The notes under the pieces: model-generated
Database searches by the model: none
Told to the model about the DNA's origin: nothing
What the model saw: the letters and a program-made list of their open reading frames with translations, nothing else
In this document: one piece after another, positions 1-64,000 of the stretch
Numbering within the stretch: the first letter of the stretch is position 1
How the letters are laid out: the number at the start of each line of letters is the position of its first letter
Origin: Zasmidium citrigriseum
Taxonomy: Eukaryota > Ascomycota > Dothideomycetes > Mycosphaerellales > Mycosphaerellaceae
Assembly (NCBI GenBank): GCA_002786025.1
Contig: NHNW01000019.1
Coordinates: 124,001-188,000, forward strand
Direction of reading: 5' to 3'
Length of the DNA: 64,000 nt
Program-made: the position numbers and the translations under genes

Positions 1-533
1 TTGCATTGACTTTGCGAATGATTAAATACTGTACCTGAGTGGTGATGAATCCCTGCTGTCCGCGGAGAAAGACTATCAAGGCGAGAAGTCAGGTCGGCCT
101 ATGTGCGGCCTCGGGATTACTGTGTGTCAGCAGTGCGAAATATAGCGAACTGCAAATGGCATTTGTTTGCCTTTGCAGCGAGCAAAAAACGGGAGCGGGC
201 GACTTCGGGTGAGCGTGGAGGAGGACAGGATTTGGTTTCTCCGTGGCTTTGAGCGGCTCATCAGGAGAGATCTCGTGAGTCGTGACGGCTCGAGAACCGT
301 AGTGGCCGTAGACTTGTATTCGGCTCGGTCTCGGATTTCGACTGGATGTCGATACAGATGAAGGAGAGATGGAGATGGAGTGGAAGTTCTTGGGTAGTGA
401 CTTCTCGGTATCGGTCTCGAGATCGGATTGACTTTGACGCCGGCAAAGCTTCGTCGAGCCTCATCGCATCCAATCCCACTCAAACACTTCATGTGAACAT
501 CACTCCAACACCTAACAATCACCATCGAACATT
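1..533. other. Intergenic, upstream of SKI6
   Basis: No reading frame here has a recognisable product. The stretch just before position 534 is A/C-rich, like a fungal 5' leader, and probably holds the SKI6 promoter. No TATA box stands out and I see nothing else. Confidence 0.5.
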
Positions 534-1343
534 ATGCCACTCGACAGCTCAACCTACGCCCTCGCGCACCTGCGCGTCGACGGCCGCCGCTGGAACGAAC
601 TCCGCCGCGTCCATGGCCAAATGTCGACTCAAGCCGCCGCCGACGGCAGCAGCTACTTCGAGATGGGCAACACGAAAATCATCTGCACAGTCCTTGGCCC
701 ACGTCAACAAACCCGAAGCGGCAGCCGCGATCAAAGTAGAGAAGCGACAATCGAGGTCGAGATCGGCATCGCGGGCTTCAGCGGTATGGACAGAAAGAAG
801 AGATCGCGAATGGACAAGTGAGTTTGCGCATGGGCGTGTGGTTGTAGGAATGAAGGCTTATGAAAAGGTAGGCGCACGCAAGAGATGCAGTATACCATTT
901 CCTCTGCTTTTGCGAGTACGGTTTTTACGTCTCATTATCCGCATTCTACGATTACGATTGTGCTGCATGTGCTGTCGCAGGACGGTGCGCTGCTGGCTGC
1001 TTGTCTGAATGCTGCGACGCTTGCGCTCATCGATGCTGGTGTACCTATGAAGGACTACGTTGCGGCTTGCACGACTGGCTCGACGGCTTCGTATGCTTCG
1101 AATGACGAGGAGGCCGACCCGCTGCTGGATCTCAATGGAATGGAAGAGTTGGAGTTGCCGTTCCTCACGGTCGGCACGAGTGAGGGAGAGGACAAGGTCA
1201 ATGTCATGGTCATGGAGACGAGAATACAAATGCCGCGGTTGGAGGCTATGGTCTCGGTGGGACTGGATGGCTGCAAGCAGGTCCGCAAGATTCTGGACGG
1301 CATCGTGAGAGAGCATGGGAAGAAGCTGCTGCAGTCGATATGA
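534..1343 (+). CDS. SKI6: Exosome complex subunit SKI6/RRP41 (RNase PH family)
   Basis: Two exons, 534-817 and 872-1343, joined across a 54-nt GT..AG intron, give 251 aa, close to yeast Ski6 (246 aa). The N-terminus ([12 protein letters not shown], then [13 protein letters not shown]) is the RNase PH/Rrp41 signature. Exon 2 continues the same fold with [23 protein letters not shown], and the C-terminal helix follows. By family knowledge this is a ring subunit of the nuclear and cytoplasmic RNA exosome, where it is catalytically inactive in fungi and helps thread RNA to Rrp44. An earlier acceptor at 846-847 would bring an immediate stop; the acceptor at 870-871 keeps the frame, so I chose it. 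The start has CATT just before ATGCC. Confidence 0.9.
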
Positions 1344-2275
1344 GGAAATGAATCCAGTGGTGTAACGGACACCAAAGCGATTCGCGGGAACATGCGGCCG
1401 CATAAGAAGAGTACGAAAGACATCATGGAGATGGTCGCAGTCGGAGTAGCCTGTGGGCAGCGCAAGAAGCACACCCGACGACAAGCAAGCAAACCAGCTT
1501 TCAGACCAAGCTTGTGCCTATCATTCGGCTATGCACGCCCGGGAGAAGCTCAAGAATGAATGCGAGGATGGAAGGCAACCCACACCAAAAACTTGGACTA
1601 CATACTTCTTGCTCCCGGGCGAGCGAAAGCAGCGTGGAGTGGGTTCACTATAGGAGATACACATCTCCAGAGACAGATGAACGGCAACGAGTTGACATCG
1701 AATCAGAATGATGTTTTAAAACCGGAACACCTTCGAGTTCGTATTGTCTCTCTATATTCGTCACTGGCTGACGTTCGCCTCTTTGAACAAAACGCCTCAA
1801 AGAAAGACAAAACAATAGTCTCTTGTCTTTCTCATCTTTCGACGCGATGGAACAATGGCTCAGACCTAAACATAGCTTTTGTCCGTCCAGTAAGCCATCG
1901 AATCTCGAAAGACAAAGAGCGCCTGCAGAGACAACGCGATCCTATATCTTCGAGTATCCCCTCGACACACTCCTGGGTTCCTGCTTCCTCCTATCCGCTG
2001 TGCGGCCGACGAATTCCAACGACTCTCGTATTTCTTTCCACATTTCCTTGTCTCCTTACGTATTTTCCTTGAGCAAGTCTGCGGGACAGACAGACGGTCG
2101 ATCTAACGAATTTCCTTTTGCGTTTCCACGAAGACACGAGACATTTTGAACAGCGACGAGAAAATCAGAAGAACGAACGAGAGAGTAAGTGTACCTTTCT
2201 GCTCAGTAATTCCAAGCCCACGAAACGAGAAGCAACAGAAACACAGAACAGACAGCCTATAAGCTTTTCTTCACC
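1344..2275. other. Intergenic, SKI6 to TBP-like gene
   Basis: Contains the SKI6 3' region and a long pyrimidine-rich, A-rich leader (about 1830-2275) ahead of the TBP-like gene. Short open frames here have no recognisable composition and overlap each other, so I call no gene. Confidence 0.45.
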
Positions 2276-2911
2276 ATGGCCGAGCAACAAGAGCAATCAC
2301 AGCAAGAAAGCACTCTCGCCCTCCCCGCCCCCCGCGCAGCCATTATTCCCCCATGCGCCCCACGCATCTCCAACATCGTCTGCGGCCTCAACCTCAACTG
2401 CCGCCTCGACTACCAACACATCGCCAACAGCGGGCGCCGCTTCGACAACACCGGCCTGGCTCGCGGGCGCAAAGGCTCTCGCTTCCCCGCCGCCGTCCTC
2501 CGCATAAAAGAACCCCGCTCCACCGCCCTCGTCTTCAACAGCGGCAAAATGCAACTCCTGGGCACCCGCTCGCTCCCAGACGCCCAGCTCGCCTCTCGCA
2601 AGTTCGTTCGCATCCTCGCGAAGATGGGCTATCAACCTAAGCCCGGAGAGATGGTTGTGCAGAATATGGTCGCGCATGTTGATACCAAGTTGACGATCAG
2701 ACTGGAGGGTTTGGTGAGGGAGCATTATGATTTTGCGAGGTATGAGCCGGAGATTTTTCCGGGGTTGGTTTATGGGATGGTGGAGCCGAAGGTTACGTTT
2801 TTGGTTTTTGCGAAGGGGAAGGTTATTGTGCTGGGGGCGAAGAAGGAGGAGGATATTCATACTGCTTTCAATAAGTTGTGGCCAGTGTTGCTTAATTATC
2901 GGCAGGTTTGA
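2276..2911 (+). CDS. Divergent TATA-binding protein (TBP-like)
   Basis: A 211-aa intronless protein starting in an excellent context (TTCACCATGG). After a short Gln-rich N-terminus come two TBP repeats. Repeat 1 runs from ISNIVCGLNLNCRLD to GKMQLLGTRSLPDAQLASRK; repeat 2 runs from VQNMVAHVDTKLTIRLEGL through YEPEIFPGLVYGMVEPKV to LGAKKEEDI. All four intercalating Phe positions of yeast TBP have Phe equivalents (SRFPAAV, TALVF, IFPGL, LVFAKGK). It departs from the near-invariant fungal TBP by a Gly/Arg-rich insert, RRFDNTGLARGRKG, in the first stirrup region and by many core substitutions. Since housekeeping TBP is extremely conserved, this is probably a paralogue that binds promoter DNA with altered partners; that is inference. 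The alternative is the organism's only TBP, unusually diverged. Confidence 0.85.
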   Translation: MAEQQEQSQQESTLALPAPRAAIIPPCAPRISNIVCGLNLNCRLDYQHIANSGRRFDNTGLARGRKGSRFPAAVLRIKEPRSTALVFNSGKMQLLGTRSLPDAQLASRKFVRILAKMGYQPKPGEMVVQNMVAHVDTKLTIRLEGLVREHYDFARYEPEIFPGLVYGMVEPKVTFLVFAKGKVIVLGAKKEEDIHTAFNKLWPVLLNYRQV

Positions 2912-3874
2912 TGAAGGTAATGGATATGGGTCGGGAATTGGGGAATAGGTAATGTATGAACGGGCTCCTGGTGAGTCTGGATATGAAAGTAATGAATGCT
3001 TGATGAAAGAATGATACTTATCATGATGTTAATGACAGCCAAGCTGCATTGTTCCCGCGTTCTGCAAGTCTTCCAAGAGTATGAAGACAGATGTCCTTCG
3101 GGAATGCGTAGTGGACATCTTGCAGGATCGAAGATTCACACGTAGGTTCAACAAAGGCGATTCAATGCCAGAAGACAGGTTCGACGTCGGCGTGCAGGAT
3201 AGATTGCGGGTGTCTCGTGATGATTGCTGGGGTCGGGAGGTGAAGTCAGGGCAGCGGAAGAGCGGCTCGTTAGCTGCCGAGACATCCAGAAGGAAGCCGA
3301 ACTCCTGTGGCTCTCGCAAAGGCTTGGACAGTCTGGAATTGGACGACTGGCTGCAGTGGCGTGGTTCTCGATGCCGCCAAAGGGGTAGCAGAAGATTGGT
3401 ATGGACAGGAAAGGAGTGGTCGTCGGGCGTGCCTGGACAAGGACGTGTTTAGGTTCGGGTGTTCGAGAGACGGATCCCTGCAGCGAGTCGTCTTGATCCC
3501 GCGTGGCTGTCTCGACCACGGGCAGTAGTTTGTCAGCCCCGATTGCAATTACAAGACCGTTGGAAACATGCGCAACCTCTCACCTTCACCCTCCTGTCCT
3601 CCTCTGCGACGCCGTCTCACGCGACTTCCTTTGTTGCTGCTTATTGAACCTCGTTTTGGCCTTTGAGCCACGCCGCACAATTGCATCAGCCCGCCGATCC
3701 AGTACCTGTACCCGCGACATTCCCTACCTAGCGATCCCCGAATCACCGACTGACCTTCTCTTCACCCTTGCAACACCGCAACTCAAATATTTTGGCGTCG
3801 TTACAATCTCTGGCGCACGAGCGCCCCTCGATCGTGTCCTTTGCGACCCATAGTACCTCGTTGGACCTGTAGCC
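2912..3874. other. Intergenic, TBP-like to copper ATPase
   Basis: Short unconvincing frames only. The last 300 bases are C/T-rich (CACCTTCACCCTCCTGTCC around 3580), typical of a fungal leader for the ATPase gene. Confidence 0.45.
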
Positions 3875-6800
3875 ATGGCTTCCTCACGCCGTGTCAGCGC
3901 TGCGCCGGCCGCACATATGACGACCACCACCCTGCGAGTAGATGGAATGACCTGTGGGGCCTGTACCTCGTCCGTGGAGTCTGCTTTCAGAGGCGAAGAC
4001 GGCATTGGGAGCGTCTCGGTCAGTTTGGTCATGGAGCGAGCGGTCATTACCCACGACGCCGATAAGATCAGTGCCGAGCAAATACGAGAGATGATTGACG
4101 ACCGAGGGTTCGACGCCGAGGTGATCAGTTCAGACAGCCCCGACCCACCGATGTTCGACGCAGAAGAGGACGACATCTTGTTGGACGATGCCGAATTGGA
4201 CATCCTAGGAAGCGGCATGTCCACGACAACAATACATGTTGGGGGAATGACTTGTGGAGCATGCACATCTGCAGTTGAAGGCGCATTCAAGGACGTGTCA
4301 GGCGTCAAGAGTTTCAGCATATCGTTATTATCAGAGCGGGCAGTCATTGAGCACGATGAGGCTATTATCAGCCCACAAAAGTTGGCAGAGACTATTGAGG
4401 ACACAGGCTTCGATGCGGAAGTTTTGGAGACCAAGGCCGCTGTAACAGCCGCCAACAAGCCCAAGTCGAGGAGGAAGAGCGTTTCAAAGAAACTCACCAC
4501 AACTACGATTGCGATCGAGGGCATGACCTGCGGCGCGTGTACGTCTGCTGTGGAAGGTGGCTTCAAAGACGTGCCTGGGTTGTCTCAGTTCAATATCAGC
4601 CTTCTGGCCGAGCGAGCGGTCATTGTACACGATGCGGACGTTCTACCTGTCGCCAAAATCGTGGAAACGATCGAAGACAGAGGATTCGATGCCTCTGTGT
4701 TTTCCAGCGTGGAAGAAGGTGTCCAGACCTCGAGTGCTAACTCTTCGATACAGCTCAAGATCTATGGACTACCGAGCCCGGAATCTGCTGCCGATCTGCA
4801 AGCGAATCTGAAGAACCTGAATGGCATCGCTTCCGTCAATGTGAACTTCGGGACTTCACGAGCTTCGATCACGCACTCCCCTTCAAAAATCGGGTTACGA
4901 TCAATCGTGGAAGAAGTAGAGAAGATGGGCTACAACGCGCTTGTGGCTGACGCTGATGACAACAACGCTCAACTCGAATCGTTGGCCAAGACTAAGGAGA
5001 TCCAGGAGTGGAAGCGAGCATTCCGGGTATCGCTCACGTTTGCCATCCCAGTCTTTCTGATCAGCATGTTTCTGCCAATGTTTGTTCCATTCCTGGATAT
5101 TGGCAGCATCAAACTTCCCATCATACCGGGCGTTTGGCTAGGAGATGTGCTGTGTCTGGCATTGACTGTTCCCGTTCAATTCGGCATCGGCAAAAGATTC
5201 TACATTTCAGCCTACCGCTCAGTGAAGCATGGGTCGCCCACGATGGACGTTCTGGTTGTGTTGGGCACCTCCGCAGCATTCTTCTTCAGCTGTGCTGCTA
5301 TGCTGGTCTCAATTTTGATCCCGCCGCATTCACGTCCCGGAACTGTCTTTGATACGAGTACCATGTTGATCACCTTTATCACGTTAGGACGATTCCTAGA
5401 GAACCGCGCCAAAGGACAGACGTCGAAGGCTCTTTCAAGACTCATGAGTCTCGCACCTCCCATGGCCACGATCTATGCCGACCCAATCGCTGCTGCCAAA
5501 GCTGCAGAGAGCTGGGAGGCCAAGGAACAAACCAATGAGAAAGCCGCTGAGAAAGAGACTACTGGTTCTGCAGTTGAAGAGAGGACGATTCCAACCGAGC
5601 TTATCGAGGTCGGTGATATCGTCATCCTCAAACCTGGCGACAAGATTCCGGCAGATGGCATTGTTACACGCGGCGAGAGCTATGTTAACGAAAGCATGGT
5701 CACCGGAGAAGCCATGCCCGTGAACAAGACGCCTGGTTCGGGGCTCATGGCAGGAACTGTCAACAACGCCGGCCGCTTGGACTTCAAGGTCACTCGAGCT
5801 GGCCGCGACACACAGTTGAGTCAGATTGTGCGACTGGTACAAGAAGCACAGACGAGCCGAGCACCTATCCAGCGCATGGCTGATATCGTGGCCGGATATT
5901 TCGTGCCCATCATCATCACCCTAGGACTTGCTACTTTCGTCGGATGGATGGTTTTGAGCCACATTTTGCCACACCCTCCACAGATCTTCCTTCAAGAGCA
6001 CAGCGGCGGCCGATTGATGGTCTGCGTTAAGCTCTGCATCGCCGTCATTGTCTTTGCATGCCCCTGCGCTCTTGGTCTGGCCACCCCTACGGCAGTCATG
6101 GTTGGCACTGGGGTCGGCGCAGAACAAGGAATCCTGGTAAAAGGAGGTGCCGCCCTGGAGACTGCGACCAAGATCACTCATGTCGTTATGGACAAGACGG
6201 GAACTTTGACCATGGGCAAGATGAGCGTAGCACAGTTCGATCAGTCGACACGATGGAAGGCAAGTCCGACACAAGTCAGCCTGTGGTGGACTCTCGTCGG
6301 TCTTGCTGAAGCGAACAGCGAGCATCCTATCGCGAAGGCTATTCTCGCTGGTGCAAAGGACAATCTAGGTCTCGGCCCTGATGCTCAGATTGATGGCTCC
6401 ATGGGTGAATTCGAAGCAACAGTCGGCAAGGGTATCAAGGCAACGGTCGAGGCAGCCGGTACATTTGAGAGGAGTCGGTACGAGGTGGTCATTGGAAATG
6501 CTTCATTCTTGAGAAAGAAGGGCATCCAGGTTCCAGCAACCCCAGAGGACGAGTACGAAGAGTTTGGCACCGCTAGGAGGGCGTCAGTATCTGGAGCTTC
6601 GTCGTCTAAGACTGCTCAAAGTGCCGGTATCACTACGATCCATGTCGCCATCGACAACGAATACGCGGGATCTGTGGGGCTCTCTGACACTCTGAAGCCG
6701 ACGGCAAAGTCAGCTGTACGAGCGCTTAACCGCATGGGCATTACGACTTCGCTCGTGACTGGAGACCAAGCAGCGACCGCACATCACGTCGCCTCGCTAG

Positions 6801-7420
6801 TTGGCATCCCACCTGAGAATGTGCACGCCGGCGTACTACCTGAAGGCAAGAAGAGCATCATCGTCGACTTCCAAAATCAAGGTCAGATCGTCGCCATGGT
6901 GGGAGACGGTATCAACGACTCGCCAGCCCTGGCTACAGCTAACGTGGGCATTTCTCTCGCAAGTGGCACTGACGTCGCAATGGACGCCGCAGACATCGTT
7001 CTGATGAAGCCCAACCAGCTCATGGACATCCCGGCTTCCCTACACCTGAGCAGAACCATCTTCCGCCGGATCAAGCTGAACCTACTCCTCTCTTGCGTCT
7101 ACAACGCTGTCGGCCTCCCCATTGCGATGGGCTTCTTACTCCCCTGGGGCATCACCCTTCCCCCTATGGCCGCCGGTGCCGCGATGGCTTGCTCGAGCGT
7201 GACGGTCGTCGTGAGCTCGTTACTCCTCAAAGTCTGGAGACGCCCCGACTGGATGACGCTGGACGACGAAATGGACGGTGCCACGGGTGGCTTGCGCAAG
7301 ATGAGCATGTCGTCGAGGATCCGGAGTTTCCGTGATGCGCTCAGTGGCAAGCGGAGGAGGAGAGATTCCGAGCATGATCGTGGGGCTTATGTGCAGCTTG
7401 AGAATATTGAGGCGGTTTGA
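3875..7420 (+). CDS. CCC2: Copper-transporting P1B-type ATPase (CCC2/ATP7-like)
   Basis: Intronless, 1181 aa. Three N-terminal heavy-metal domains each carry MTCGAC (Cys pairs 27/30, 127/130, 219/222). A fourth, cysteine-less HMA-like domain follows near residues 285-355 (IQLKIYGLPSPESAADLQ). Then come the membrane segments, the TGE actuator motif (about 610-612), the CPC metal site in a transmembrane helix (729-731), the DKTGT phosphorylation loop (Asp773), the SEHPIAKA motif and GDGIND (1010-1015). This is a full set of P1B-1 ATPase motifs. The family moves Cu(I) from cytosolic chaperones into the late secretory pathway to load multicopper oxidases such as laccases and Fet3. An acidic linker joins HMA1 and HMA2. 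The tail is basic and Arg-rich. Confidence 0.95.
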   Translation: MASSRRVSAAPAAHMTTTTLRVDGMTCGACTSSVESAFRGEDGIGSVSVSLVMERAVITHDADKISAEQIREMIDDRGFDAEVISSDSPDPPMFDAEEDDILLDDAELDILGSGMSTTTIHVGGMTCGACTSAVEGAFKDVSGVKSFSISLLSERAVIEHDEAIISPQKLAETIEDTGFDAEVLETKAAVTAANKPKSRRKSVSKKLTTTTIAIEGMTCGACTSAVEGGFKDVPGLSQFNISLLAERAVIVHDADVLPVAKIVETIEDRGFDASVFSSVEEGVQTSSANSSIQLKIYGLPSPESAADLQANLKNLNGIASVNVNFGTSRASITHSPSKIGLRSIVEEVEKMGYNALVADADDNNAQLESLAKTKEIQEWKRAFRVSLTFAIPVFLISMFLPMFVPFLDIGSIKLPIIPGVWLGDVLCLALTVPVQFGIGKRFYISAYRSVKHGSPTMDVLVVLGTSAAFFFSCAAMLVSILIPPHSRPGTVFDTSTMLITFITLGRFLENRAKGQTSKALSRLMSLAPPMATIYADPIAAAKAAESWEAKEQTNEKAAEKETTGSAVEERTIPTELIEVGDIVILKPGDKIPADGIVTRGESYVNESMVTGEAMPVNKTPGSGLMAGTVNNAGRLDFKVTRAGRDTQLSQIVRLVQEAQTSRAPIQRMADIVAGYFVPIIITLGLATFVGWMVLSHILPHPPQIFLQEHSGGRLMVCVKLCIAVIVFACPCALGLATPTAVMVGTGVGAEQGILVKGGAALETATKITHVVMDKTGTLTMGKMSVAQFDQSTRWKASPTQVSLWWTLVGLAEANSEHPIAKAILAGAKDNLGLGPDAQIDGSMGEFEATVGKGIKATVEAAGTFERSRYEVVIGNASFLRKKGIQVPATPEDEYEEFGTARRASVSGASSSKTAQSAGITTIHVAIDNEYAGSVGLSDTLKPTAKSAVRALNRMGITTSLVTGDQAATAHHVASLVGIPPENVHAGVLPEGKKSIIVDFQNQGQIVAMVGDGINDSPALATANVGISLASGTDVAMDAADIVLMKPNQLMDIPASLHLSRTIFRRIKLNLLLSCVYNAVGLPIAMGFLLPWGITLPPMAAGAAMACSSVTVVVSSLLLKVWRRPDWMTLDDEMDGATGGLRKMSMSSRIRSFRDALSGKRRRRDSEHDRGAYVQLENIEAV

Positions 7421-7984
7421 TCGTTTTACGTTGTGACGGCGTTCTGGATATGGGCACTCGTTCTTGGAGATGGATACCCTGATCGTTTGTTAGAGAAGAT
7501 TACTTGATCTGTTTACAGAATCAGAGACCTGAGATGAGGTCCTCGTTACGGAAGCAAGTTCAAACCACTAGTCTCGTCCAGCTCAAGTTTCTTCTTGCTG
7601 ATCGTTCTCCGTCAGATCATTAAACACCGTGCCATTGTTCAATTTGTTGTAGAAGCAGACATTAGTGTTCCTACCGAAAGATGCACGTCGGCGCCCCCGG
7701 ATATCCCAGTTTTATGCACGCATGTGAACAGGTTCGCGTGAAGCGCTTGGACCCTGCGTGCCCCACTTTAGCGTCCCCTTACGTCACGTCAGTCACATGG
7801 CGGAAGTGAATGCACGCGCTGGGATCAGACGCGAGGTGGTTGGGAGTCCAAGAACGCCTCGCCTCTGCTCATACACCCTCCCGTCCCATCTCCTCTCCGA
7901 CAAACCTGGTCTATTACCACACACGCCCCGCGATCGCCTTGCTACGTCATTCAGAGCTCGAGACCGACAATCGATACAGCGAAC
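7421..7984. other. Intergenic, ATPase to membrane protein
   Basis: Holds the ATPase 3' region and, after about 7860, a C-rich leader (CACCCTCCCGTCCCATCTCC) for the next gene. No further signal was recognised. Confidence 0.45.
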
Positions 7985-9643
7985 ATGACACGCAGAAGAC
8001 GAGAGGCCCCTCGGGTCACACTCACAGAATCATGGGACGACATGCACAACAGCGACGACTCAAACGACTCCCAGAAACCGATCCTCGACTCGGACGAAGA
8101 GCGCGATGAGATGGGTTCTGAATACCGCTCGCCGCCGCGTGCGAATGGAAACACAGAAGCACCCCGACGCAGAAATCTACGATCGAGTGTCGAGCCTGAG
8201 CTCGTGATGCCCTCCTCGCCGAATGCCGCCTCGAGACAACGAGCATCCACGCCGCATATGCGACTGAATCAGAGGAGTTTGACGAGTGATGCCGGGGAGA
8301 TCAGGAAGAAGACTAGGAGTTCGACGCCGAGATTTCGAATGGGAGAGAGGAGTATGACGGGTGATGCGGGCAAGATGAAGGGTAGCCGGCTGAGAGAGTA
8401 TGAGGATGCCGATGAGTACGATGATGAAGAGGAGGCATACACCAGTCTACTGTGGCAGAAAGTCCTACGGCCGCTGCTGGGATATCTTTTGAGTGTACTG
8501 GGACTGGTGATGCAGAATCTTAAGCCGATTCTGGCGTCGCTGGTTGTGGTTTACATGTTTGTGGCAATTTTGGTGTTTGGGAGTGGGTTCTTGACGAATA
8601 GCGTGCAGCATGCGCTGTCGCCGATTTGTCGATTACCTTTTACGTCGCATCTGTCGTTCTGTCCGGTGGGTGATCGACCGGAGCTGAAGGGAACGGCGGA
8701 GTTTGATAAGTTGGTACAGGCGCAGGATGCTTTTCAGGATGTGCTGGCGAGCACGGCGGTGGGGACGAATCTGCCCCTGGATATGAAGAAGAGCGAGGCA
8801 AGCGTCCGGGATCTGAAGCATGTGGTTCAGTACAGTAGCCTACCCTCGAGGAACGAGCTGGTCTTCGAATTCACCGGCTTCATCGACACCGCCCGGCAAG
8901 CCTCCCAAGACCTCAGCAAATTCAACTCCCGCATCGGCCGCGCAGTCGACCACATCCTCAGCACAGACCGCTGGACCCTCAGCGTCATCGACGGCGTCAA
9001 CGCGAATGAAGCCTCCCGTGGTGCAATCGCCAACTGGATCTCCAACAACATGAACGTCTTCGCCCCCTTCCAACCCGTCAGCCTCTCCCGCAATGTCCTC
9101 CTCGATCAATACCTCCGGCACACCTCCGCCGTCGAAGAACAAATCCTGAGCCTGATAAACGAAGCCCTGGCCCTCCGCGATATCCTCGAAAACCTCGACG
9201 GCCGCCTCGACGTCATCTCCGGCATCGTCACGAGGGATGATATCCGCATCGGCGCAAGCAAAGACGAGCTCTTCGCTCTGCTCTGGACCAAACTCGGCGG
9301 GAACAAATCCTCCGTGAATAAATTGAATAAACAGCTTCAGTTGCTGAAGGATGTGAATCAGTACCGACGGGCGGCGTGGGGACATGTCACGACGACGTTG
9401 CTGAAGTTGCAGGAGATTCAGCATAGTTTGGAGGATTTGAGGGAGAGGGTCGCCATGCCGGAGATTGTGGGGACGGATAAGGTGCCGCTTGAAGTACATA
9501 TCGAGAGCATTAATTTGGGGATTGAGAGGTTGGAGAAGCAGAGGGATGCGAGTCGGCTTTTGGAGCAGGAGAATTATAAGAGGGTTATTGGGAATGCGGA
9601 GAAGGGGGAGAAGAGGATGATTGGGGGTGAGAAGGAGCTTTGA
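7985..9643 (+). CDS. Conserved-type fungal membrane protein with coiled coils, unrecognised
   Basis: Intronless, 552 aa. Residues 1-150 are basic and Ser/Arg-rich, with two near-duplicate motifs (RSLTSDAGEI and RSMTGDAGKM) and an acidic cluster (DADEYDDEEEAY). A hydrophobic block at about 155-205 (LLGYLLSVLGLVMQNLKPIL then ASLVVVYMFVAILVFGSGF) gives one or two membrane segments. The remaining 350 residues are mostly helical with heptad-like stretches, ending in a charged tail. This layout, a nucleoplasmic or cytosolic disordered region followed by a membrane anchor and a long helical lumenal or extracytosolic part, suggests an endomembrane or nuclear-envelope structural protein, but I know no family match. 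Codon usage shifts mid-gene from G/T-rich to C-rich third positions (about 8860-9300), which is odd but stays in frame. Confidence 0.7.
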   Translation: MTRRRREAPRVTLTESWDDMHNSDDSNDSQKPILDSDEERDEMGSEYRSPPRANGNTEAPRRRNLRSSVEPELVMPSSPNAASRQRASTPHMRLNQRSLTSDAGEIRKKTRSSTPRFRMGERSMTGDAGKMKGSRLREYEDADEYDDEEEAYTSLLWQKVLRPLLGYLLSVLGLVMQNLKPILASLVVVYMFVAILVFGSGFLTNSVQHALSPICRLPFTSHLSFCPVGDRPELKGTAEFDKLVQAQDAFQDVLASTAVGTNLPLDMKKSEASVRDLKHVVQYSSLPSRNELVFEFTGFIDTARQASQDLSKFNSRIGRAVDHILSTDRWTLSVIDGVNANEASRGAIANWISNNMNVFAPFQPVSLSRNVLLDQYLRHTSAVEEQILSLINEALALRDILENLDGRLDVISGIVTRDDIRIGASKDELFALLWTKLGGNKSSVNKLNKQLQLLKDVNQYRRAAWGHVTTTLLKLQEIQHSLEDLRERVAMPEIVGTDKVPLEVHIESINLGIERLEKQRDASRLLEQENYKRVIGNAEKGEKRMIGGEKEL

Positions 9644-9854
9644 GGGGTAGGCGGAAAGGTGTGTTTTTCACGAATCATGAGCATAGCATACGGCATTGGA
9701 CGGATTACGGAGTCATGAGATTAGTTTGGTTGGAACGAAGATACCCCAGCGCTTTGCAGAATCAGCATTGCAGAATCAGCATTGCAATTGAAACATCATG
9801 AGTACAGACACGCCGGCTTCTATATAGTCCCCCCTAGTCACAAACATTTCCAAC

Positions 9855-10952
9855 CTAATCCTCAACAGGCAACCCAACAGCCTCATAGCTAAGTTTCCAC
9901 AACTTCTCCTCCAACTCCGGCTGATAAACATGCGGTCCATACCCATCAGCCCCAATCTTCGCATCAGGCGCCATAGGCCCACATTCGCCACACTCGGCCA
10001 AATACCTCCCACCATTCTTGCCCTCAAAATGCTCGCTCACTGCCGCCCAAACCTGCGTCGCGGCGCCTTGCGGCGGAGATTTGAAGATGTGCATGAAGTT
10101 TGACAGGTCCATCTTGTCGAAGTCGGATTGGTCCATGTGGCGGGAGAGTTCGGTTTGGATTCCACCCGGGTGGAGGGAGAGGGCGTGGAGGTTTTGGGAG
10201 CCGTAGTGGCGCTCGATGGAGGAGGCCATGTAGATGTTTGCTGTTTTGGATTGGCCGTAGGCGGCCCATTTGTCGTAGGTGGAGCCGGAGGAGAAGTCCA
10301 TGTCGTCGAAGCGGATGCCGCCGTAGCTGGGTGGGTGTTAGTATTGTGGGAGGGAGGGGGGCGGGGGTTTGACGGACCGGTGACCTGCGGAGGAGACGGT
10401 GATGACTCTGCTGCTCGTTCCAGAGTCTGCGGCGGACTTGAGCAGCAGGGGTTTCAAGAGTTGGAAGAGGAGGAAGTGAGCGAAGTGGTTGGTGCCGATT
10501 TGAAGCTCAAAGCCGTCTTTGGTCTTGCTGTAAGGGCAGGCCATGACTCCCGCATTGCAGATGAGAATGTTGAGAGTAGAAGACCTCTTCTTGAACTCCT
10601 CGGCTGCTTTTCTCACGCCGTCGAGCGAGTCGAGATGTAGCTCAAGCCCTTCGGGACGTGGAGTGTCCTTGTTGGACCCGCTGGCGACGACGTCTTCGAT
10701 GACCTTGTTGAGTTTGCCCATGTCGCGGCCAGTGAGGTAGAGCTGGGCTCCAGTTTCGTAGAGAGCTTTGGCGGTCTCGATGCCGATGCCTGCGGTGCAG
10801 CCTGTGATCATGATGGTCTTGCCCTTGAGCTTGCCGATGGCATTGCAGTCCTTGACGATTTGGAGAGCCGTGGGACGGGCATCGCCAGGGCCATTGGGCT
10901 TCTCGTGGACGGCCGCGTAGGGCTTGTATGGGTTCTCTGGTTTCTGAGACAT
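9855..10952 (-). CDS. Short-chain dehydrogenase/reductase (retinol-dehydrogenase/WWOX-like)
   Basis: Two exons on the minus strand, 10952-10378 and 10326-9855, give 348 aa. The 51-nt intron has a GTCCGT donor and a CTAAC branch point. The Rossmann motif TGCTAGIG lies at 50-57, NAG at 133-135, and the catalytic Ser in VSSAG at about 187-188. The Tyr-Lys pair of YGQSK (Tyr215, Lys219) is encoded just after the splice junction, which supports the intron. These are all the catalytic residues of a classical NAD(P)-dependent SDR. The substrate cannot be told from sequence. A TATAAAAG box lies about 110 bp upstream. The gene is convergent with its left neighbour and divergent from the HPM1-like gene. 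Confidence 0.88.
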
Positions 10953-11309
10953 TGTGCTGTGTTCTTGACTGTTTCTTGCTGTTGCTGTTGCTGAAAAAGT
11001 TGGAAGGTGATGGGAGGTTGATGAGGAGGAGATGGACTGTTCCTGCCTTCCCTACCGTATCTTTTATACGGCAAGCTCGTGGCACAAGCTGCTGCCCGTC
11101 ACGCACTAAACGACAGCCTGGACCAGATTACTCAATGCACGCGGAGGCGTCGCGCTTGTGTGTTGTTGGAGGTGAAGTGGATGGCACATCGTCAAGAGAA
11201 ACCCAAACCCATGCAGAGCACGGGCCACGACCCACTTTTCCTTCTCTATCTCCTTCAAATTCCGGTATTCCGTCAACCTCACAGCTGCAATCTCATCACG
11301 ACAACGGCG
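10953..11309. promoter_or_regulatory. Divergent promoter region, SDR / HPM1-like gene
   Basis: A 357-bp gap between two divergently oriented starts. A TATAAAAG box on the minus strand at 11061-11068 sits about 110 bp before the SDR start. CTG/TTGCTG runs near 10975-10992 lie in the SDR leader. I see no TATA for the plus-strand gene. Confidence 0.55.
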
Positions 11310-12524
11310 ATGGCGTTTCAATTCGGCTTTGCCAATGACGCCGGCAGTGACGATGAGGACGCGGGCCAGGCGAATGGCTTTCAGCCGTCCGCCGCGATGG
11401 ACACTGGTGCTAGTGCCCCCGTCAAGCAGCACAAGCTGGAGGATCTGGTAGGTATGCAATTTTAGCCTGTCTCTTTCTGTAAACCCTGCAACTCAGGTAC
11501 TCCGCCAAGCTGTTCATATCGAAGACTTCAGCTCGTTGGCGCAACAAGACTAACGACATCTCAGCTCGCTACATTGCCTGAGCGGATAAGTTACAGCACG
11601 GTTAGGGTGGAATCGCCTCTCGGCAGAGTCGTCCATCTTCCACGTCGAGAGCTATACGATGTTCGAGTACAGCTATTACAAGAAGACACGACGAACGATC
11701 AAGTCGTCGATCAGCTGGACAACTCCGACATCAAGGCGGGCGTCTACGAGGGCGGCTTCAAGACCTGGGAGTGCTCGGTTGATCTGGCGAGTCTATTGCT
11801 TGATCGAGGTCCTCGCAAGGATATCGACGAGCTCGTGAGATGCGATTCTGTTATCGAGGTTGGCTTAATCAGAACTATCTGCTCGCTGTGCATTGCTGAC
11901 TGATTGTAGCTGGGGGCTGGAAGTGCCATCCCCTCGCTCGTCCTATTCCGACACGCCATTGAGAATGCCGTCTGCGGACTCACCTTTACCCTCGCCGACT
12001 ACAATGAAGATGTAATTCGGCTGGTAACACTGCCGAATATCCTTCTCACATGGATGGCCACTACAGAGTATAAGGACGTCCATGCAGAACGGCCTCGGAC
12101 AGATGCCGAATGCTCTGGCGAAGTCGAGATCACACCGGCAGTCCTCGAACGTTTCGTCGCCGAGCTGAAATGCAAGACAATGACACCCAACTTCCTCTCG
12201 GGTCCGTGGTCACCACAGCTAGCCGAGTTGATACCTTCGTCGGCGCCTGACATGGGTTCTGTGATCCTGGCAGCAGAGACCATCTACAGCCCAGCATCAA
12301 CGATGGCATTTGTGGATCTACTCTCGATTCTCTTGAAGCGAGTGAAAATGGCAAAAGCCATGATCGGAGCCAAGCGAATGTACTTCGGCGTGGGAGGCTC
12401 GGTTGATGGGCTGAAGGAAGCGTGCCGAGAGAAAGGCGCGGTCGCTTACGAAATCGAAAACCATGGTGTTCCTGCCATGGACAAGGGTGTTGGTAGGGCT
12501 TTGATAGAGGTCCAGTTGTATTGA
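11310..12524 (+). CDS. Protein-histidine N-methyltransferase HPM1-like (METTL18 family)
   Basis: Three exons, 11310-11447, 11565-11858 and 11910-12524 (introns of 117 and 51 nt), give 348 aa. The start at 11310 begins MAFQFGFANDAGSDDED, the acidic N-terminus typical of the family. Exon 2 carries GGFKTWECSVDL (Trp114-Cys116), the methyltransferase lead-in. Exon 3 opens exactly at LGAGSAIPSLVLF, the SAM-binding glycine loop (145 onward), followed by FTLADYNEDVIRLVTLPN, the acidic loop. This order (WECS..DL, then (L/V)G(C/A)G, then DYN) matches yeast Hpm1 and human METTL18, which methylate a histidine of ribosomal protein Rpl3/uL3. Substrate here is by homology only. Confidence 0.85.
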
Positions 12525-13509
12525 GAAGAATGCTACAGCCTGATGCGGGTGGGTACACGGTTGAGAGGTTTCAGCGGCCGTCTTTGTCCGCGATTTGACC
12601 CCTGCTCCGGGCGAATGCGGCCGCAAGTTTGGCAGGGGAGCGGAGCGGAGCGCCAAAGCGCGTCGAAATAACAGACATCCTCCATCCTCTACCCTCACCT
12701 CTCCATCTTTGGTAATTTTCAACCTCTTCCTCCATCGGTCATTTGGCATCTGACTGCGCAGACTGGTACTCACGAGTGACTGCACTCGGCGCGACCTTGA
12801 TGGGGTCTTTCGCAAGCTCCAGGTTCCATGCCGGGTGCAGAAGATGCATCTTGCAACATCCAATTGACCATCTGCTCTTTCTCTCATCTTTCACCCCATG
12901 AAATGAACTTTACCCCATCGGCTACTGAAGGCCATCACCGTGGAACGGCCGGCGCTCTCTGATCAAACTCCAATCCTTCACCCCAGCCTCCCCACAACAA
13001 GAGTCGTGCGGAGAAGGCGGGAGGCGAATCGTCACCTCGAAGTCGACCAAATCGGCGGAAATCTCGCTGCATCTTCAGGTGGAGTGCAGAGCAGCATTAC
13101 ACACGTGGCTTGCTTCGGCGGCATTTGCGGCGTCAAGAGCGAATGGCAGCGGCGACGACCTGCGGCGCGAAGCTTCTCAAGACCTTCCAGTTCGGTGAAA
13201 CCAGAGCTTAGCTACATCACGCTATCCTTGTTCCTATCGACCATCCTCACCTTCGCCCTCCAGCTCGCTGCTTTCATCGCGACTGCGGCGGGGCTCTTCA
13301 CCTCCGATCGTCAGCGTCACAGTGCACAGTCTTCGCCGGCGCCGCACGCACGCGCTTCACGGCAGTCCTCCTCCGTCGTTGAGGAGGGGCAGCGGTCAAT
13401 AAAAGCAGGTGGGTAGGGTCCTTCCACGATGGAGGTGTCCCTCTTTCAGAACTTTTCCTCTGGTTGTTCCGACCACCTGGGATCCGCCTGGCAGTTTGCA
13501 TACGACGGT
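12525..13509. other. Intergenic, HPM1-like to GH31
   Basis: About 985 bp without a credible gene; a 158-codon open frame (12940-13416) lacks protein-like features. CAATAAAAGC near 13397-13406 is a possible TATA-like element about 105 bp before the chosen GH31 start. Confidence 0.45.
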
Positions 13510-16500
13510 ATGGCTCGCTTTGGCTGGAAGCAAGCTCTGCTTGCCCTCTCATCATCACTCGCCTACGCACAAGACTCAACTTCTTCGAATCCAGCGGATG
13601 GCTTGACTACGACTGCCTACGGCTCTTCGACGGGCTCCGTTGCCAGTGCCACTGTATCTGGCGCCACGAGCACTTACTCGATTCCATTCACAGTTCCGGC
13701 CTCCGCTGACATTGGGCCCAATGTCTTGCCAAACATCAAAGATCCCAATGCAAAGCAGGCCCAAGCTCTGTGTCCTGGCTATAAAGCCAGCGATGTCAAG
13801 AATACCGAGTATGGATTCACCGCTACATTGAGTCTTGCTGGAGATCCTGTGAGTATTCCGAGACAGAAGATCAAGTTTCTCATGACACTGACTAGGAAAG
13901 TGCAACGTCTACGGCACCGACATCGACACCTTGTCCTTCGAGCTTGACGTGCAATCTGCTCATAGAATGCGCATCATGATCCAGCCCGCCTATCTCGACA
14001 ACGGCAATCGAAGCCAATACATCCTCAATGAGAACATCGTGCCAGCAGGGCAACAGGGCTATGTTCAGCCTGAAACACAGAGCATTGATCTGCAGTTCAC
14101 TTGGTCGAACGATCCCACCTTTGCGTTCACGGTTATAAGAAAATCGACTGGAGATGTGCTCTTTGACACGACTGGCAGCGTTCTGGTTTACGAGAACCAG
14201 TTCATCGAGTTTGTTTCCCAGATGCCAGAGGAGTACAATCTCTATGGTATGGGAGAGCGGATTCATGGACTACGTTTGGGCAACAACTTCACGGCGACTT
14301 TTTACGCAGCTGATGTTGGCGATCCAATTGACGGTACGTGATCGAATCTGTAATGTGAACAGAGCTTCGAGCTAACATGGGAGCAGAGAACATCTACGGC
14401 GTACACCCCTTCTACCTTGACACCAGATACTACGAAGTTGATGAAGAGACTGGTGAACACACCCTGGTGACAACACAGAACACCACGGCTGATGGTGACT
14501 ACATTGGCATGAGCCATGGAGTTTTCTTGCGAAACGCACATGGAATGGAAGCCTTGATGCTGCCGACCAATCTTACTTGGCGCACCATCGGTGGCAGGTG
14601 AGTATACCGTGCATGAGGTGTGAAGGGCAGATTGCTGACTTCGGACCGCACAGCATCGACATGTACATATTCGACGGCCCAACACCAGATATGGTAACGA
14701 AGCAATATCAAGTTGGCGCCATTGGCCTGCCTGTGATGCAATCGTACTGGACTTTTGGCTTCCACCAGTGCCGCTGGGGTTACAAGAACTGGACTGAGCT
14801 CGAAGACGTCGTGAACACCTACCGAGACTTCGATATCCCGCTCGAGACGATCTGGACCGACATCGATTACATGTTCCAGTACCGCGACTTCACAAACGAC
14901 CAGAACACTTTCCCTTATGGTCCCGGTCAAGAGTTCCTGAGCCGCCTTCATGACAATGGTCAGCATTACATCCCGATTGTCGACTCCGCCATTTACATTC
15001 CCAACCCGAACAACGCCTCGGACAACTACTCGATCTACACAGACGGCAACGATCGTGGCGTGTTCCTCAACAACCCAGATGGCAGCCAGTACATCGGCTC
15101 CGTGTGGCCCGGGTACACCGTGTTCCCAGATTGGCATGCTTCAGAAGCTGTGTCATGGTGGACGGACAGCATGATGGAGCACTACAAGAACGTGCCGTGG
15201 GATGGCATCTGGATCGACATGTCCGAAGTCTCGTCCTTCTGCATTGGCAGCTGTGGCAGCGGTAATCTCAGCCTGAACCCAGTGCACCCTCCATTCGGCC
15301 TTCCAGGAGAACCAGGCAACAAGATCTTTACCTACCCAGAAGGCTTCAACCTGACGAACGCTACCGAGGCCGCAGCAGCTTCATCTATGTCTGCCTCTCA
15401 GTCATCCTCGGTCGCCGCTGCAACGCCAGCAGGTTCATCAACCACTGCCTATGACCTGGCTCCTGCGATTACTCCCAACGTCCGAAATGTCAACCAGCCT
15501 CCATACGTCATCAACAACGTCCAAGGCGATCTGGCGGTGCATGCTGTCAGTCCAAACGCAACTCACGTTGATGGAGTCGAGGAATATGACGTCCACAGCC
15601 TGTTCGGCCACCAAATCTTGAATGCAACCTACCAAGCTCTCCTGAAGGTCTTCCCCGAGAAACGTCCATTCATCATCGGCAGAAGCACTTTCGCAGGAAG
15701 TGGACGCTATGCTGGCCATTGGGGAGGCGACAACACTAGTCTCTTCGCCTACATGTACTTCAGCATCTCCCAGGCTCTCAACTTTGCGCTCTTCGGTATC
15801 CCGATGTTCGGTGTCGACACCTGTGGGTTTAATGGAAACTCAGACGAAGAGCTGTGCAATCGCTGGATGCAACTTTCGGCTTTCTTCCCCTTCTACCGCA
15901 ATCACAACACCTTGTCCGCAAACTCGCAGGAAGCGTACGTGTGGGCATCTGTCGCTGATGCCACCAAGAAGGCCATGAAATTCCGCTACTCGCTTCTTCC
16001 GTACATGTACACGCTCTTCTACCTCGCGCACACTACTGGAAGCACAGTCATGAGAGCGCTCTCGTGGGAATTCCCTAACGACCCGACCTTGGCTGCCGTT
16101 GACACTCAGTTCTTGCTTGGCCCTGCGATCATGGTGGCACCCGCCCTGGGACAAGGCCAGACCGAAGTTCAGGCCGTCTTCCCGGGTGTCAAGCAAGGAG
16201 AGGTCTGGTACGACTGGTATACCCAGGCTGCTATGTCTGCCAAGCCAGGCGAGAACGTCACGATCGCAGCACCTCTTTCGCATATTCCCGTCTTCATCCG
16301 AGGTGGCTACATTCTTCCACAGCAGGAGGCTCTGTACACGACCGGCGAGTCTCGCAACAGCTCCTGGAGCCTAATCGCTGCTCTGGACAAGGACGGCGCT
16401 GCAACTGGCCAGCTCTACATCGATGACGGCGAGAGCATCGTGCCTCCATCAAGCCTTCTTGTGGACATGACAGCGTCGAACGGTACGCTGTGGGCTTCGA

Positions 16501-16709
16501 CTCGCGGACTGTACAAGGACATCAACAGCCTGGCTAATGTGACCGTTCTTGGTGTCCAGAATGAGCCAAGCTCAATCACGCTGAATGGAATGGCCATTAA
16601 CGGCGGAATGAACTACAACAGCACGAGCAAGGTGCTCAGTTTGAGGGGTCTCCAGAACGCAACGAGCAGCGGTGCCTGGGCGAGCGACTGGACATTGAAG
16701 TGGTCTTGA
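13510..16709 (+). CDS. Secreted alpha-glucosidase, glycoside hydrolase family 31
   Basis: Four exons, 13510-13848, 13901-14333, 14387-14597 and 14654-16709 (introns of 52, 53 and 56 nt), give 1012 aa. I chose the ATG at 13510 over the in-frame one at 13429 because it begins directly with a signal peptide, MARFGWKQALLALSSSLAYA, whereas the longer version buries it. The N-terminal GH31 domain includes MPEEYNLYGMGERIHGLRL. The catalytic nucleophile is Asp516 in WIDMSE, the acid/base Asp687 in GHWGGDNTS. A low-complexity Ala/Ser insert (about 560-590) sits after the nucleophile, as in fungal AgdA-type enzymes. Many N-glycosylation sequons fit a secreted enzyme releasing glucose from maltose, starch oligomers or related glucans. 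All key residues are intact. Confidence 0.94.
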
Positions 16710-17301
16710 TCGAGCAGGGGCTCGTGATCCTCATCAGATGGTACCTAAAAGTTGAATAAGATGTCATGACTAACGATTCATGAAGAAGATTGGAAATACA
16801 GGCCCTCGAAAGTCTGACAGCCGACTTCGTTTCTCACATATAGAATCTCACACATTCAGTGACGAAGGCTGTGAGTCCATACGAAGCTTTGAACAAGCCT
16901 CCTGCGAAGTTCGGAAGACATTTTGCCCGGCCTGGATTGAACCCACATCGTTCAGCAGTGTCCTTTTCGGGATAGAGTGCGCACTCGCTTGGGGCCATTG
17001 TTCGTTGACTCAGCCTTCAGCTCGTTTCAAATTGGAGTTTTGGCCCCTTCTTCTAGGCCGCATCCTTCGGGCAGTGTCTTTCAACGTTCAACCTTCCGGT
17101 ATAGGTATGGGCAATTTGCGGATCATCCAAGTGCTTCAGCCTCAGGCTGTCATGACCGGTAAATGGGGCGTGGGTTATAGGGACTGAGATGTGGTGGCCT
17201 ATCCTGCTTCCCCTTCTGCCTTCTCGTTTATGGAGATGGGTCTGTTACTGATCTGCGTTTGATCCTCGTTTGAGGGACGACTTTCGTTCTCTACCGCCAA
17301 C
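16710..17301. other. Intergenic, GH31 to GPI-anchored protein
   Basis: Only short frames without recognisable features. A C/T-rich stretch (TATCCTGCTTCCCCTTCTGCC) near 17200 precedes the next gene. Confidence 0.4.
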
Positions 17302-20186
17302 ATGAGTGGGCTTTTGGTCTTGCTTTCCCTGTTGCCCCTGTATTTGCGTCCAGCCGCTGGTGAGTCTCAGATCCCGACTGTATACCCATGAAAGTATTGA
17401 CGATTTCCAGCATCCTCAGGCGTTGGCGACTATGTGGCACAAGGAGTAGGCATGGGATCGGATGCTCAGAGCATTCCTGGTACACAACCTGTCTCTGAAG
17501 GCGTCCTTACCGTGAGCGGTAACGTCCTCACCGCGACGAAACTTGAAAATGGCGACATACTTGTCGCAAATGCCACAGTACATGCTTCAACGGCAGCAGC
17601 AGCAGCAACACCAGACATCACTGGAACTGGCAGCCCGACGAACGACAGCTTGGACGGTTGCTATTCTTCTTGGGATAATTACTGGTCCGCCAGCTATGCA
17701 TCTGAACTGGCATCCTTCACTGGAGGAGCGTATACACTGGTTCCTAACGGGACAGAGACTCTCACTGAGACTGGAACTCAACCTGCTTACACAGCGGGAG
17801 TGACCACTTGGCTGAGAAGTGAGCACCTCTCGATTCCTCTGCAATCTGCAGATACTGACTTTGTGAAGCCATCAAAGCTACTATTCCCGTTGTCAACGGC
17901 GGTTTCACGATCTCTACCCAAACCATCGACACAACATCCAGCGAGAGGCTGACAGAGGACTACATCCCTGGGTCGACCTCTACATTCGTCGCTACCATCA
18001 CCGACTACTCCACGTCGAAGCTCAATGGCGACAAAGTACCCCCGAAACCCACTTGCACGCTGCCTTCGATCGTGGGGGACTGTCAAAACAAATGGGAGGC
18101 CTTCATCACCAGCCACCTGGTGCCCTCGCCAACTCCACCTCCACACTGCGATATAAACTCAGGGTATCACCCGGGCTACTCTGGTAATCCGAACGACGTA
18201 CCGGCGTGTGCGAAGTCTTACTCCGCTGTCGAGGCATCCTGGTACTCGAAATACGTGGGAACAGGTTACGACATCACGACTCCCGCATGCATGGCCGCGT
18301 CTATCGGTGGCTCGCTGTGCCAAAGTGTCCGTGATGCCTACCAGCGCGATAGCAGGTTCTCCCCGACTCTCGACGAGAAAACACTGTCCGCTCATGGCCA
18401 GCCATGGTTCTTCAATCAAGGCACCATAGGACTGTACAAAGGGAATTCGACGTACTGGACTTGGCCTACCTCTTCCACTATGGCAAGCGCACCGAGCTGT
18501 ACGTTGGGATGTGGCAGATGTGCTGTCACTGGAGGAACTGTGCAGTTGATATACTGGCCTGCTACGGCGACGCAGAGCAACAACGCCTCGGTCAAGGCGA
18601 GGGCGACAGCTCCCCCAGTTGTCACTGTGGAGACTCTTGGAACGACATTCACTTCGCCGACACTGTACATCTCGTACAAGTCCCTGTACGCCTCGAATGC
18701 CTGCGGAACGGTTGGAAAGGAGATCGGCGAGACCATCTTAGCTATCCCAGAAGACAAACCTCTGTCTTCCGTTTATGCTGGCACGATCCCGTGCGATGCT
18801 CATTTCAGACCCACGCAGATCTGGACCGGCACGGCGCCATTCACTGTTGAGGATCTTCACGAGCCCGTACCGTATTCGATATATGCATCTCAGCCCTGGT
18901 GCCAGAGCTACCTCAGAGATCAGGGCTGCACCGGGACTTGCCCCACGACGGCACCATATAAACCCATCCTTGTCGTCAATGACGACCTTCTACGTGGTCT
19001 TCAAGATGACTGGTCTGACTGCTGGGGAGATATTCGTGGCGTCTATGACCCACCGCTGGCCCTGACGGAAGTGCAGAGCGAGGCGATGCCGACTTTGTAC
19101 TCACCTGTGCCTTCGCCCCCGCCGGCTTCGGGGCCCGCATCGAATACTCCTGTCCCCACAGCGACGGCTGCTTCTCAGAATGTGCCTGCTAGCTCGAATG
19201 GAGATGCTCTGCCTTCGTTGCCCAAGCAGTCTGAATCGCCGAGTGCTGCTCAGAAGAGTGATGCTCCGGCTTCTGCTTCCCCTAAGCCGAATCAGTCGCA
19301 AGATCCAAAAGAGAGTCCTACTCAAAATGACCCGGTTTCTGCTGCTGCGCCCAAGCAGTCAGGAGATCCGAAGCAAGACTCTACTCAAAACGCTCCAGCT
19401 TCTGACCCTACACCAGACCAGTCACAAGATCTGACACAAGGCTCTACTCAAGACACTCCAGCTTCTACTCCCACGCCGGACCAGCCACAAGATCCAAAGC
19501 CCAGTCCTCCTTCACCATCCGACTCCCAGCCTACCGTCATCGAAGCAGATCCACAAGTGCTCTCGATCTCCCCGATCGCAGATCGTTCCAGCGTTGTCCA
19601 GGTCGTCAACGGGGACCACACCGCAGTACTCACCCAAGGCGGCTCCGCAGTGACCGTCGGAACCCAAATCATGAGTGCAGGCACAACCGGCGGCATCGTA
19701 GTCGGCACCGGCCACGACGCAAGCACCATTGACGCAGTCGGTGCCCCTACAGCAGCTACTCTACAAGCTCAGGGCTTCACCATGTCGGAGGTCAGCGCCG
19801 TACAAGTTGTCAATGATGGCAATACAGCGATTCTGACCCCTGGAGGCTCTGCGGTTACGGTGGGTAGCCAGATTATGAGCGCGGCAGCTTCTGGACGTGT
19901 TGTGATTGGGACTGGAAGTACTGCTAGCACAGTCGATGTGCTGCAGAGCTCTTCGGATACTTCGACCCGGAGTTCTTCAGATACATCGATGGAGAGCTCT
20001 TCGGAGGCTTCAACTCAGAGCAGCTCCACTGCATCATCGACAACACGACCGAGTACCTCTACGAGCGAGAGGCCGAGTAGTACCACCGCTGCTGCTTCGT
20101 CTTCCAGCAGTGGGGCTTCGACCCGAACTCTGGCGTCTTCGGGTGCGTTTATGGTTGCTCTGCTTTTTGGTGTTTTCGTTCTTTGA
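17302..20186 (+). CDS. Large secreted, GPI-anchored Ser/Thr/Pro-rich surface protein
   Basis: Three exons, 17302-17359, 17411-17818 and 17869-20186 (introns of 51 and 50 nt), give 927 aa. Residues 1-20 (MSGLLVLLSLLPLYLRPAAG) form a signal peptide whose end coincides with intron 1. The middle holds many Cys and aromatic residues (for example CYSSWDNYWSASY). A Pro/Gln/Ser/Asp-rich tandem region follows, with repeats of the type (S/P)KQSGDPKQ and DQSQDLTQ, about residues 640-720. Then come two copies of a roughly 50-residue module (VVQVVNGDHTAVLTQGGSAV and VQVVNDGNTAILTPGGSAV). The end is a Ser-rich stalk and a hydrophobic tail (GAFMVALLFGVFVL), the expected GPI signal. It is probably a cell-wall or adhesion-type protein; function is unknown. 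Confidence 0.8.
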
Positions 20187-20931
20187 GATGTGTTGTGTGA
20201 TGTTCTGGTGGATTACGATTGGTTTTGCTTGTATGGAAAAGCGGGGACCGCGTTGCATGGCGAGGAGTCTGTGGGATACAGGTTGTCAGCTTAGCAATGA
20301 AGCGATTGGTATAGTCAGAATGGCGGAAGCGCTATTGGGCATTTGAAAGGATGGGCATTTGCATCAGCTTGCAACGAAAGAATAGAACGAATTCAACGGG
20401 CTATAAAAAGCTCTAACACGTGAAACGACCGTTCACCAAATCGCCACCACGAGACCATTCCACAGCCACTTCCTTTTCCTTCATCATCAGCGGAGTCGTG
20501 TTGGCATACGCGTGTGTACTCCGCCGCGCTGATGTGGTGCCATCGGTCTTCAGATGTGTCCGTCTGATATCTTTCAGCTGATGAGGTTGGAGCAGGAACA
20601 AGGTCATCCTCGACTGAAAGAAAGTTAGATTCCGGAACGGTCGATCAGCCACCGCTGATGCAGGCCTATGCTTGAGGTAAGATCTCCAGGGAGCTGAATC
20701 GAGATGACGAATTCGATGAGAGGCTGGGCATGGAGAACCCAAAAGATGTGAGACTTTCGAAAGTGCAACATTCTGATTTCGGCCGTGCTGCTCGTTGACG
20801 GTCATGACAGCGTTTCGATTAATTAGTGTACAAGTGATGCTCCTCCTTCATGCCATGCAATACCCAGTTCCTTTCCTTCGCTATGCATTCGCTCCTTCAA
20901 AACAAAAGCTCAACCAGACAACCCTCATCAT
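20187..20931. other. Intergenic, convergent 3' ends
   Basis: Lies between the GPI-protein gene and the minus-strand cerato-platanin. A 130-codon minus frame (20413-20805) shows no family features and I do not call it. A GGCTATAAAAAGC sequence near 20400 has no gene positioned to use it. Confidence 0.4.
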
Positions 20932-21431
20932 CTAGGCGTTGAACTCGATGGTGCGCTTGCTTGGGGTGAGACCGCACTGGTCAACACCGACCTTGGTGAC
21001 GGTGGCCTCGACACGGCCGAGAGCATCGGCCTGGTTGTTGGTGAGCTGGTTCATGGCGCCCTTGGACAGGTTGAGGCCAGCTCCGGTGTGGTCGATGGCG
21101 AGGATGTTGATGGTCTTGCCGTTGTAGGTGACTGAGTAGCATTGGCCGCACTGGGCGGAGTTCCAGCCGGCGATGTCGCTGGAGCCGCCGATGAGTGGGA
21201 AGCGGGGGATGGCACCTTGAGTTTGGTAGCCGTATCTAGAGGATCCGTTAGAGGTTGTTTGGAGAGAGGTATGGGTAATGGTGCGGCTCACTTGGTGATG
21301 AGGCCGTTAGCACCATCAGAGCAAGAGACGGCAGTCATCGAGCGGCCTGCATCGTCGTAGCCAGCATCCCAGGAGACAGTTGTGGCGCTGGCAGCAGCAG
21401 CGAAGAGGGTGGCAGCGGCGGTGAACTTCAT
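20932..21431 (-). CDS. Cerato-platanin family secreted protein
   Basis: Two exons on the minus strand, 21431-21292 and 21235-20932 (56-nt intron), give 147 aa. Residues 1-16 ([16 protein letters not shown]) are a signal peptide. The mature protein starts with [16 protein letters not shown] and has the family's landmarks: [15 protein letters not shown] spanning the splice junction, then [20 protein letters not shown] and DQCGL. Four cysteines are in the expected order. Cerato-platanins are small double-psi beta-barrel proteins that bind chitin oligomers and act as elicitors or wall-loosening factors; members include Epl1/Sm1. The gene starts about 410 bp from the RIP-mutated transposon block, but its own sequence shows no RIP signature. 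Confidence 0.95.
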
Positions 21432-21840
21432 TTTGGCGGAAGAGTTGTTGGTGATTAAGTATTAGACAGTAAAGTATGGCTCGTGAATCCTTGCTGGGTT
21501 GAGAGACTCTGGAGTTTGCTGATGAGAGAGATTGAAGAGTCGAGGAAAGAGGAGATACTTTATACCTTCCCAAGCTCGGATGCCACTGCCATAGAAGATT
21601 CTGCCATGGTGGCATGCACGTTCCCTACTGGTACATGCCAGCACTCACGATGGACGATAATACGAGATCCCATGACGCTGACGCTTGCCGTAGCAGAGGT
21701 CGAAGAGCAGGCACGACGTCAAAGCGGAGTCGTCGGTGTGAGGCGCGAGCTCCGAATACGGGAGGTTGTGGTCGTCGGTGAGGCTTGGCTCGGCAAGGCG
21801 GCGAGTAGTGTTGTTGACTCACCGTGTCTGTAAGGATTGT
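21432..21840. promoter_or_regulatory. Cerato-platanin promoter and flank of the transposon block
   Basis: TATAAA on the minus strand at 21559-21564, about 128 bp before the start codon at 21431, is a likely TATA box. The rest, up to the first terminal repeat of the outer transposon at 21841, has ordinary dinucleotide use with many CA and TG steps, so RIP has not spread into it. Confidence 0.6.
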
Positions 21841-21891
21841 GCTTATGGCCACCCATAAAATCACAGTGGCCATACTAAAAACATGAGCGTG
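21841..21891. repeat. Left end of outer hAT, un-RIPped
   Basis: GCTTATGGCCACC starts at 21841 and CACAGTGGCCATAC at 21862. Together they form an imperfect palindrome around ATAAAATC. Several CA and TG steps survive here; they stop abruptly after about 21890. Confidence 0.7.
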
Positions 21892-22004
21892 TATATATTA
21901 GAAGAGGAAATAAGTAAGTAGGTCTATATAAAAGTAGATAAGCGTAGTATAGTAATATACTAGTAGTAGTATAACTTTAAAGGAAAGGGATTAAGGACTA
22001 TATA

Positions 22005-22301
22005 TTAAGTACTACTACTACTACTACCCTCGCTAGTAACTAGATCGTCGTTAATATTGCTTCTAACAATGCTACTAACGCCTTTAGAGTTATCGTTATT
22101 ACGGAAGACTTTATTAAGAATATTAATAGAGTTAGTAAAATCGTTATCTTCGAGCCTATTATTATTAATCTTATACTTAATACGGAGGTTCTAGTATATA
22201 AAGATAAGCTTCTCGAGGATATTACTATCTAGTCTATTACGGCGAAGGCTCTAAATAAAGCTATAGGCGCTCTAGTTACGCTCGGCGGCTCTAGTTATTA
22301 G
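22005..22301 (-). pseudogene. C-terminal hAT dimerisation domain of the outer transposase, RIP-broken
   Basis: Read on the minus strand from 22301, the frame contains AAERN, then a TAG where the family has Trp, then SAYSFI, a second TAG at a Trp or Gln position, and SLRRNRLDSNILEKLIFIY. This is the ERNWS..F..IHSKKRNRL..EKLV.(I/V)(Y/H).NLR signature at the C-terminus of DUF659/hAT-C transposases. The frame closes at TAA 22005-22007 after a Ser run. All internal stops are TAG, as expected from RIP of TGG or CAG. The rest of this gene lies 10 kb away at 32453-34060 because the inner element interrupts it. Confidence 0.85.
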
Positions 22302-22317
22302 TAGGTATTACTATAGG
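22294..22317. repeat. Left target duplication and TIR of inner hAT
   Basis: GTTATTAG at 22294-22301 is the 8-bp target site. TAGGTATTACTATAGG at 22302-22317 is the left TIR. Both are matched exactly at 32429-32452. A TAGG start is what RIP would make of a hAT-like CAGG end. Confidence 0.92.
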
Positions 22318-22509
22318 TTTATATATATCCTATCCCGGTAGGGAAGGGATATAGATATCTATCCCCTAGGATAAGGTAGGATTTAGGATTTCCCGATCCC
22401 TATAGGAAAAGGGATCCCTTAGGTTAAAAGGGCTCCCTTATATAAAAAGGGATCCCTTTTCCTATAGGGATCCCTTTTAACGCGGGATACTAGGAGGCTA
22501 AAAAGAGAT

Positions 22510-22531
22510 CCGTAGTAGTAGCGTAGTAGTA
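22510..22531 (+). repeat. 22-bp subterminal direct repeat, left copy
   Basis: CCGTAGTAGTAGCGTAGTAG followed by TA; an identical copy lies at 32280-32301, in the same orientation, near the other end of the inner element. It belongs to the GTAGTA motif family found about a dozen times in the element. Confidence 0.8.
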
Positions 22532-22544
22532 GTTTAAAAAGAAA

Positions 22545-22806
22545 GTCTTAATTAGATATAGTAGTAGAAGTACTTAAATATCTAAACGGATACCTCTAGT
22601 ATATAAGTTCGTCTCCTATAGAAGGTAGATCTACTTAAAGACAAGCTACTCGTATACGCTTAATAGACCTAAACGTCCTTTTAGAGGCGTAGCTATAGCG
22701 TGTCTTTAAGTAGATTAACCTTCTATAGAAGAGGAGTAGCGTAAACTACTTAGCTAACCCGCCTAAATACTTATACGAGTATATCTACTACTATATCTAA
22801 TTAGAC
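22545..22806. repeat. Foldback inverted repeat inside inner hAT
   Basis: Two arms of roughly 110 bp pair with each other. The left arm begins GTCTTAATTAGATATAGTAG, the right arm ends CTATATCTAATTAGAC, and the inner parts (TACTTAAAGACA and TGTCTTTAAGTA; CTTCTATAGAAG-type blocks) also match, with some mismatches. The loop is a few tens of bases. It could be a small non-autonomous insertion or a structural part of the element end. Confidence 0.75.
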
Positions 22807-23189
22807 GACAATAATTCTAATATATATAAATAGCCTAATATAGTACGGTTATAATAGGCTATATAGCCTAATTTTAGGCCGAATCGTTCTATTAACCGAG
22901 TTAATATAGATCTCGAACAGGCCTCTTACTTATACTTCTTCGTAGATATAATAAGTTCGACGTCGACGTTAGAGGCGATAACGATATTAAGGATAATATC
23001 GCCTTCGTTACTAGCCTTCGAAATATCTTAACTTCCTATAGCCGCGAGGTATATTCTTAAATAGTATCTTCTTCCCCTTTAAATAAAGGATTATAGTAGA
23101 GATCGTCCCTAATCTCGGTAACGATCTTACGCTAACTATTATTAAGAGCGATACGAGCTATTATCTAGTCCGAGAAGTTAGTTCCGTTA

Positions 23190-24230
23190 TATAGGCGATT
23201 AAAGCGATTCTAATACCGCGTAATACTAAATAGGCGCTTAATAGTAACGCTAGTACTAGGTACGGCGAGAATATTACGGGCGACTTAAGCTAGCTATAGA
23301 TATAGATACTCGATTAGCTTCTATAGCTTTAAAGGGTCGTCGCTAACTTTAAGGTTAAGGTATACTATAAATAGTTAGTAACTACTACTATAGTACTACT
23401 ACGGTACTACTACGATATAACACTTACTAGTAGTTTTATAGTTCTTAAACTCCTCTTCTATCGTTATCGCTACCGTAGTATCGGGCTTATTACTAAACGA
23501 AAAGTTACTATCCTACTAAGAGTTATCTATTACCGTAGCGAAGTCCTTAGCTAGTATAAAATCTCGGTACTTCTTAAGGAAGAGCTTCTTTAATAATTCC
23601 TAGTACTATCCTTCCTATTAATCGTTATCCTACTCTTTCCGTCTAAAGAATACGTTCTTCTACGTAGGTACTAGCAAAACTATATATCCGTATATATAGC
23701 TAAGGGATAACTAGGTTATAGAGTAGTACTTAGACAGCTTAGCTCTAGCGAGCGATACCGCCGAGAGGAGCGCCTTACGCTAGTAATTAGTACGCCGATT
23801 AAGCTCGTCCTTAGCCTCCTTAATTTAGACGAAGAGGCGCGTATAATAAGCGTAGATAAGGTAAAGTATAGGGCCTAAAGAGCGGCTAATCTTCGACGTT
23901 ACTACTATAAATAGCTAAGTAATTTTAATAATCTCCTTAACCTACTAAAGCTCTAATTTGTCTAGTCGAAGATAATCTAGGTCTTGTCCTTAGAGGAACT
24001 CGTCGATAAATCGATAGATTTTAACGTAACGTATTAGTATATACGTTATTAAGTCCTAGCGCGTCGTTATATCCTATATAGGTATTAATAGACGGGTCTA
24101 CCGTCGCTTCTTATTAAAGGCCCCTCCGCTAACCGACTTCGTATAGAGAGTGTTTTCTTTCTCTAAGTACTTCTTCTAGAGATCGAGAAAGGCTTCCAGC
24201 CGCTATATACTTGCTAAAATCTAAAGGATA
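23190..24230 (-). pseudogene. hAT transposase of the inner element, RIP-broken, with one clear intron
   Basis: The minus-strand frame contains a TTR-stop-D motif matching the hAT TRW(N/D)S block, then RFIDEFL, YLRLDKLEL and KEIIKITQLF. A long helical middle follows, with KEAKDELNRR and ARAKLSKYYS, the usual LAKYY block. An intron runs from a GTAAGT donor at 23427 to an acceptor at 23365, with TACTAAC before the acceptor. Then the C-terminal dimerisation domain reads DDPLKL, a stop where Trp is expected, ARNILAVPSTSVTIKRLFS and a basic end. That matches the DPL.(F/Y)W...A.(D/N)ILA(V/I)P(A/S)(S/T)...ER.FS pattern of fungal hATs. All in-frame stops are TAG or TAA. The N-terminal part, probably reaching toward 26 kb, was not traced. 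Confidence 0.85.
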
Positions 24231-25986
24231 GAAGCGCGGAGCTAGTAAAAAAATTAGTACTACTACGCTACTACTATAGTTAATATTCCGAACCTTAGCT
24301 AGGATATATAGATATCCGTAATTAATATTACGCGTTTCCTTCTTATTCTCTAGCGCTTCGCGTTAGTCCTTCTTATTCTAGTTACGCTTAAACACCTCGT
24401 TCTTTAGTCGAATCTTAAGGGAATCGTAGAAGTCGCTAATAGTAAGTTATATAATATAAGCGAGATACGGGACTAGCTACGGTCTTTCCTTTAAGGTCTT
24501 CGTATTATATTCGTTATCGCCTATCTACGCTAGCTAGCCCTCCGGGTTAGTTACTATTAAGCTTAGAATAGGGAGAGGCTCGGTATCTTCGGTAGTAAGA
24601 TAGGTTTTATTAGTATAGGTAGCTATATATTTAAGACTATTTACTATTAGCTACTAAAACGCGGAGTAGGTAGTATAACACTTATATCGAATTATGTAGA
24701 GTCTTATTATTTAAGGCGTTATCTATAGTAAACGTAGAGATACGCTTCTTAAGCTTATACCGTTTAATTATAGTATTAACGTACTTAGAGAGGTTTATAC
24801 TAGTATAGCGACCCTAGATCTCGTCGAAAGCGAGGAGCTCTTCGTAATAAGTCTAATCTTAATTAATCTAGAAGCCCTTTATTCCGAGATAGGCGTAACG
24901 ATAATTTGAAGTACTCTAGGTATCGAGGACGATAGTAACCTTTAAGTTAATACTCTTTAGCGACTATAGCTTATTAACGATTTCTTTTACTAAGTTCTTA
25001 GCCGCGGAAGTTACACGGCGCCGAATCGTAGTAGGCGAGAGGAATTCGGCCTTCCTATCTAAATACTTATAGCTCCGCTTTATATAAAGGTTTTCGAAGA
25101 ACGTTATAGGGACGCCTATACTAATACACACGTTTGCCTAAAGGTCTTTAAAGTCTTTAGGGCCGTAATCGAAGCCGCTAGCGAAGATAGCTTCTTCTTT
25201 CTATCGCTTACTCTATCGATATCTTAGCCGTAGTAGTACTATAGTAGTAGTTAATATTAATATACCTATACTCGAAAGCCCTCGAGAATAGTTCCTTAAC
25301 GCTTTTTACTAGTTCTAATTCTAGTAAGTCGATAGTCTAAGGTGTCGAGGTGTCGAGTTATACTAGAATTCCTATTATTCTTAGTAGCTAGGTATTTAAG
25401 GACTCGGTTATAAACCTTATAGATAATCTTTAGCTCGCTAGTAGTAATAAGAATTCCTTTGTCGTAGTATTCCTACTCTCTAGCTATCTTCTTAGATCTA
25501 AACTTAACTCCCCTAACGCCTCGTTAACTATAGCGGTCCTTAGCGGTAGCCTAAAGTAAGATCCCCTATAGTATTTAAGACTAGAACTTATTAAACTATT
25601 CGTAATATAATCGATCGTATATATAGTAGTTAGCCTTCTTAATAAACGTTATATTTACGAAATCGATAGCCTCTCGCGTATTCTAGTTATCTAAACGTAG
25701 CGAAGAGATTAAGGAGGAACTAGCGGCGGTAGTTTTTAATCGAGTATTAGTAGATAGACTCTCTAAGTTTACGGTTTCCTATAACGAAGGTTCTTACGAG
25801 GAGGTCTGCTATAAGGCTAATAGACGTAAGGTAGATAGGCGTAGAGACCGTCGAACTTGTCTATTTAGAATATCTAGATTAATAGTACGTTAGCGTAGAG
25901 GTGTTACGGGTAGGCGAGGCTAAGAGCTACTTACGAAGGATAATATTATAAGAGAACGCGTAGCGCGATATAAATAAAGAGGTACT

Positions 25987-26056
25987 AGTAAGAAGGGATC
26001 TCGTATATCCTAAGGGACGCGGCTATCCCTTAGGATAAAAGGGATCCCTTCTTACT
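25987..26056. repeat. 70-bp hairpin
   Basis: AGTAAGAAGGGATC at the left pairs with GATCCCTTCTTACT at the right, and ATCCTAAGGGA pairs with TCCCTTAGGAT inside, leaving a CGCGGC loop region. Related AAGGGATCCCTT palindromes occur near the left end of the element (22407-22470). Confidence 0.7.
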
Positions 26057-27299
26057 ACTCTTAGCTTAATTAATAGGCTAGTAGTAGTATACTCTTATAG
26101 CTTAGTAGAGAGGCCTAAGTCGTATAATATAGCAATCTACGGAAGATAGGGCTAGAAAGAGTTAGTCGTACGGCTCGTTCTCGTAGATTATACTTTAGTA
26201 TTATTACTTCTAAGGTAGAGTAGCGCTAAAAGCGCCTTAGAGTCGGTAGTACGGCTCGTTCTCGCTTAGCTAACTATCTTAGGTATAGACTAACTTATAT
26301 CCGAGATATTCCTCGTATCTCTCTATACGTATAGGCCCTTAGTAGTAAGCTTGGAAATAATATTAATTCTTTCTATATCGAGGACTAGCGTTAGGGTTAT
26401 AGACGAAGGGTTACTTAGGGTTAGAGGAAAGGCGGCGACGACGAGGTTAGAATTGCGAGGACGAAGAAAAAAATTAGACTATAGTAGTACGTAGTAGTAG
26501 TATAAAATACTAGTAAAATTTCAGATTGTCTAATAAACGTAGAGGTAAGCTACGAGGAGTTAATTAAATCTCTAGATTTATCGGCCTACCGAAAATTAGG
26601 CCTAAAATTGTTAATAAATAAATATCGTGTAAGTACTACCCTATCTTCGCCCTTAAGACTCTTCTTAGGTACTAATAAATAGAATCGATATTAATAATAG
26701 AGATATATCTATTTAGAATTTACGCGACTATCTACTTTTAAAAGCGCTAGCGGCCTATACCTAGCTTAAAATATTAGGATCCTTAGGATCCTCCGCTAAA
26801 AGACGCGTCTCGCCGATACTATTAATATTAATACTATTATTAGCTAGCTTCTCTACGAACTCCTACAACTCCTTTATAGACTCTAGATCCTCCGTAGCGA
26901 CCTAGCTATATCTATCGTAATAGCTAGGATTATCTAGCTATACTACCGCTAGGCCTAGTAACGTATATACCTCTTTATTATCTATCTCTCTATTATCTAT
27001 CTTTTCGACCGTATCCTCGAAGACTATATCCTCGAACTATAGTTCCGCTAAGTACTTACGGCGGCTAAGCTACTAAGGATAACGAGCCTCTAGACTCTAA
27101 GATACGAGATTACTCTATAGCGATATCTTAGCTCTCGTGAAAAACTTATATAGTATCGGTAGGCGAGCACTACTATTTATCTAGGCTACGAAATTATTAT
27201 ACTCGTCCTACGAATTCGTTAGTAAAGCTCTAGTAAAACGAGTAGTAGACGTACTAGCTCCTTAGGCTCTCGAATATAGAGAGTACGAATATTATTAAC

Positions 27300-28110
27300 T
27301 CTATACTAAGCTTTAGCTAACTTAATTATACTAGAGGCGCTAATAGGCTTATCCGCCTTATCTATCTACTCGAAATCCTAACGCTTGCTACTAAAAGCTA
27401 TTCTCCTTTCTACTTTAATATAGCGGCTATCGACGTATAGTATATCGTATATATACTACTTCTTTATTAAGCTACTACGAACTTCTATCTAGGCTTTAGT
27501 AGGGCCGCGACGGTAACGGGTATCGAAGTCTATAGCGAACTTCTTTATTATCTCTAAGTAGGCCTAGTCGGGATCTATAGTACGAACGGGACCGAGACTA
27601 TTATCTACCTCTACTAGACCGTAGAGCTCGCTATTATCTTCGTCTTCGGCGATAAAATCCTAAAGCTTATCCTCTTTATTAGACTCGTTACTATATATAT
27701 AGTTAGTATCTACCTCGACTACTATAGTACTACTACGGTCTCTAATATATCTAAACTTACGGCTTAGGTAACGCCGGCTCGGGCTCCTCGGCTTACTTAT
27801 CCTTAGAGACCTCCTTATCCCTCTCCTTAATAGCGGCTCTATATTTACTATTAGTATATATCTCGAATATAGTAGTACTAGACCGCTAGGACGCCTAGAT
27901 ATTAATATACTAGATTAACTTCTCTCGCTACTAACGAATTGCGTCCTCTATCGCCTACTACGTCTCTAGCGGGGCCTACTTATACTTCTTATTCTTATTC
28001 TTTAACCGCCGGATCGCCGAATCTCTAGCCTTCTTTAGATTCTTAACCTTTCTAGCCGCCTTACTTAGGTTATTATAACGCTTATTTTCCTTTACACTAT
28101 TATTATTCTT
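27300..28110 (-). pseudogene. RIP-broken gene of unknown function in inner hAT
   Basis: Minus-strand reading gives long frames interrupted only by TAG/TAA. The upstream exon is Lys/Arg-rich and helical (LSKAARKVKNLKKARDSAIR). After an intron-like segment with TACTAAC (complement of 27702-27708) and acceptor near 27691, a second exon reads DFIAEDEDNSELYGLVEVD and then KKFAIDFDTRYRRGPTKA. I do not recognise a family. Limits are approximate and the two exons may be parts of a larger gene. Confidence 0.5.
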
Positions 28111-29460
28111 TGAATACTAATATAGCTAAAGACGCTTCTACGGCGTCGCCTTAGCCTTAGTTCTCTTACGCGATTATAGTGTCGCTAGCTCTAGGGAGGC
28201 CTTTCGCTTCGACGATCTATATAGCGTACTAGTATCTATTTTAGCGGACGAGACTATAGTCGGCGATACTTACGATATACGAAGGACTTCGAATACGACG
28301 TTACGAGTGTAAAGATACGAGTTAAGGATATAGAAAGCGTAGCGAAGGACGATATCGCTATTAAAACAATTAGCAAAATATTAACGAAGTTAGCGTTACT
28401 ATAGAAACTTACCCTCCTCTATCTACTATAATACTACTACTAAACTACTAGATAGGTTACCAAGACGGTGTTATTTAGAATAGAAGAGCGAGGTAGAGGC
28501 GAGGAGTTAATATAGTACCTACTATAGCAATTACTAGTTATATATAAAGCGCTAGCGAGTAAAGCGATAACTAAGACTTTAGTAATAGCTTAATATACGA
28601 GATAGGCCCTCGAGATTAGGCACGGTAAGTACGAAGAGAATAGAGCGAGAGATCTAGCGATAAATACTACGCTATAAGGGCTAGCTAGTTCGAATCTAGA
28701 GTACGAACTAACCGTAGTAGTACCGTAGTAGTAAAACTTTTTCGGCTAGCCTAGATAGGGGTAGCGGACTTCTAGTACTATACTCCTTTCTACCTTAGAG
28801 ATTTTAAGAGGGTATACGAGACTATCTAAAGAGTCGTAAGGATTTAATCTATAAACCGTTTTATTAAATACTAATAATATCGTAGTATTAATTTTACGTT
28901 ACTTACTAGCTCTAGCCTTACTCTAATCGATCGAACGAACTATCGTCTAAAAGCGGAAGTGTAGTACTTAAGCCCGAAGGAAATTCCGCTAACGGTCGAA
29001 TAGACTTATAGCGTTTAGAGCTTAGTACTAGCGCTAGCCGTACTTTCGAGACGAAAGGGGAGGAAAGTTTAAGGGGAATTATAATATAGAGGGATTAACG
29101 ACTAGGGTATAGTATAATCTTATTTCTTCGCTCCGTAGGCCCGCGTATTTCTCGTCCTGAAAAAATTAATAGCTAATAGTCTATTAAAGCTAAAGCCTTT
29201 GGCGCCGTCGAGATCTTCGCGATCCTCGACGTCTACTCCCTAACTATTACTTAGAGATCGAGAGAGTATTATAGAAAATTAATATAGCGGCGAGCTAAGA
29301 TAGAATCTACCTACTAGATATTAAGATAGTTCTACCGCCTATATATACGTACGAAAATCGACCTAGAGCCTCTAGTAACGCCGCGATCGATCTAACTCGT
29401 CTATTATTAAAGTTAAAGAATTCTTAGCACTAAGGTAGTAAACGACTACTACTGCTATTA

Positions 29461-29874
29461 AAGACTCTAAAAAGCCCGTTAAAGAATCGGAACTACGAAC
29501 CGAACTAGTATTAGATACTAAGGCGAGCCTTTAGATCGAAGTATACTAAATAGTATTAGCTAAGACGAAGATATCGTTTTAAGCTAGGTATAGTCGCCCT
29601 CCGTAAGATACGAAATACTTAAAAACATTAGGAGCTACTTATTCCTCGACTACCTTTCGCAAGACTAGTTCGTAAAGTTATAGCTACTTTCCGAGCTAAT
29701 ATACGCTTCTAATTAAACGCCCTCTTCGCGCTTTAAGAAGTAGCTAAGACCTTCCTTATTAGCGAGTTCGAATATATATAACTTCTCGCGTACTATATAA
29801 AACGAGTTACTATAAAGGATACCGATATACGGCTAGTTAGATAGCTTCATTATAAGATTATACTAACAAGATAA
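29461..29874 (+). pseudogene. Histone H3-like (H3/CENP-A-type) histone-fold gene carried by inner hAT, RIP-broken
   Basis: One plus-strand frame (codon phase set by CGT at 29575) aligns without gaps to the histone H3 core. The alphaN region reads RFKLG(I/T)VALRKIR (29575-29613). After stops at 29620 and 29629 comes ELLIPRLPFARLVRKV (29632-29679), the alpha1 helix. Then FRANIRF, stop (29710), LNALFAL, stop (29734), EVAKTFLISEFEY (alpha2), stop (29779), and YYIKRVTIKDTDIRLVR (loop 2 and alpha3, 29791-29841), stop at 29842. The stops at 29620, 29710 and 29734 fall exactly where H3 has Gln (RYQ, RFQ, ALQ), as RIP of CAA would give. A basic tail (RRAFRSKYTK and LRRRYR) precedes the core. Many non-RIP differences from canonical H3 show it is not a recent copy of the host gene. 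Whether it is a whole gene or a domain of a larger protein is open; the true start is unknown and TAA at 29872 is a possible end. Confidence 0.85.
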
Positions 29875-31473
29875 TAGACTACTACTATAGACTACTACGG
29901 TCTATCTAGAACCTAAAGTTCGTATACCTCTACCGCGAAGTTACTAGTAAAGCCGTAGCTAAATCGTGTTAAGATAGCCGCGCTCTCGAGGACCTCTAAA
30001 AAGGAAGCTCTAAACGTTAGAAACGCTATAGCTGTCTTTAATATTTTTAATGTCCGAGAGGCGCCTTCGGGTACCTTAACTACCTCTAGTCCTAAACCTA
30101 CTACTAATATTACTATTAGGCTTTCTCGAACTATATAGCGCTAATCTTTAAAGGTATCTCGCGTATATATTAACTCTTTAATAGGCTGTACGAATCTTCT
30201 ATACTAGAAGCTAGAGACCTTACTATCGCTACGACTTCGCGGCTATACTCGAACACTTCTATTCTTACGCTATATCTTTATTCGAGACGACTACTATAGT
30301 AAAGACTAGCTAGAGTATCGAGCTTAACTACCTTAGATATTACGAATCTCTTAATCTAAATACCTAAGCTAGAGAATTTTATCTAGCGAAGTACTATATA
30401 TATAGCGAGTATCTAGCTCGACTACTACGGTACTACTATAGTCTCGAATATATTAAAGATTAGACTATCGTCGGGACTATAGGCTTTTAAAGCCTAAGGA
30501 TCTAGCCTCTAGTACTTCCGCTACTCTAGACCTTCGTTTATCGACGGTATATTACTAGAATATAGTTGTACTTCTTAATTAGGATAGATAGATATCTCGA
30601 TACTTAAGCTAGGCGCTAGAATACTACTACTTATCGCTTCGAATCTCCGTTAGCTTCTCTTCGTTAGCGACTCTATACTAGCCTATCTTATATCTCGACT
30701 ATTATCTCGCTACTACCTTAGATATTATCGATAGCTTTAAGCTACTCGAAGCCTTACTTTACTAAATAGTCTATTATATACTATATATACTAGAGTTTAC
30801 TACGGAGGCAGTTACGACTTACCTATCTCGCCTATATATAGTCTCGATTACTACTCGCTACCCTTCTCCTCGATATCGATAACCCCCCCTTAATATCGTC
30901 GCTAGCGGTAAGGGCTATAGTAGAGGATACTTAATAGGTATAACTAACCTCGCTACCGATATCGTCGCTATACTAACTAATAGTAGAACCTTACTACTAG
31001 CGGCTCTATAGCGACGCTAGCGAGTCGTTACTATAGTAACGCTAGCGTTGCTATTAATAACTTTAGCGACGAGCTCGAAATCCTTCCTCCTCGAACTATA
31101 CTCTACCTACTATACTTATACCTTCGCCGTTACCTATATACGAATTATACGAATACGATAGCGAAAACTAAGTAGACCGCGAGTAGCGCCGTTACTAGCG
31201 GTAGACTAGGCGCTAAAGCGAAGCGACTACGTAAGACGCCTAGACTAATATAAGTTAAGAAGAGAAAGGCTACTCGGAAGGCCCTACTAGAGGGCAAATA
31301 TAAGTATAAGACGAACAGATTCGGAGAGCGTATAATAACCTAGGCGCCGCGAGTTTCGAAGTATTAGACGATAAGTATATTTTAACCGTAGTAGTACCGT
31401 AGTAGTCTAACTTTTTACTAATATTTAGATAGGTAAGATAGACCGCGAGATTAAGTAGTACTAGTTAAACGGA

Positions 31474-32340
31474 GGAGTTAAGAAGTTTAATAAGACGATA
31501 GAGGAGGTATTTATAATTCCTCGGTAGAAGTTCCTCTTATACGTAAAGGAGTTTATTTAGGAGGAGGCGCTTAGGGTTAGAAAAGATACTACCTTCTTCC
31601 GTATTACTAAGGGTACTACTATTTTGCTATAGTCGGTCGCTAAGGGTACTCTCGTCGAGCGCTTCTATAGTATACTTTTCCTATCTAGCTTTCGGTTTAG
31701 GCTATACTAATTTATAAATAGTAGTAATAGAGGCTATCCGTTACCGCGTTAGCGAGAAGAAGTAGGCGGCGAAGAGTGCTCGTACTATAATAGTTAACGA
31801 CTTTAATCTCTTCGAGCGTATAAGTAACTTAAAGTAGCTCGTTGGCCTACGTATCGCTATTCCTACTCGGTTCGCTAAGAAGTCGCTTACCTACGCTAAG
31901 CCCGGCCGCGATTTAGAGGAGGCTCTAATCTTAGGCTATACTAGAACGACTAGAGAGTAGAGATAGATAAGGGCGTTTAAGAAGCTAGTAAAGTAAGCCG
32001 CGTAGACGAATACTACTACGCTAGACTAGCGGGCTTTCTAGGCCTTATACGTCGACCGCTTCGATAACTAGCGCACTTAGGGCAATTAGGGCCTAGATCT
32101 AAACTCGTAGTTAACGAGTAACTAGATAGTAGCTCTTTCTTTAAGCTTTCTCTTCGATCGAGATACCTAGTACTTACTAATACGTAGATAGCTTCTTTAT
32201 AATAAAAAGGACGCGAGTAGCGTCTTCTAATATACGAAAACTTTATATCTACTCTCTCTAAGCCTTATATTCTAAGCCTCCGTAGTAGTAGCGTAGTAGT
32301 ACTTTATTTCCGGATTATTCCTAGTTATCCCTTCTTTATC
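31474..32340 (+). pseudogene. RIP-broken gene(s) of unknown function at right end of inner hAT
   Basis: Two successive plus-strand frames stay open except for TAG/TAA. The first (31474 to about 31735) reads KKFNKTIEEVFIIPR, then FLLYVKEFI and TKGTTILL. The second (31781 onward) reads RTIIVNDFNLFERISNL and RFAKKSLTYAKPGRDLEEAL. An intron-like segment with CTAAC and TTTAG (about 31389-31435) lies just upstream. No family is recognised. The frame change between them suggests another intron or an indel. Confidence 0.45.
32280..32301 (+). repeat. 22-bp subterminal direct repeat, right copy
   Basis: Identical to 22510-22531 in sequence and orientation, 143 bp inside the right TIR. Confidence 0.8.
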
Positions 32341-32428
32341 CCAATATCCTAAGGGTCCTATTACCTTAATCTTTATCCCTTTCCCTAATCTTACGGGAAG
32401 GGATAAGGATATATATAACCCTTCCCGT

Positions 32429-32452
32429 CCTATAGTAATACCTAGTTATTAG
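32429..32452. repeat. Right TIR and target duplication of inner hAT
   Basis: CCTATAGTAATACCTA at 32429-32444 is the exact complement of the left TIR; GTTATTAG at 32445-32452 is the second copy of the target site. Confidence 0.92.
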
Positions 32453-34060
32453 ATAGATAGATAATACTAGTATATAGAGTTCCGTAAAGTTAGGGTACCT
32501 ACTCTTAAAGTTATTATACTACTACTTAATAGTAGATAGTCTCTTACTAGTAGCCTAGATTACGTTATCGTTAAATAGGCCGTAATAGTTCCGTAACTTA
32601 AATAAGTCGGCTAATAACGCTCTAGCTCTTTCTTTAATCTTAAGCTTAGACTCGAGGGTACTAATAGGTGCGGTAAGGGCGGTAGGTCGTCGCTACTTAG
32701 TATAATAGTCAGTAAGGAACTCGGTAAGGGTATATATCTCGTCGTTATCGATAATAATTCGTAGAGGTTTAGAGCGCTCTACTAGATTAGCGAGATAGGC
32801 GATAAGTATTAAGAGGTAGTATAGCCGCTCGAAGTGCTTCTTAATATAGACTTCTATCTTATTATTAGTTAATAGGCCGTTATTCTAGGTAGTATTACCT
32901 AGCTATTTAAAATTACTATATATATAAGAGAGTAGAGGCTTATCGTACTTAAGAGCGATAGTTACCTTAAGGAATAGCTCTATTAGATCGAGGTAGTACT
33001 TATAGGTAATCTAAAACTACGGCTATAGATAAACCTTAGAGATAAAGGACTACTTACGCTATTACTCGGCGGTAGTACGGTCGAGGAGCCGTCCTTAGAC
33101 CTTTATAATACTACTATAGTTCCGTAATCTAGTATCTATTATTATAGACTACCTTAGCTACGTAGAGCCTACTCTACTACCTTATCTTACTAGCGTTTTA
33201 GAAGTAAGCGTAGCGGCCGCTACTAATCTCGTCTAGTAGCGTAAATAGTAGGTAATAGTTACGGAAGTATCTAGAGACGAAGTCGATATCTATAAAGGCC
33301 TTTTCGACTTTATACTCCTTCTATAGGTCGTCTATAAGTAGTTTAAGTTAGTATAAGTAGTAGCTAAGAGTAATAATTATAGGGAAGTATTATTATACCT
33401 AAGAAAGCTAATTTAGTTAGTATCTAAATTAATACTTAATAAAGTTTAATAGATAAACGGCGCGGCCCGTTAGCGGAATAGCGGCCCGCTTTACCTAAGG
33501 TATCTACTAATATTAAACTCTTACCTTTATTTAGGCTACCTTTATTATAGAGGTATTATCCGCCGTTACTACTACTACCTTCTCTAGCTAGCGATTAATT
33601 ATAGTAATAAGACCCTCCGTATAATACTCTACTATCGAACGAACCGCTCTAGTCTTATTATAACCTAGGAAGAAGGCGGCGGTACTAGTAACGGCTATAT
33701 AGTTATATATACCTCTACCTCGTACGTTAGACTATCTATCCGTTACTAACGTTAACCGCTTATACTTCTTAAGCTCGGTATTTATATTATACTTTAGAGT
33801 ATCGTATAGGCGAGGTAGGTACTTATTTCTAATAGTCTAGCGTATTAGCGGTTTAAAAGCCGGCCTAAGGTTACTAATTATCTTAATAAAGGTAGGGTAC
33901 TTAGTCGTATATATAGGTAGGCTAGTAGTAAAGATCTACTTAGCGACGGCCTTATAGATTCGATTATTCTCCTTCGCCGTTATATTGTCGATATAGCCGC
34001 TCTAGCCGATTAGAATACGCTAGACCGGCTCCTTAGTAGTATTATTAACCTCGTCTAAGC
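32453..34060 (-). pseudogene. DUF659 and central part of the outer hAT transposase, RIP-broken
   Basis: On the minus strand the 5' part reads NNRIYKAVAK, stop, IFTTSLPIYTTKYPTFIKII and LRPAFKPLI. That resembles the start of DUF659 transposases (..A..F.Y..G(I/L)P...V..P.F..M...). A later part near 32.7-33.0 kb reads YYLDLIELFLKVTIALKYD, LTNNKIEVYIKKHFERLYYL and IAYLANLVERSKPLRIII. The 3' end runs to the inner-element insertion site at 32452 and the protein resumes at 22301. All interruptions seen are TAG/TAA. Coordinates are approximate and the N-terminus probably lies upstream, toward 34.3 kb. Confidence 0.75.
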
Positions 34061-34622
34061 TACTATCGATATCTAGTAACTCTAATACCTTCTTAGGCTA
34101 GTATTTACGCTATAATACCTCTAGTAGCCTCTTATAGATAGTAAGGTAATTTATAACCCTCTTCTTCTTATTTAACGTCTACTACTTACTATAATAATAA
34201 TAGGTTACGTTAGGGTATTAATTACTACGGCTAATATTACGCTTAACCTCCTTCTAGTACTCGCTTTACTTACGCTTCCGTTTCTTCGTAATATCGACGA
34301 CTATAGGCTTAGCGCCTAGTAAGAGCTATTACTAAAGGGGGGTGTTATTAGATATTATAATAAGGTAGTAGTAAGAGCTTAGGTAACGAGGTATAAACTA
34401 GATAGGGTCTAATAGGATAAGAAGCCTCTATTTACTAGTAAAATAGCTGTCTTTTATACCTACGGTCCTATTCCTTCCTACCTAGTTTATAATCTACTAT
34501 AGTAAGGTAGTATATACCTATAACGCGACTATAATCTAGTAAAAGCAAGGAATTAATAAAGAATTAATAGATTACGAAGGTATTAAAATTAAGGGATAGA
34601 TACCTAACCTTAATATACTAGT

Positions 34623-34712
34623 ACAGGCAAATTTGGCTAACAAACTGTGTTTTTAGGGGGAGCCGTTCCCGAGGAATGTGGCCACGGTGGCCATAAGCGT
34701 ATGGCCACTATG
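34623..34712. repeat. Right end of outer hAT, un-RIPped
   Basis: Normal CA/TG content returns at 34623. The segment contains GTGTTTTTAGGGGGAGCC, then GTGGCCAC, GGTGGCCATAAGC (34686-34698) and GTATGGCCACTATG (34699-34712), three copies of the terminal GGCCA core in alternating orientation. Confidence 0.7.
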
Positions 34713-35502
34713 TTTGGAAGTGGGTCCCCATCACTAGCGGCGAGGTGTTAGTGGAGGAATGCTGCTATTTTCGAGGCGGCCGGGTTGTATAGCGCCACCC
34801 GACTCTTGTTGCTCCCTTGCCTTATGTAACGCTGGCGGCCTGCTGTGCGTGAGACTAGAGAATGTTTTGTAGACGGTCGCTTGCTAATGTTAGGCGAGTG
34901 ATGGAATGGGATGGATTGTTTGTGGTGCGAGGGTGAGATGTAACGACGCTCGGGACATCTCTTTCCCCAGCCACCGACAATACGAGGACATCTGGCCAGA
35001 ACTCTCGGTATCAGAAGTGGTGAGACATCTTGCACGGCGACAATCCACTCCTTAATCTTCATCACTCGTGCACTCTTCCCATCAGTCAATCCGCTGGTGA
35101 CCATCCCTGGAGCTCCGCCATTGACAACGAGTTGCAGTCTTGAATGCTGAGCAGTCTCCCTATCAACTGACCGACAGCATCAAAACATTGGGCGGCGGTG
35201 ATGGGGATGACACAATTATGCCCTCTCTCGTACCCATTCGCCATCCTTGCCAAATCGGCAAATTGCTTGTCACGCTGGACGAATAGACCTCAGTCGAATG
35301 GGTTACCGTGATGTCTTCCAGTACGGGATACCACAGATGGCACGGCACCCTCACGGCAGCTCGGGATTAACCCGCATTTCCGAGGGCGGGTTGGATAGCA
35401 TTTTGGAGAGCGACTTCACCTCTTGAACTGCAGTCCTTTCAACAGGACACACAAGATTGGACCTGGAAGAAGCAAGGTCGAGCTAGCAGTCTGTGAAAGC
35501 CT
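34713..35502. other. Intergenic, transposon to AACS gene
   Basis: Ordinary dinucleotide content, no RIP. A 118-codon minus frame (34748-35104) has no recognisable features. The AACS promoter should lie at the right side; no clear TATA was seen. Confidence 0.4.
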
Positions 35503-37827
35503 ATGATGTCAGAAAACCCGGTCAAATTATGGGAGCATCCAGATGTCTCCTCCACGCAAATCGAGGAGTTCCGAAAGCTAGCGAATTCGAAGTACCACCT
35601 GCGACTCGGTAAGACTGTAGATCGAGAGAGAACACTGGTCAATGTCTGCTGAAACATGCTTCACCAGGAACCTACCATGACCTATGGAGATGGTCGACCG
35701 AAAGCATCAACGACTTCTGGATGCACGTATGCGAATTCACCAAAGTCGTGTGGCATAAAGAGCCATCGTTCGCAATTGAAGCTTCGCAAGCATCTCAGCT
35801 ATATCCACGGCCAACGTGGTTCGAAGGCGGCCGTTTGAACTTTGCTCAAAACATGTTAGACAACTCGTATGTGCAGCCTCGTGAGAACGATGTCATGGTG
35901 ATCGGCGTCAGAGAGGGTGGAACTGAGATCGAGCACGTCACTCTAAACCGGCTGAGGGAAAGAGTCGGTCGCCTAGCAAACGCTATGGTTGCTTCAGGCG
36001 TGAAGAAGGGCGAGTGTGTTGCCTGTATTGGCGCCAACAGTGTGGACACAATGGTGATTTTCCTCGCAACAGCTTCTATTGGGGCGGTCTTCACCATGTG
36101 CTCGCCCGAGACAGGTGAGCGAGGCATACTTGACCGATTTCTCCAGGTGCAGCCGAAACTTCTGTTTGCCGATGATGGCCAGTTATACAACGGCAAGCGG
36201 ATCTCGTGCATGGACAAGCTATTTCGTGTCGCTGCCCGACTCAAACAAGAGTCCTCGTTGCAGCAGGTAATCATCATACCTCGATTCAAGGACGGCAATT
36301 CGAATACGGGCTACGGAAAGTTCACACCTTACGAATCATTTGTGTCGTCAACTCAAGGCCGGAATACATATGCGTGGCTGGCATTTGATGATCCGTTGAT
36401 CATCGTTTACTCCTCAGGAACCACTGGCCAACCCAAATGCCTTGTGCATACTGTAGGTGGCGTGCTACTCAAACAAAAGCTGGAGCAGATTCTTTGCACG
36501 GATATGGGGCCTTCGAGTGTTATTCTACAGTACACGACAGTAAGACATTGACTATCAACAATTCTGGACGAGACTGACCCCAAACAAGACCAATTGGATC
36601 ATGTATTTATACGCAGTCGCCGGTCTACTCAGTGGTGCGAGAGCCATCCTCTACGATGGATCACCAACGCAACCCGCTATGTCAAGCCTCCTCCACATTC
36701 TCGCATCTCACAAAGTGACGCACTGGGGCACTAGCGCAGCATTCTTGAACCTCTTGGAGCAGAAGGGAATCCATAAGAGCGACTTCCCGGAACTCAAAGA
36801 CTTGAAAGTCATAACAAGCACGGGATCAGTTCTGACGGAGCCTCAGTATTATTGGGTCTACTCAACATTCGGTAACGTTCAGTTGAGCAGCATAGCAGGT
36901 GGGACAGACATCGCAGGGGCTTGTAGGTTTGATGGCACTGTTTGGACATCCTTCGGGGTCATTTCAGATAAGGATACTAATATGTTGATAGTTGTGGCAG
37001 GAGCGCCTAACTTGCCTGTATACGCTGGATGGTGCCAGGCACGAACTCTTGGAATGAAAGTTCAAGTTTTCTCCGATGATGCAACCTCCGTGGAAAGCAC
37101 TGGACGACCTGGTGAATTGGTCTGCACAGCGCCATTCCCTTCACAGCCAGCATTCTTCTGGAACGATGACGCCGGCAAAAGATATCGATCTTCTTATTTC
37201 GAGAAGTTCCCCGGTAAGCATTCGGGCAGCCGAATGTAAGGAAGAAGACAGTCGCTGAATCTATGATCTAGGAGTTTGGACCCAGGGAGACTTCATTCAA
37301 ATGGAGCCTATCACACAGGGTATACGATTCCTGGGCAGAAGTGACGGTGTGCTCAATCCCTCTGGTACGAGAAATGTTGCAAATGTAGTGACATTGCTGG
37401 GCTCTGACACATCTATGCAGGCGTTCGATTCGGCAGTGCTGAGATCTACAATTGTCTCCTCGAGACCCCTGGGATAGAGGACAGTCTCTGCGTTGGCCAA
37501 CGAAGACCTGCCGACACAGACGAACGAGTGCTCCTTTTCGTTAAGATGAAAGAAGGGCAGCGTTTTAGCGAGGATCTCGAGGCTTCGATCAAGGACCGCA
37601 TCCGAAATCAGCTCAGTCCAAGGCACGTTCCGGCGTATGTCTTTGAGACTCCGGACATCCCAGTGACCGTCAATGGAAAGAAGACTGAAGTACCTGTGAA
37701 AAAGATTGTGTCGGGCCAAGCGGTGGACGTTAGCTCCACGATCGTCAACCCGGAATCGCTAAAGTGGTACGCTCGATTCGCCAACTTGGATTACAAGACA
37801 CCTGCGAAGCGCTCGAGCAGGCTCTGA
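35503..37827 (+). CDS. Acetoacetyl-CoA synthetase
   Basis: Five exons, 35503-35608, 35668-36539, 36589-37213, 37272-37364 and 37421-37827, give 700 aa. Introns are 59, 49, 58 and 56 nt. The N-terminus (KLWEHPDVSSTQIEEFRKLA, then FWMHVCEFTKVVWH and WFEGGRLNFAQNML) is typical of AACS rather than acetyl-CoA synthetase. The AMP-binding motif YSSGTTGQPKCLVH starts at residue 283. IAGGTDIAGA, TGRPGELVC, QGDFI and the C-terminal NGKKTEVPVKKI (acetylatable/catalytic Lys region) are all present. The enzyme activates acetoacetate to acetoacetyl-CoA in the cytosol, linking ketone-body or leucine catabolism to sterol and lipid synthesis. Two ATGs, 35503 and 35506, lie in tandem; either may serve. Confidence 0.93.
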
Positions 37828-38577
37828 TCGCTTGCGAGTCTGTGGAGCTTTCGCAAGCAGTCCCGAGGTTCGGATGTGATATTTTGAGGGTTGACATCTG
37901 TGAAGGTCAGACGTTCAAGCTCATTGACTACCAATAGCGGTTATCACAGTACTCTCAAAGCAGCATCCGCGGCCTGATCAGACATGCGATGTTGCACGAC
38001 AATGTCAGGCTGTCGAAACCTAAAGCGATATTTGAGTCTTGGCAGCCGTTCTACTCTGTAGAAGTTCGTGAAATTGCGAACGCGTTATGGACGAGCTCTT
38101 CGTACCCGAGCTTGGCTCGTCAGACTGGTTCTTCTTGTTGCTTGCCCCTTCGTTGACCTCAACGTCTTTGCAATGCAAATTACCGTCTTGACTCTTTATG
38201 TCTTGATGATCCGAACGGGAACACTAGTCCTTATCCGAAAAGTCAATATTTGCTTATATAATGAGACCGGGGTGGAGACTTCTCCGAGCCACACCACAGC
38301 CACACCACAACCTCGTTCCGTGCATCAGTCATCATCAGTCATGCCGCCTCCATCGAGCAGTCTGCCTACCCACCTAAAGTGCTTTTGCCAGCGGTCGAGC
38401 TCGATGGACCATCTCCTTGGCTAGTCTCACGTGCCGCGAGAATTGCTTTCAGCATCATTCCGAGCTCTCCGGGAAAGCTGATATGTAGGGACGAACACCA
38501 GCTTTCATTACATCGCAGTAGGAACGCGATCCGGAAATTTTGTATTCTCTACATCCCATACACACCTTTTTCGCACA
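37828..38577. other. Intergenic, AACS to unknown gene
   Basis: About 750 bp. A 118-codon frame at 38068-38424 is not supported by composition. CTTATATAATG near 38251 is TATA-like but lies more than 300 bp before the next start. Confidence 0.4.
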
Positions 38578-39321
38578 ATGCTCGGCCAATCTAAGTCGAA
38601 CATCTACGTCTCTGTGGCTCGCGGCCATGACCAAGCGATAGAAGGCGAACACCACTACCGTCGAGCTCAGCCCGAGTGGTACTTGAGCCTGGAGCCGCAC
38701 AAGCATCACATACCCGGGGTACCGCATACGAAGGACGCAGAGCCTGTGCACTATCATGCCAAGATAGACGAGTCGACCGGATCGTACTCGATCACCACCC
38801 ACGGTGTCAAGGGCGAGCCAGAAATTCTTGGAAACATCCTGGTGGCTGAACACGTCAAGACCTCATCCGACGACATCCACAGCGCGCTGAAGGAGAAACT
38901 CAAAGCTGGATCATCGAATGTCCCTTCTGAGCAGACAGGCGAAGACGAGCCTGAACACTGGATACGGAAGGGTGACTGCAGACGCTGGGGTGCTCTGCGA
39001 CTCGTACTGACGAATATATAGCGCTTCATGTAATGCAAGCCCAGAAGATTGTGGACAGCTTCGATGTAGGAGAGTTCATGACCTTTGCTCATGGTCAGTA
39101 CAATCACAGACCGACTCGGTCCGCCACGTCCTTGCTGACTTGTGAGAAAAGCGTATGCAGCCAATCGAGCTGAACACGAAGCCCCAGCAATGGTGGCGTA
39201 TCCCCGGCTGAATAAAGACCACGAAAAGAAAGCGCAGAAGCACCAATTCTGGGTCTCCTATCCAATGGCGAGTAAGGTTAGTCCGCGGAATGGATTTGGG
39301 AAATACGGAGGTTTGATGTGA
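38578..39321 (+). CDS. Small fungal protein of unknown function
   Basis: Three exons, 38578-38971, 39022-39093 and 39152-39321 (introns of 50 and 58 nt with CTGAC-type branch points), give 211 aa. It starts MLGQSKSNIYVSVARGH, with a hydrophilic, His-rich first half (HHYRRAQPEWYLSLEPHKHH). The middle has acidic patches. Exon 3 reads RLNKDHEKKAQKHQFWVSYP and ends SPRNGFGKYGGLM before TGA. It has no signal peptide or membrane segment. I do not recognise a domain. The neat phase agreement of both introns supports a real gene. It lies in the accessory-looking stretch between AACS and the F-box-like gene. Confidence 0.7.
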
Positions 39322-39641
39322 GGTTGTTCTCTTTGGGGCGATCGGGTACAGACAGAACTGATGCATATGAGACCTCGTTTGCTTGAACGTTCATAGGTTC
39401 CTGCAGATGTCATTCTAGAGTCCAGTGGAGGCTTGTAAGCTTCCCGAATATCTGTGAAGGGGCCTCCATGGTCGAGAAGCTGAGGTCGAGCGGCTCCTTC
39501 CTTATTTGGAATGCTTTCCTTATCGATAGGTGATCGCTAGGCAGTCAGCATATGACTCTCAGCCGAGCCCTGCCCTATAACTTGGCCCTGTAGCTCCTTC
39601 TTCCCTCATCTACTTTACAACAACACCGCGAATTCGCCCAA
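39322..39641. other. Intergenic
   Basis: A 320-bp gap with nothing recognisable beyond a C/T-rich leader (CTTCTTCCCTCATCTACTTT near 39596). Confidence 0.4.
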
Positions 39642-40682
39642 ATGTGCCCTCCTGGAACCGATCAAACAGAGCGTGGTCCACAGCGATGGAACTTACTTGC
39701 ACCATTACTCAAGGAGAGGATGCCCCCTAACGACACCGTTACATCCTCGCTCGGCCGTCGAGAGTCTCCATTCGCGAGCTCCAGGCGCTTCGACTCGGTA
39801 TTCAGACACCTCGCTCGACCGGTAGCTATCTCTTCCCCGACTAGAGCTACTATCGACTGCACGGAAAAGAACCTTGCCCTAATCGAAGACCTCCCAGCTG
39901 AGATCATCGCCAACATCTTGGATGATGAGGGCTTGGAGAAGCAAGACGTCCTTGCTCTTGGTGCGTGCTCCGAGACTCTTTGGATGCACGTTCTGCGACA
40001 CATCGAGAGCGATCATCACAGATCCACGGGCCACGCATCTTGGGCCAGCACTCCTCTCATCTTCACTGGGAGTTATCTCAAAGCCTTTCCGCCCTCGCTG
40101 CTTGAAGTCTGCCCCGACATGAAGGAGCACCAATTGGAATATGGTAACAGTAACTGGGGACCGTGTGCTGCTCGCCGCTGGAATAACTCGTATGTGCATT
40201 CCACGTACAAGAAGGCTGAAGAAGAAGAAGCTCTCGAGAAATGGGAAAAGGCACTGTCGTTGGTGCCCACGATTGAAGCTCCTCCCCTGAGCAGACTTGT
40301 CCAAGACCTGGAAAGAGCTAAGCACGAATACGCCCAGATCAATGCCGGGCAATGGTTCTTGAGAGATCTCACTTGCAAGAAGTATGTGAAGGTGGACGTT
40401 AACGAAGAGGACTTCAACGCCACGGTAGCAGACACGCCTTGGCTGACGGTGGACATGGTCTTGCTGATGCAGATTCGATGGTCGAGGCCGAGCCTGAAGA
40501 TGGACTATACGAAGCCTAGCAGGGGGCTGTCATGGTCCATGAGAAGCATCGAAGAGAAAGGCGCCTGGGTGGGACATTCCTTCGACATCGTGAGGGAGAA
40601 GCCTTCCGGGGGCGGCTGGCGAGATTGGACCAATCCCATTATCAAAGCAGCGAAGAAGAAGGCGGCTGAGGGTGATTACTGA
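39642..40682 (+). CDS. F-box-like protein of unknown function
   Basis: Intronless, 346 aa from 39642; an internal in-frame ATG at 39720 (MPPNDTVTSS) is an alternative start. Residues about 81-121 (LIEDLPAEIIANILDDEG, then LALGACSETLWMHVLRHI) look like an F-box: the LP.E(I/L)...I motif followed by a small helix and the C..L/W segment. If so, it would link substrates to SCF ubiquitin ligases. No LRR, WD40 or Kelch repeats follow; the rest is a mixed helical region with a conserved-looking WW-rich end (KPSGGGWRDWTNPI). Such solo F-box proteins are abundant and poorly characterised in Dothideomycetes. Confidence 0.65.
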   Translation: MCPPGTDQTERGPQRWNLLAPLLKERMPPNDTVTSSLGRRESPFASSRRFDSVFRHLARPVAISSPTRATIDCTEKNLALIEDLPAEIIANILDDEGLEKQDVLALGACSETLWMHVLRHIESDHHRSTGHASWASTPLIFTGSYLKAFPPSLLEVCPDMKEHQLEYGNSNWGPCAARRWNNSYVHSTYKKAEEEEALEKWEKALSLVPTIEAPPLSRLVQDLERAKHEYAQINAGQWFLRDLTCKKYVKVDVNEEDFNATVADTPWLTVDMVLLMQIRWSRPSLKMDYTKPSRGLSWSMRSIEEKGAWVGHSFDIVREKPSGGGWRDWTNPIIKAAKKKAAEGDY

Positions 40683-40925
40683 CGTTTGCAATCAATTCGA
40701 CGGGGTGCTCTTGTTGTATTGAGTGCTTGGATGTCGCTCTTCGTAACACCACTGCACCTCGAGTGGCCTAACCTGATCAGTTGTTATGCAGGAGATATCG
40801 GAGTTTAAGGCTTGGCCTCATCATTTATTAGTCAAAGCTCAAAGTGTTTCATTGAAATGCAAAGTGCAGTCTCTCTAAAGCATCGTTCAGATCACTCACT
40901 GTTCACACCATCATCAACTGCCATC

Positions 40926-41819
40926 ATGGCACCGCCACCCTCTGTACTGGTTCTCGGCCTCGGCGAGCTGGGAGACGAGGTCGTCAAGAGCCTGGCCCAA
41001 CATTCACAACGTGGCAACACCAGACTCGCGGTCCTGCTCAGATCGAGGAAGCCCGAACAGCTTGACAAGTTACAAAACTGGAATGTCGAGCCAGTCACTG
41101 GGAACGTCGTCGAAGACTCTCAAGAATCTCTCGCCACGACCTTCAGCGACTACCACACCGTCATCTGCTGCGTAGGCATGTACGCACCACCAGAAACCCA
41201 GATCAAGATCGCGAAAGCGGCTCTCACGGGAGGCGTGAAGAGGTACTTCCCATGGCAGTTCGGCATCGACTACGACATTGTCGGCCGGAACAGCTCGCAG
41301 AATCTCTTCGACAGCCAGCTTGATGTGCGAGAGCTTTTGAGGAGTCAATCCACGACGAAGTGGGTTATCGTGTCGACTGGCATGTTCATCTCGTTCTTGT
41401 TCGAGCCAGGCTTTGGACTTGTTAATGAGAAGAGAGATGTTGTGATGGGAATTGGTAGCTGGGAGAATGAGATCACTGTGACTTCGCCCGAGGACATTGG
41501 ACGCTTGACGGCGGAGATTGCGCTGGCTCATGCAGATATCGAAGGTGTTGTATATACTTCTGGTGACACAATCTCGATGAAGCGGCTCGCAGAAGTGGTC
41601 GAGCGAGTCACCGGCAGGGCGGTCAAGCGGATGTTGAAGACGGTGCCGGATCTGAAGGCAGAGCTTGCGGAGGATCCGTCGAACTCCATGCGTAAGTACC
41701 GTGTCGTCTTTGCGGAAGGGAAGGGAGTTGCTTGGAGCAAGTCTGAGTCGTTCAACGAGGTCCAAGGCATACCGACACAGACGGTGGAAGAGTGGGCGGA
41801 GAAGAGTCTGAAGAATTGA
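40926..41819 (+). CDS. NmrA-like / isoflavone-reductase-type NAD(P)-binding protein
   Basis: Intronless, 297 aa. The start at 40926 (CATCATGGC) gives MAPPPSVLVLGLGELGDEVV, placing the GxGxxG nucleotide-binding loop (Gly11, Gly13, Gly16) right at the N-terminus as expected; the in-frame ATG at 40812 would add 38 unlikely residues. GGVKRYFPWQFGIDYD fits the PCBER/isoflavone-reductase subfamily (VKRF.PSEFG.D). TISMKRLAEVVERVTGRAV closes the substrate lobe. Members are either oxidoreductases acting on aromatic metabolites or NADP-sensing regulators such as NmrA. The neighbouring monooxygenase makes an enzymatic role plausible, but that is inference. Confidence 0.85.
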   Translation: MAPPPSVLVLGLGELGDEVVKSLAQHSQRGNTRLAVLLRSRKPEQLDKLQNWNVEPVTGNVVEDSQESLATTFSDYHTVICCVGMYAPPETQIKIAKAALTGGVKRYFPWQFGIDYDIVGRNSSQNLFDSQLDVRELLRSQSTTKWVIVSTGMFISFLFEPGFGLVNEKRDVVMGIGSWENEITVTSPEDIGRLTAEIALAHADIEGVVYTSGDTISMKRLAEVVERVTGRAVKRMLKTVPDLKAELAEDPSNSMRKYRVVFAEGKGVAWSKSESFNEVQGIPTQTVEEWAEKSLKN

Positions 41820-42580
41820 TAGTCCCTACTACAACGACGTCAGCAGGAAATGCTCGTCTAGCGACTAACTGCTTTGCAGGCTACGTATCTGGGGAGATAG
41901 AGTGCGAAGCCGACTCCAGAGTTATGCAACTTTGTGCGAACGATCTGTGCGGGACGACGCACGACCAAAGCATAATCTTCACTGCATCTTTTGGATCCAG
42001 GCAAGTGCTTCATGTTGCATCGGGCCCTAGGTAGTCATCCATGCACGAGGAACCAGAAAGTAGACAGCTGCCCGAATAAGTCAGCACGTCGCGGTAAGTG
42101 AATGAATTCGAAACAACGCGAAGGATCCCAATCCTTCAGATCCCCTTTGCATAGCGGGCACGAGCCGAGATTTTCTCCCCAAGGCGAAAGAGCACACGGT
42201 AGCATTCGAAGATTGTCCTCAATGCGCCAATCACCCATCGTTTCAGGGAGACTGGTCGAGCCGCTAAAGTGGACTCGTCGTGCAGTTTGCCGCTTCGTAT
42301 ACATTTACGAGGTGCAGGATCGACGTCACCTGGTTTGCTAGCCTCAACACAGTCCCGCATTGAATGGTGTTCGATGCAGTGGGAATTCATCTGTGGCCGA
42401 CAAAAGTGTCTCCCGGCTCTCAAGTTGCCGTGAATAGTTGGCAATGCGTCTTTCCGCCACCTGTGAAGTCAGCAGTTTCCGCTTCGATCATGTTGGTCAT
42501 TATTCGGCTCCGTTTCTTACTTGATCTTCAATCTTCAGTCTTCTAGTCTCTAGTCGGAGCTCGTCACTCTCTTCGCAGAC
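41820..42580. other. Intergenic, NmrA-like to monooxygenase
   Basis: About 760 bp with only short frames. The leader before 42581 is rich in TCTT/CAGTC runs. No further signal. Confidence 0.4.
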
Positions 42581-44784
42581 ATGACAACAGTGGTCGAACA
42601 AACAGGCGCAAACGTTCCAGCGGCAGATCTGAACGGACCCCAAGTCGCAAGCTCCGTCAACGTTGTCGAAAAGTACGCACAGGAGCGAGAGAAGCGCATA
42701 GGCAAAGGTCTCGGCCAGTTCATCGACCTCAGACATTCGGAAAAGTTCAAGTCGCTCCTGGACGATCCTTGGATCGAGCCTGGCACACCTGTCAATCAGC
42801 TGATTCCGGATGGAGGGCATTGCAAGGTGCTCATCGTTGGCGCTGGATATGGAGGTATTCTGTTTGCGGTGAACCTCATCAAAGCCGGTTTCAGTGTGGA
42901 GGACATCGTGCTTGTTGACCCTGCCGGTGGCTTTGGCGGGACATGGTACTGGAATCGTGAGTGCTGTACCATTGTGGAATGGTCTCTTGTTGACTCGGAG
43001 CATCATAGGTTATCCGGGAATCATGTGCGGTAAGACATCCGTGACAGGTGTCGGTGTCTGCAAACTGATCTTGAGCTTTTTGCAGATGTTGAATCGTACA
43101 TCTACATGCCGCTCCTCGAGGAGATGGACTACATGCCCAAGCACAAGTACGCCGCCGGGGAAGAACTTAGACTGCACGCCGAGAGCATCTGCCACAAGTA
43201 CGGCTTGTCCAGCAGAGGCATGTTCCAATCGAAAGCCGAGAAAATGACATTCGACGAGGACGCGAACCAGTGGAAGGCCCGATTACGCCAAATGCCTAAA
43301 GGCATGTCCTCGAGTTCGATCAACGTCTCCGCAGACTTCGTGATCCTGGCTAGCGGCGTCCTTGATAGGGCAAAATTGCCAGCTGCATCCGGCGCGGAGG
43401 ACTTTCGAGGACAAATGTTCCACACTGCTCGATGGCAATATGATGTGACTGGTGGTAGCTTTGAAGACCCGAGGCCAGAGATGACCAAACTGCGCAACAA
43501 GAGGGTCGGCATCATTGGTACCGGTAGGTAAGAGGAAGCCAACGTGCTGGACACTGCTCATGGAATCCCAGGTGCAACGTCGATCCAGGTCGTTCCTCGC
43601 CTCGCAGAATGGTCCAAGGAACTCTTTGTCTTCCAGAGAACTCCCTCAGCAGTGGCAGTGAGAGGAAACCGCGAGACTGATCCTTCGACGTGGGCGAACG
43701 AGATTGCGAGCAAGCCTGGCTGGCAACAAGAACGAAATCTCAATTACATGCAGTTCGTCGGCAATGCGGATCCAAAGCCGCCAGTCGACATGGTAAAGGA
43801 TGGCTGGACGTCGATGCCCAGCTTCAGTGCCTTGATTGGAGGACCGAGTTACAACGTCACTCCAGACACTGCCGCCGATCATGTGTCGAGAATGTATGCT
43901 CTTGATTATCCAGTCCAGGAAAGGACACGGAAGCGAGCGCAGGATGTTGTCAAAGATCAGGAGACTGCGAAGCAGTTACAAGCTTGGTATGCCGGCTGGT
44001 GCAAACGACCTTGCGTAAGTGTGCGACTTCGAAGGCTATTCCTGTCAACTGACCAAATTTAGTTCCACGATGAGTACTTGCCGGCATTCAATAGACCAAA
44101 TGTGAGGCTCGTTGATACCGATGGCAAAGGTATTGAGGCTCTTTCTCGCAACGGCATCATAGCTGGAGGCAAAGAATATGAGCTCGACGTGATCGTTTGG
44201 GCGTCGGGTTTCGTGTCTCCAGCCGTTGGCACCGCCGCTTCCAAGGCGGATATCGAACTCACAAGAAGAGGAGGACAGCGTCTGGAGGACAAATTTGAGA
44301 CGAAAGGCGTCTCAACACTTCATGGCGTGATAAGTCGAGGCTTTCCGAATCTCTTTTGGCCAGGTCCTCTTCAGGCCGGTGGTAAGTTTTCCATCCTCGG
44401 TATCGAAGTTGGCTGCTAACATCCCATACAGCCAGTCCGAACCAGATGTTCTCCCTTGAGACTATCAGCGCTCATGTTGCGTACATCATCGCCGAGGCTG
44501 GCCTGCAAGCCGGAGGCAAAGCCGTTATCGAGCCGACTGTCGAAGCCGAAGAGCAATGGGCAGATCGTATAATGGCAGGAGCAGCTGTTTTCTCCAGCGT
44601 TTCAGGATGCACTCCAAGCTATATCAATAAGGAAGGTGAGGTCGACAGCATGTCCATGGAAGAGAAGATCAAGGCAGCGCGAGGAGGTGCTTGGCCCAAG
44701 GGCATTGTCGATTACGCTCGCGTCCTCAGATCTTGGCAAGAAGAAGGAAGGCTGGATGGATTGGAGATCAAAGGCTGCTCGTAG
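42581..44784 (+). CDS. Baeyer-Villiger-type flavin monooxygenase
   Basis: Six exons: 42581-42956, 43009-43029, 43086-43523, 43572-44014, 44063-44381 and 44432-44784. Introns are 48-56 nt. The product is 649 aa. Exon 2 is only 21 nt yet encodes part of the conserved YPGIMCD segment, so it is real. The FAD motif GAGYGG begins at residue 87, with [20 protein letters not shown] across the first junctions. The BVMO fingerprint FxGxxxHxxxW(P/D) appears as [12 protein letters not shown] (239-250), with Gln in place of the last Pro/Asp. The NADPH motif GTGATSIQ is rebuilt at the exon 3/4 junction. The class inserts oxygen next to carbonyls of cyclic or linear ketones using NADPH and O2. Substrate unknown. 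Confidence 0.9.
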
Positions 44785-45327
44785 GTTGCCCGGCGCCGAT
44801 TTCTTCAACAAGATCTCGTGTCCCTCGATGCCATGGTTGGGATCTCTGCTTTTTCCTGGTTCCCACAAAATTCAGCAAGATGAAGAAGATGGCCAGTGTC
44901 TTCCAAACATCGTCTTGTCGTCAGCATCTGCTCGTTCGAAGCTAAGCCAACAGACTGGATGGTGAAAGAGAAGGGAGAACTTGGCAAAACATTCAAGATC
45001 TCCAAGCTCTTGTTGAAGAGATAAGGCTCGGGCCGTACTCCTGTTCCCCTTTGGGTGAAAGTTTCCCCAGCTCAAGCCAGTCGCGTTGTATGGCCGATTG
45101 AACGCTCCTTCAATGTCTTATCTCTGAGGGCGATAAGCACCAGCGTGCGCCTCTTGGGAGTACAAGACTGCTTTTGATGTGCGTCCGATAACCGTTGGAG
45201 GATCTTCGTAGCTCCGATAAGCCTAGGTACAACCATGGCGTCGGGTCCTCATCTCAGAGCTCTGTTTCGTTGTTGAACATCATCTCTCTCCCCACCTTGT
45301 ACCACCTGTCTCGTTGTTGTCGCAGAA
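44785..45327. other. Intergenic, monooxygenase to permease
   Basis: About 540 bp without a credible frame. A C-rich leader (CATCTCTCTCCCCACC near 45280) precedes the permease. Confidence 0.4.
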
Positions 45328-47091
45328 ATGAGTGCAGCTGAAGAGGAGAAGAAGGTTCCGTTTGAAAATGGACATGTCGACGGCAGGCTCTCATCGGAGA
45401 GGCAAGGGAGTGTCGAAGAAGGAGATGTCCTGGAGAATGTATTGGGATACAAGCAGGAGTTGCATCGCAACCGGTCCATGTTCACCTTGCTGTTCCAGTC
45501 GCTTGCGATCGCAGCAATCCCATACGGAGAGGGTAGCCCATTGCTGTCTGCCATCTACGGGGGTGGGCAGCTGTCGATCTTCCTGGGGTGGATCATTGTT
45601 CTGATCTTGGACCAATGCGTCGCGATGTCGCTAGGAGAGCTTGCTTCGAGATTTCCAACGTCAGGAGGGCCATCGTACTGGTCTTTCCAGGTTGCGCCGA
45701 AGTTCAAGACCCAATTAGCCTATGTGAGCATTGGATATGCGTCAGAAGACTTCCTTGTTCAGAGCTGACCCATTGTAGTTGACCGGTTGGACATGGCTTA
45801 TAGGCAACGTTACCATTACGCTCTCAGGTATTGCTGCCTTTAGAATCGCACGGAACATGCACTGACCTTGGCCAGTGAACTTCGGATTCGCCTCTCTGAT
45901 CTCTGGAACAATCGCAATGTATCATCCGGATTTCGCTCTCAACGACTGGCAATTGCTGTTGGTATTCTATGCCATAACGCTGTCGACTCTTGTGATTTGC
46001 ACCTTCTTCAACAAATACTTGCCGATCGTGGATACAATCTGCGCAGGTAAGATCTTTCCGGGACGTAGGTGATTTCAGGGGCTGACAAGCACTGCAGGTT
46101 TCACAGCGTTGTCGATTCTGATCATCTTAATCGCTCTGTCGGTCCAGGCGGATGCAGGTCGACATTCGGCTTCGTATGCTCTCGGTCACTATGACACATC
46201 CTTGTCCGGTTGGGGTGGATTCACATGGTTCATCGGTCTGCTACCAGCAGCGTATACATTTTCAGCCCTCGGCATGTAAGTGAAGCCATGCTCAGCATCC
46301 GAGTATAAGACTTATCTCGTTCCAGGATATCGTCCATGGCCGAGGAATGTGCAGATCCAACGGTCAAGGTTCCTCGAGCAATTTCACTCTGCGTACCGGT
46401 CGGTGGCTTCTGGGGACTCCTTTTCATTCTGCCAATTTGCTTCACACTGCCTCCATTAGCGGACATCACGGAAGCTCCAGCAGGACAAGCCCTCCCATAC
46501 ATCTTCGCGAGAGTCATGGGGAGTCCAGGTGGTGGTCTCGCCCTCATCTTCTTCGTCTTGGTCATCACAGTCTTCTGCTCCATCAGCATCACAGTCGCAG
46601 CTTCGCGTTGTACCTGGGCCTTTGCTCGGGATGATGCGATTCCTGGTTCAAGGCTGTGGGCGAGGGTAAACCAGCGTCTTGGAGTGCCCGTCTGGTCACT
46701 GATTTTGATCACTGTGGTGCAAATGCTGCTCGGGCTGATCAATCTGGGCTCGACATCGGCTTTCACTGCTTTCGTTTCCGTCGGCGTACAAGCTCTGGCC
46801 TTGAGCTATGGAATTCCGATTGCCATTAGTGCCTGCTGTGGGCGTCGGGAAGTAATGCAGGCGAAGTGGCATCTCAAACACGGCCTTGGATGGGTTGCCA
46901 ATCTCATCGCGCTCGCCTGGATTGGATTTGAGCTGGTTCTGTTCTCCATGCCGACAGCACTACCGGTCACGGCGGTCTCAATGAACTACGCGAGTGTAGT
47001 CCTGGTCGGATTCCTGGCCATCGCGGCTGTATGGTACGGCATCTACTCCAGGAAGAGCTATCAAGGCCCGCCAGCTAGCGAAGGTCTGTGA
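45328..47091 (+). CDS. Amino-acid/polyamine/GABA-type permease (APC superfamily)
   Basis: Five exons, 45328-45723, 45779-45827, 45876-46046, 46098-46275 and 46326-47091 (introns of 48-55 nt), give 519 aa. The hydrophilic N-terminus ends at ELHRNRSMFTLLFQSLAIAA, the APC first helix, followed by PYGEGSPLLSAIYGGG. CVAMSLGELASRFPTSGGPSYW is the conserved TM3 region. SSMAEECADPTVKVPRAI is the APC sub-motif after TM6, and later helices include ASRCTWAFARDDAIPGS. About 12 membrane segments can be counted. The closest characterised relatives are fungal GABA/choline/polyamine carriers; the exact substrate cannot be read from sequence. It sits between the monooxygenase and a PLP enzyme, suggesting import of an amino-compound substrate. 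Confidence 0.88.
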
Positions 47092-47576
47092 TCGAGTCAG
47101 ATGCATGGTGATGTGCATCAAAGTAAAGGAGTATTGATGAGCATAGATAGGGTTGTAGAATAGAACGGGAATGTATTTTGAGCCGGCTGGAGTGGAATTT
47201 CGCCCACAATGCACCTGCCTTTAGACACATGTGGCTTGAGCTCGTGCCCACACGCCATCTCTAAGAGGAAGGTACAACTCAAGACCCACTTCCACGCCCT
47301 TTTCTCTACTTCACTTCATCTCGACCAACTTCATCCCACCTGTCTTATAGCACTTTGCGTTCGCATTCCTGGTCAGAGCTACAACGGCCCGAGTACTGCT
47401 TCTACCGTCGAGAAGGAAGAGCCAAGAACGAAGCAAAAACCGATCGCCTATCTAATTCTCCTTCGCCGACGACGGCCAACCCACTCCACTTTCCCGAGAA
47501 CACCTAAGTCGCTCTCTATCAAGCTCCAAATACGAAAGGATACTCATCCACAATCTGATCATCTCGACACTTCAAG
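47092..47576. other. Intergenic, permease to PLP enzyme
   Basis: Mostly a long pyrimidine-rich leader (CCCTTTTCTCTACTTCACTTCA near 47300). No other feature recognised. Confidence 0.4.
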
Positions 47577-48879
47577 ATGGACGTTGCCAAAGTCAGAAGC
47601 CACTTTCCGGCCCTCAGTGGCAAGCAAGTCTACTTCGATAATGCCGGTGGTTCTCAGGTGTTGAAGGAGGTAATTGACTCGTAAGTGGTATCAGACCGTC
47701 AACATTGAAGAAGGTCCTGAGACACCGTACAGCATCGTTGCCTACCTCAGCTCCAACAACGTCCAACTAGGAGCCAGCTACCCAATCTCCCAAAAATCCA
47801 CAACCCTCTTCGAGCAAGGCTGCGCCGCCGTGGCAAAATACATCAACACAACCCCCGACTGCGTCGTCCTCGGCCCCTCAACAACCCAACTCTTCCGAAA
47901 CCTCTCACTCTCCCTCTACGAATACATAACCCCCGGCTCCGAAATCATCGTCTCCCTCCTAGACCACGAAGCAAACATAGCCTCTTGGGTCCAACTAGCC
48001 GAATGGCGAAACTGCAAACTAATCTGGTGGGGTGCAGAGGATAAAAGGAACCCCCAACTCGATTGCAATGTTTTGAGAGGTTTGATGACAGAGAAAACAA
48101 AACTCGTCTGCTGCACCCACACAAGCAACATCCTCGGCACAATCAACGACGTCAAAGCCATCGCAAAGACCGTCCATGAAATCCCCGGCGCCCTGCTCTG
48201 CATCGATGCAGTCGCATACGCACCCCACCGAGCCATCGATGTCACGGACTGGGGCGTCGATTTCTATTCTTTCTCCTGGTACAAACTGTACGGTCCGCAC
48301 ATTGCGTCTATGTACGCTTCGAAGACGGCGCAGAAATACCTGCACACATTGGGCCATTTCTTCAAACCGACTGATACTCTGGAGAACCTCCTCGGCCTCG
48401 CGGCAGCGAACTACGAATTGGCGGCTTCGATTCCACAGGTTTGCGAGTATCTCCAGCAGATGCCGTGGGATGAGACGAGTCGGTATGAGGAGAAGTTGCA
48501 GGAAATTTTGATCGATTACCTGAACTCAAAGCCTGATGTCTATCAGATCTTTGGTGAGCCGACCGCGGATCGGGCGAAGAGAGTGCCGGTGATTAGCTTC
48601 ACTGTGAAGGGAAAGAGTAGCAAGGATGTTGTCGATGCTATTGAGGCAAAGAGTGACTATGGCTGCCGTTGGGGTGCTTTCTATTCGAACCGATTGGCGA
48701 AAGAGGTTCTTAGGCTGGACCCTGTGGACGGTGTGGTGCGAGTTAGTCTGCTGCACTATAATACAGGTAAGTCAGCATGTGATTGAGCAAGTGAAGTCAA
48801 GTGATGCATGAACTGACGATTGGCAGAGGAAGAAGTGAAGGGCTATGTAAAGGTCTTGGATGAGGTGGTATTTTCATGA
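47577..48879 (+). CDS. PLP-dependent class V aminotransferase, cysteine-desulfurase-like
   Basis: Three exons, 47577-47680, 47733-48766 and 48827-48879 (introns of 52 and 60 nt), give 396 aa. Exon 1 supplies the N-terminus MDVAKVRSHFPALSGKQV followed by YFDNAGGSQV, the typical YFDNAG(A/G) opening, missing if only the long exon is read. Other motifs are DHEANIASW, CTHTSNILGTINDV, the PLP Asp in CIDAVAYAPH (Asp193) and the Schiff-base Lys in SFSWYKLYGP (Lys219). The short last exon ends VKVLDEVVFS. The family resembles cysteine desulfurases, but in the stand-alone fungal branch with no known physiological reaction; sulfur transfer or an aminotransferase/lyase reaction are both possible. Third codon positions are strikingly C-rich in 47750-48250. 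Confidence 0.87.
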
Positions 48880-49179
48880 GGTACAAAGGCCTAGGTACGA
48901 GAGCCGTCATGACAGATGTCGTGGAAACAGTTATATCTGGTATGATTCAATAGTCACATTAGAGGTATCAATCTATCTTCAAGCTACTTACCATGTGGCC
49001 ATTTGTTGGGTAGGCCATCGTCGCAGAGCCCTTGGTTCTCCCGCTAACTATCACTTTTCTCTATGCGCAAAGAAAACTCCTTAAGCAGAGCAGCATTCAG
49101 TCTCATAGTTTACAATCCTTCGTCGTGCTCATGTCGCTGCTCTACCATGAGCCAGATCCAGCATCATCTCCCCCTACGA
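48880..49179. other. Intergenic, convergent 3' ends
   Basis: 300 bp between the PLP enzyme and the minus-strand SRA gene; only 3' ends and terminator-type sequence are expected, and nothing specific was seen. Confidence 0.4.
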
Positions 49180-50922
49180 TTAGAATCCACGCAGACGCTT
49201 GTCCTTTTCATATTCATCAATCTCCTGCTCCGTAGGCCTCCTCTCCGGTCCATCACCACCACGAATCGGATCCTGATCCTTGCGCCTCTCAAGCTTGAAG
49301 CGATGGCGAGCACGCGGGTCACCGGGAGGATCGATTCTCTCGTAGCTGACCACATCGTACAGCCCATCGTAGCGGAAGCCAAGCTTGGGTGCATACTTGG
49401 ACTGCAGGTTGTGTGAGCGAATGAGGCGAACTGGTTCTTTTCCATGGTAGCTGTTGATCATCTTCTGGGTAGACTTCGTGATCTGGCCGCTGCCGTCTTT
49501 GCAGTCGGTGCCGCAATAGTAGACCCAGTCGCCATGGTCTTCGTCGTCGCCATAACCGTGGCCACCGGACATGATGCAGGACCAGGCACCTTTCGACTCC
49601 TCGAAGGACTTCTCGAAGGACTTCTTGCCTTTCTTGTCCTTCTTGTCGTCTTTGTCATCGTCTCCGAGACCAGGACCTGCAATGCCTGCTTGACTGGCCG
49701 CATGTGCACCGTCTCGCAAACAAGTGAGCTGTGTTGGCCACCACTGTCCATTCAGCAAGTTGTTGTTTCCATACCGCTTGGCACTTAGCACTGGGTACCC
49801 TTCTTCGATCTTGTCGGTGGTGCGGTCGCTCACTTCCTTGTTGGTCTTCGGCTTTCCACATTTGATGCCACGCATCAGGTCAGTGAGAAAATCCTCTCTG
49901 CACCACTTGTTGTACAGTTCTTCAGCATCGGCCTTGACATCGTACGGCCAGTCAACTCCACAGGCAAAGTTTTTGTCGAAGATCTGAGGCAAGCCATTCG
50001 CATTGTCAAGGATCCTCTGGCTCTTGAGGACTCTCTGATTGACCGGAAAGAAAAATGCCTTGTGCAGCTTGTCGCGGACCTGAGTGAAGATGTCGTTGAG
50101 CTCTCCCTGTTTGCCACGAGATTCCACGAGCTTCTGGGCCTTCCGAATCTGGTCTTTGAGTGACTGAAGCGTGATGCTGATGCCAGACTCGTCTTTAGTC
50201 CGGCCTGTGTCTTTGCCCAGATCTCGGTACCATTTTGGAGGTTGTCGTGGAGCATCTGGGGCCTCGGTCGGAGATCGCGGCGATGATACCTCTGATGAAG
50301 ATAGCGAGCTATTGCCACTCCTCTTACTAGGGCGACGGTCGTCGCCGAATGCGGAGGAGGCATTTCTCTTCGGGCTTCGAACTTCAGAACCCTCTCCACT
50401 GCTCTTGCGGCCATTGAGTACCGCAGATGATGTGTTCAGACGTGGGATTGGATCCTGCTTCTCGCGAGAATCGGCGCGAGGTTTGGCGGTCAACTTCTCA
50501 CGCAGACTGGCCTGTTGAGCAGCTTTGGCCGCAGCGAAGCGATTCGACGTCGCCGGCTGCTTCAAGCTATCCAGTTCCTTCTCTGCCGCCGCCTCACGTT
50601 CGGCAAGCTTAGCTTTCTCGGCTGCTCGCTCGGTCCTCTGGGCCTCGCTTTCTTGAGGCTCATCCTTCACTTTTGGCTCTGACTTGACAACACTGGTGAC
50701 AGCCTTCACGGTCGAGGCCTTAGCCGGGGGTTCAATCTCGATAACCTCGCCGTCTTCCTCTTCACCTTCTAGTTTCACGGTCTTCTCTGCTTGGAGTCGC
50801 TGTGCTTCTGCTTGACGTTGCTGCTCGCGCTCTTTCTGTCGGGCAGCCCATTTCTCCTCCATTGCCCTCGCCTCTTGTTCATACGCGGCCCGCTGGGCGG
50901 CGTCGTAGGCCTCTTTTGACAT
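49180..50922 (-). CDS. SRA-YDG domain protein
   Basis: Intronless, 580 aa. The N-terminal 270 residues are charged and disordered, with a long Glu/Arg/Gln coiled-coil-like start (MEEKWAARQKEREQQRQAEA) and Ser-rich basic stretches (FGDDRRPSKRSGNSSLSS). The C-terminal third is an SRA-YDG domain: KCGKPKTNKEVSDR, GYPVLSAKRYGNNNLLNG, GAWSCIMSGGHGYGDDEDHG, DWVYYCGTDC, PVRLIRSHN and the YDG core FRYDGLYDV (Tyr518-Gly520), ending RHRFKLER. SRA domains of UHRF1 and SUVH proteins grip methylated or hemimethylated cytosine. There is no RING or SET domain here. In fungi such proteins are candidate 5-methylcytosine readers, interesting in a genome that practises RIP; that link is inference. Confidence 0.85.
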   Translation of the reverse strand: MSKEAYDAAQRAAYEQEARAMEEKWAARQKEREQQRQAEAQRLQAEKTVKLEGEEEDGEVIEIEPPAKASTVKAVTSVVKSEPKVKDEPQESEAQRTERAAEKAKLAEREAAAEKELDSLKQPATSNRFAAAKAAQQASLREKLTAKPRADSREKQDPIPRLNTSSAVLNGRKSSGEGSEVRSPKRNASSAFGDDRRPSKRSGNSSLSSSEVSSPRSPTEAPDAPRQPPKWYRDLGKDTGRTKDESGISITLQSLKDQIRKAQKLVESRGKQGELNDIFTQVRDKLHKAFFFPVNQRVLKSQRILDNANGLPQIFDKNFACGVDWPYDVKADAEELYNKWCREDFLTDLMRGIKCGKPKTNKEVSDRTTDKIEEGYPVLSAKRYGNNNLLNGQWWPTQLTCLRDGAHAASQAGIAGPGLGDDDKDDKKDKKGKKSFEKSFEESKGAWSCIMSGGHGYGDDEDHGDWVYYCGTDCKDGSGQITKSTQKMINSYHGKEPVRLIRSHNLQSKYAPKLGFRYDGLYDVVSYERIDPPGDPRARHRFKLERRKDQDPIRGGDGPERRPTEQEIDEYEKDKRLRGF

Positions 50923-52218
50923 AGTGGAGGTCGGATGTTGGAGGTGATGTGATGTGAGGTGAAGTGCTGGATGTGGGATGCTGGATGTTATGTCGACTGC
51001 GAAGATGTTTGTGTTGCAGTCGTGAAGCTTCTCGTAGTGTGCAGAAGGAGGTCCGGCCGTGTGTGGTGAAGTGATGTGAGGTCTGTCTCAAGTGTAAGGT
51101 TCCGAATCTTCGAAGACGGCGTATGCTTGTCAGACTGACTTTGGTGAACGTCGAAGTGAGCCGTGTCTTGTTTGCCAGGTGAAGCACCACACGTGGAAGG
51201 CCCTTAGTCCTTGTGCAGTCGTTGCATAGTCCTTGTGTGGTCGTTGCGTAGTCCTTGTGTCGTACTAGAAGAATCGTCGTGGTTCACGGTCTCCCCTTGT
51301 GCTAGACAAGTCGCGACGTTTGCCAGTGTCGGCACGACGCAATACTATGCAATAACGACGCAATAGTAAGGCTGCACAAGAATTTGTTTGCCGTTGTTCC
51401 CACGTTAACGTAGAGAGTCGGGTATGTTTGTGCTTAGGTGTTGCTTAGTTGCCATATGAGGAAGGAGCGAATATCTCGCTAGCGCGAAACGCGTCTACGC
51501 GTAAGAGGCAGCGACGTCGAATAGCTTCTCTCTCGTCAGGCCTCTTAGATATACCTTCTTCAATAGAGGTACGTACTAGGGATATTTCACATAGGTGATG
51601 CTTCCTCCTTTTCGCTTTGTTTTTTCTTTTTTTTTACTTTGGATATCGACACTCGTGCGAGTGTAGAGGAAGGAAGACCGTGTAACCGCTAGGTGAACTA
51701 CTTTATATATCTACGTTTGGCGCGCTAATGCAAGAAAATTGACTCACCCGTGAGTAAAGTCAAATCTTCTCACTTAAACCTGATTCGGTCTCCTGGTGGG
51801 GATGTGATTGGTCAAGACGGAGGGCGGAAGTGGATTATCATGATGCCCCCTAGCTTGTGAGATATTGTTGCCTAGGTGACCCTGTATTACTTCCACGCTG
51901 CTCCTAGCAGAACATACCCGTTGCAAGAACAGTCGAAATGAGCCCTCCTTCATCCATCAGGAGCTGAGCACACCAGTATGCGACAGGACATCGCATGAGC
52001 GTCTGTCTTCCTTCCGCTCAAGCTGGCACATTACCTCTCTCTACGAGTCTACGCGACTCAGAGCTATTAGAAGGCTTCTTACACTCTTATCCCTCCTCGA
52101 GAAAGTTGAGATTGCTAGAGGCATCTTCCACTTCGCTCGGAACACCGAGGGATCTTGAGTACAGGGCATCCTCAGAATTGCATGTGATTCTGAGCTAAGA
52201 GCTTGCATGTCGTCTGTG
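50923..52218. other. Long intergenic region with a short tandem repeat and a possible old RIP relic
   Basis: From 51205 to about 51265 a roughly 22-bp unit, (T)AGTCCTTGTG..GTCGTTGC, repeats about two and a half times. From about 51470 to 51580 the sequence changes texture: CpG-rich with TA steps (CTCGCTAGCGCGAAACGCG), resembling the RIP-mutated block, so it may be a fragment of old repeat. The rest has no recognisable feature. The SRA gene's 5' leader is the G/T-rich segment just right of 50923. Confidence 0.45.
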
Positions 52219-53409
52219 CTAACTCTTATTCGCTGCGCATCCAAGCACAAATCGAGCCACGGCGTCCTGGCCTTCCCTTCTCGTCGTCGCCTCCGTATGC
52301 AATGCTCCTATAACATCTTTTCTTTGTGTAGATAGACCGAGCTCGGAGCTCAATCGTTCAAGCTTATCCGCCTCCCCAGGCGGAACCAGCTCATCTCGGG
52401 TTGCAGGAAGAAGAAGCACCTTTGGCCTTTGGGAGCAGGCAGCAATACGAGACAACGCCGCCGCGCTATCCCAATGATTCCACAAGAATGGCCAAAGGTA
52501 TCTATAGGGAAGCCATTTCTGCGGATAGAGTGCAACGAGCATGCTCTTGATACCAGAAAAGGGGGTTTCAAGGATTAAGCCGGTGATTGGCAGCCGTCCA
52601 GTTGATGTGTCGTCCAGATAGGTGGCGGCAGCAGTCGATGCAACGCCTGCACCTATGCTCTGGCCCCAAAGGATCAACTCGAGATCACAGTCCGGAACTT
52701 GATAAGTGCCGTGCACCCATTGCAGCAGGGCTTGTGCGTCAAGCTCAATGCCTGCTTGTGAGGCTCTTCCAGAACTTGTCCAGTAGCCACGGTAGCAAAG
52801 GGCCACTATGGAAAACTGCACTCGCCCATGTGCCGTCCTTTGAGCGTGTATGGCCTTTAGCACGTTGGAGAGCAGAGGCAATCTAGGAGGCGGCGCGCTG
52901 CCATTTCCTTGGAAGTAGCATATCACGACATGCTTCCTCCTGGGAGTCGGCTCTCCCTCTTCACTGATATTCGGTATCTTTCCAACGCACAACGCAATCT
53001 TGGTCCCATCTATTGACTTGATGTGCCTCGAATTCCACTCCACTGGCTTGCAAACGCCTGTATAGTCCTCCATTCTCTCAGACCTCGCAAATGGCGGCAT
53101 GTACGGCATGTAGATGATCTTGTCCTGGAAGAGGACTGTCATGATGCATTTGTAGGTCCATAGCGTGACCAGCAAGCCAGTGAAAACGGCCGGAGGGACG
53201 AGGATCGATGGCAGGTTGTCGGTGAAGAACGTTCGTCTCTGTTGGAATTTCGATGGCTTTGTCAAGTCATTCGATGGTCGTGAAATTGTCCTCCATGGTT
53301 GGTGACGATGAGCGTGATGACGGCGGATTGCCTGGCATTGGTACTTCAGGGAGGCATGATTGCGTAGGACACGACCAGCACGAGCAGGCCGGTGGATGGA
53401 AATTGGCAT
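52219..53409 (-). CDS. Membrane-anchored alpha/beta hydrolase (ABHD/BEM46-like)
   Basis: Intronless, 396 aa from the ATG at 53409. I prefer this to the in-frame ATG at 53526 because its context is better (GACATG against TCAATG), it leaves 177 bp instead of 60 bp to the divergent HIS4 start, and it opens with an Arg-rich stretch, MPISIHRPARAGRVLRN. A hydrophobic segment (LPSILVPPAVFTGLLVTLW) follows. The hydrolase core has the oxyanion region VVICYFQGNG, the nucleophile elbow LILWGQSIGAG (Ser251), the acid Asp in PATRDELVP and a His in GALHTEAT. The order resembles ABHD13/BEM46-type serine hydrolases, which act at membranes; the N-terminus could target mitochondria or act as a signal anchor. 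Substrate unknown. Confidence 0.82.
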   Translation of the reverse strand: MPISIHRPARAGRVLRNHASLKYQCQAIRRHHAHRHQPWRTISRPSNDLTKPSKFQQRRTFFTDNLPSILVPPAVFTGLLVTLWTYKCIMTVLFQDKIIYMPYMPPFARSERMEDYTGVCKPVEWNSRHIKSIDGTKIALCVGKIPNISEEGEPTPRRKHVVICYFQGNGSAPPPRLPLLSNVLKAIHAQRTAHGRVQFSIVALCYRGYWTSSGRASQAGIELDAQALLQWVHGTYQVPDCDLELILWGQSIGAGVASTAAATYLDDTSTGRLPITGLILETPFSGIKSMLVALYPQKWLPYRYLWPFLWNHWDSAAALSRIAACSQRPKVLLLPATRDELVPPGEADKLERLSSELGLSTQRKDVIGALHTEATTRREGQDAVARFVLGCAANKS

Positions 53410-53586
53410 GTCTCCATCTTGTTGTTGTTTGTCGATGAGATGGACAAGCGCGAATGGCGGGCACGACGATGACGAAGTGGGGCGGAAATTGCTGCAGTCA
53501 TCACCTCGAAACTTTTGGAGGGACATTGACTCAGTCCGAGGTTCTTACTCTTCTCTTCTCAACTACTACATTCACTTCTCAATACA
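53410..53586. promoter_or_regulatory. Divergent promoter, hydrolase / HIS4
   Basis: At most 177 bp separate the two starts, so both genes must share this short control region. It ends with a C/T-rich leader (CTCTTCTCTTCTCAAC) before HIS4. I saw no convincing TGACTC-type Gcn4/CPC1 element on the plus strand other than TTGACTCAG at 53526-53534, which matches the TGACTCA core; HIS4 being under general amino-acid control would fit. Confidence 0.6.
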
Positions 53587-56235
53587 ATGGCAGCGTCAGA
53601 GAGATCGCCGCCGTTCCTCGCGGCCATTGATCTGACCGGCTACACGGGACTCGACCAGATCCAGAACTCCAAGGAACTGGCATACGCTGGCGGACTCGCA
53701 GCCAATGTCACGCCCGCCAACATCGAGACCGCCTTCACCCTTTTGAAGGACACAGTCGCACGCTATTGGGCCTACCTCGATGTCTCAAGCATCGAATCGC
53801 AGCAAGACATTATCGACCTCCTCGACGCCGGTGCCGCCAAAGTGTTTGTTGGAAGCCAGCAAGCCGCCTCGCTCAAGAACGTTCCCGGGCTCGACCAAAG
53901 CCGCATTGTTTACCACCCCACTGCTTCAGTCGGCGACTCAGAGAATGCTCTCGAGGGGACATCCTTTGGCCTCTTCTTGCACAACGTCGGTAGCGTCCAC
54001 GCAGTCAGTGTAATCCTCCAGCAGCTGGGGAAGAATCGACCGGCCGTATACGTTACGAAAGAGGACATCACAGAACAAGAGGCAGTCGAGCTATGTCAAC
54101 AAGATTCTGTGCCTATAATACCCGCCGAGAGGCTCACAGTTGCCGCTCAACCAGATCAAGGCCAGATACGAATCGCATCCCTTTTACTCTCCAACACCAA
54201 GAGCGATCGGCCTGATGGACTCTTCACAACGCTTGTGACTGACGAACGAGGTGTCGCCCTAGGTCTCGTATACAGCAATGAGGAGAGTGTTGCTGAGAGC
54301 TTAAGATGTGGCAGAGGAGTGTACCACAGCAGGAAGCGAGGGCTCTGGCGGAAGGGCGACACAAGCGGCGACTGGCAAGAGTTGGTTCGCATAGAAGCAG
54401 ACTGCGATCAGGACTGCCTCTGCTTCATTGTGAGACAGCAAGGTCATGGCTTCTGTCACCTGCAGACCGCGACCTGTTTCGGCCAGTACAGAGGACTGTC
54501 GAAGCTGCAAAAGACACTCCAAAGCCGCAAACGATCTGCTCCTGAAGGCTCATATACGGCACGCCTGTTCAACGATCCGAAGATGGTGCACGCAAAGATC
54601 ATGGAGGAAGCTGCTGAGCTGTGTGAGGCACAATCCAAGGAGGACATCGCCGCGGAAGCCGCGGACGTGCTCTACTTCGCTTTGACCAAGGCTACAGCCG
54701 CCGGCGTTTCTCTCGAGGACATCGAGCGGAATCTGGACGCCAAGAGTGTCAAGGTGAAACGAAGGAAGGGTGATGCCAAAGGTCCATATGCTGAGAAGTT
54801 CGGCGTAAATGGCTCAGTCCCCACCAAAGAAGAGGTCAAGGAGGCTGAATCCAAGCCAAAGAGCAAGAACGACCCTGCAGGCCTGAACAAGGATGGCCGT
54901 ATCCAGATGCACCGATATGTCACCGCCGAAGAGGATCCAGCAACGATTCAGGAGGCACTCAAGCGACCGTCACAACGTTCAACGGAAAAGATCATGGGCA
55001 TCGTCAATCCAATCATCAAGGACATTCGAGAGCGCGGAGACAAGGCACTGCTGGAGTATACTCACAAGTTTGAGAAGGCCACTTCGCTCACATCTCCCGT
55101 CCTTAAAGCGCCATTCCCTGCCAACTTGATGCAGCTTCCCCCTGAGACCATCGAAGCCATCGACATCTCATTCGAAAACATCCGCAAATTCCACGCTGCC
55201 CAGAAAGAGCAGAAGCCCCTTGAAGTGGAGACAATGCCGGGTGTTGTCTGCTCTCGGTTCGTCCGACCAATCGAGAGTGTTGGCCTATACGTACCAGGTG
55301 GCACAGCAGTCCTTCCGTCAACGGCTATGATGCTTGGAGTGCCGGCAATGGTCGCTGGCTGCAAGCGAATTGTTCTTGCATCGCCACCTCGATCGGATGG
55401 ATCATTGACGCCGGAGATTGTATATGTAGCCCACAAAGTCGGAGCCGAAAGTATTGTCCTTGCCGGTGGTGGACAAGCTATTGCTGCAATGGCATACGGC
55501 ACCGAAAACGTCAGCAAGGTGGACAAGATTCTCGGTCCCGGCAATCAATTCGTCACTGCAGCGAAGATGATTGTGAGTAACGACACTTCCGCCAATGTCA
55601 GCATTGATATGCCTGCTGGCCCGTCAGAGGTGTTGGTCATCGCAGACGAGACGGCAAACCCAGCCTTTGTTGCGTCCGACCTTCTGTCACAAGCCGAGCA
55701 TGGCGTGGACTCTCAAGTCGTGTGCATTGCAGTTGGCCTAAACCAACACCAGGTACAGGCCATTGATGATGAGCTTCACAAGCAGGCGATGGCTTTGCCA
55801 CGAGTGGATATGGTCAGAGGTGCCATCGAGCACTCCGTCACACTCGTGGTGAAGGATATGGAAGAGGCCATGCGTCTGAGCAATCAATACGCCCCTGAGC
55901 ATCTGATCTTGCAGGTCGCAGATCCTCTTGCTGTCCGCGAGATGGTGCAGAATGCTGGATCCGTCTTTTGCGGGCAGTGGACGCCAGAAAGTGTTGGAGA
56001 CTACTCCGCTGGAGTCAACCACAGTCTGCCAACCTACGGCTACGCCAAACAGTACTCAGGAGTCAACTTGGCATCCTACGTCAAGCACATTACCAGCTCG
56101 AACCTCACAGCGGAGGGCTTGAAGAATGTCGGCACAGCCGTAATGCGCTTGGCCGCGGTCGAAGAGTTGCACGCTCACGAACGTGCTGTACGTATACGAC
56201 TTGACCACATCGCCAAGGCGGGCACCGTAGCTTGA
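53587..56235 (+). CDS. HIS4: Trifunctional histidine biosynthesis protein HIS4
   Basis: Intronless, 882 aa, the usual size. The domain order is an N-terminal region with an [20 protein letters not shown] motif (phosphoribosyl-AMP cyclohydrolase, about 240-260), then the phosphoribosyl-ATP pyrophosphohydrolase part ([28 protein letters not shown], about 320-370). The histidinol dehydrogenase domain follows (about 430-880: [63 protein letters not shown]). It catalyses steps 2, 3, 9 and 10 of histidine synthesis in the cytosol. All the motifs expected are intact. A TGACTCA-like site lies about 55 bp upstream. Confidence 0.97.
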
Positions 56236-56549
56236 TCTGCTGGTCTTGCTGGGGTGTGCAGTTCTTAATGAAGCCAAGCAATTTCGAAACACGAAGAGCG
56301 CAAGCGACCTCGTTTCAGAACGCACGAACCGGACTTTTACTTCTTGCGGCAAAGGTGTGTTGTAATGCCCATGTCATGTATAGTGAGGACCACATTTCTA
56401 TTGGAAACATCGCGCACCACGAGGCATACACGGCCGGCGCTTTCAGGCTGAATACAAAAGCTTTCGTTCTCTTCACTAAACAGCAACGACAGCATATACA
56501 CCTTCTGCACTGTCTTTCTACTCTTCCTTTGATTCAAGCAACATTGACG
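56236..56549. other. Intergenic, HIS4 to xylanase
   Basis: 314 bp holding the HIS4 3' region and the xylanase promoter. No CRE or XlnR motif was identified with confidence. Confidence 0.4.
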
Positions 56550-57654
56550 ATGCAATACTCACTCGCTTTCCTTCAACTTCTTGCTGCTGGTTCAGCACTT
56601 GCGGCGCCGGCCACCCTCTCCAAACGCCAGAGCAACAGCTCCCTCAACGATGAATTCGTGGCCGCAGGCAAACTCTACTGGGGCACCTGCGCCGACGCAG
56701 GCACTCTCTCCGAGACTCAAAACGCTGCCATCATCAAGGCCGACTTTGGTCAATTGACGCCCGAAAACTCCATGAAATGGGATGCCACCGAGCCCAGTAA
56801 GTAGACCAAAAAACCCATCCACGCTCTCCACTAACCTCCTACTCTTTCAACCAGCCCAAGGCACCTTCACCTTCGACGGCGCAGACACCTTGGTCGACTT
56901 CGCGACGCAAAACAACAAACTCCTCCGTGGCCACACTCTCGTCTGGCACTCCCAACTCCCCAGCTGGGTCGGAGCCATCACCGATCCAGATACCCTGACG
57001 AGCGTCATCCAAACGCACATCAGCAACCTTGCCGGTCGCTATGCAGGTCAGATCTATGCTTGGGATGTGGTAAATGAGATTTTCGCTGAGGATGGGACTT
57101 TGAGGGAAAGTGTGTTTTCGAATGTCCTTGGGGAGGGGTTTGTGAGGATTGCTTTTGAGGCTGCGAAGAAAGCGGTACGTTCTTGATCATGTGGACGGCG
57201 TGTTTGTAAGAGGGGAGATTGACTGATGATGTTGTAGGATCCAAACGCGAAACTCTACATCAACGACTACAATCTCGACTCCGCCTCCTACGCCAAACTC
57301 ACCGGCCTCGTCGCAAAGGTCACCGAATGGCGCGCCGCCGGCATCCCCATCGACGGCATCGGCTCGCAGACTCATCTCGGCTCTGCCTGGCCTGCCACCG
57401 ACGCCGCCGATGCGCTTGCTGCACTTGCGGAGGCTGCTGATGAGGTCGCTGTCACGGAGCTGGACATTGCGGGCGCCGCGGCCGAGGACTATGTTGCTGT
57501 TGCGGAGGCTTGTTTGGGATTGGAGAAGTGTGTGGGAATTACGAGCTGGGGGGTTAGTGATAAGGATTCTTGGAGAGCTGATGAGACGCCGTTGCTTTTT
57601 GATGCCGACTTTGAGGCGAAGGAGGCGTACACTGCGTTGATTGAGGCGATTTGA
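56550..57654 (+). CDS. Secreted endo-1,4-beta-xylanase, glycoside hydrolase family 10
   Basis: Three exons, 56550-56796, 56855-57174 and 57238-57654 (introns of 58 and 63 nt), give 327 aa. The signal peptide [18 protein letters not shown] is followed by a short pro-segment ending in a Lys-Arg (KEX2-type) site, SKRQ. GH10 landmarks are [16 protein letters not shown] (exon 1), [13 protein letters not shown], the acid/base Glu157 in [26 protein letters not shown], the nucleophile Glu263 in VTELDIAG, and [11 protein letters not shown]. No carbohydrate-binding module. The enzyme cuts xylan backbones of plant walls, fitting a plant-associated or saprobic lifestyle. Confidence 0.96.
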
Positions 57655-57952
57655 AGGGTAGGAGAGAAGAAGTGAGCCTGTCGATGTTTCAAGAGCTGGA
57701 GTTTAGGGCGTGGTCCCAGAGCCCATCAACGGCCCCCGAATCCTTCTCACGTTGCGGCTTCTCACTCTCACCAGCGGACAGGCTTTGTTACGGCACGCTG
57801 TTAAGCAGAACATTGACTGAAATCAAGGTGAGAACCTCCCTTTGTTTGATCTGCCGAGCTCGGAACTATCTCCTTTGTCTTCGCTCATGAACACGCACAC
57901 ATCAAAACAAAAAAGAACTCTAACTTCCGTATCGACTCTCAAGTGCTCTGTC
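57655..57952. other. Intergenic, xylanase to kinase-like gene
   Basis: About 298 bp; contains an in-frame upstream ATG at 57887 for the next gene but no other feature recognised. Confidence 0.4.
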
Positions 57953-59719
57953 ATGCCGCCAAAACAGAAAACAGTCGCTGCATACATCGAGCATGAGCAG
58001 AAGTGGCGAGGAAAGTCCAAGAACGTTGAAAGAGCCCTTCGGCGAGAATGGGCAGCAAAGACACCTGCTCAGCGAATTGCTCTAGCACGAAGACTCATCG
58101 AAGCCCAGAACGCCCGGACGATAGTCAGAGCCTACGAGCCCATAGCCCAAACAGCGAAAAATGTATTCCAAGAAGGAGAGCCCTACAACGAGAACCAAAC
58201 CGTCCTTTTCCGCGAACGGCTCAAAGCAGCTATCGAGGCATGGAAACAATTGAACGCCTTCCAAGATTCTGAGAAAGAGGCATGGAGCCTACTAAGAGCG
58301 GAGCAAGAGAATCAGGGGGCATCGGGAAGGTCTTTGCAGTTCACGGATAAGTGTCGCAATGATACTAATACTAGAGCTACCGGATGGGCTTGTTCGACCG
58401 AGATCTCTGCTATGTTGCGTCAACTGGATAGACCGCCTCTGCCTATATCCTCGCCTGGACGAAGACGCATGCCGGAGAAGTGGCTGAGCAGCAAGACGAA
58501 AACGAGCAGGATTCGTAGAAAACTCATTTCAGACTCCAATGCAGGAAGAGTCGGCCTAAGACCACGGAACGATGATGGCAAAACGTGGTTCGCACAGAAA
58601 CAAATGGCTGGTGGGATGGCAAAAGTGTCCTTATGGCTACAAGTCGACTCCAACAACCAAATCGTCGACAGACTAGCTCGGAAAGAACAGTACTACGACG
58701 CGCAGACATGGTTTGCCCCTCGCAAATTCGACGGAAATGTCAAAGATGAGAGTACGAGGACCCCATGGGAGATCGTAACCCACGAGGCTGTCTCCAGTAT
58801 CCAGAATCTAGACCATGTCGTCCGACTTTACGAACCTTCAACCCGTCGTTGGATCGACAATCGAGCAAGGATGCATGTGATGTATCTCGAATGGCTCCCC
58901 CATGGCGATCTCCAAGACCTGATCAAAGACTACAAAGGACGAAATGTGCCCATTCCAGAGCCGATGATCTGGTACTGCGCGGAGGCACTGGCGAAATGTG
59001 CTTTGGCTATGGAAAAGGGGCATGTGGACCATACCCGGGAGGAGAAGGTGGATGGCTGGGAAGAGATTGTGCATAGGGATCTCAAGCCACCGAACGTCGT
59101 CTTGTCTCATCCAGCAACGGGCACTTATCCTCACTACCCGCGACCTGCGGTGCTGGACTTTGGATTCGGCATTCGCACGTCGAAGGACGATCCGAACAAT
59201 CCTACCTGGCTGACAGGCTGCGGGACAGAAGGATATCGAGCGCCGGAGTCGTATAGCTGGATCGATAGAGACTCAGGACTACCGCTTGATCGGGACATCC
59301 AGGTCCTATCCCCGACAGACGTGTACGGTATCGGCGTCACGCTCTACTGTCTTGTGAAGAGGATCAGCAATTCAAAACAACCGCTCTGGCTGGGCAATGG
59401 CGAAGAAGACACGACTTTGCGGTTCAATGATGAGGATCGGCAGGTGTATTCGCATCATTTGCTGGAGATCGTTGAGGTCTGTCTGAGCTTTAGACCGAGG
59501 AAGCGTCCGACTCCCGGTGAGTTGATTGATTTGATCGAGTTTTATACGAGGGAGTATGAGCAGCATACGTCGGAGGGGGAAGTGAATCCTCACACGAGGG
59601 GGATGGCGGACATCTTTGATGATCCTGGCGAGGAAGTACAGGCTGCGAATGCTTTGTTGTATGGCCAGGATGCGTATCGGACAGGCCTCGATCGTGGACA
59701 GCTGCCCAACGAGCTGTAA
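57953..59719 (+). CDS. Protein-kinase-like protein with long helical N-terminus
   Basis: Intronless, 588 aa from ATG 57953 (MPPKQKTVAAYIEHEQKW, good context); an in-frame ATG at 57887 would add 22 residues. The first 180 residues are helical and charged. The kinase domain begins around 205-240 with a poor Gly loop (QMAGGMAKVSLWLQVD) and an uncertain VAIK lysine (RLARKE). The C-lobe is standard: HMVYLEW-type hinge (MHVMYLEWLPHGDL), catalytic HRDLKPPNVVL (Asp376), DFGFG (Asp402) in place of DFG plus hydrophobic, GTEGYRAPES as the APE region, and DVYGIGVTLYCLV. The catalytic residues that are readable are present, so it may be active, but substrate and pathway are unknown. Such orphan kinases are lineage-expanded in Dothideomycetes. 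Confidence 0.82.
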   Translation: MPPKQKTVAAYIEHEQKWRGKSKNVERALRREWAAKTPAQRIALARRLIEAQNARTIVRAYEPIAQTAKNVFQEGEPYNENQTVLFRERLKAAIEAWKQLNAFQDSEKEAWSLLRAEQENQGASGRSLQFTDKCRNDTNTRATGWACSTEISAMLRQLDRPPLPISSPGRRRMPEKWLSSKTKTSRIRRKLISDSNAGRVGLRPRNDDGKTWFAQKQMAGGMAKVSLWLQVDSNNQIVDRLARKEQYYDAQTWFAPRKFDGNVKDESTRTPWEIVTHEAVSSIQNLDHVVRLYEPSTRRWIDNRARMHVMYLEWLPHGDLQDLIKDYKGRNVPIPEPMIWYCAEALAKCALAMEKGHVDHTREEKVDGWEEIVHRDLKPPNVVLSHPATGTYPHYPRPAVLDFGFGIRTSKDDPNNPTWLTGCGTEGYRAPESYSWIDRDSGLPLDRDIQVLSPTDVYGIGVTLYCLVKRISNSKQPLWLGNGEEDTTLRFNDEDRQVYSHHLLEIVEVCLSFRPRKRPTPGELIDLIEFYTREYEQHTSEGEVNPHTRGMADIFDDPGEEVQAANALLYGQDAYRTGLDRGQLPNEL

Positions 59720-59963
59720 GCAGACCTCCCCTCGAACTTGTACGGTGGAGAGGAGAGTGGGCTATGGTAGTGGAGACAGCACTTCACCTCTCTGTCATAT
59801 GTATCAATCAAACACTATACAAGTTGTGAATAAGAAGACTCATCAAAAGTGGTCCCGTCTAAGCTGGCATTCCAAGCCATATGTCTCTGCGGTTCAGTGG
59901 CCGCCCCGTGTTCCCATGTCGCTATGCAAAACAAATAGGTATCAAAAGAGGAATTCGTAACAT

Positions 59964-60510
59964 TCATGCTTTCTCGACTCGTCGTCGGTCCGTTCGTTTC
60001 GGTAATGTCCATGGCACCGCACAGATGACCTGACATGCAAGTCAGAAGGGCTCCCCTGATGTCGTTTGGATGGACGAGACTCACCTCTCCCTCGCTATAT
60101 GCCCAGAAATACACAAAGACTCCGATCAAATAATACAGCGCCGGGTTCGTGGCTTGATATATGAGGATACTCGATAGACTGGCCAGAGGTAGCCACATCA
60201 GCCGGACCTCCAGACTCTGATGTATCGAGGTTCCGGCCAGGTACTTCAGCGGCCATTCGTACGCCAGTGATATGATCCCGATGATGAGGTTTATGATTTG
60301 GAGGATGGGAATAGGCTTGACGGCGCCATCGAAATTTTTGGTGAGAAAGTCGAAGAAGAACTTTGGCCAGAAGAAGCCTTCTAATGCGGCGGCGATTTGA
60401 TCTGAGAGGGTGTTAGTGGGGTCGAGGGAGAGTTGAGAGGAAGAAATCGTACATGCTGCCGCCGTCATGCAGATCAGACGAGCCCAGTGATTCTTGATCA
60501 GCTTGCCCAT
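59964..60510 (-). CDS. Small four-helix membrane protein of fungal type
   Basis: Three exons on the minus strand, 60510-60453, 60401-60085 and 60029-59964 (introns of 51 and 55 nt), give 146 aa. It starts MGKLIKNHWARLICMTAAAY and continues GFFWPKFFFDFLTKNFDGAV. Three or four hydrophobic helices follow (PILQIINLIIGIISLAYEW, LPLASLSSILIYQ, ALYYLIGVFVYFWAY). The end is VICAVPWTLPKRTDRRRVEKA. Reading through the second intron gives a longer but composition-poor tail to 59815; the GTGAGT donor, CTGAC branch and CAG acceptor favour splicing. The pattern is that of a widespread uncharacterised fungal membrane family; role unknown. Confidence 0.75.
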
Positions 60511-61840
60511 GCTGCGCAGATTCTCGTATTGAGTATATTCGCAGTGAAGGTATTAAGCCTGGCTACCGCCTCAATCGCAGCTGGCGCATGGTCCAAGGAA
60601 GAAAGCAGCTCAAGTTCCAGACAGGCAGATGTGGCGAGAGTAAGTAAGACAGCTGCTGAGAGATGGATGTGATGGAGAGCAGAGGCGTTATCGTGAGCAG
60701 TCCAGACGTAGTGACGAGAGCAAGACAGAGTGGAAGTCTGCAGAGTGATAATGGAAGCGAGCTGCGAACCTACACCAAACGAAGCCTCCAGCGGCACCGA
60801 AAAGAAGGGAACGGGCAGGCTAAAGGCATGCGCTCTCGCCATGGGTGGTCCGTCCCAAGCCCCGAACGACCGGATTGGGAGCTGACGAGTCTGGGTGGCA
60901 GATGCGGTGGGCAAAGAGAGTGCAGACTCAAGGCCTCTAAGCGCCCGACAAGAGCGAATGAAGTGAAGTGCTCGCATGGCCGAGACTTGAAGTTGGCGTT
61001 GAGGGCGATGATTGGGTGAATAAAAGGCGGAGACACGGCATCCTCCCGGCACTCAATCTGGGGCGCTTGGAGAGGAACAACGCAGCAGCATCGCTCTTCT
61101 TCTCCTTCATCAACTACATCGTATACTCGCATCGTGGCAATGAGGTCACATCTCGATATTCGTTACCCACAGTCTGGGCCCCAGTCGTTATAACTACTGC
61201 GAGCGAGCGGCACAGCAACAGTCGCCATGCAAGACATCTCCCAAAATCCAATTCTCCGCCCCAGAGCCAATCAACATTCACTCATCTGCCAAGCCGTCCC
61301 CGTTAGCCACATGCATGCCTTTAGCTCCGGCGCTTAAACGCGTGCATCAGACCGGCTCGCCCCGCTGCCATGCAGGCACACGATTCTGTGCTTGCACAAC
61401 GCCCACTCATGCTGGCGGAAGGTGTTTGAGCATTCTGAGAGGCCGGAGAGTGGGCTGCACTTGCGCCTGGAGCCGCTTTAGGATCGCCGTCACGCTTGTG
61501 AGGTTGGTCCCTTTGACTCGGTTGCTTCGGGTAGCGTGGTCATGGCCGGCCATGTGTTCGAGAAGCTTGAGAAGGTGATGTGACTTCGTTTGTGAGTTCT
61601 ATTTTGTGATCTCTCCAAGTTCTTATCACACGCGAGCCGATCTCACTTCTTTCCTACCTGTCGTATCGGCTCAAGAACAAGTGGAAGAGAAGGAGAGCAT
61701 TCATCATACAGACGAGATGAGCTGGTGATATCTCATACCACCTGAAGGACGAACTTCACTGCTGCTGGACAGCTCGACCACACGAACGACCGCAATCGCA
61801 GATTCCACATCTCTGGGACTACAGAGTCGGAGAATCGAAA
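60511..61840. other. Long intergenic region upstream of NoxB
   Basis: 1.3 kb between divergent starts. Only short overlapping frames, none credible. It must contain promoters for both genes and probably a long NoxB leader; no clear TATA or other element identified. Confidence 0.45.
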
Positions 61841-63555
61841 ATGGCGGTACCGCAGAGAAAGTCATGGCTGGCCTCACAGTTCACAACACGGAAGATGATC
61901 TTCTACTTCCTCTTCCACGGCCTCCATGTCATGCTATTCATAATAGGCTGGTACGTCCAAGCGAACGACGAGCGCCTAGCACCCCTCAACACCCTGGAAT
62001 TCAGCGTCTGGTTCTCAAGAGGCGCAGGTCTATGCCTATCAGTCGACACCATGATAATCCTCTTCCCGATGTGTAGAAACATCCTCAAAGTGATCCGGCC
62101 GAAGATTAGATGGCTACCTCTGGACGAAAGTCAATGGTTCCACAGGCAATGCGCATACAGCATGCTCATCTGGACGATTGTTCACGTCAGCGCACATTAC
62201 GTGAACTTCTTCAACGTGGAAAGATCGCAAGTGAGAAAAGAGGCGGCGGTGGAGATACACTACATGCAAGCGGGAGGTATCACTGGACATGTTATGCTAT
62301 TGTGCATGTTGCTCATGTTCACCACTGCGCATGCGAAGATCCGGCAGCAGAGCTATGAGACGTTCTGGTATACGCATCACTTGTTCATCCCGTTTTTGCT
62401 GGCCATGTACACGCATGCTACGGGATGCTTCGTGCGAGACTCGCTCAACCCATACTCGCCGTTTGCAGGACACGGATTCTGGACACATTGCATTGGATAT
62501 GAGGGCTGGAGATGGGAGCTTGTCGGAGGCGGTCTCTATCTGTGTGAAAGACTATACAGAGAGATCCGAGCCAGGCGGCAGACAGAGATCATCAAGATCG
62601 TAAAGCATCCGTATGGTGAGCTAAACAGCACTTCCTTGAAAATGAGTTCGTTCTGACATGTCCAGATGCCGTCGAGATCCAATTCCGCAAACCCAGCATG
62701 CGCTACAAAGCCGGGCAATGGCTCTTCATCAACGTCCCATCCGTCAGCCAACACCAATGGCATCCATACACCATCACATCCTGCCCCTTTGATCCCTACA
62801 TCAGCATCCACGTCCGACAAGTCGGAGATTTCACTCGAGCGCTCGCGAACGCCCTTGGAGCTGGGCCAGAACAGCAGAAACTCTACGATGAGCTCGATCC
62901 TATGGGAATGTACGAAGTCGCCCTTCAGCATGGTCAAGAAATGCCGAAACTTCGCATTGACGGCCCCTACGGTGCACCAGCTGAAGACGTATTTGATAAC
63001 GAGATTGCCGTTCTCATTGGAACTGGCATTGGTGTAACACCCTGGGCAGCAATCCTCAAAAGCATCTGGCATATGCGTCTTTCCCCTAACCCACCCAAGC
63101 GACTACGCAGAGTCGAGTTCATTTGGGTCTGCAAAGACACAACCTCCTTCGAATGGTTCCAGGCTCTCCTCTCTAGCTTAGAAGCGCAAAGCATGAGCAT
63201 GAGCGGCGGCGTCGGCCAGCAAGAGTTCCTGCGCATCCACACGTACCTTACGCAGAAGATGGATGCCGATACAGCGCAGAATATCGTCCTGAACTCTGTA
63301 GGCACGGATAAGGACCCTCTGACAGAACTCAACAGTCGAACGAACTTCGGTCGTCCGGATTTCAATCGCCTTCTCGTGGCGATGCGGGAGGGTATCCTAA
63401 ACCAGTCGTATATCGCTGGTCTTGATCGGGGAGGCAGAACGGACGTTGGCGTGTATTTCTGCGGGCCGAACATGGCTGCCAGGGATATCAAGAAGGCTTG
63501 TAAAGAGGCGACTGTTCGACAGGTGAACTTCCGGTTTTGGAAGGAGCATTTCTGA
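61841..63555 (+). CDS. noxB: NADPH oxidase catalytic subunit, NoxB type
   Basis: Two exons, 61841-62615 and 62666-63555 (50-nt intron), give 554 aa. Six transmembrane helices carry the heme histidines, visible in FHRQCAYSM, TIVHVSAHYVNFF, and FWYTHHLFIPFLLAMYTHAT. HPYTITSCPFDPYISIHVRQ is the FAD site and IGTGIGVTPWAAILK the NADPH pyrophosphate site. YFCGPN and the terminal FRFWKEHF complete the family. The N-terminus and VERSQVRKEAAVEIHY fit fungal NoxB better than NoxA, judged from memory of the subfamilies. The enzyme makes superoxide at membranes; in plant-pathogenic fungi NoxB with Pls1 is needed for penetration-peg polarity. No EF-hands, so not NoxC. Confidence 0.9.
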
Positions 63556-63897
63556 TCTTGGAGAATCTTGGTACAGCATTTGTGTTTGGGCGCTTTGGGA
63601 AGGCTTATGAGTTGACGACATAGATACCATGGGTTTGAGGGTTTGAGATGGGTATCATGATATATGTACACTGTACCTTCTTCACGAAAGCAGTATTTTC
63701 CCATTGCGCCATGCTCTTCTTTTACTCCTGCATCCCATCACGCAGAAGCACCATCTCATACCCGGCACCGTTGGCCATCATACAACTCGATCGAGCATAT
63801 CCTCGTTGCTCCGCGGCCGTTACCGCATCCCTTCAACAAAACGCCCAAATGTCAGCCTCTCCATATCACACAAGCAGCTCTTCAATCCTCTCCCCTT
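63556..63897. other. Intergenic, convergent 3' ends
   Basis: About 340 bp between NoxB and the minus-strand gene at the window edge. Nothing beyond 3' untranslated sequence is apparent. Confidence 0.4.
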
Positions 63898-64000
63898 TTA
63901 TCTCAACATACCGCCTCCCATACCCCCGCCCTGTCTCTGCGCCGCCTCTCCCTGCATCTTCTCCGAGACCTTGATGTTGACTTCGAAGAACTTGGCCACG
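63898..64000 (-). CDS. C-terminal end of an unidentified minus-strand gene (partial)
   Basis: Reading in from the window edge, the minus strand gives VAKFFEVNIKVSEKMQGEA and then AQRQGGGMGGGMLR before TAA at 63898-63900. A helical end plus a Gly/Met-rich tail looks like a true C-terminus, and the frame is open to the edge. The rest lies outside the window, so I cannot name it. Confidence 0.55.
   Translation of the reverse strand, partial: VAKFFEVNIKVSEKMQGEAAQRQGGGMGGGMLR

What the first reader, a model, noticed from the sequence alone, without database searches (positions are those of the whole stretch)
29461..29874. Histone H3-like gene carried inside a hAT DNA transposon
Seen directly: one frame matches the H3 core from alphaN to alpha3 with no gaps, including LRKIR, ELLIPRLPFARLVRKV, EVAKTFLISEFEY and KRVTIKDTDIRLVR. 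It is broken only by TAA/TAG at positions expected for RIP; three of these stops coincide with the invariant Gln of RYQ, RFQ and ALQ in H3. It lies 7.2 kb inside an element with perfect TIRs and TSD. It differs from canonical H3 at many non-RIP positions, so it is an old, separately evolving H3-type protein; PFARLV instead of PFQRLV leans toward CENP-A-type variants. Inference: a transposon-borne histone variant could mark element chromatin, counter silencing or aid integration. I know of no described hAT with an H3-type histone.
Basis: partly seen in the sequence, partly recalled or inferred. Interest (0 to 1): 0.93.

Follow-up and report, generated by a model that had tools for sequence, protein, structure and literature searches.

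The report
Histone H3 gene inside fungal hAT transposon
A dead, mutation-riddled copy of a jumping gene in a fungus carries a histone H3-like gene; such elements are already described in other fungi, but here the histone looks like an old resident gene of a whole transposon family rather than a recent theft.

Summary
Window 29563-29859 (+) encodes an H3 core read through TAA/TAG stops (Pfam Histone E 2.8e-20), 7.2 kb inside a RIP-mutated 10,143-bp hAT (22302-32444) with a perfect 16-bp TIR and 8-bp TSD. Two other copies read to both ends have the same ends, other TSDs and the H3 frame inside. The claim that no hAT with an H3 is described is wrong: PMC3538342 (P. tritici-repentis) and PMC6710886 (P. 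fijiensis and five relatives) describe them. What I add: at least six RIPed H3-like families in this 44-Mb genome. Of 36 such loci, 28 have one hAT transposase lineage 5' of them within 7.5 kb, in two fixed layouts; 7 of the other 8 are cut by a contig end. Transposase and H3 trees of five families agree, and transversions between most tested families favour third codon positions. This favours a resident, selected histone over a passive capture. Its role, a nucleosome-competent H3 that alters element chromatin, is inferred. The CENP-A lean is not supported for this copy; sister families show CENP-A-like features.

The parts
22302..32444 (.). whole hAT element, family A, 10,143 bp, heavily RIPed
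   Evidence: copies at C11 (96%) and C90 (91%) share both ends; C45 shares the right end; end searches
22302..22317 (+). left terminal inverted repeat TAGGTATTACTATAGG
32429..32444 (-). right terminal inverted repeat, perfect 16 bp
22294..22301 (.). target site duplication GTTATTAG (left)
32445..32452 (.). target site duplication GTTATTAG (right)
24586..25155 (-). hAT transposase, N-terminal/catalytic part, read through stops
   Evidence: conserved with families B, C, D, E
23105..24454 (-). hAT transposase, C-terminal part; holds the dimerisation domain PF05699 at about 23218-23335
   Evidence: PF05699 E 2.3e-4, 21.4 bits = cut-off; conserved with B, C, D, E
25263..27323 (-). further stretch conserved with family C (29% aa, E 2.7e-29): transposase N-terminus or a separate ORF; the strand call is weak because other frames on both strands also score
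29563..29859 (+). H3-type histone core (alphaN to alpha3), 99 codons, stops TAA/TAG only

Best explanation
This is a dead, RIP-mutated copy of a hAT DNA transposon that carries its own H3-type histone gene. Shown: the histone lies inside the element in the three copies read to both ends; one transposase lineage accompanies H3-like genes in five families (a sixth by coordinates) at fixed spacing and orientation; the two genes' trees agree; the histone was constrained as a protein between most of the families tested. Inferred: the gene joined this hAT lineage before the families split and has been kept because it helps the element. Most likely working: made with the transposase, the protein pairs with host H4 and enters nucleosomes on or around element DNA. 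Because its tail differs from host H3, it would weaken the marks (H3K9 and H3K27 methylation) that silence repeats. I put about 0.75 on the resident-gene part and about 0.3 on this particular anti-silencing role; another role in nucleosomes or in the transposition complex is equally open.
For: Element ends and TSDs. 36 RIPed H3-like loci: 28 have the same transposase lineage within 7.5 kb, always 5' of the H3 gene, 15 on the same strand at 0.7-1.4 kb and 13 on the opposite strand at 4.3-5.7 kb; 7 of the 8 others lie within 4 kb of a contig end on that side (hit lists compiled by hand). Transposase tree pairs A with C (100/100) and B with E (97/96); the H3 tree pairs the same families (95/95 and 97/94; with host H3 added 96/94 and 93/92); for five families that is one of 15 unrooted topologies. 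Between families transversions are in excess at codon position 3 in 7 of the 8 pairs tested (A-C 19/11/34, p 0.002; B-F 11/11/29, p 0.002), while copies within a family differ almost only by transitions. Residues recalled as nucleosomal DNA contacts (R49, R52, R69, R72, R83, K115, R116, T118) are kept in A and C.
Against: No RNA or protein was seen, and no intact element-borne copy was recognised, so function is unproven; note that I picked H3-like loci by their stops, and 7 of the 11 stop-poor histone matches were not examined. The tail of the window's copy cannot be recognised, so the anti-silencing step has no direct support in family A; of four intact relatives two keep Lys9 (P0074, P0162) and two have Arg (P0012, P0056). 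The A-B transversion pattern is only suggestive (30/22/40, p 0.07), and pairs I did not test include some without an excess over position 1 (C-F 33/20/32; A against host H3 28/16/27). T45 is Ile, R63 Pro, C110 Leu and R53 changed in A and C. Element-borne H3 plus the intact relatives form one group at 91/92 only; D1/D3 fall apart from the rest, weakly (73/79), and clade tests were run after seeing a tree. 12 of 40 transposase loci have no H3 within 7.5 kb; for 6 the expected place is off the contig, 2 have one at 22-23 kb, 4 have none within 38 kb. The right-end match on C96 lies 45 kb from its H3 hit.
Confidence: 0.7

Rival explanations
1. Passive transduplication, as published: a hAT picked up a host histone H3 transcript, which is only a passenger copied along with the element and then drifts.
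For: This is the reading of PMC6710886, and PMC3538342 also speaks of transduplication and possible drift. The core in families A, B, C, E, F and D2 shows no intron. The element copies read here are dead.
Against: Third-position transversion excess in 7 of 8 family pairs tested, agreement of transposase and H3 trees, fixed linkage to one transposase lineage. Two genes in family D appear to keep introns, which a transcript capture would not give.
Confidence: 0.15
2. A host H3-variant gene family, not the element, is the old lineage, and hATs captured it several times.
For: Intact, unmutated relatives are listed for Pseudogymnoascus, Paracoccidioides and Talaromyces (P0012, P0056, P0074, P0162) and I could not see whether they lie in transposons. 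This genome also has an intact divergent H3 (C69).
Against: The C69 gene did not group with the element-borne ones, though its branch is long. Repeated captures would not be expected to give matching transposase and H3 trees or clade-specific gene order.
Confidence: 0.15
3. The histone serves transposition directly, for instance as part of the synaptic complex or by opening target chromatin, rather than by avoiding silencing.
For: Fixed co-occurrence and co-divergence with the transposase fit a joint machine equally well.
Against: Nothing here bears on it directly; I did not look for shared motifs or contacts.
Confidence: 0.25

Closest known systems
H3-carrying hAT of Pseudocercospora fijiensis and five other Mycosphaerellaceae (Dhillon et al. 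2019, PMC6710886; abstract, Results and Discussion read)
   Same: hAT with TIRs and 8-bp TSDs, full length about 9.5-9.9 kb, RIPed, in AT-rich blocks, one or two H3-like genes per element, H3-like sequences grouping away from host H3.
   Different: Here 10.1 kb with a 16-bp perfect TIR (theirs 20 bp); at least six families in one genome; transposase shown to co-diverge with the histone. They read it as one captured housekeeping transcript without introns.
H3L hAT of Pyrenophora tritici-repentis (Manning et al. 2013, PMC3538342; passages read)
   Same: hAT with dimerisation domain and an H3-like gene that is neither H3 nor CenH3.
   Different: 5.6 kb and 2.3 kb forms, nearly identical unmutated copies with ESTs, and a third 'central' ORF.
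Repeat R25 of Stagonospora nodorum (Hane and Oliver 2010, PMC3017866; passages read)
   Same: RIP-degraded repeat with weak DNA-transposon similarity and a histone H3 match.
   Different: [quoted passage not shown] no hAT ends in the passages read.

Membership tests
hAT superfamily transposon | 8-bp target site duplication, different at each copy | tested here: met
   GTTATTAG, ACGATACC, TACTCCCC in the three copies read to both ends
hAT superfamily transposon | short terminal inverted repeats | tested here: met
   16 bp perfect in the window copy
hAT superfamily transposon | transposase with C-terminal hAT dimerisation domain | tested here: met
   PF05699 exactly at its cut-off, E 2.3e-4; relatives of the transposase at C120, C133, C70 also match PF05699
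hAT superfamily transposon | BED-type zinc finger at the N-terminus | tested here: inconclusive
   no Pfam match in six frames at E up to 0.1, but the stretch is heavily mutated
histone H3 family | histone fold matching Pfam PF00125 over its cut-off and H3 as nearest solved relatives | tested here: met
   73.2 bits against 26.4; the 60 shown of 176 PDB matches are histone H3
canonical H3 | ARTKQTARKS tail | tested here: inconclusive
   no tail match above shuffles in family A; a separate first exon is not excluded
CENP-A / CenH3 | longer loop 1 and Trp in place of H3 Phe84 | tested here: not met
   family A has H3-length loop and Phe; families B, E, F have the longer loop, and Trp or a TAG that RIP could make from TGG
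CENP-A / CenH3 | groups with CENP-A in a tree | tested here: not met
   best tree puts element-borne H3 and the intact relatives apart from H3 plus CENP-A, 91/92; all element genes with CENP-A is borderline, p-AU 0.05; B,E,F with CENP-A not rejected, p-AU 0.21
P. fijiensis-type H3-hAT | sequence similarity to the published consensus | not testable with these tools
   consensus is in an additional file; no supplementary look-ups allowed

The most novel reading that the evidence does not exclude
An ancient fungal hAT lineage has carried its own histone H3 as a standard gene through several families, under selection as a protein; some families evolved CENP-A-like loop 1 and Trp84, and some tails lack Lys9, so the lineage may be a natural series of selfish H3 variants built to alter host chromatin.
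Probability: 0.55. Interest if true: 0.75.

Novelty: new member of a known kind. Interest (0 to 1): 0.5.

Why it matters
The P. tritici-repentis paper asked whether captured genes are under selective pressure and thought its H3L may have drifted. The present data give a first answer for a related set: constraint between most families tested and co-divergence with the transposase. If right, fungal transposons make their own nucleosome component, which would give a direct handle on how repeats escape or invite heterochromatin and RIP. It also suggests re-reading the published account of a single transcript capture.

Tried and rejected
Rejected: chance open frame (Pfam E 2.8e-20 and 7 family copies). 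Rejected: the H3 frame as a separate insertion with its own ends; the copies at C60, C11 and C90 align across it from end to end, C11 with an extra insertion of about 0.6 kb elsewhere. Rejected for family A: CENP-A membership.

Led nowhere: the third protein-database search listed only predicted proteins with double scores (about 270-340 aa) and no new lead. The first two were mostly canonical H3; only the best 120 of 6,016 and of 7,952 hits were listed, of 233 listed proteins I read 16, and the four intact relatives were picked among these by eye, so such relatives are surely undercounted. Rfam gave no match at gathering thresholds. Pfam on parts of families B (five of six frames of the first 6.9 kb) and D (minus frames of 5 kb) gave the histone in B and otherwise only matches under cut-off. 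Tail comparison: above the shuffle level for B, D1, D2 and D3, split for E (one copy above, one below), below for A, C and F; the best of three frames was held against shuffles of one frame, so the control is lenient. DUF2019 (E 9.5e-4) and DUF659 (33500-33836, outside the element) are under their cut-offs. I could not name the fungus.

Rows dropped: the tree leaves out 7 rows of that (A_C45, E_L042, the C69 variant and four other H3 proteins) and adds Cse4 and CENP-A. The trees use a few copies per family, not all: 2 of 7 A, 2 of 9 B, 3 of 8 C/C2, 2 of 4 E; 3 A, 3 B, 1 C, 1 D, 1 E transposase and no F. Of 49 Pfam histone matches, 38 with three or more in-frame stops were counted as H3-like (32 of them read) and merged to 36 loci. 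The position test was run on 8 of 21 family pairs.

Full report
What is there. In six frames of 21700-35500 the Pfam matches that reach their cut-off are this Histone hit (E 2.8e-20) and, just at its cut-off, a hAT dimerisation domain on the minus strand at about 23218-23335; DUF2019 and DUF659 stay under theirs. The gapless core is 44 of 99 residues identical to the host H3. Host H3 (C71), host CenH3 (C54) and an intact divergent H3 (C69) were read from the same genome.

The element. BLAST of the window against fetched stretches shows that similarity begins at 22302 and stops at 32444 in the copies at C11 and C90, and stops at 32444 in C45. The three copies read to both ends have different 8-bp duplications: GTTATTAG, ACGATACC and TACTCCCC. 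Genome searches with the two ends found six full matches to the left 499 bases, the window's own included, and six full plus one split match to the right 500 bases. C121 has both ends and the H3 hit between them by coordinates, but I did not read it through. On C96 the right-end match lies 45 kb from the H3 hit, so that copy is not contiguous. The element is strongly RIPed.

Already known. A hAT carrying an H3-like gene is described in P. tritici-repentis (PMC3538342, passages) and in P. fijiensis and five relatives (PMC6710886; abstract, Results, Discussion). A RIPed repeat with an H3 match is described in S. nodorum (PMC3017866, passages). Five full-text searches of the open PMC library listed no paper whose title or abstract start treats the histone as a co-diverging resident gene; I opened only these three papers, and the library lacks most subscription journals.

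Several families. 38 of the 49 Pfam histone matches in the genome carry three or more in-frame stops. Of the 32 of these that I read, 7 belong to family A (window), 8 to C and C2, 9 to B, 4 to E, 1 to F, and one region on C1 (D) has three. Family B is also a mobile unit: about 8.95 kb, with duplications GAGAGGAC and AGTAGAAG at two copies. Families A and B share no DNA similarity at the settings used, yet their transposases are related (29% over 477 residues, E 5e-28). A profile of the A and B transposase C-terminal part finds the same protein in C, D and E.

Linkage and co-divergence. Merging by hand gives 36 H3-like loci and 40 transposase loci. 28 of 36 have the transposase within 7.5 kb, always 5' of the histone: 15 on the same strand at 0.7-1.4 kb, 13 on the opposite strand at 4.3-5.7 kb. 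Seven of the remaining eight lie within 4 kb of a contig end on that side; the eighth (C76) has a transposase in the right orientation at 22 kb. Of 40 transposase loci 12 have no histone within 7.5 kb: for six the expected place is off the contig, two have one at 22-23 kb, four have none within 38 kb. The layouts follow the tree: A, C and D opposite, B, E and F the same strand. The transposase tree joins A with C (100/100) and B with E (97/96); the histone tree joins A with C (95/95) and B with E (97/94), and with host H3 added 96/94 and 93/92. The tree program warned of long branches, D above all; in a five-family tree D's place is fixed by the two pairs.

Selection. Copies within a family differ almost only by transitions (A-A transversions 0.3/0/0 per 99 codons). 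Between families transversions pile up at position 3 in 7 of 8 pairs tested: A-C 19/11/34 (p 0.002), B-E 22/12/33 (p 0.006), B-F 11/11/29 (p 0.002), A-D2 29/12/38 (p 0.001); A-B 30/22/40 is not significant (p 0.07). Among untested pairs C-F is 33/20/32 and A against host H3 28/16/27, without an excess over position 1. RIP makes transitions, so transversions are the fairer measure. The p-values use mean counts over related copies and are rough.

H3 or CENP-A. Family A has the H3 loop length and Phe84. Families B, E and F have a longer loop 1 and, where the codon survives (C120), Trp; elsewhere a TAG that RIP would make from TGG. The tree puts the element-borne genes used plus four intact relatives (P0012, P0056, P0074, P0162) on one side of host H3 and CENP-A, 91/92; grouping B, E, F with CENP-A is not rejected (p-AU 0.21), all element genes with CENP-A is borderline (p-AU 0.05), and all element genes without the relatives is not rejected (p-AU 0.31). 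These groups were named after the tree was seen. So the CENP-A-like traits may be convergent or ancestral.

Introns. In D1 and D3 the frame is interrupted near the site of the host's second H3 intron, one codon away, by a stretch that begins GTAAGT and ends TAG; the codons on either side line up with G-T-V-A-L-R-E-I of H3. D3 has a second such stretch, from GTATAT to TACTAAC...TAG. These are my readings of the sequence, not spliced RNA. The 16-residue insertion that PMC6710886 reports in the second H3 copy of an element might be the same intron; I had no sequence to test it.

Tail and function. No H3 tail is recognisable in family A. In B a stretch like K14-K27 of H3 is in frame, without a recognisable ARTKQTARKS; in E a weaker one follows an ATA that RIP could have made from ATG. 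P0012 and P0056 have Arg at position 9, P0074 and P0162 keep Lys. RIP changes only C and G, so it cannot turn a lysine codon into another residue; a missing Lys9 would not be RIP's doing. This is the thin basis for an anti-silencing role. DNA-contact residues recalled from the nucleosome structure are mostly kept, but R63 is Pro and T45 Ile, so entry into nucleosomes is plausible but unproven.

Verdict. Real, and of a kind already described; this copy is a new member. The added result, a resident and selected histone in a whole hAT lineage, rests on one genome and needs intact copies from others.

Noticed in passing
L012/L013 (C1:300000-319999), positions about 305.7-310.9 kb: Three H3-like genes in one region, two of them (D1, D3) with apparent introns near the position of a host H3 intron.
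   Followed up: partly
L002 (C69:454895-455158): An intact, unRIPed but very divergent H3-like gene; long branch in the H3 tree.
   Followed up: partly
window 21900-22301 and 32445-34900: The element sits inside other RIPed AT-rich sequence with a weak DUF659 match (under cut-off) at 33500-33836 on the minus strand, perhaps an older hAT.
   Followed up: no
families B, E, F (L010, L018, L031-L037, L039, L042, L043, L046 among others): Element-borne H3 genes with a longer loop 1, and Trp (or a TAG that RIP could make from it) at H3 position 84, both CENP-A-like.
   Followed up: partly
window 25263-27323, minus strand: Stretch conserved with family C beyond the transposase parts; could be the transposase N-terminus or a 'central ORF' of the type seen in P. 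tritici-repentis.
   Followed up: no
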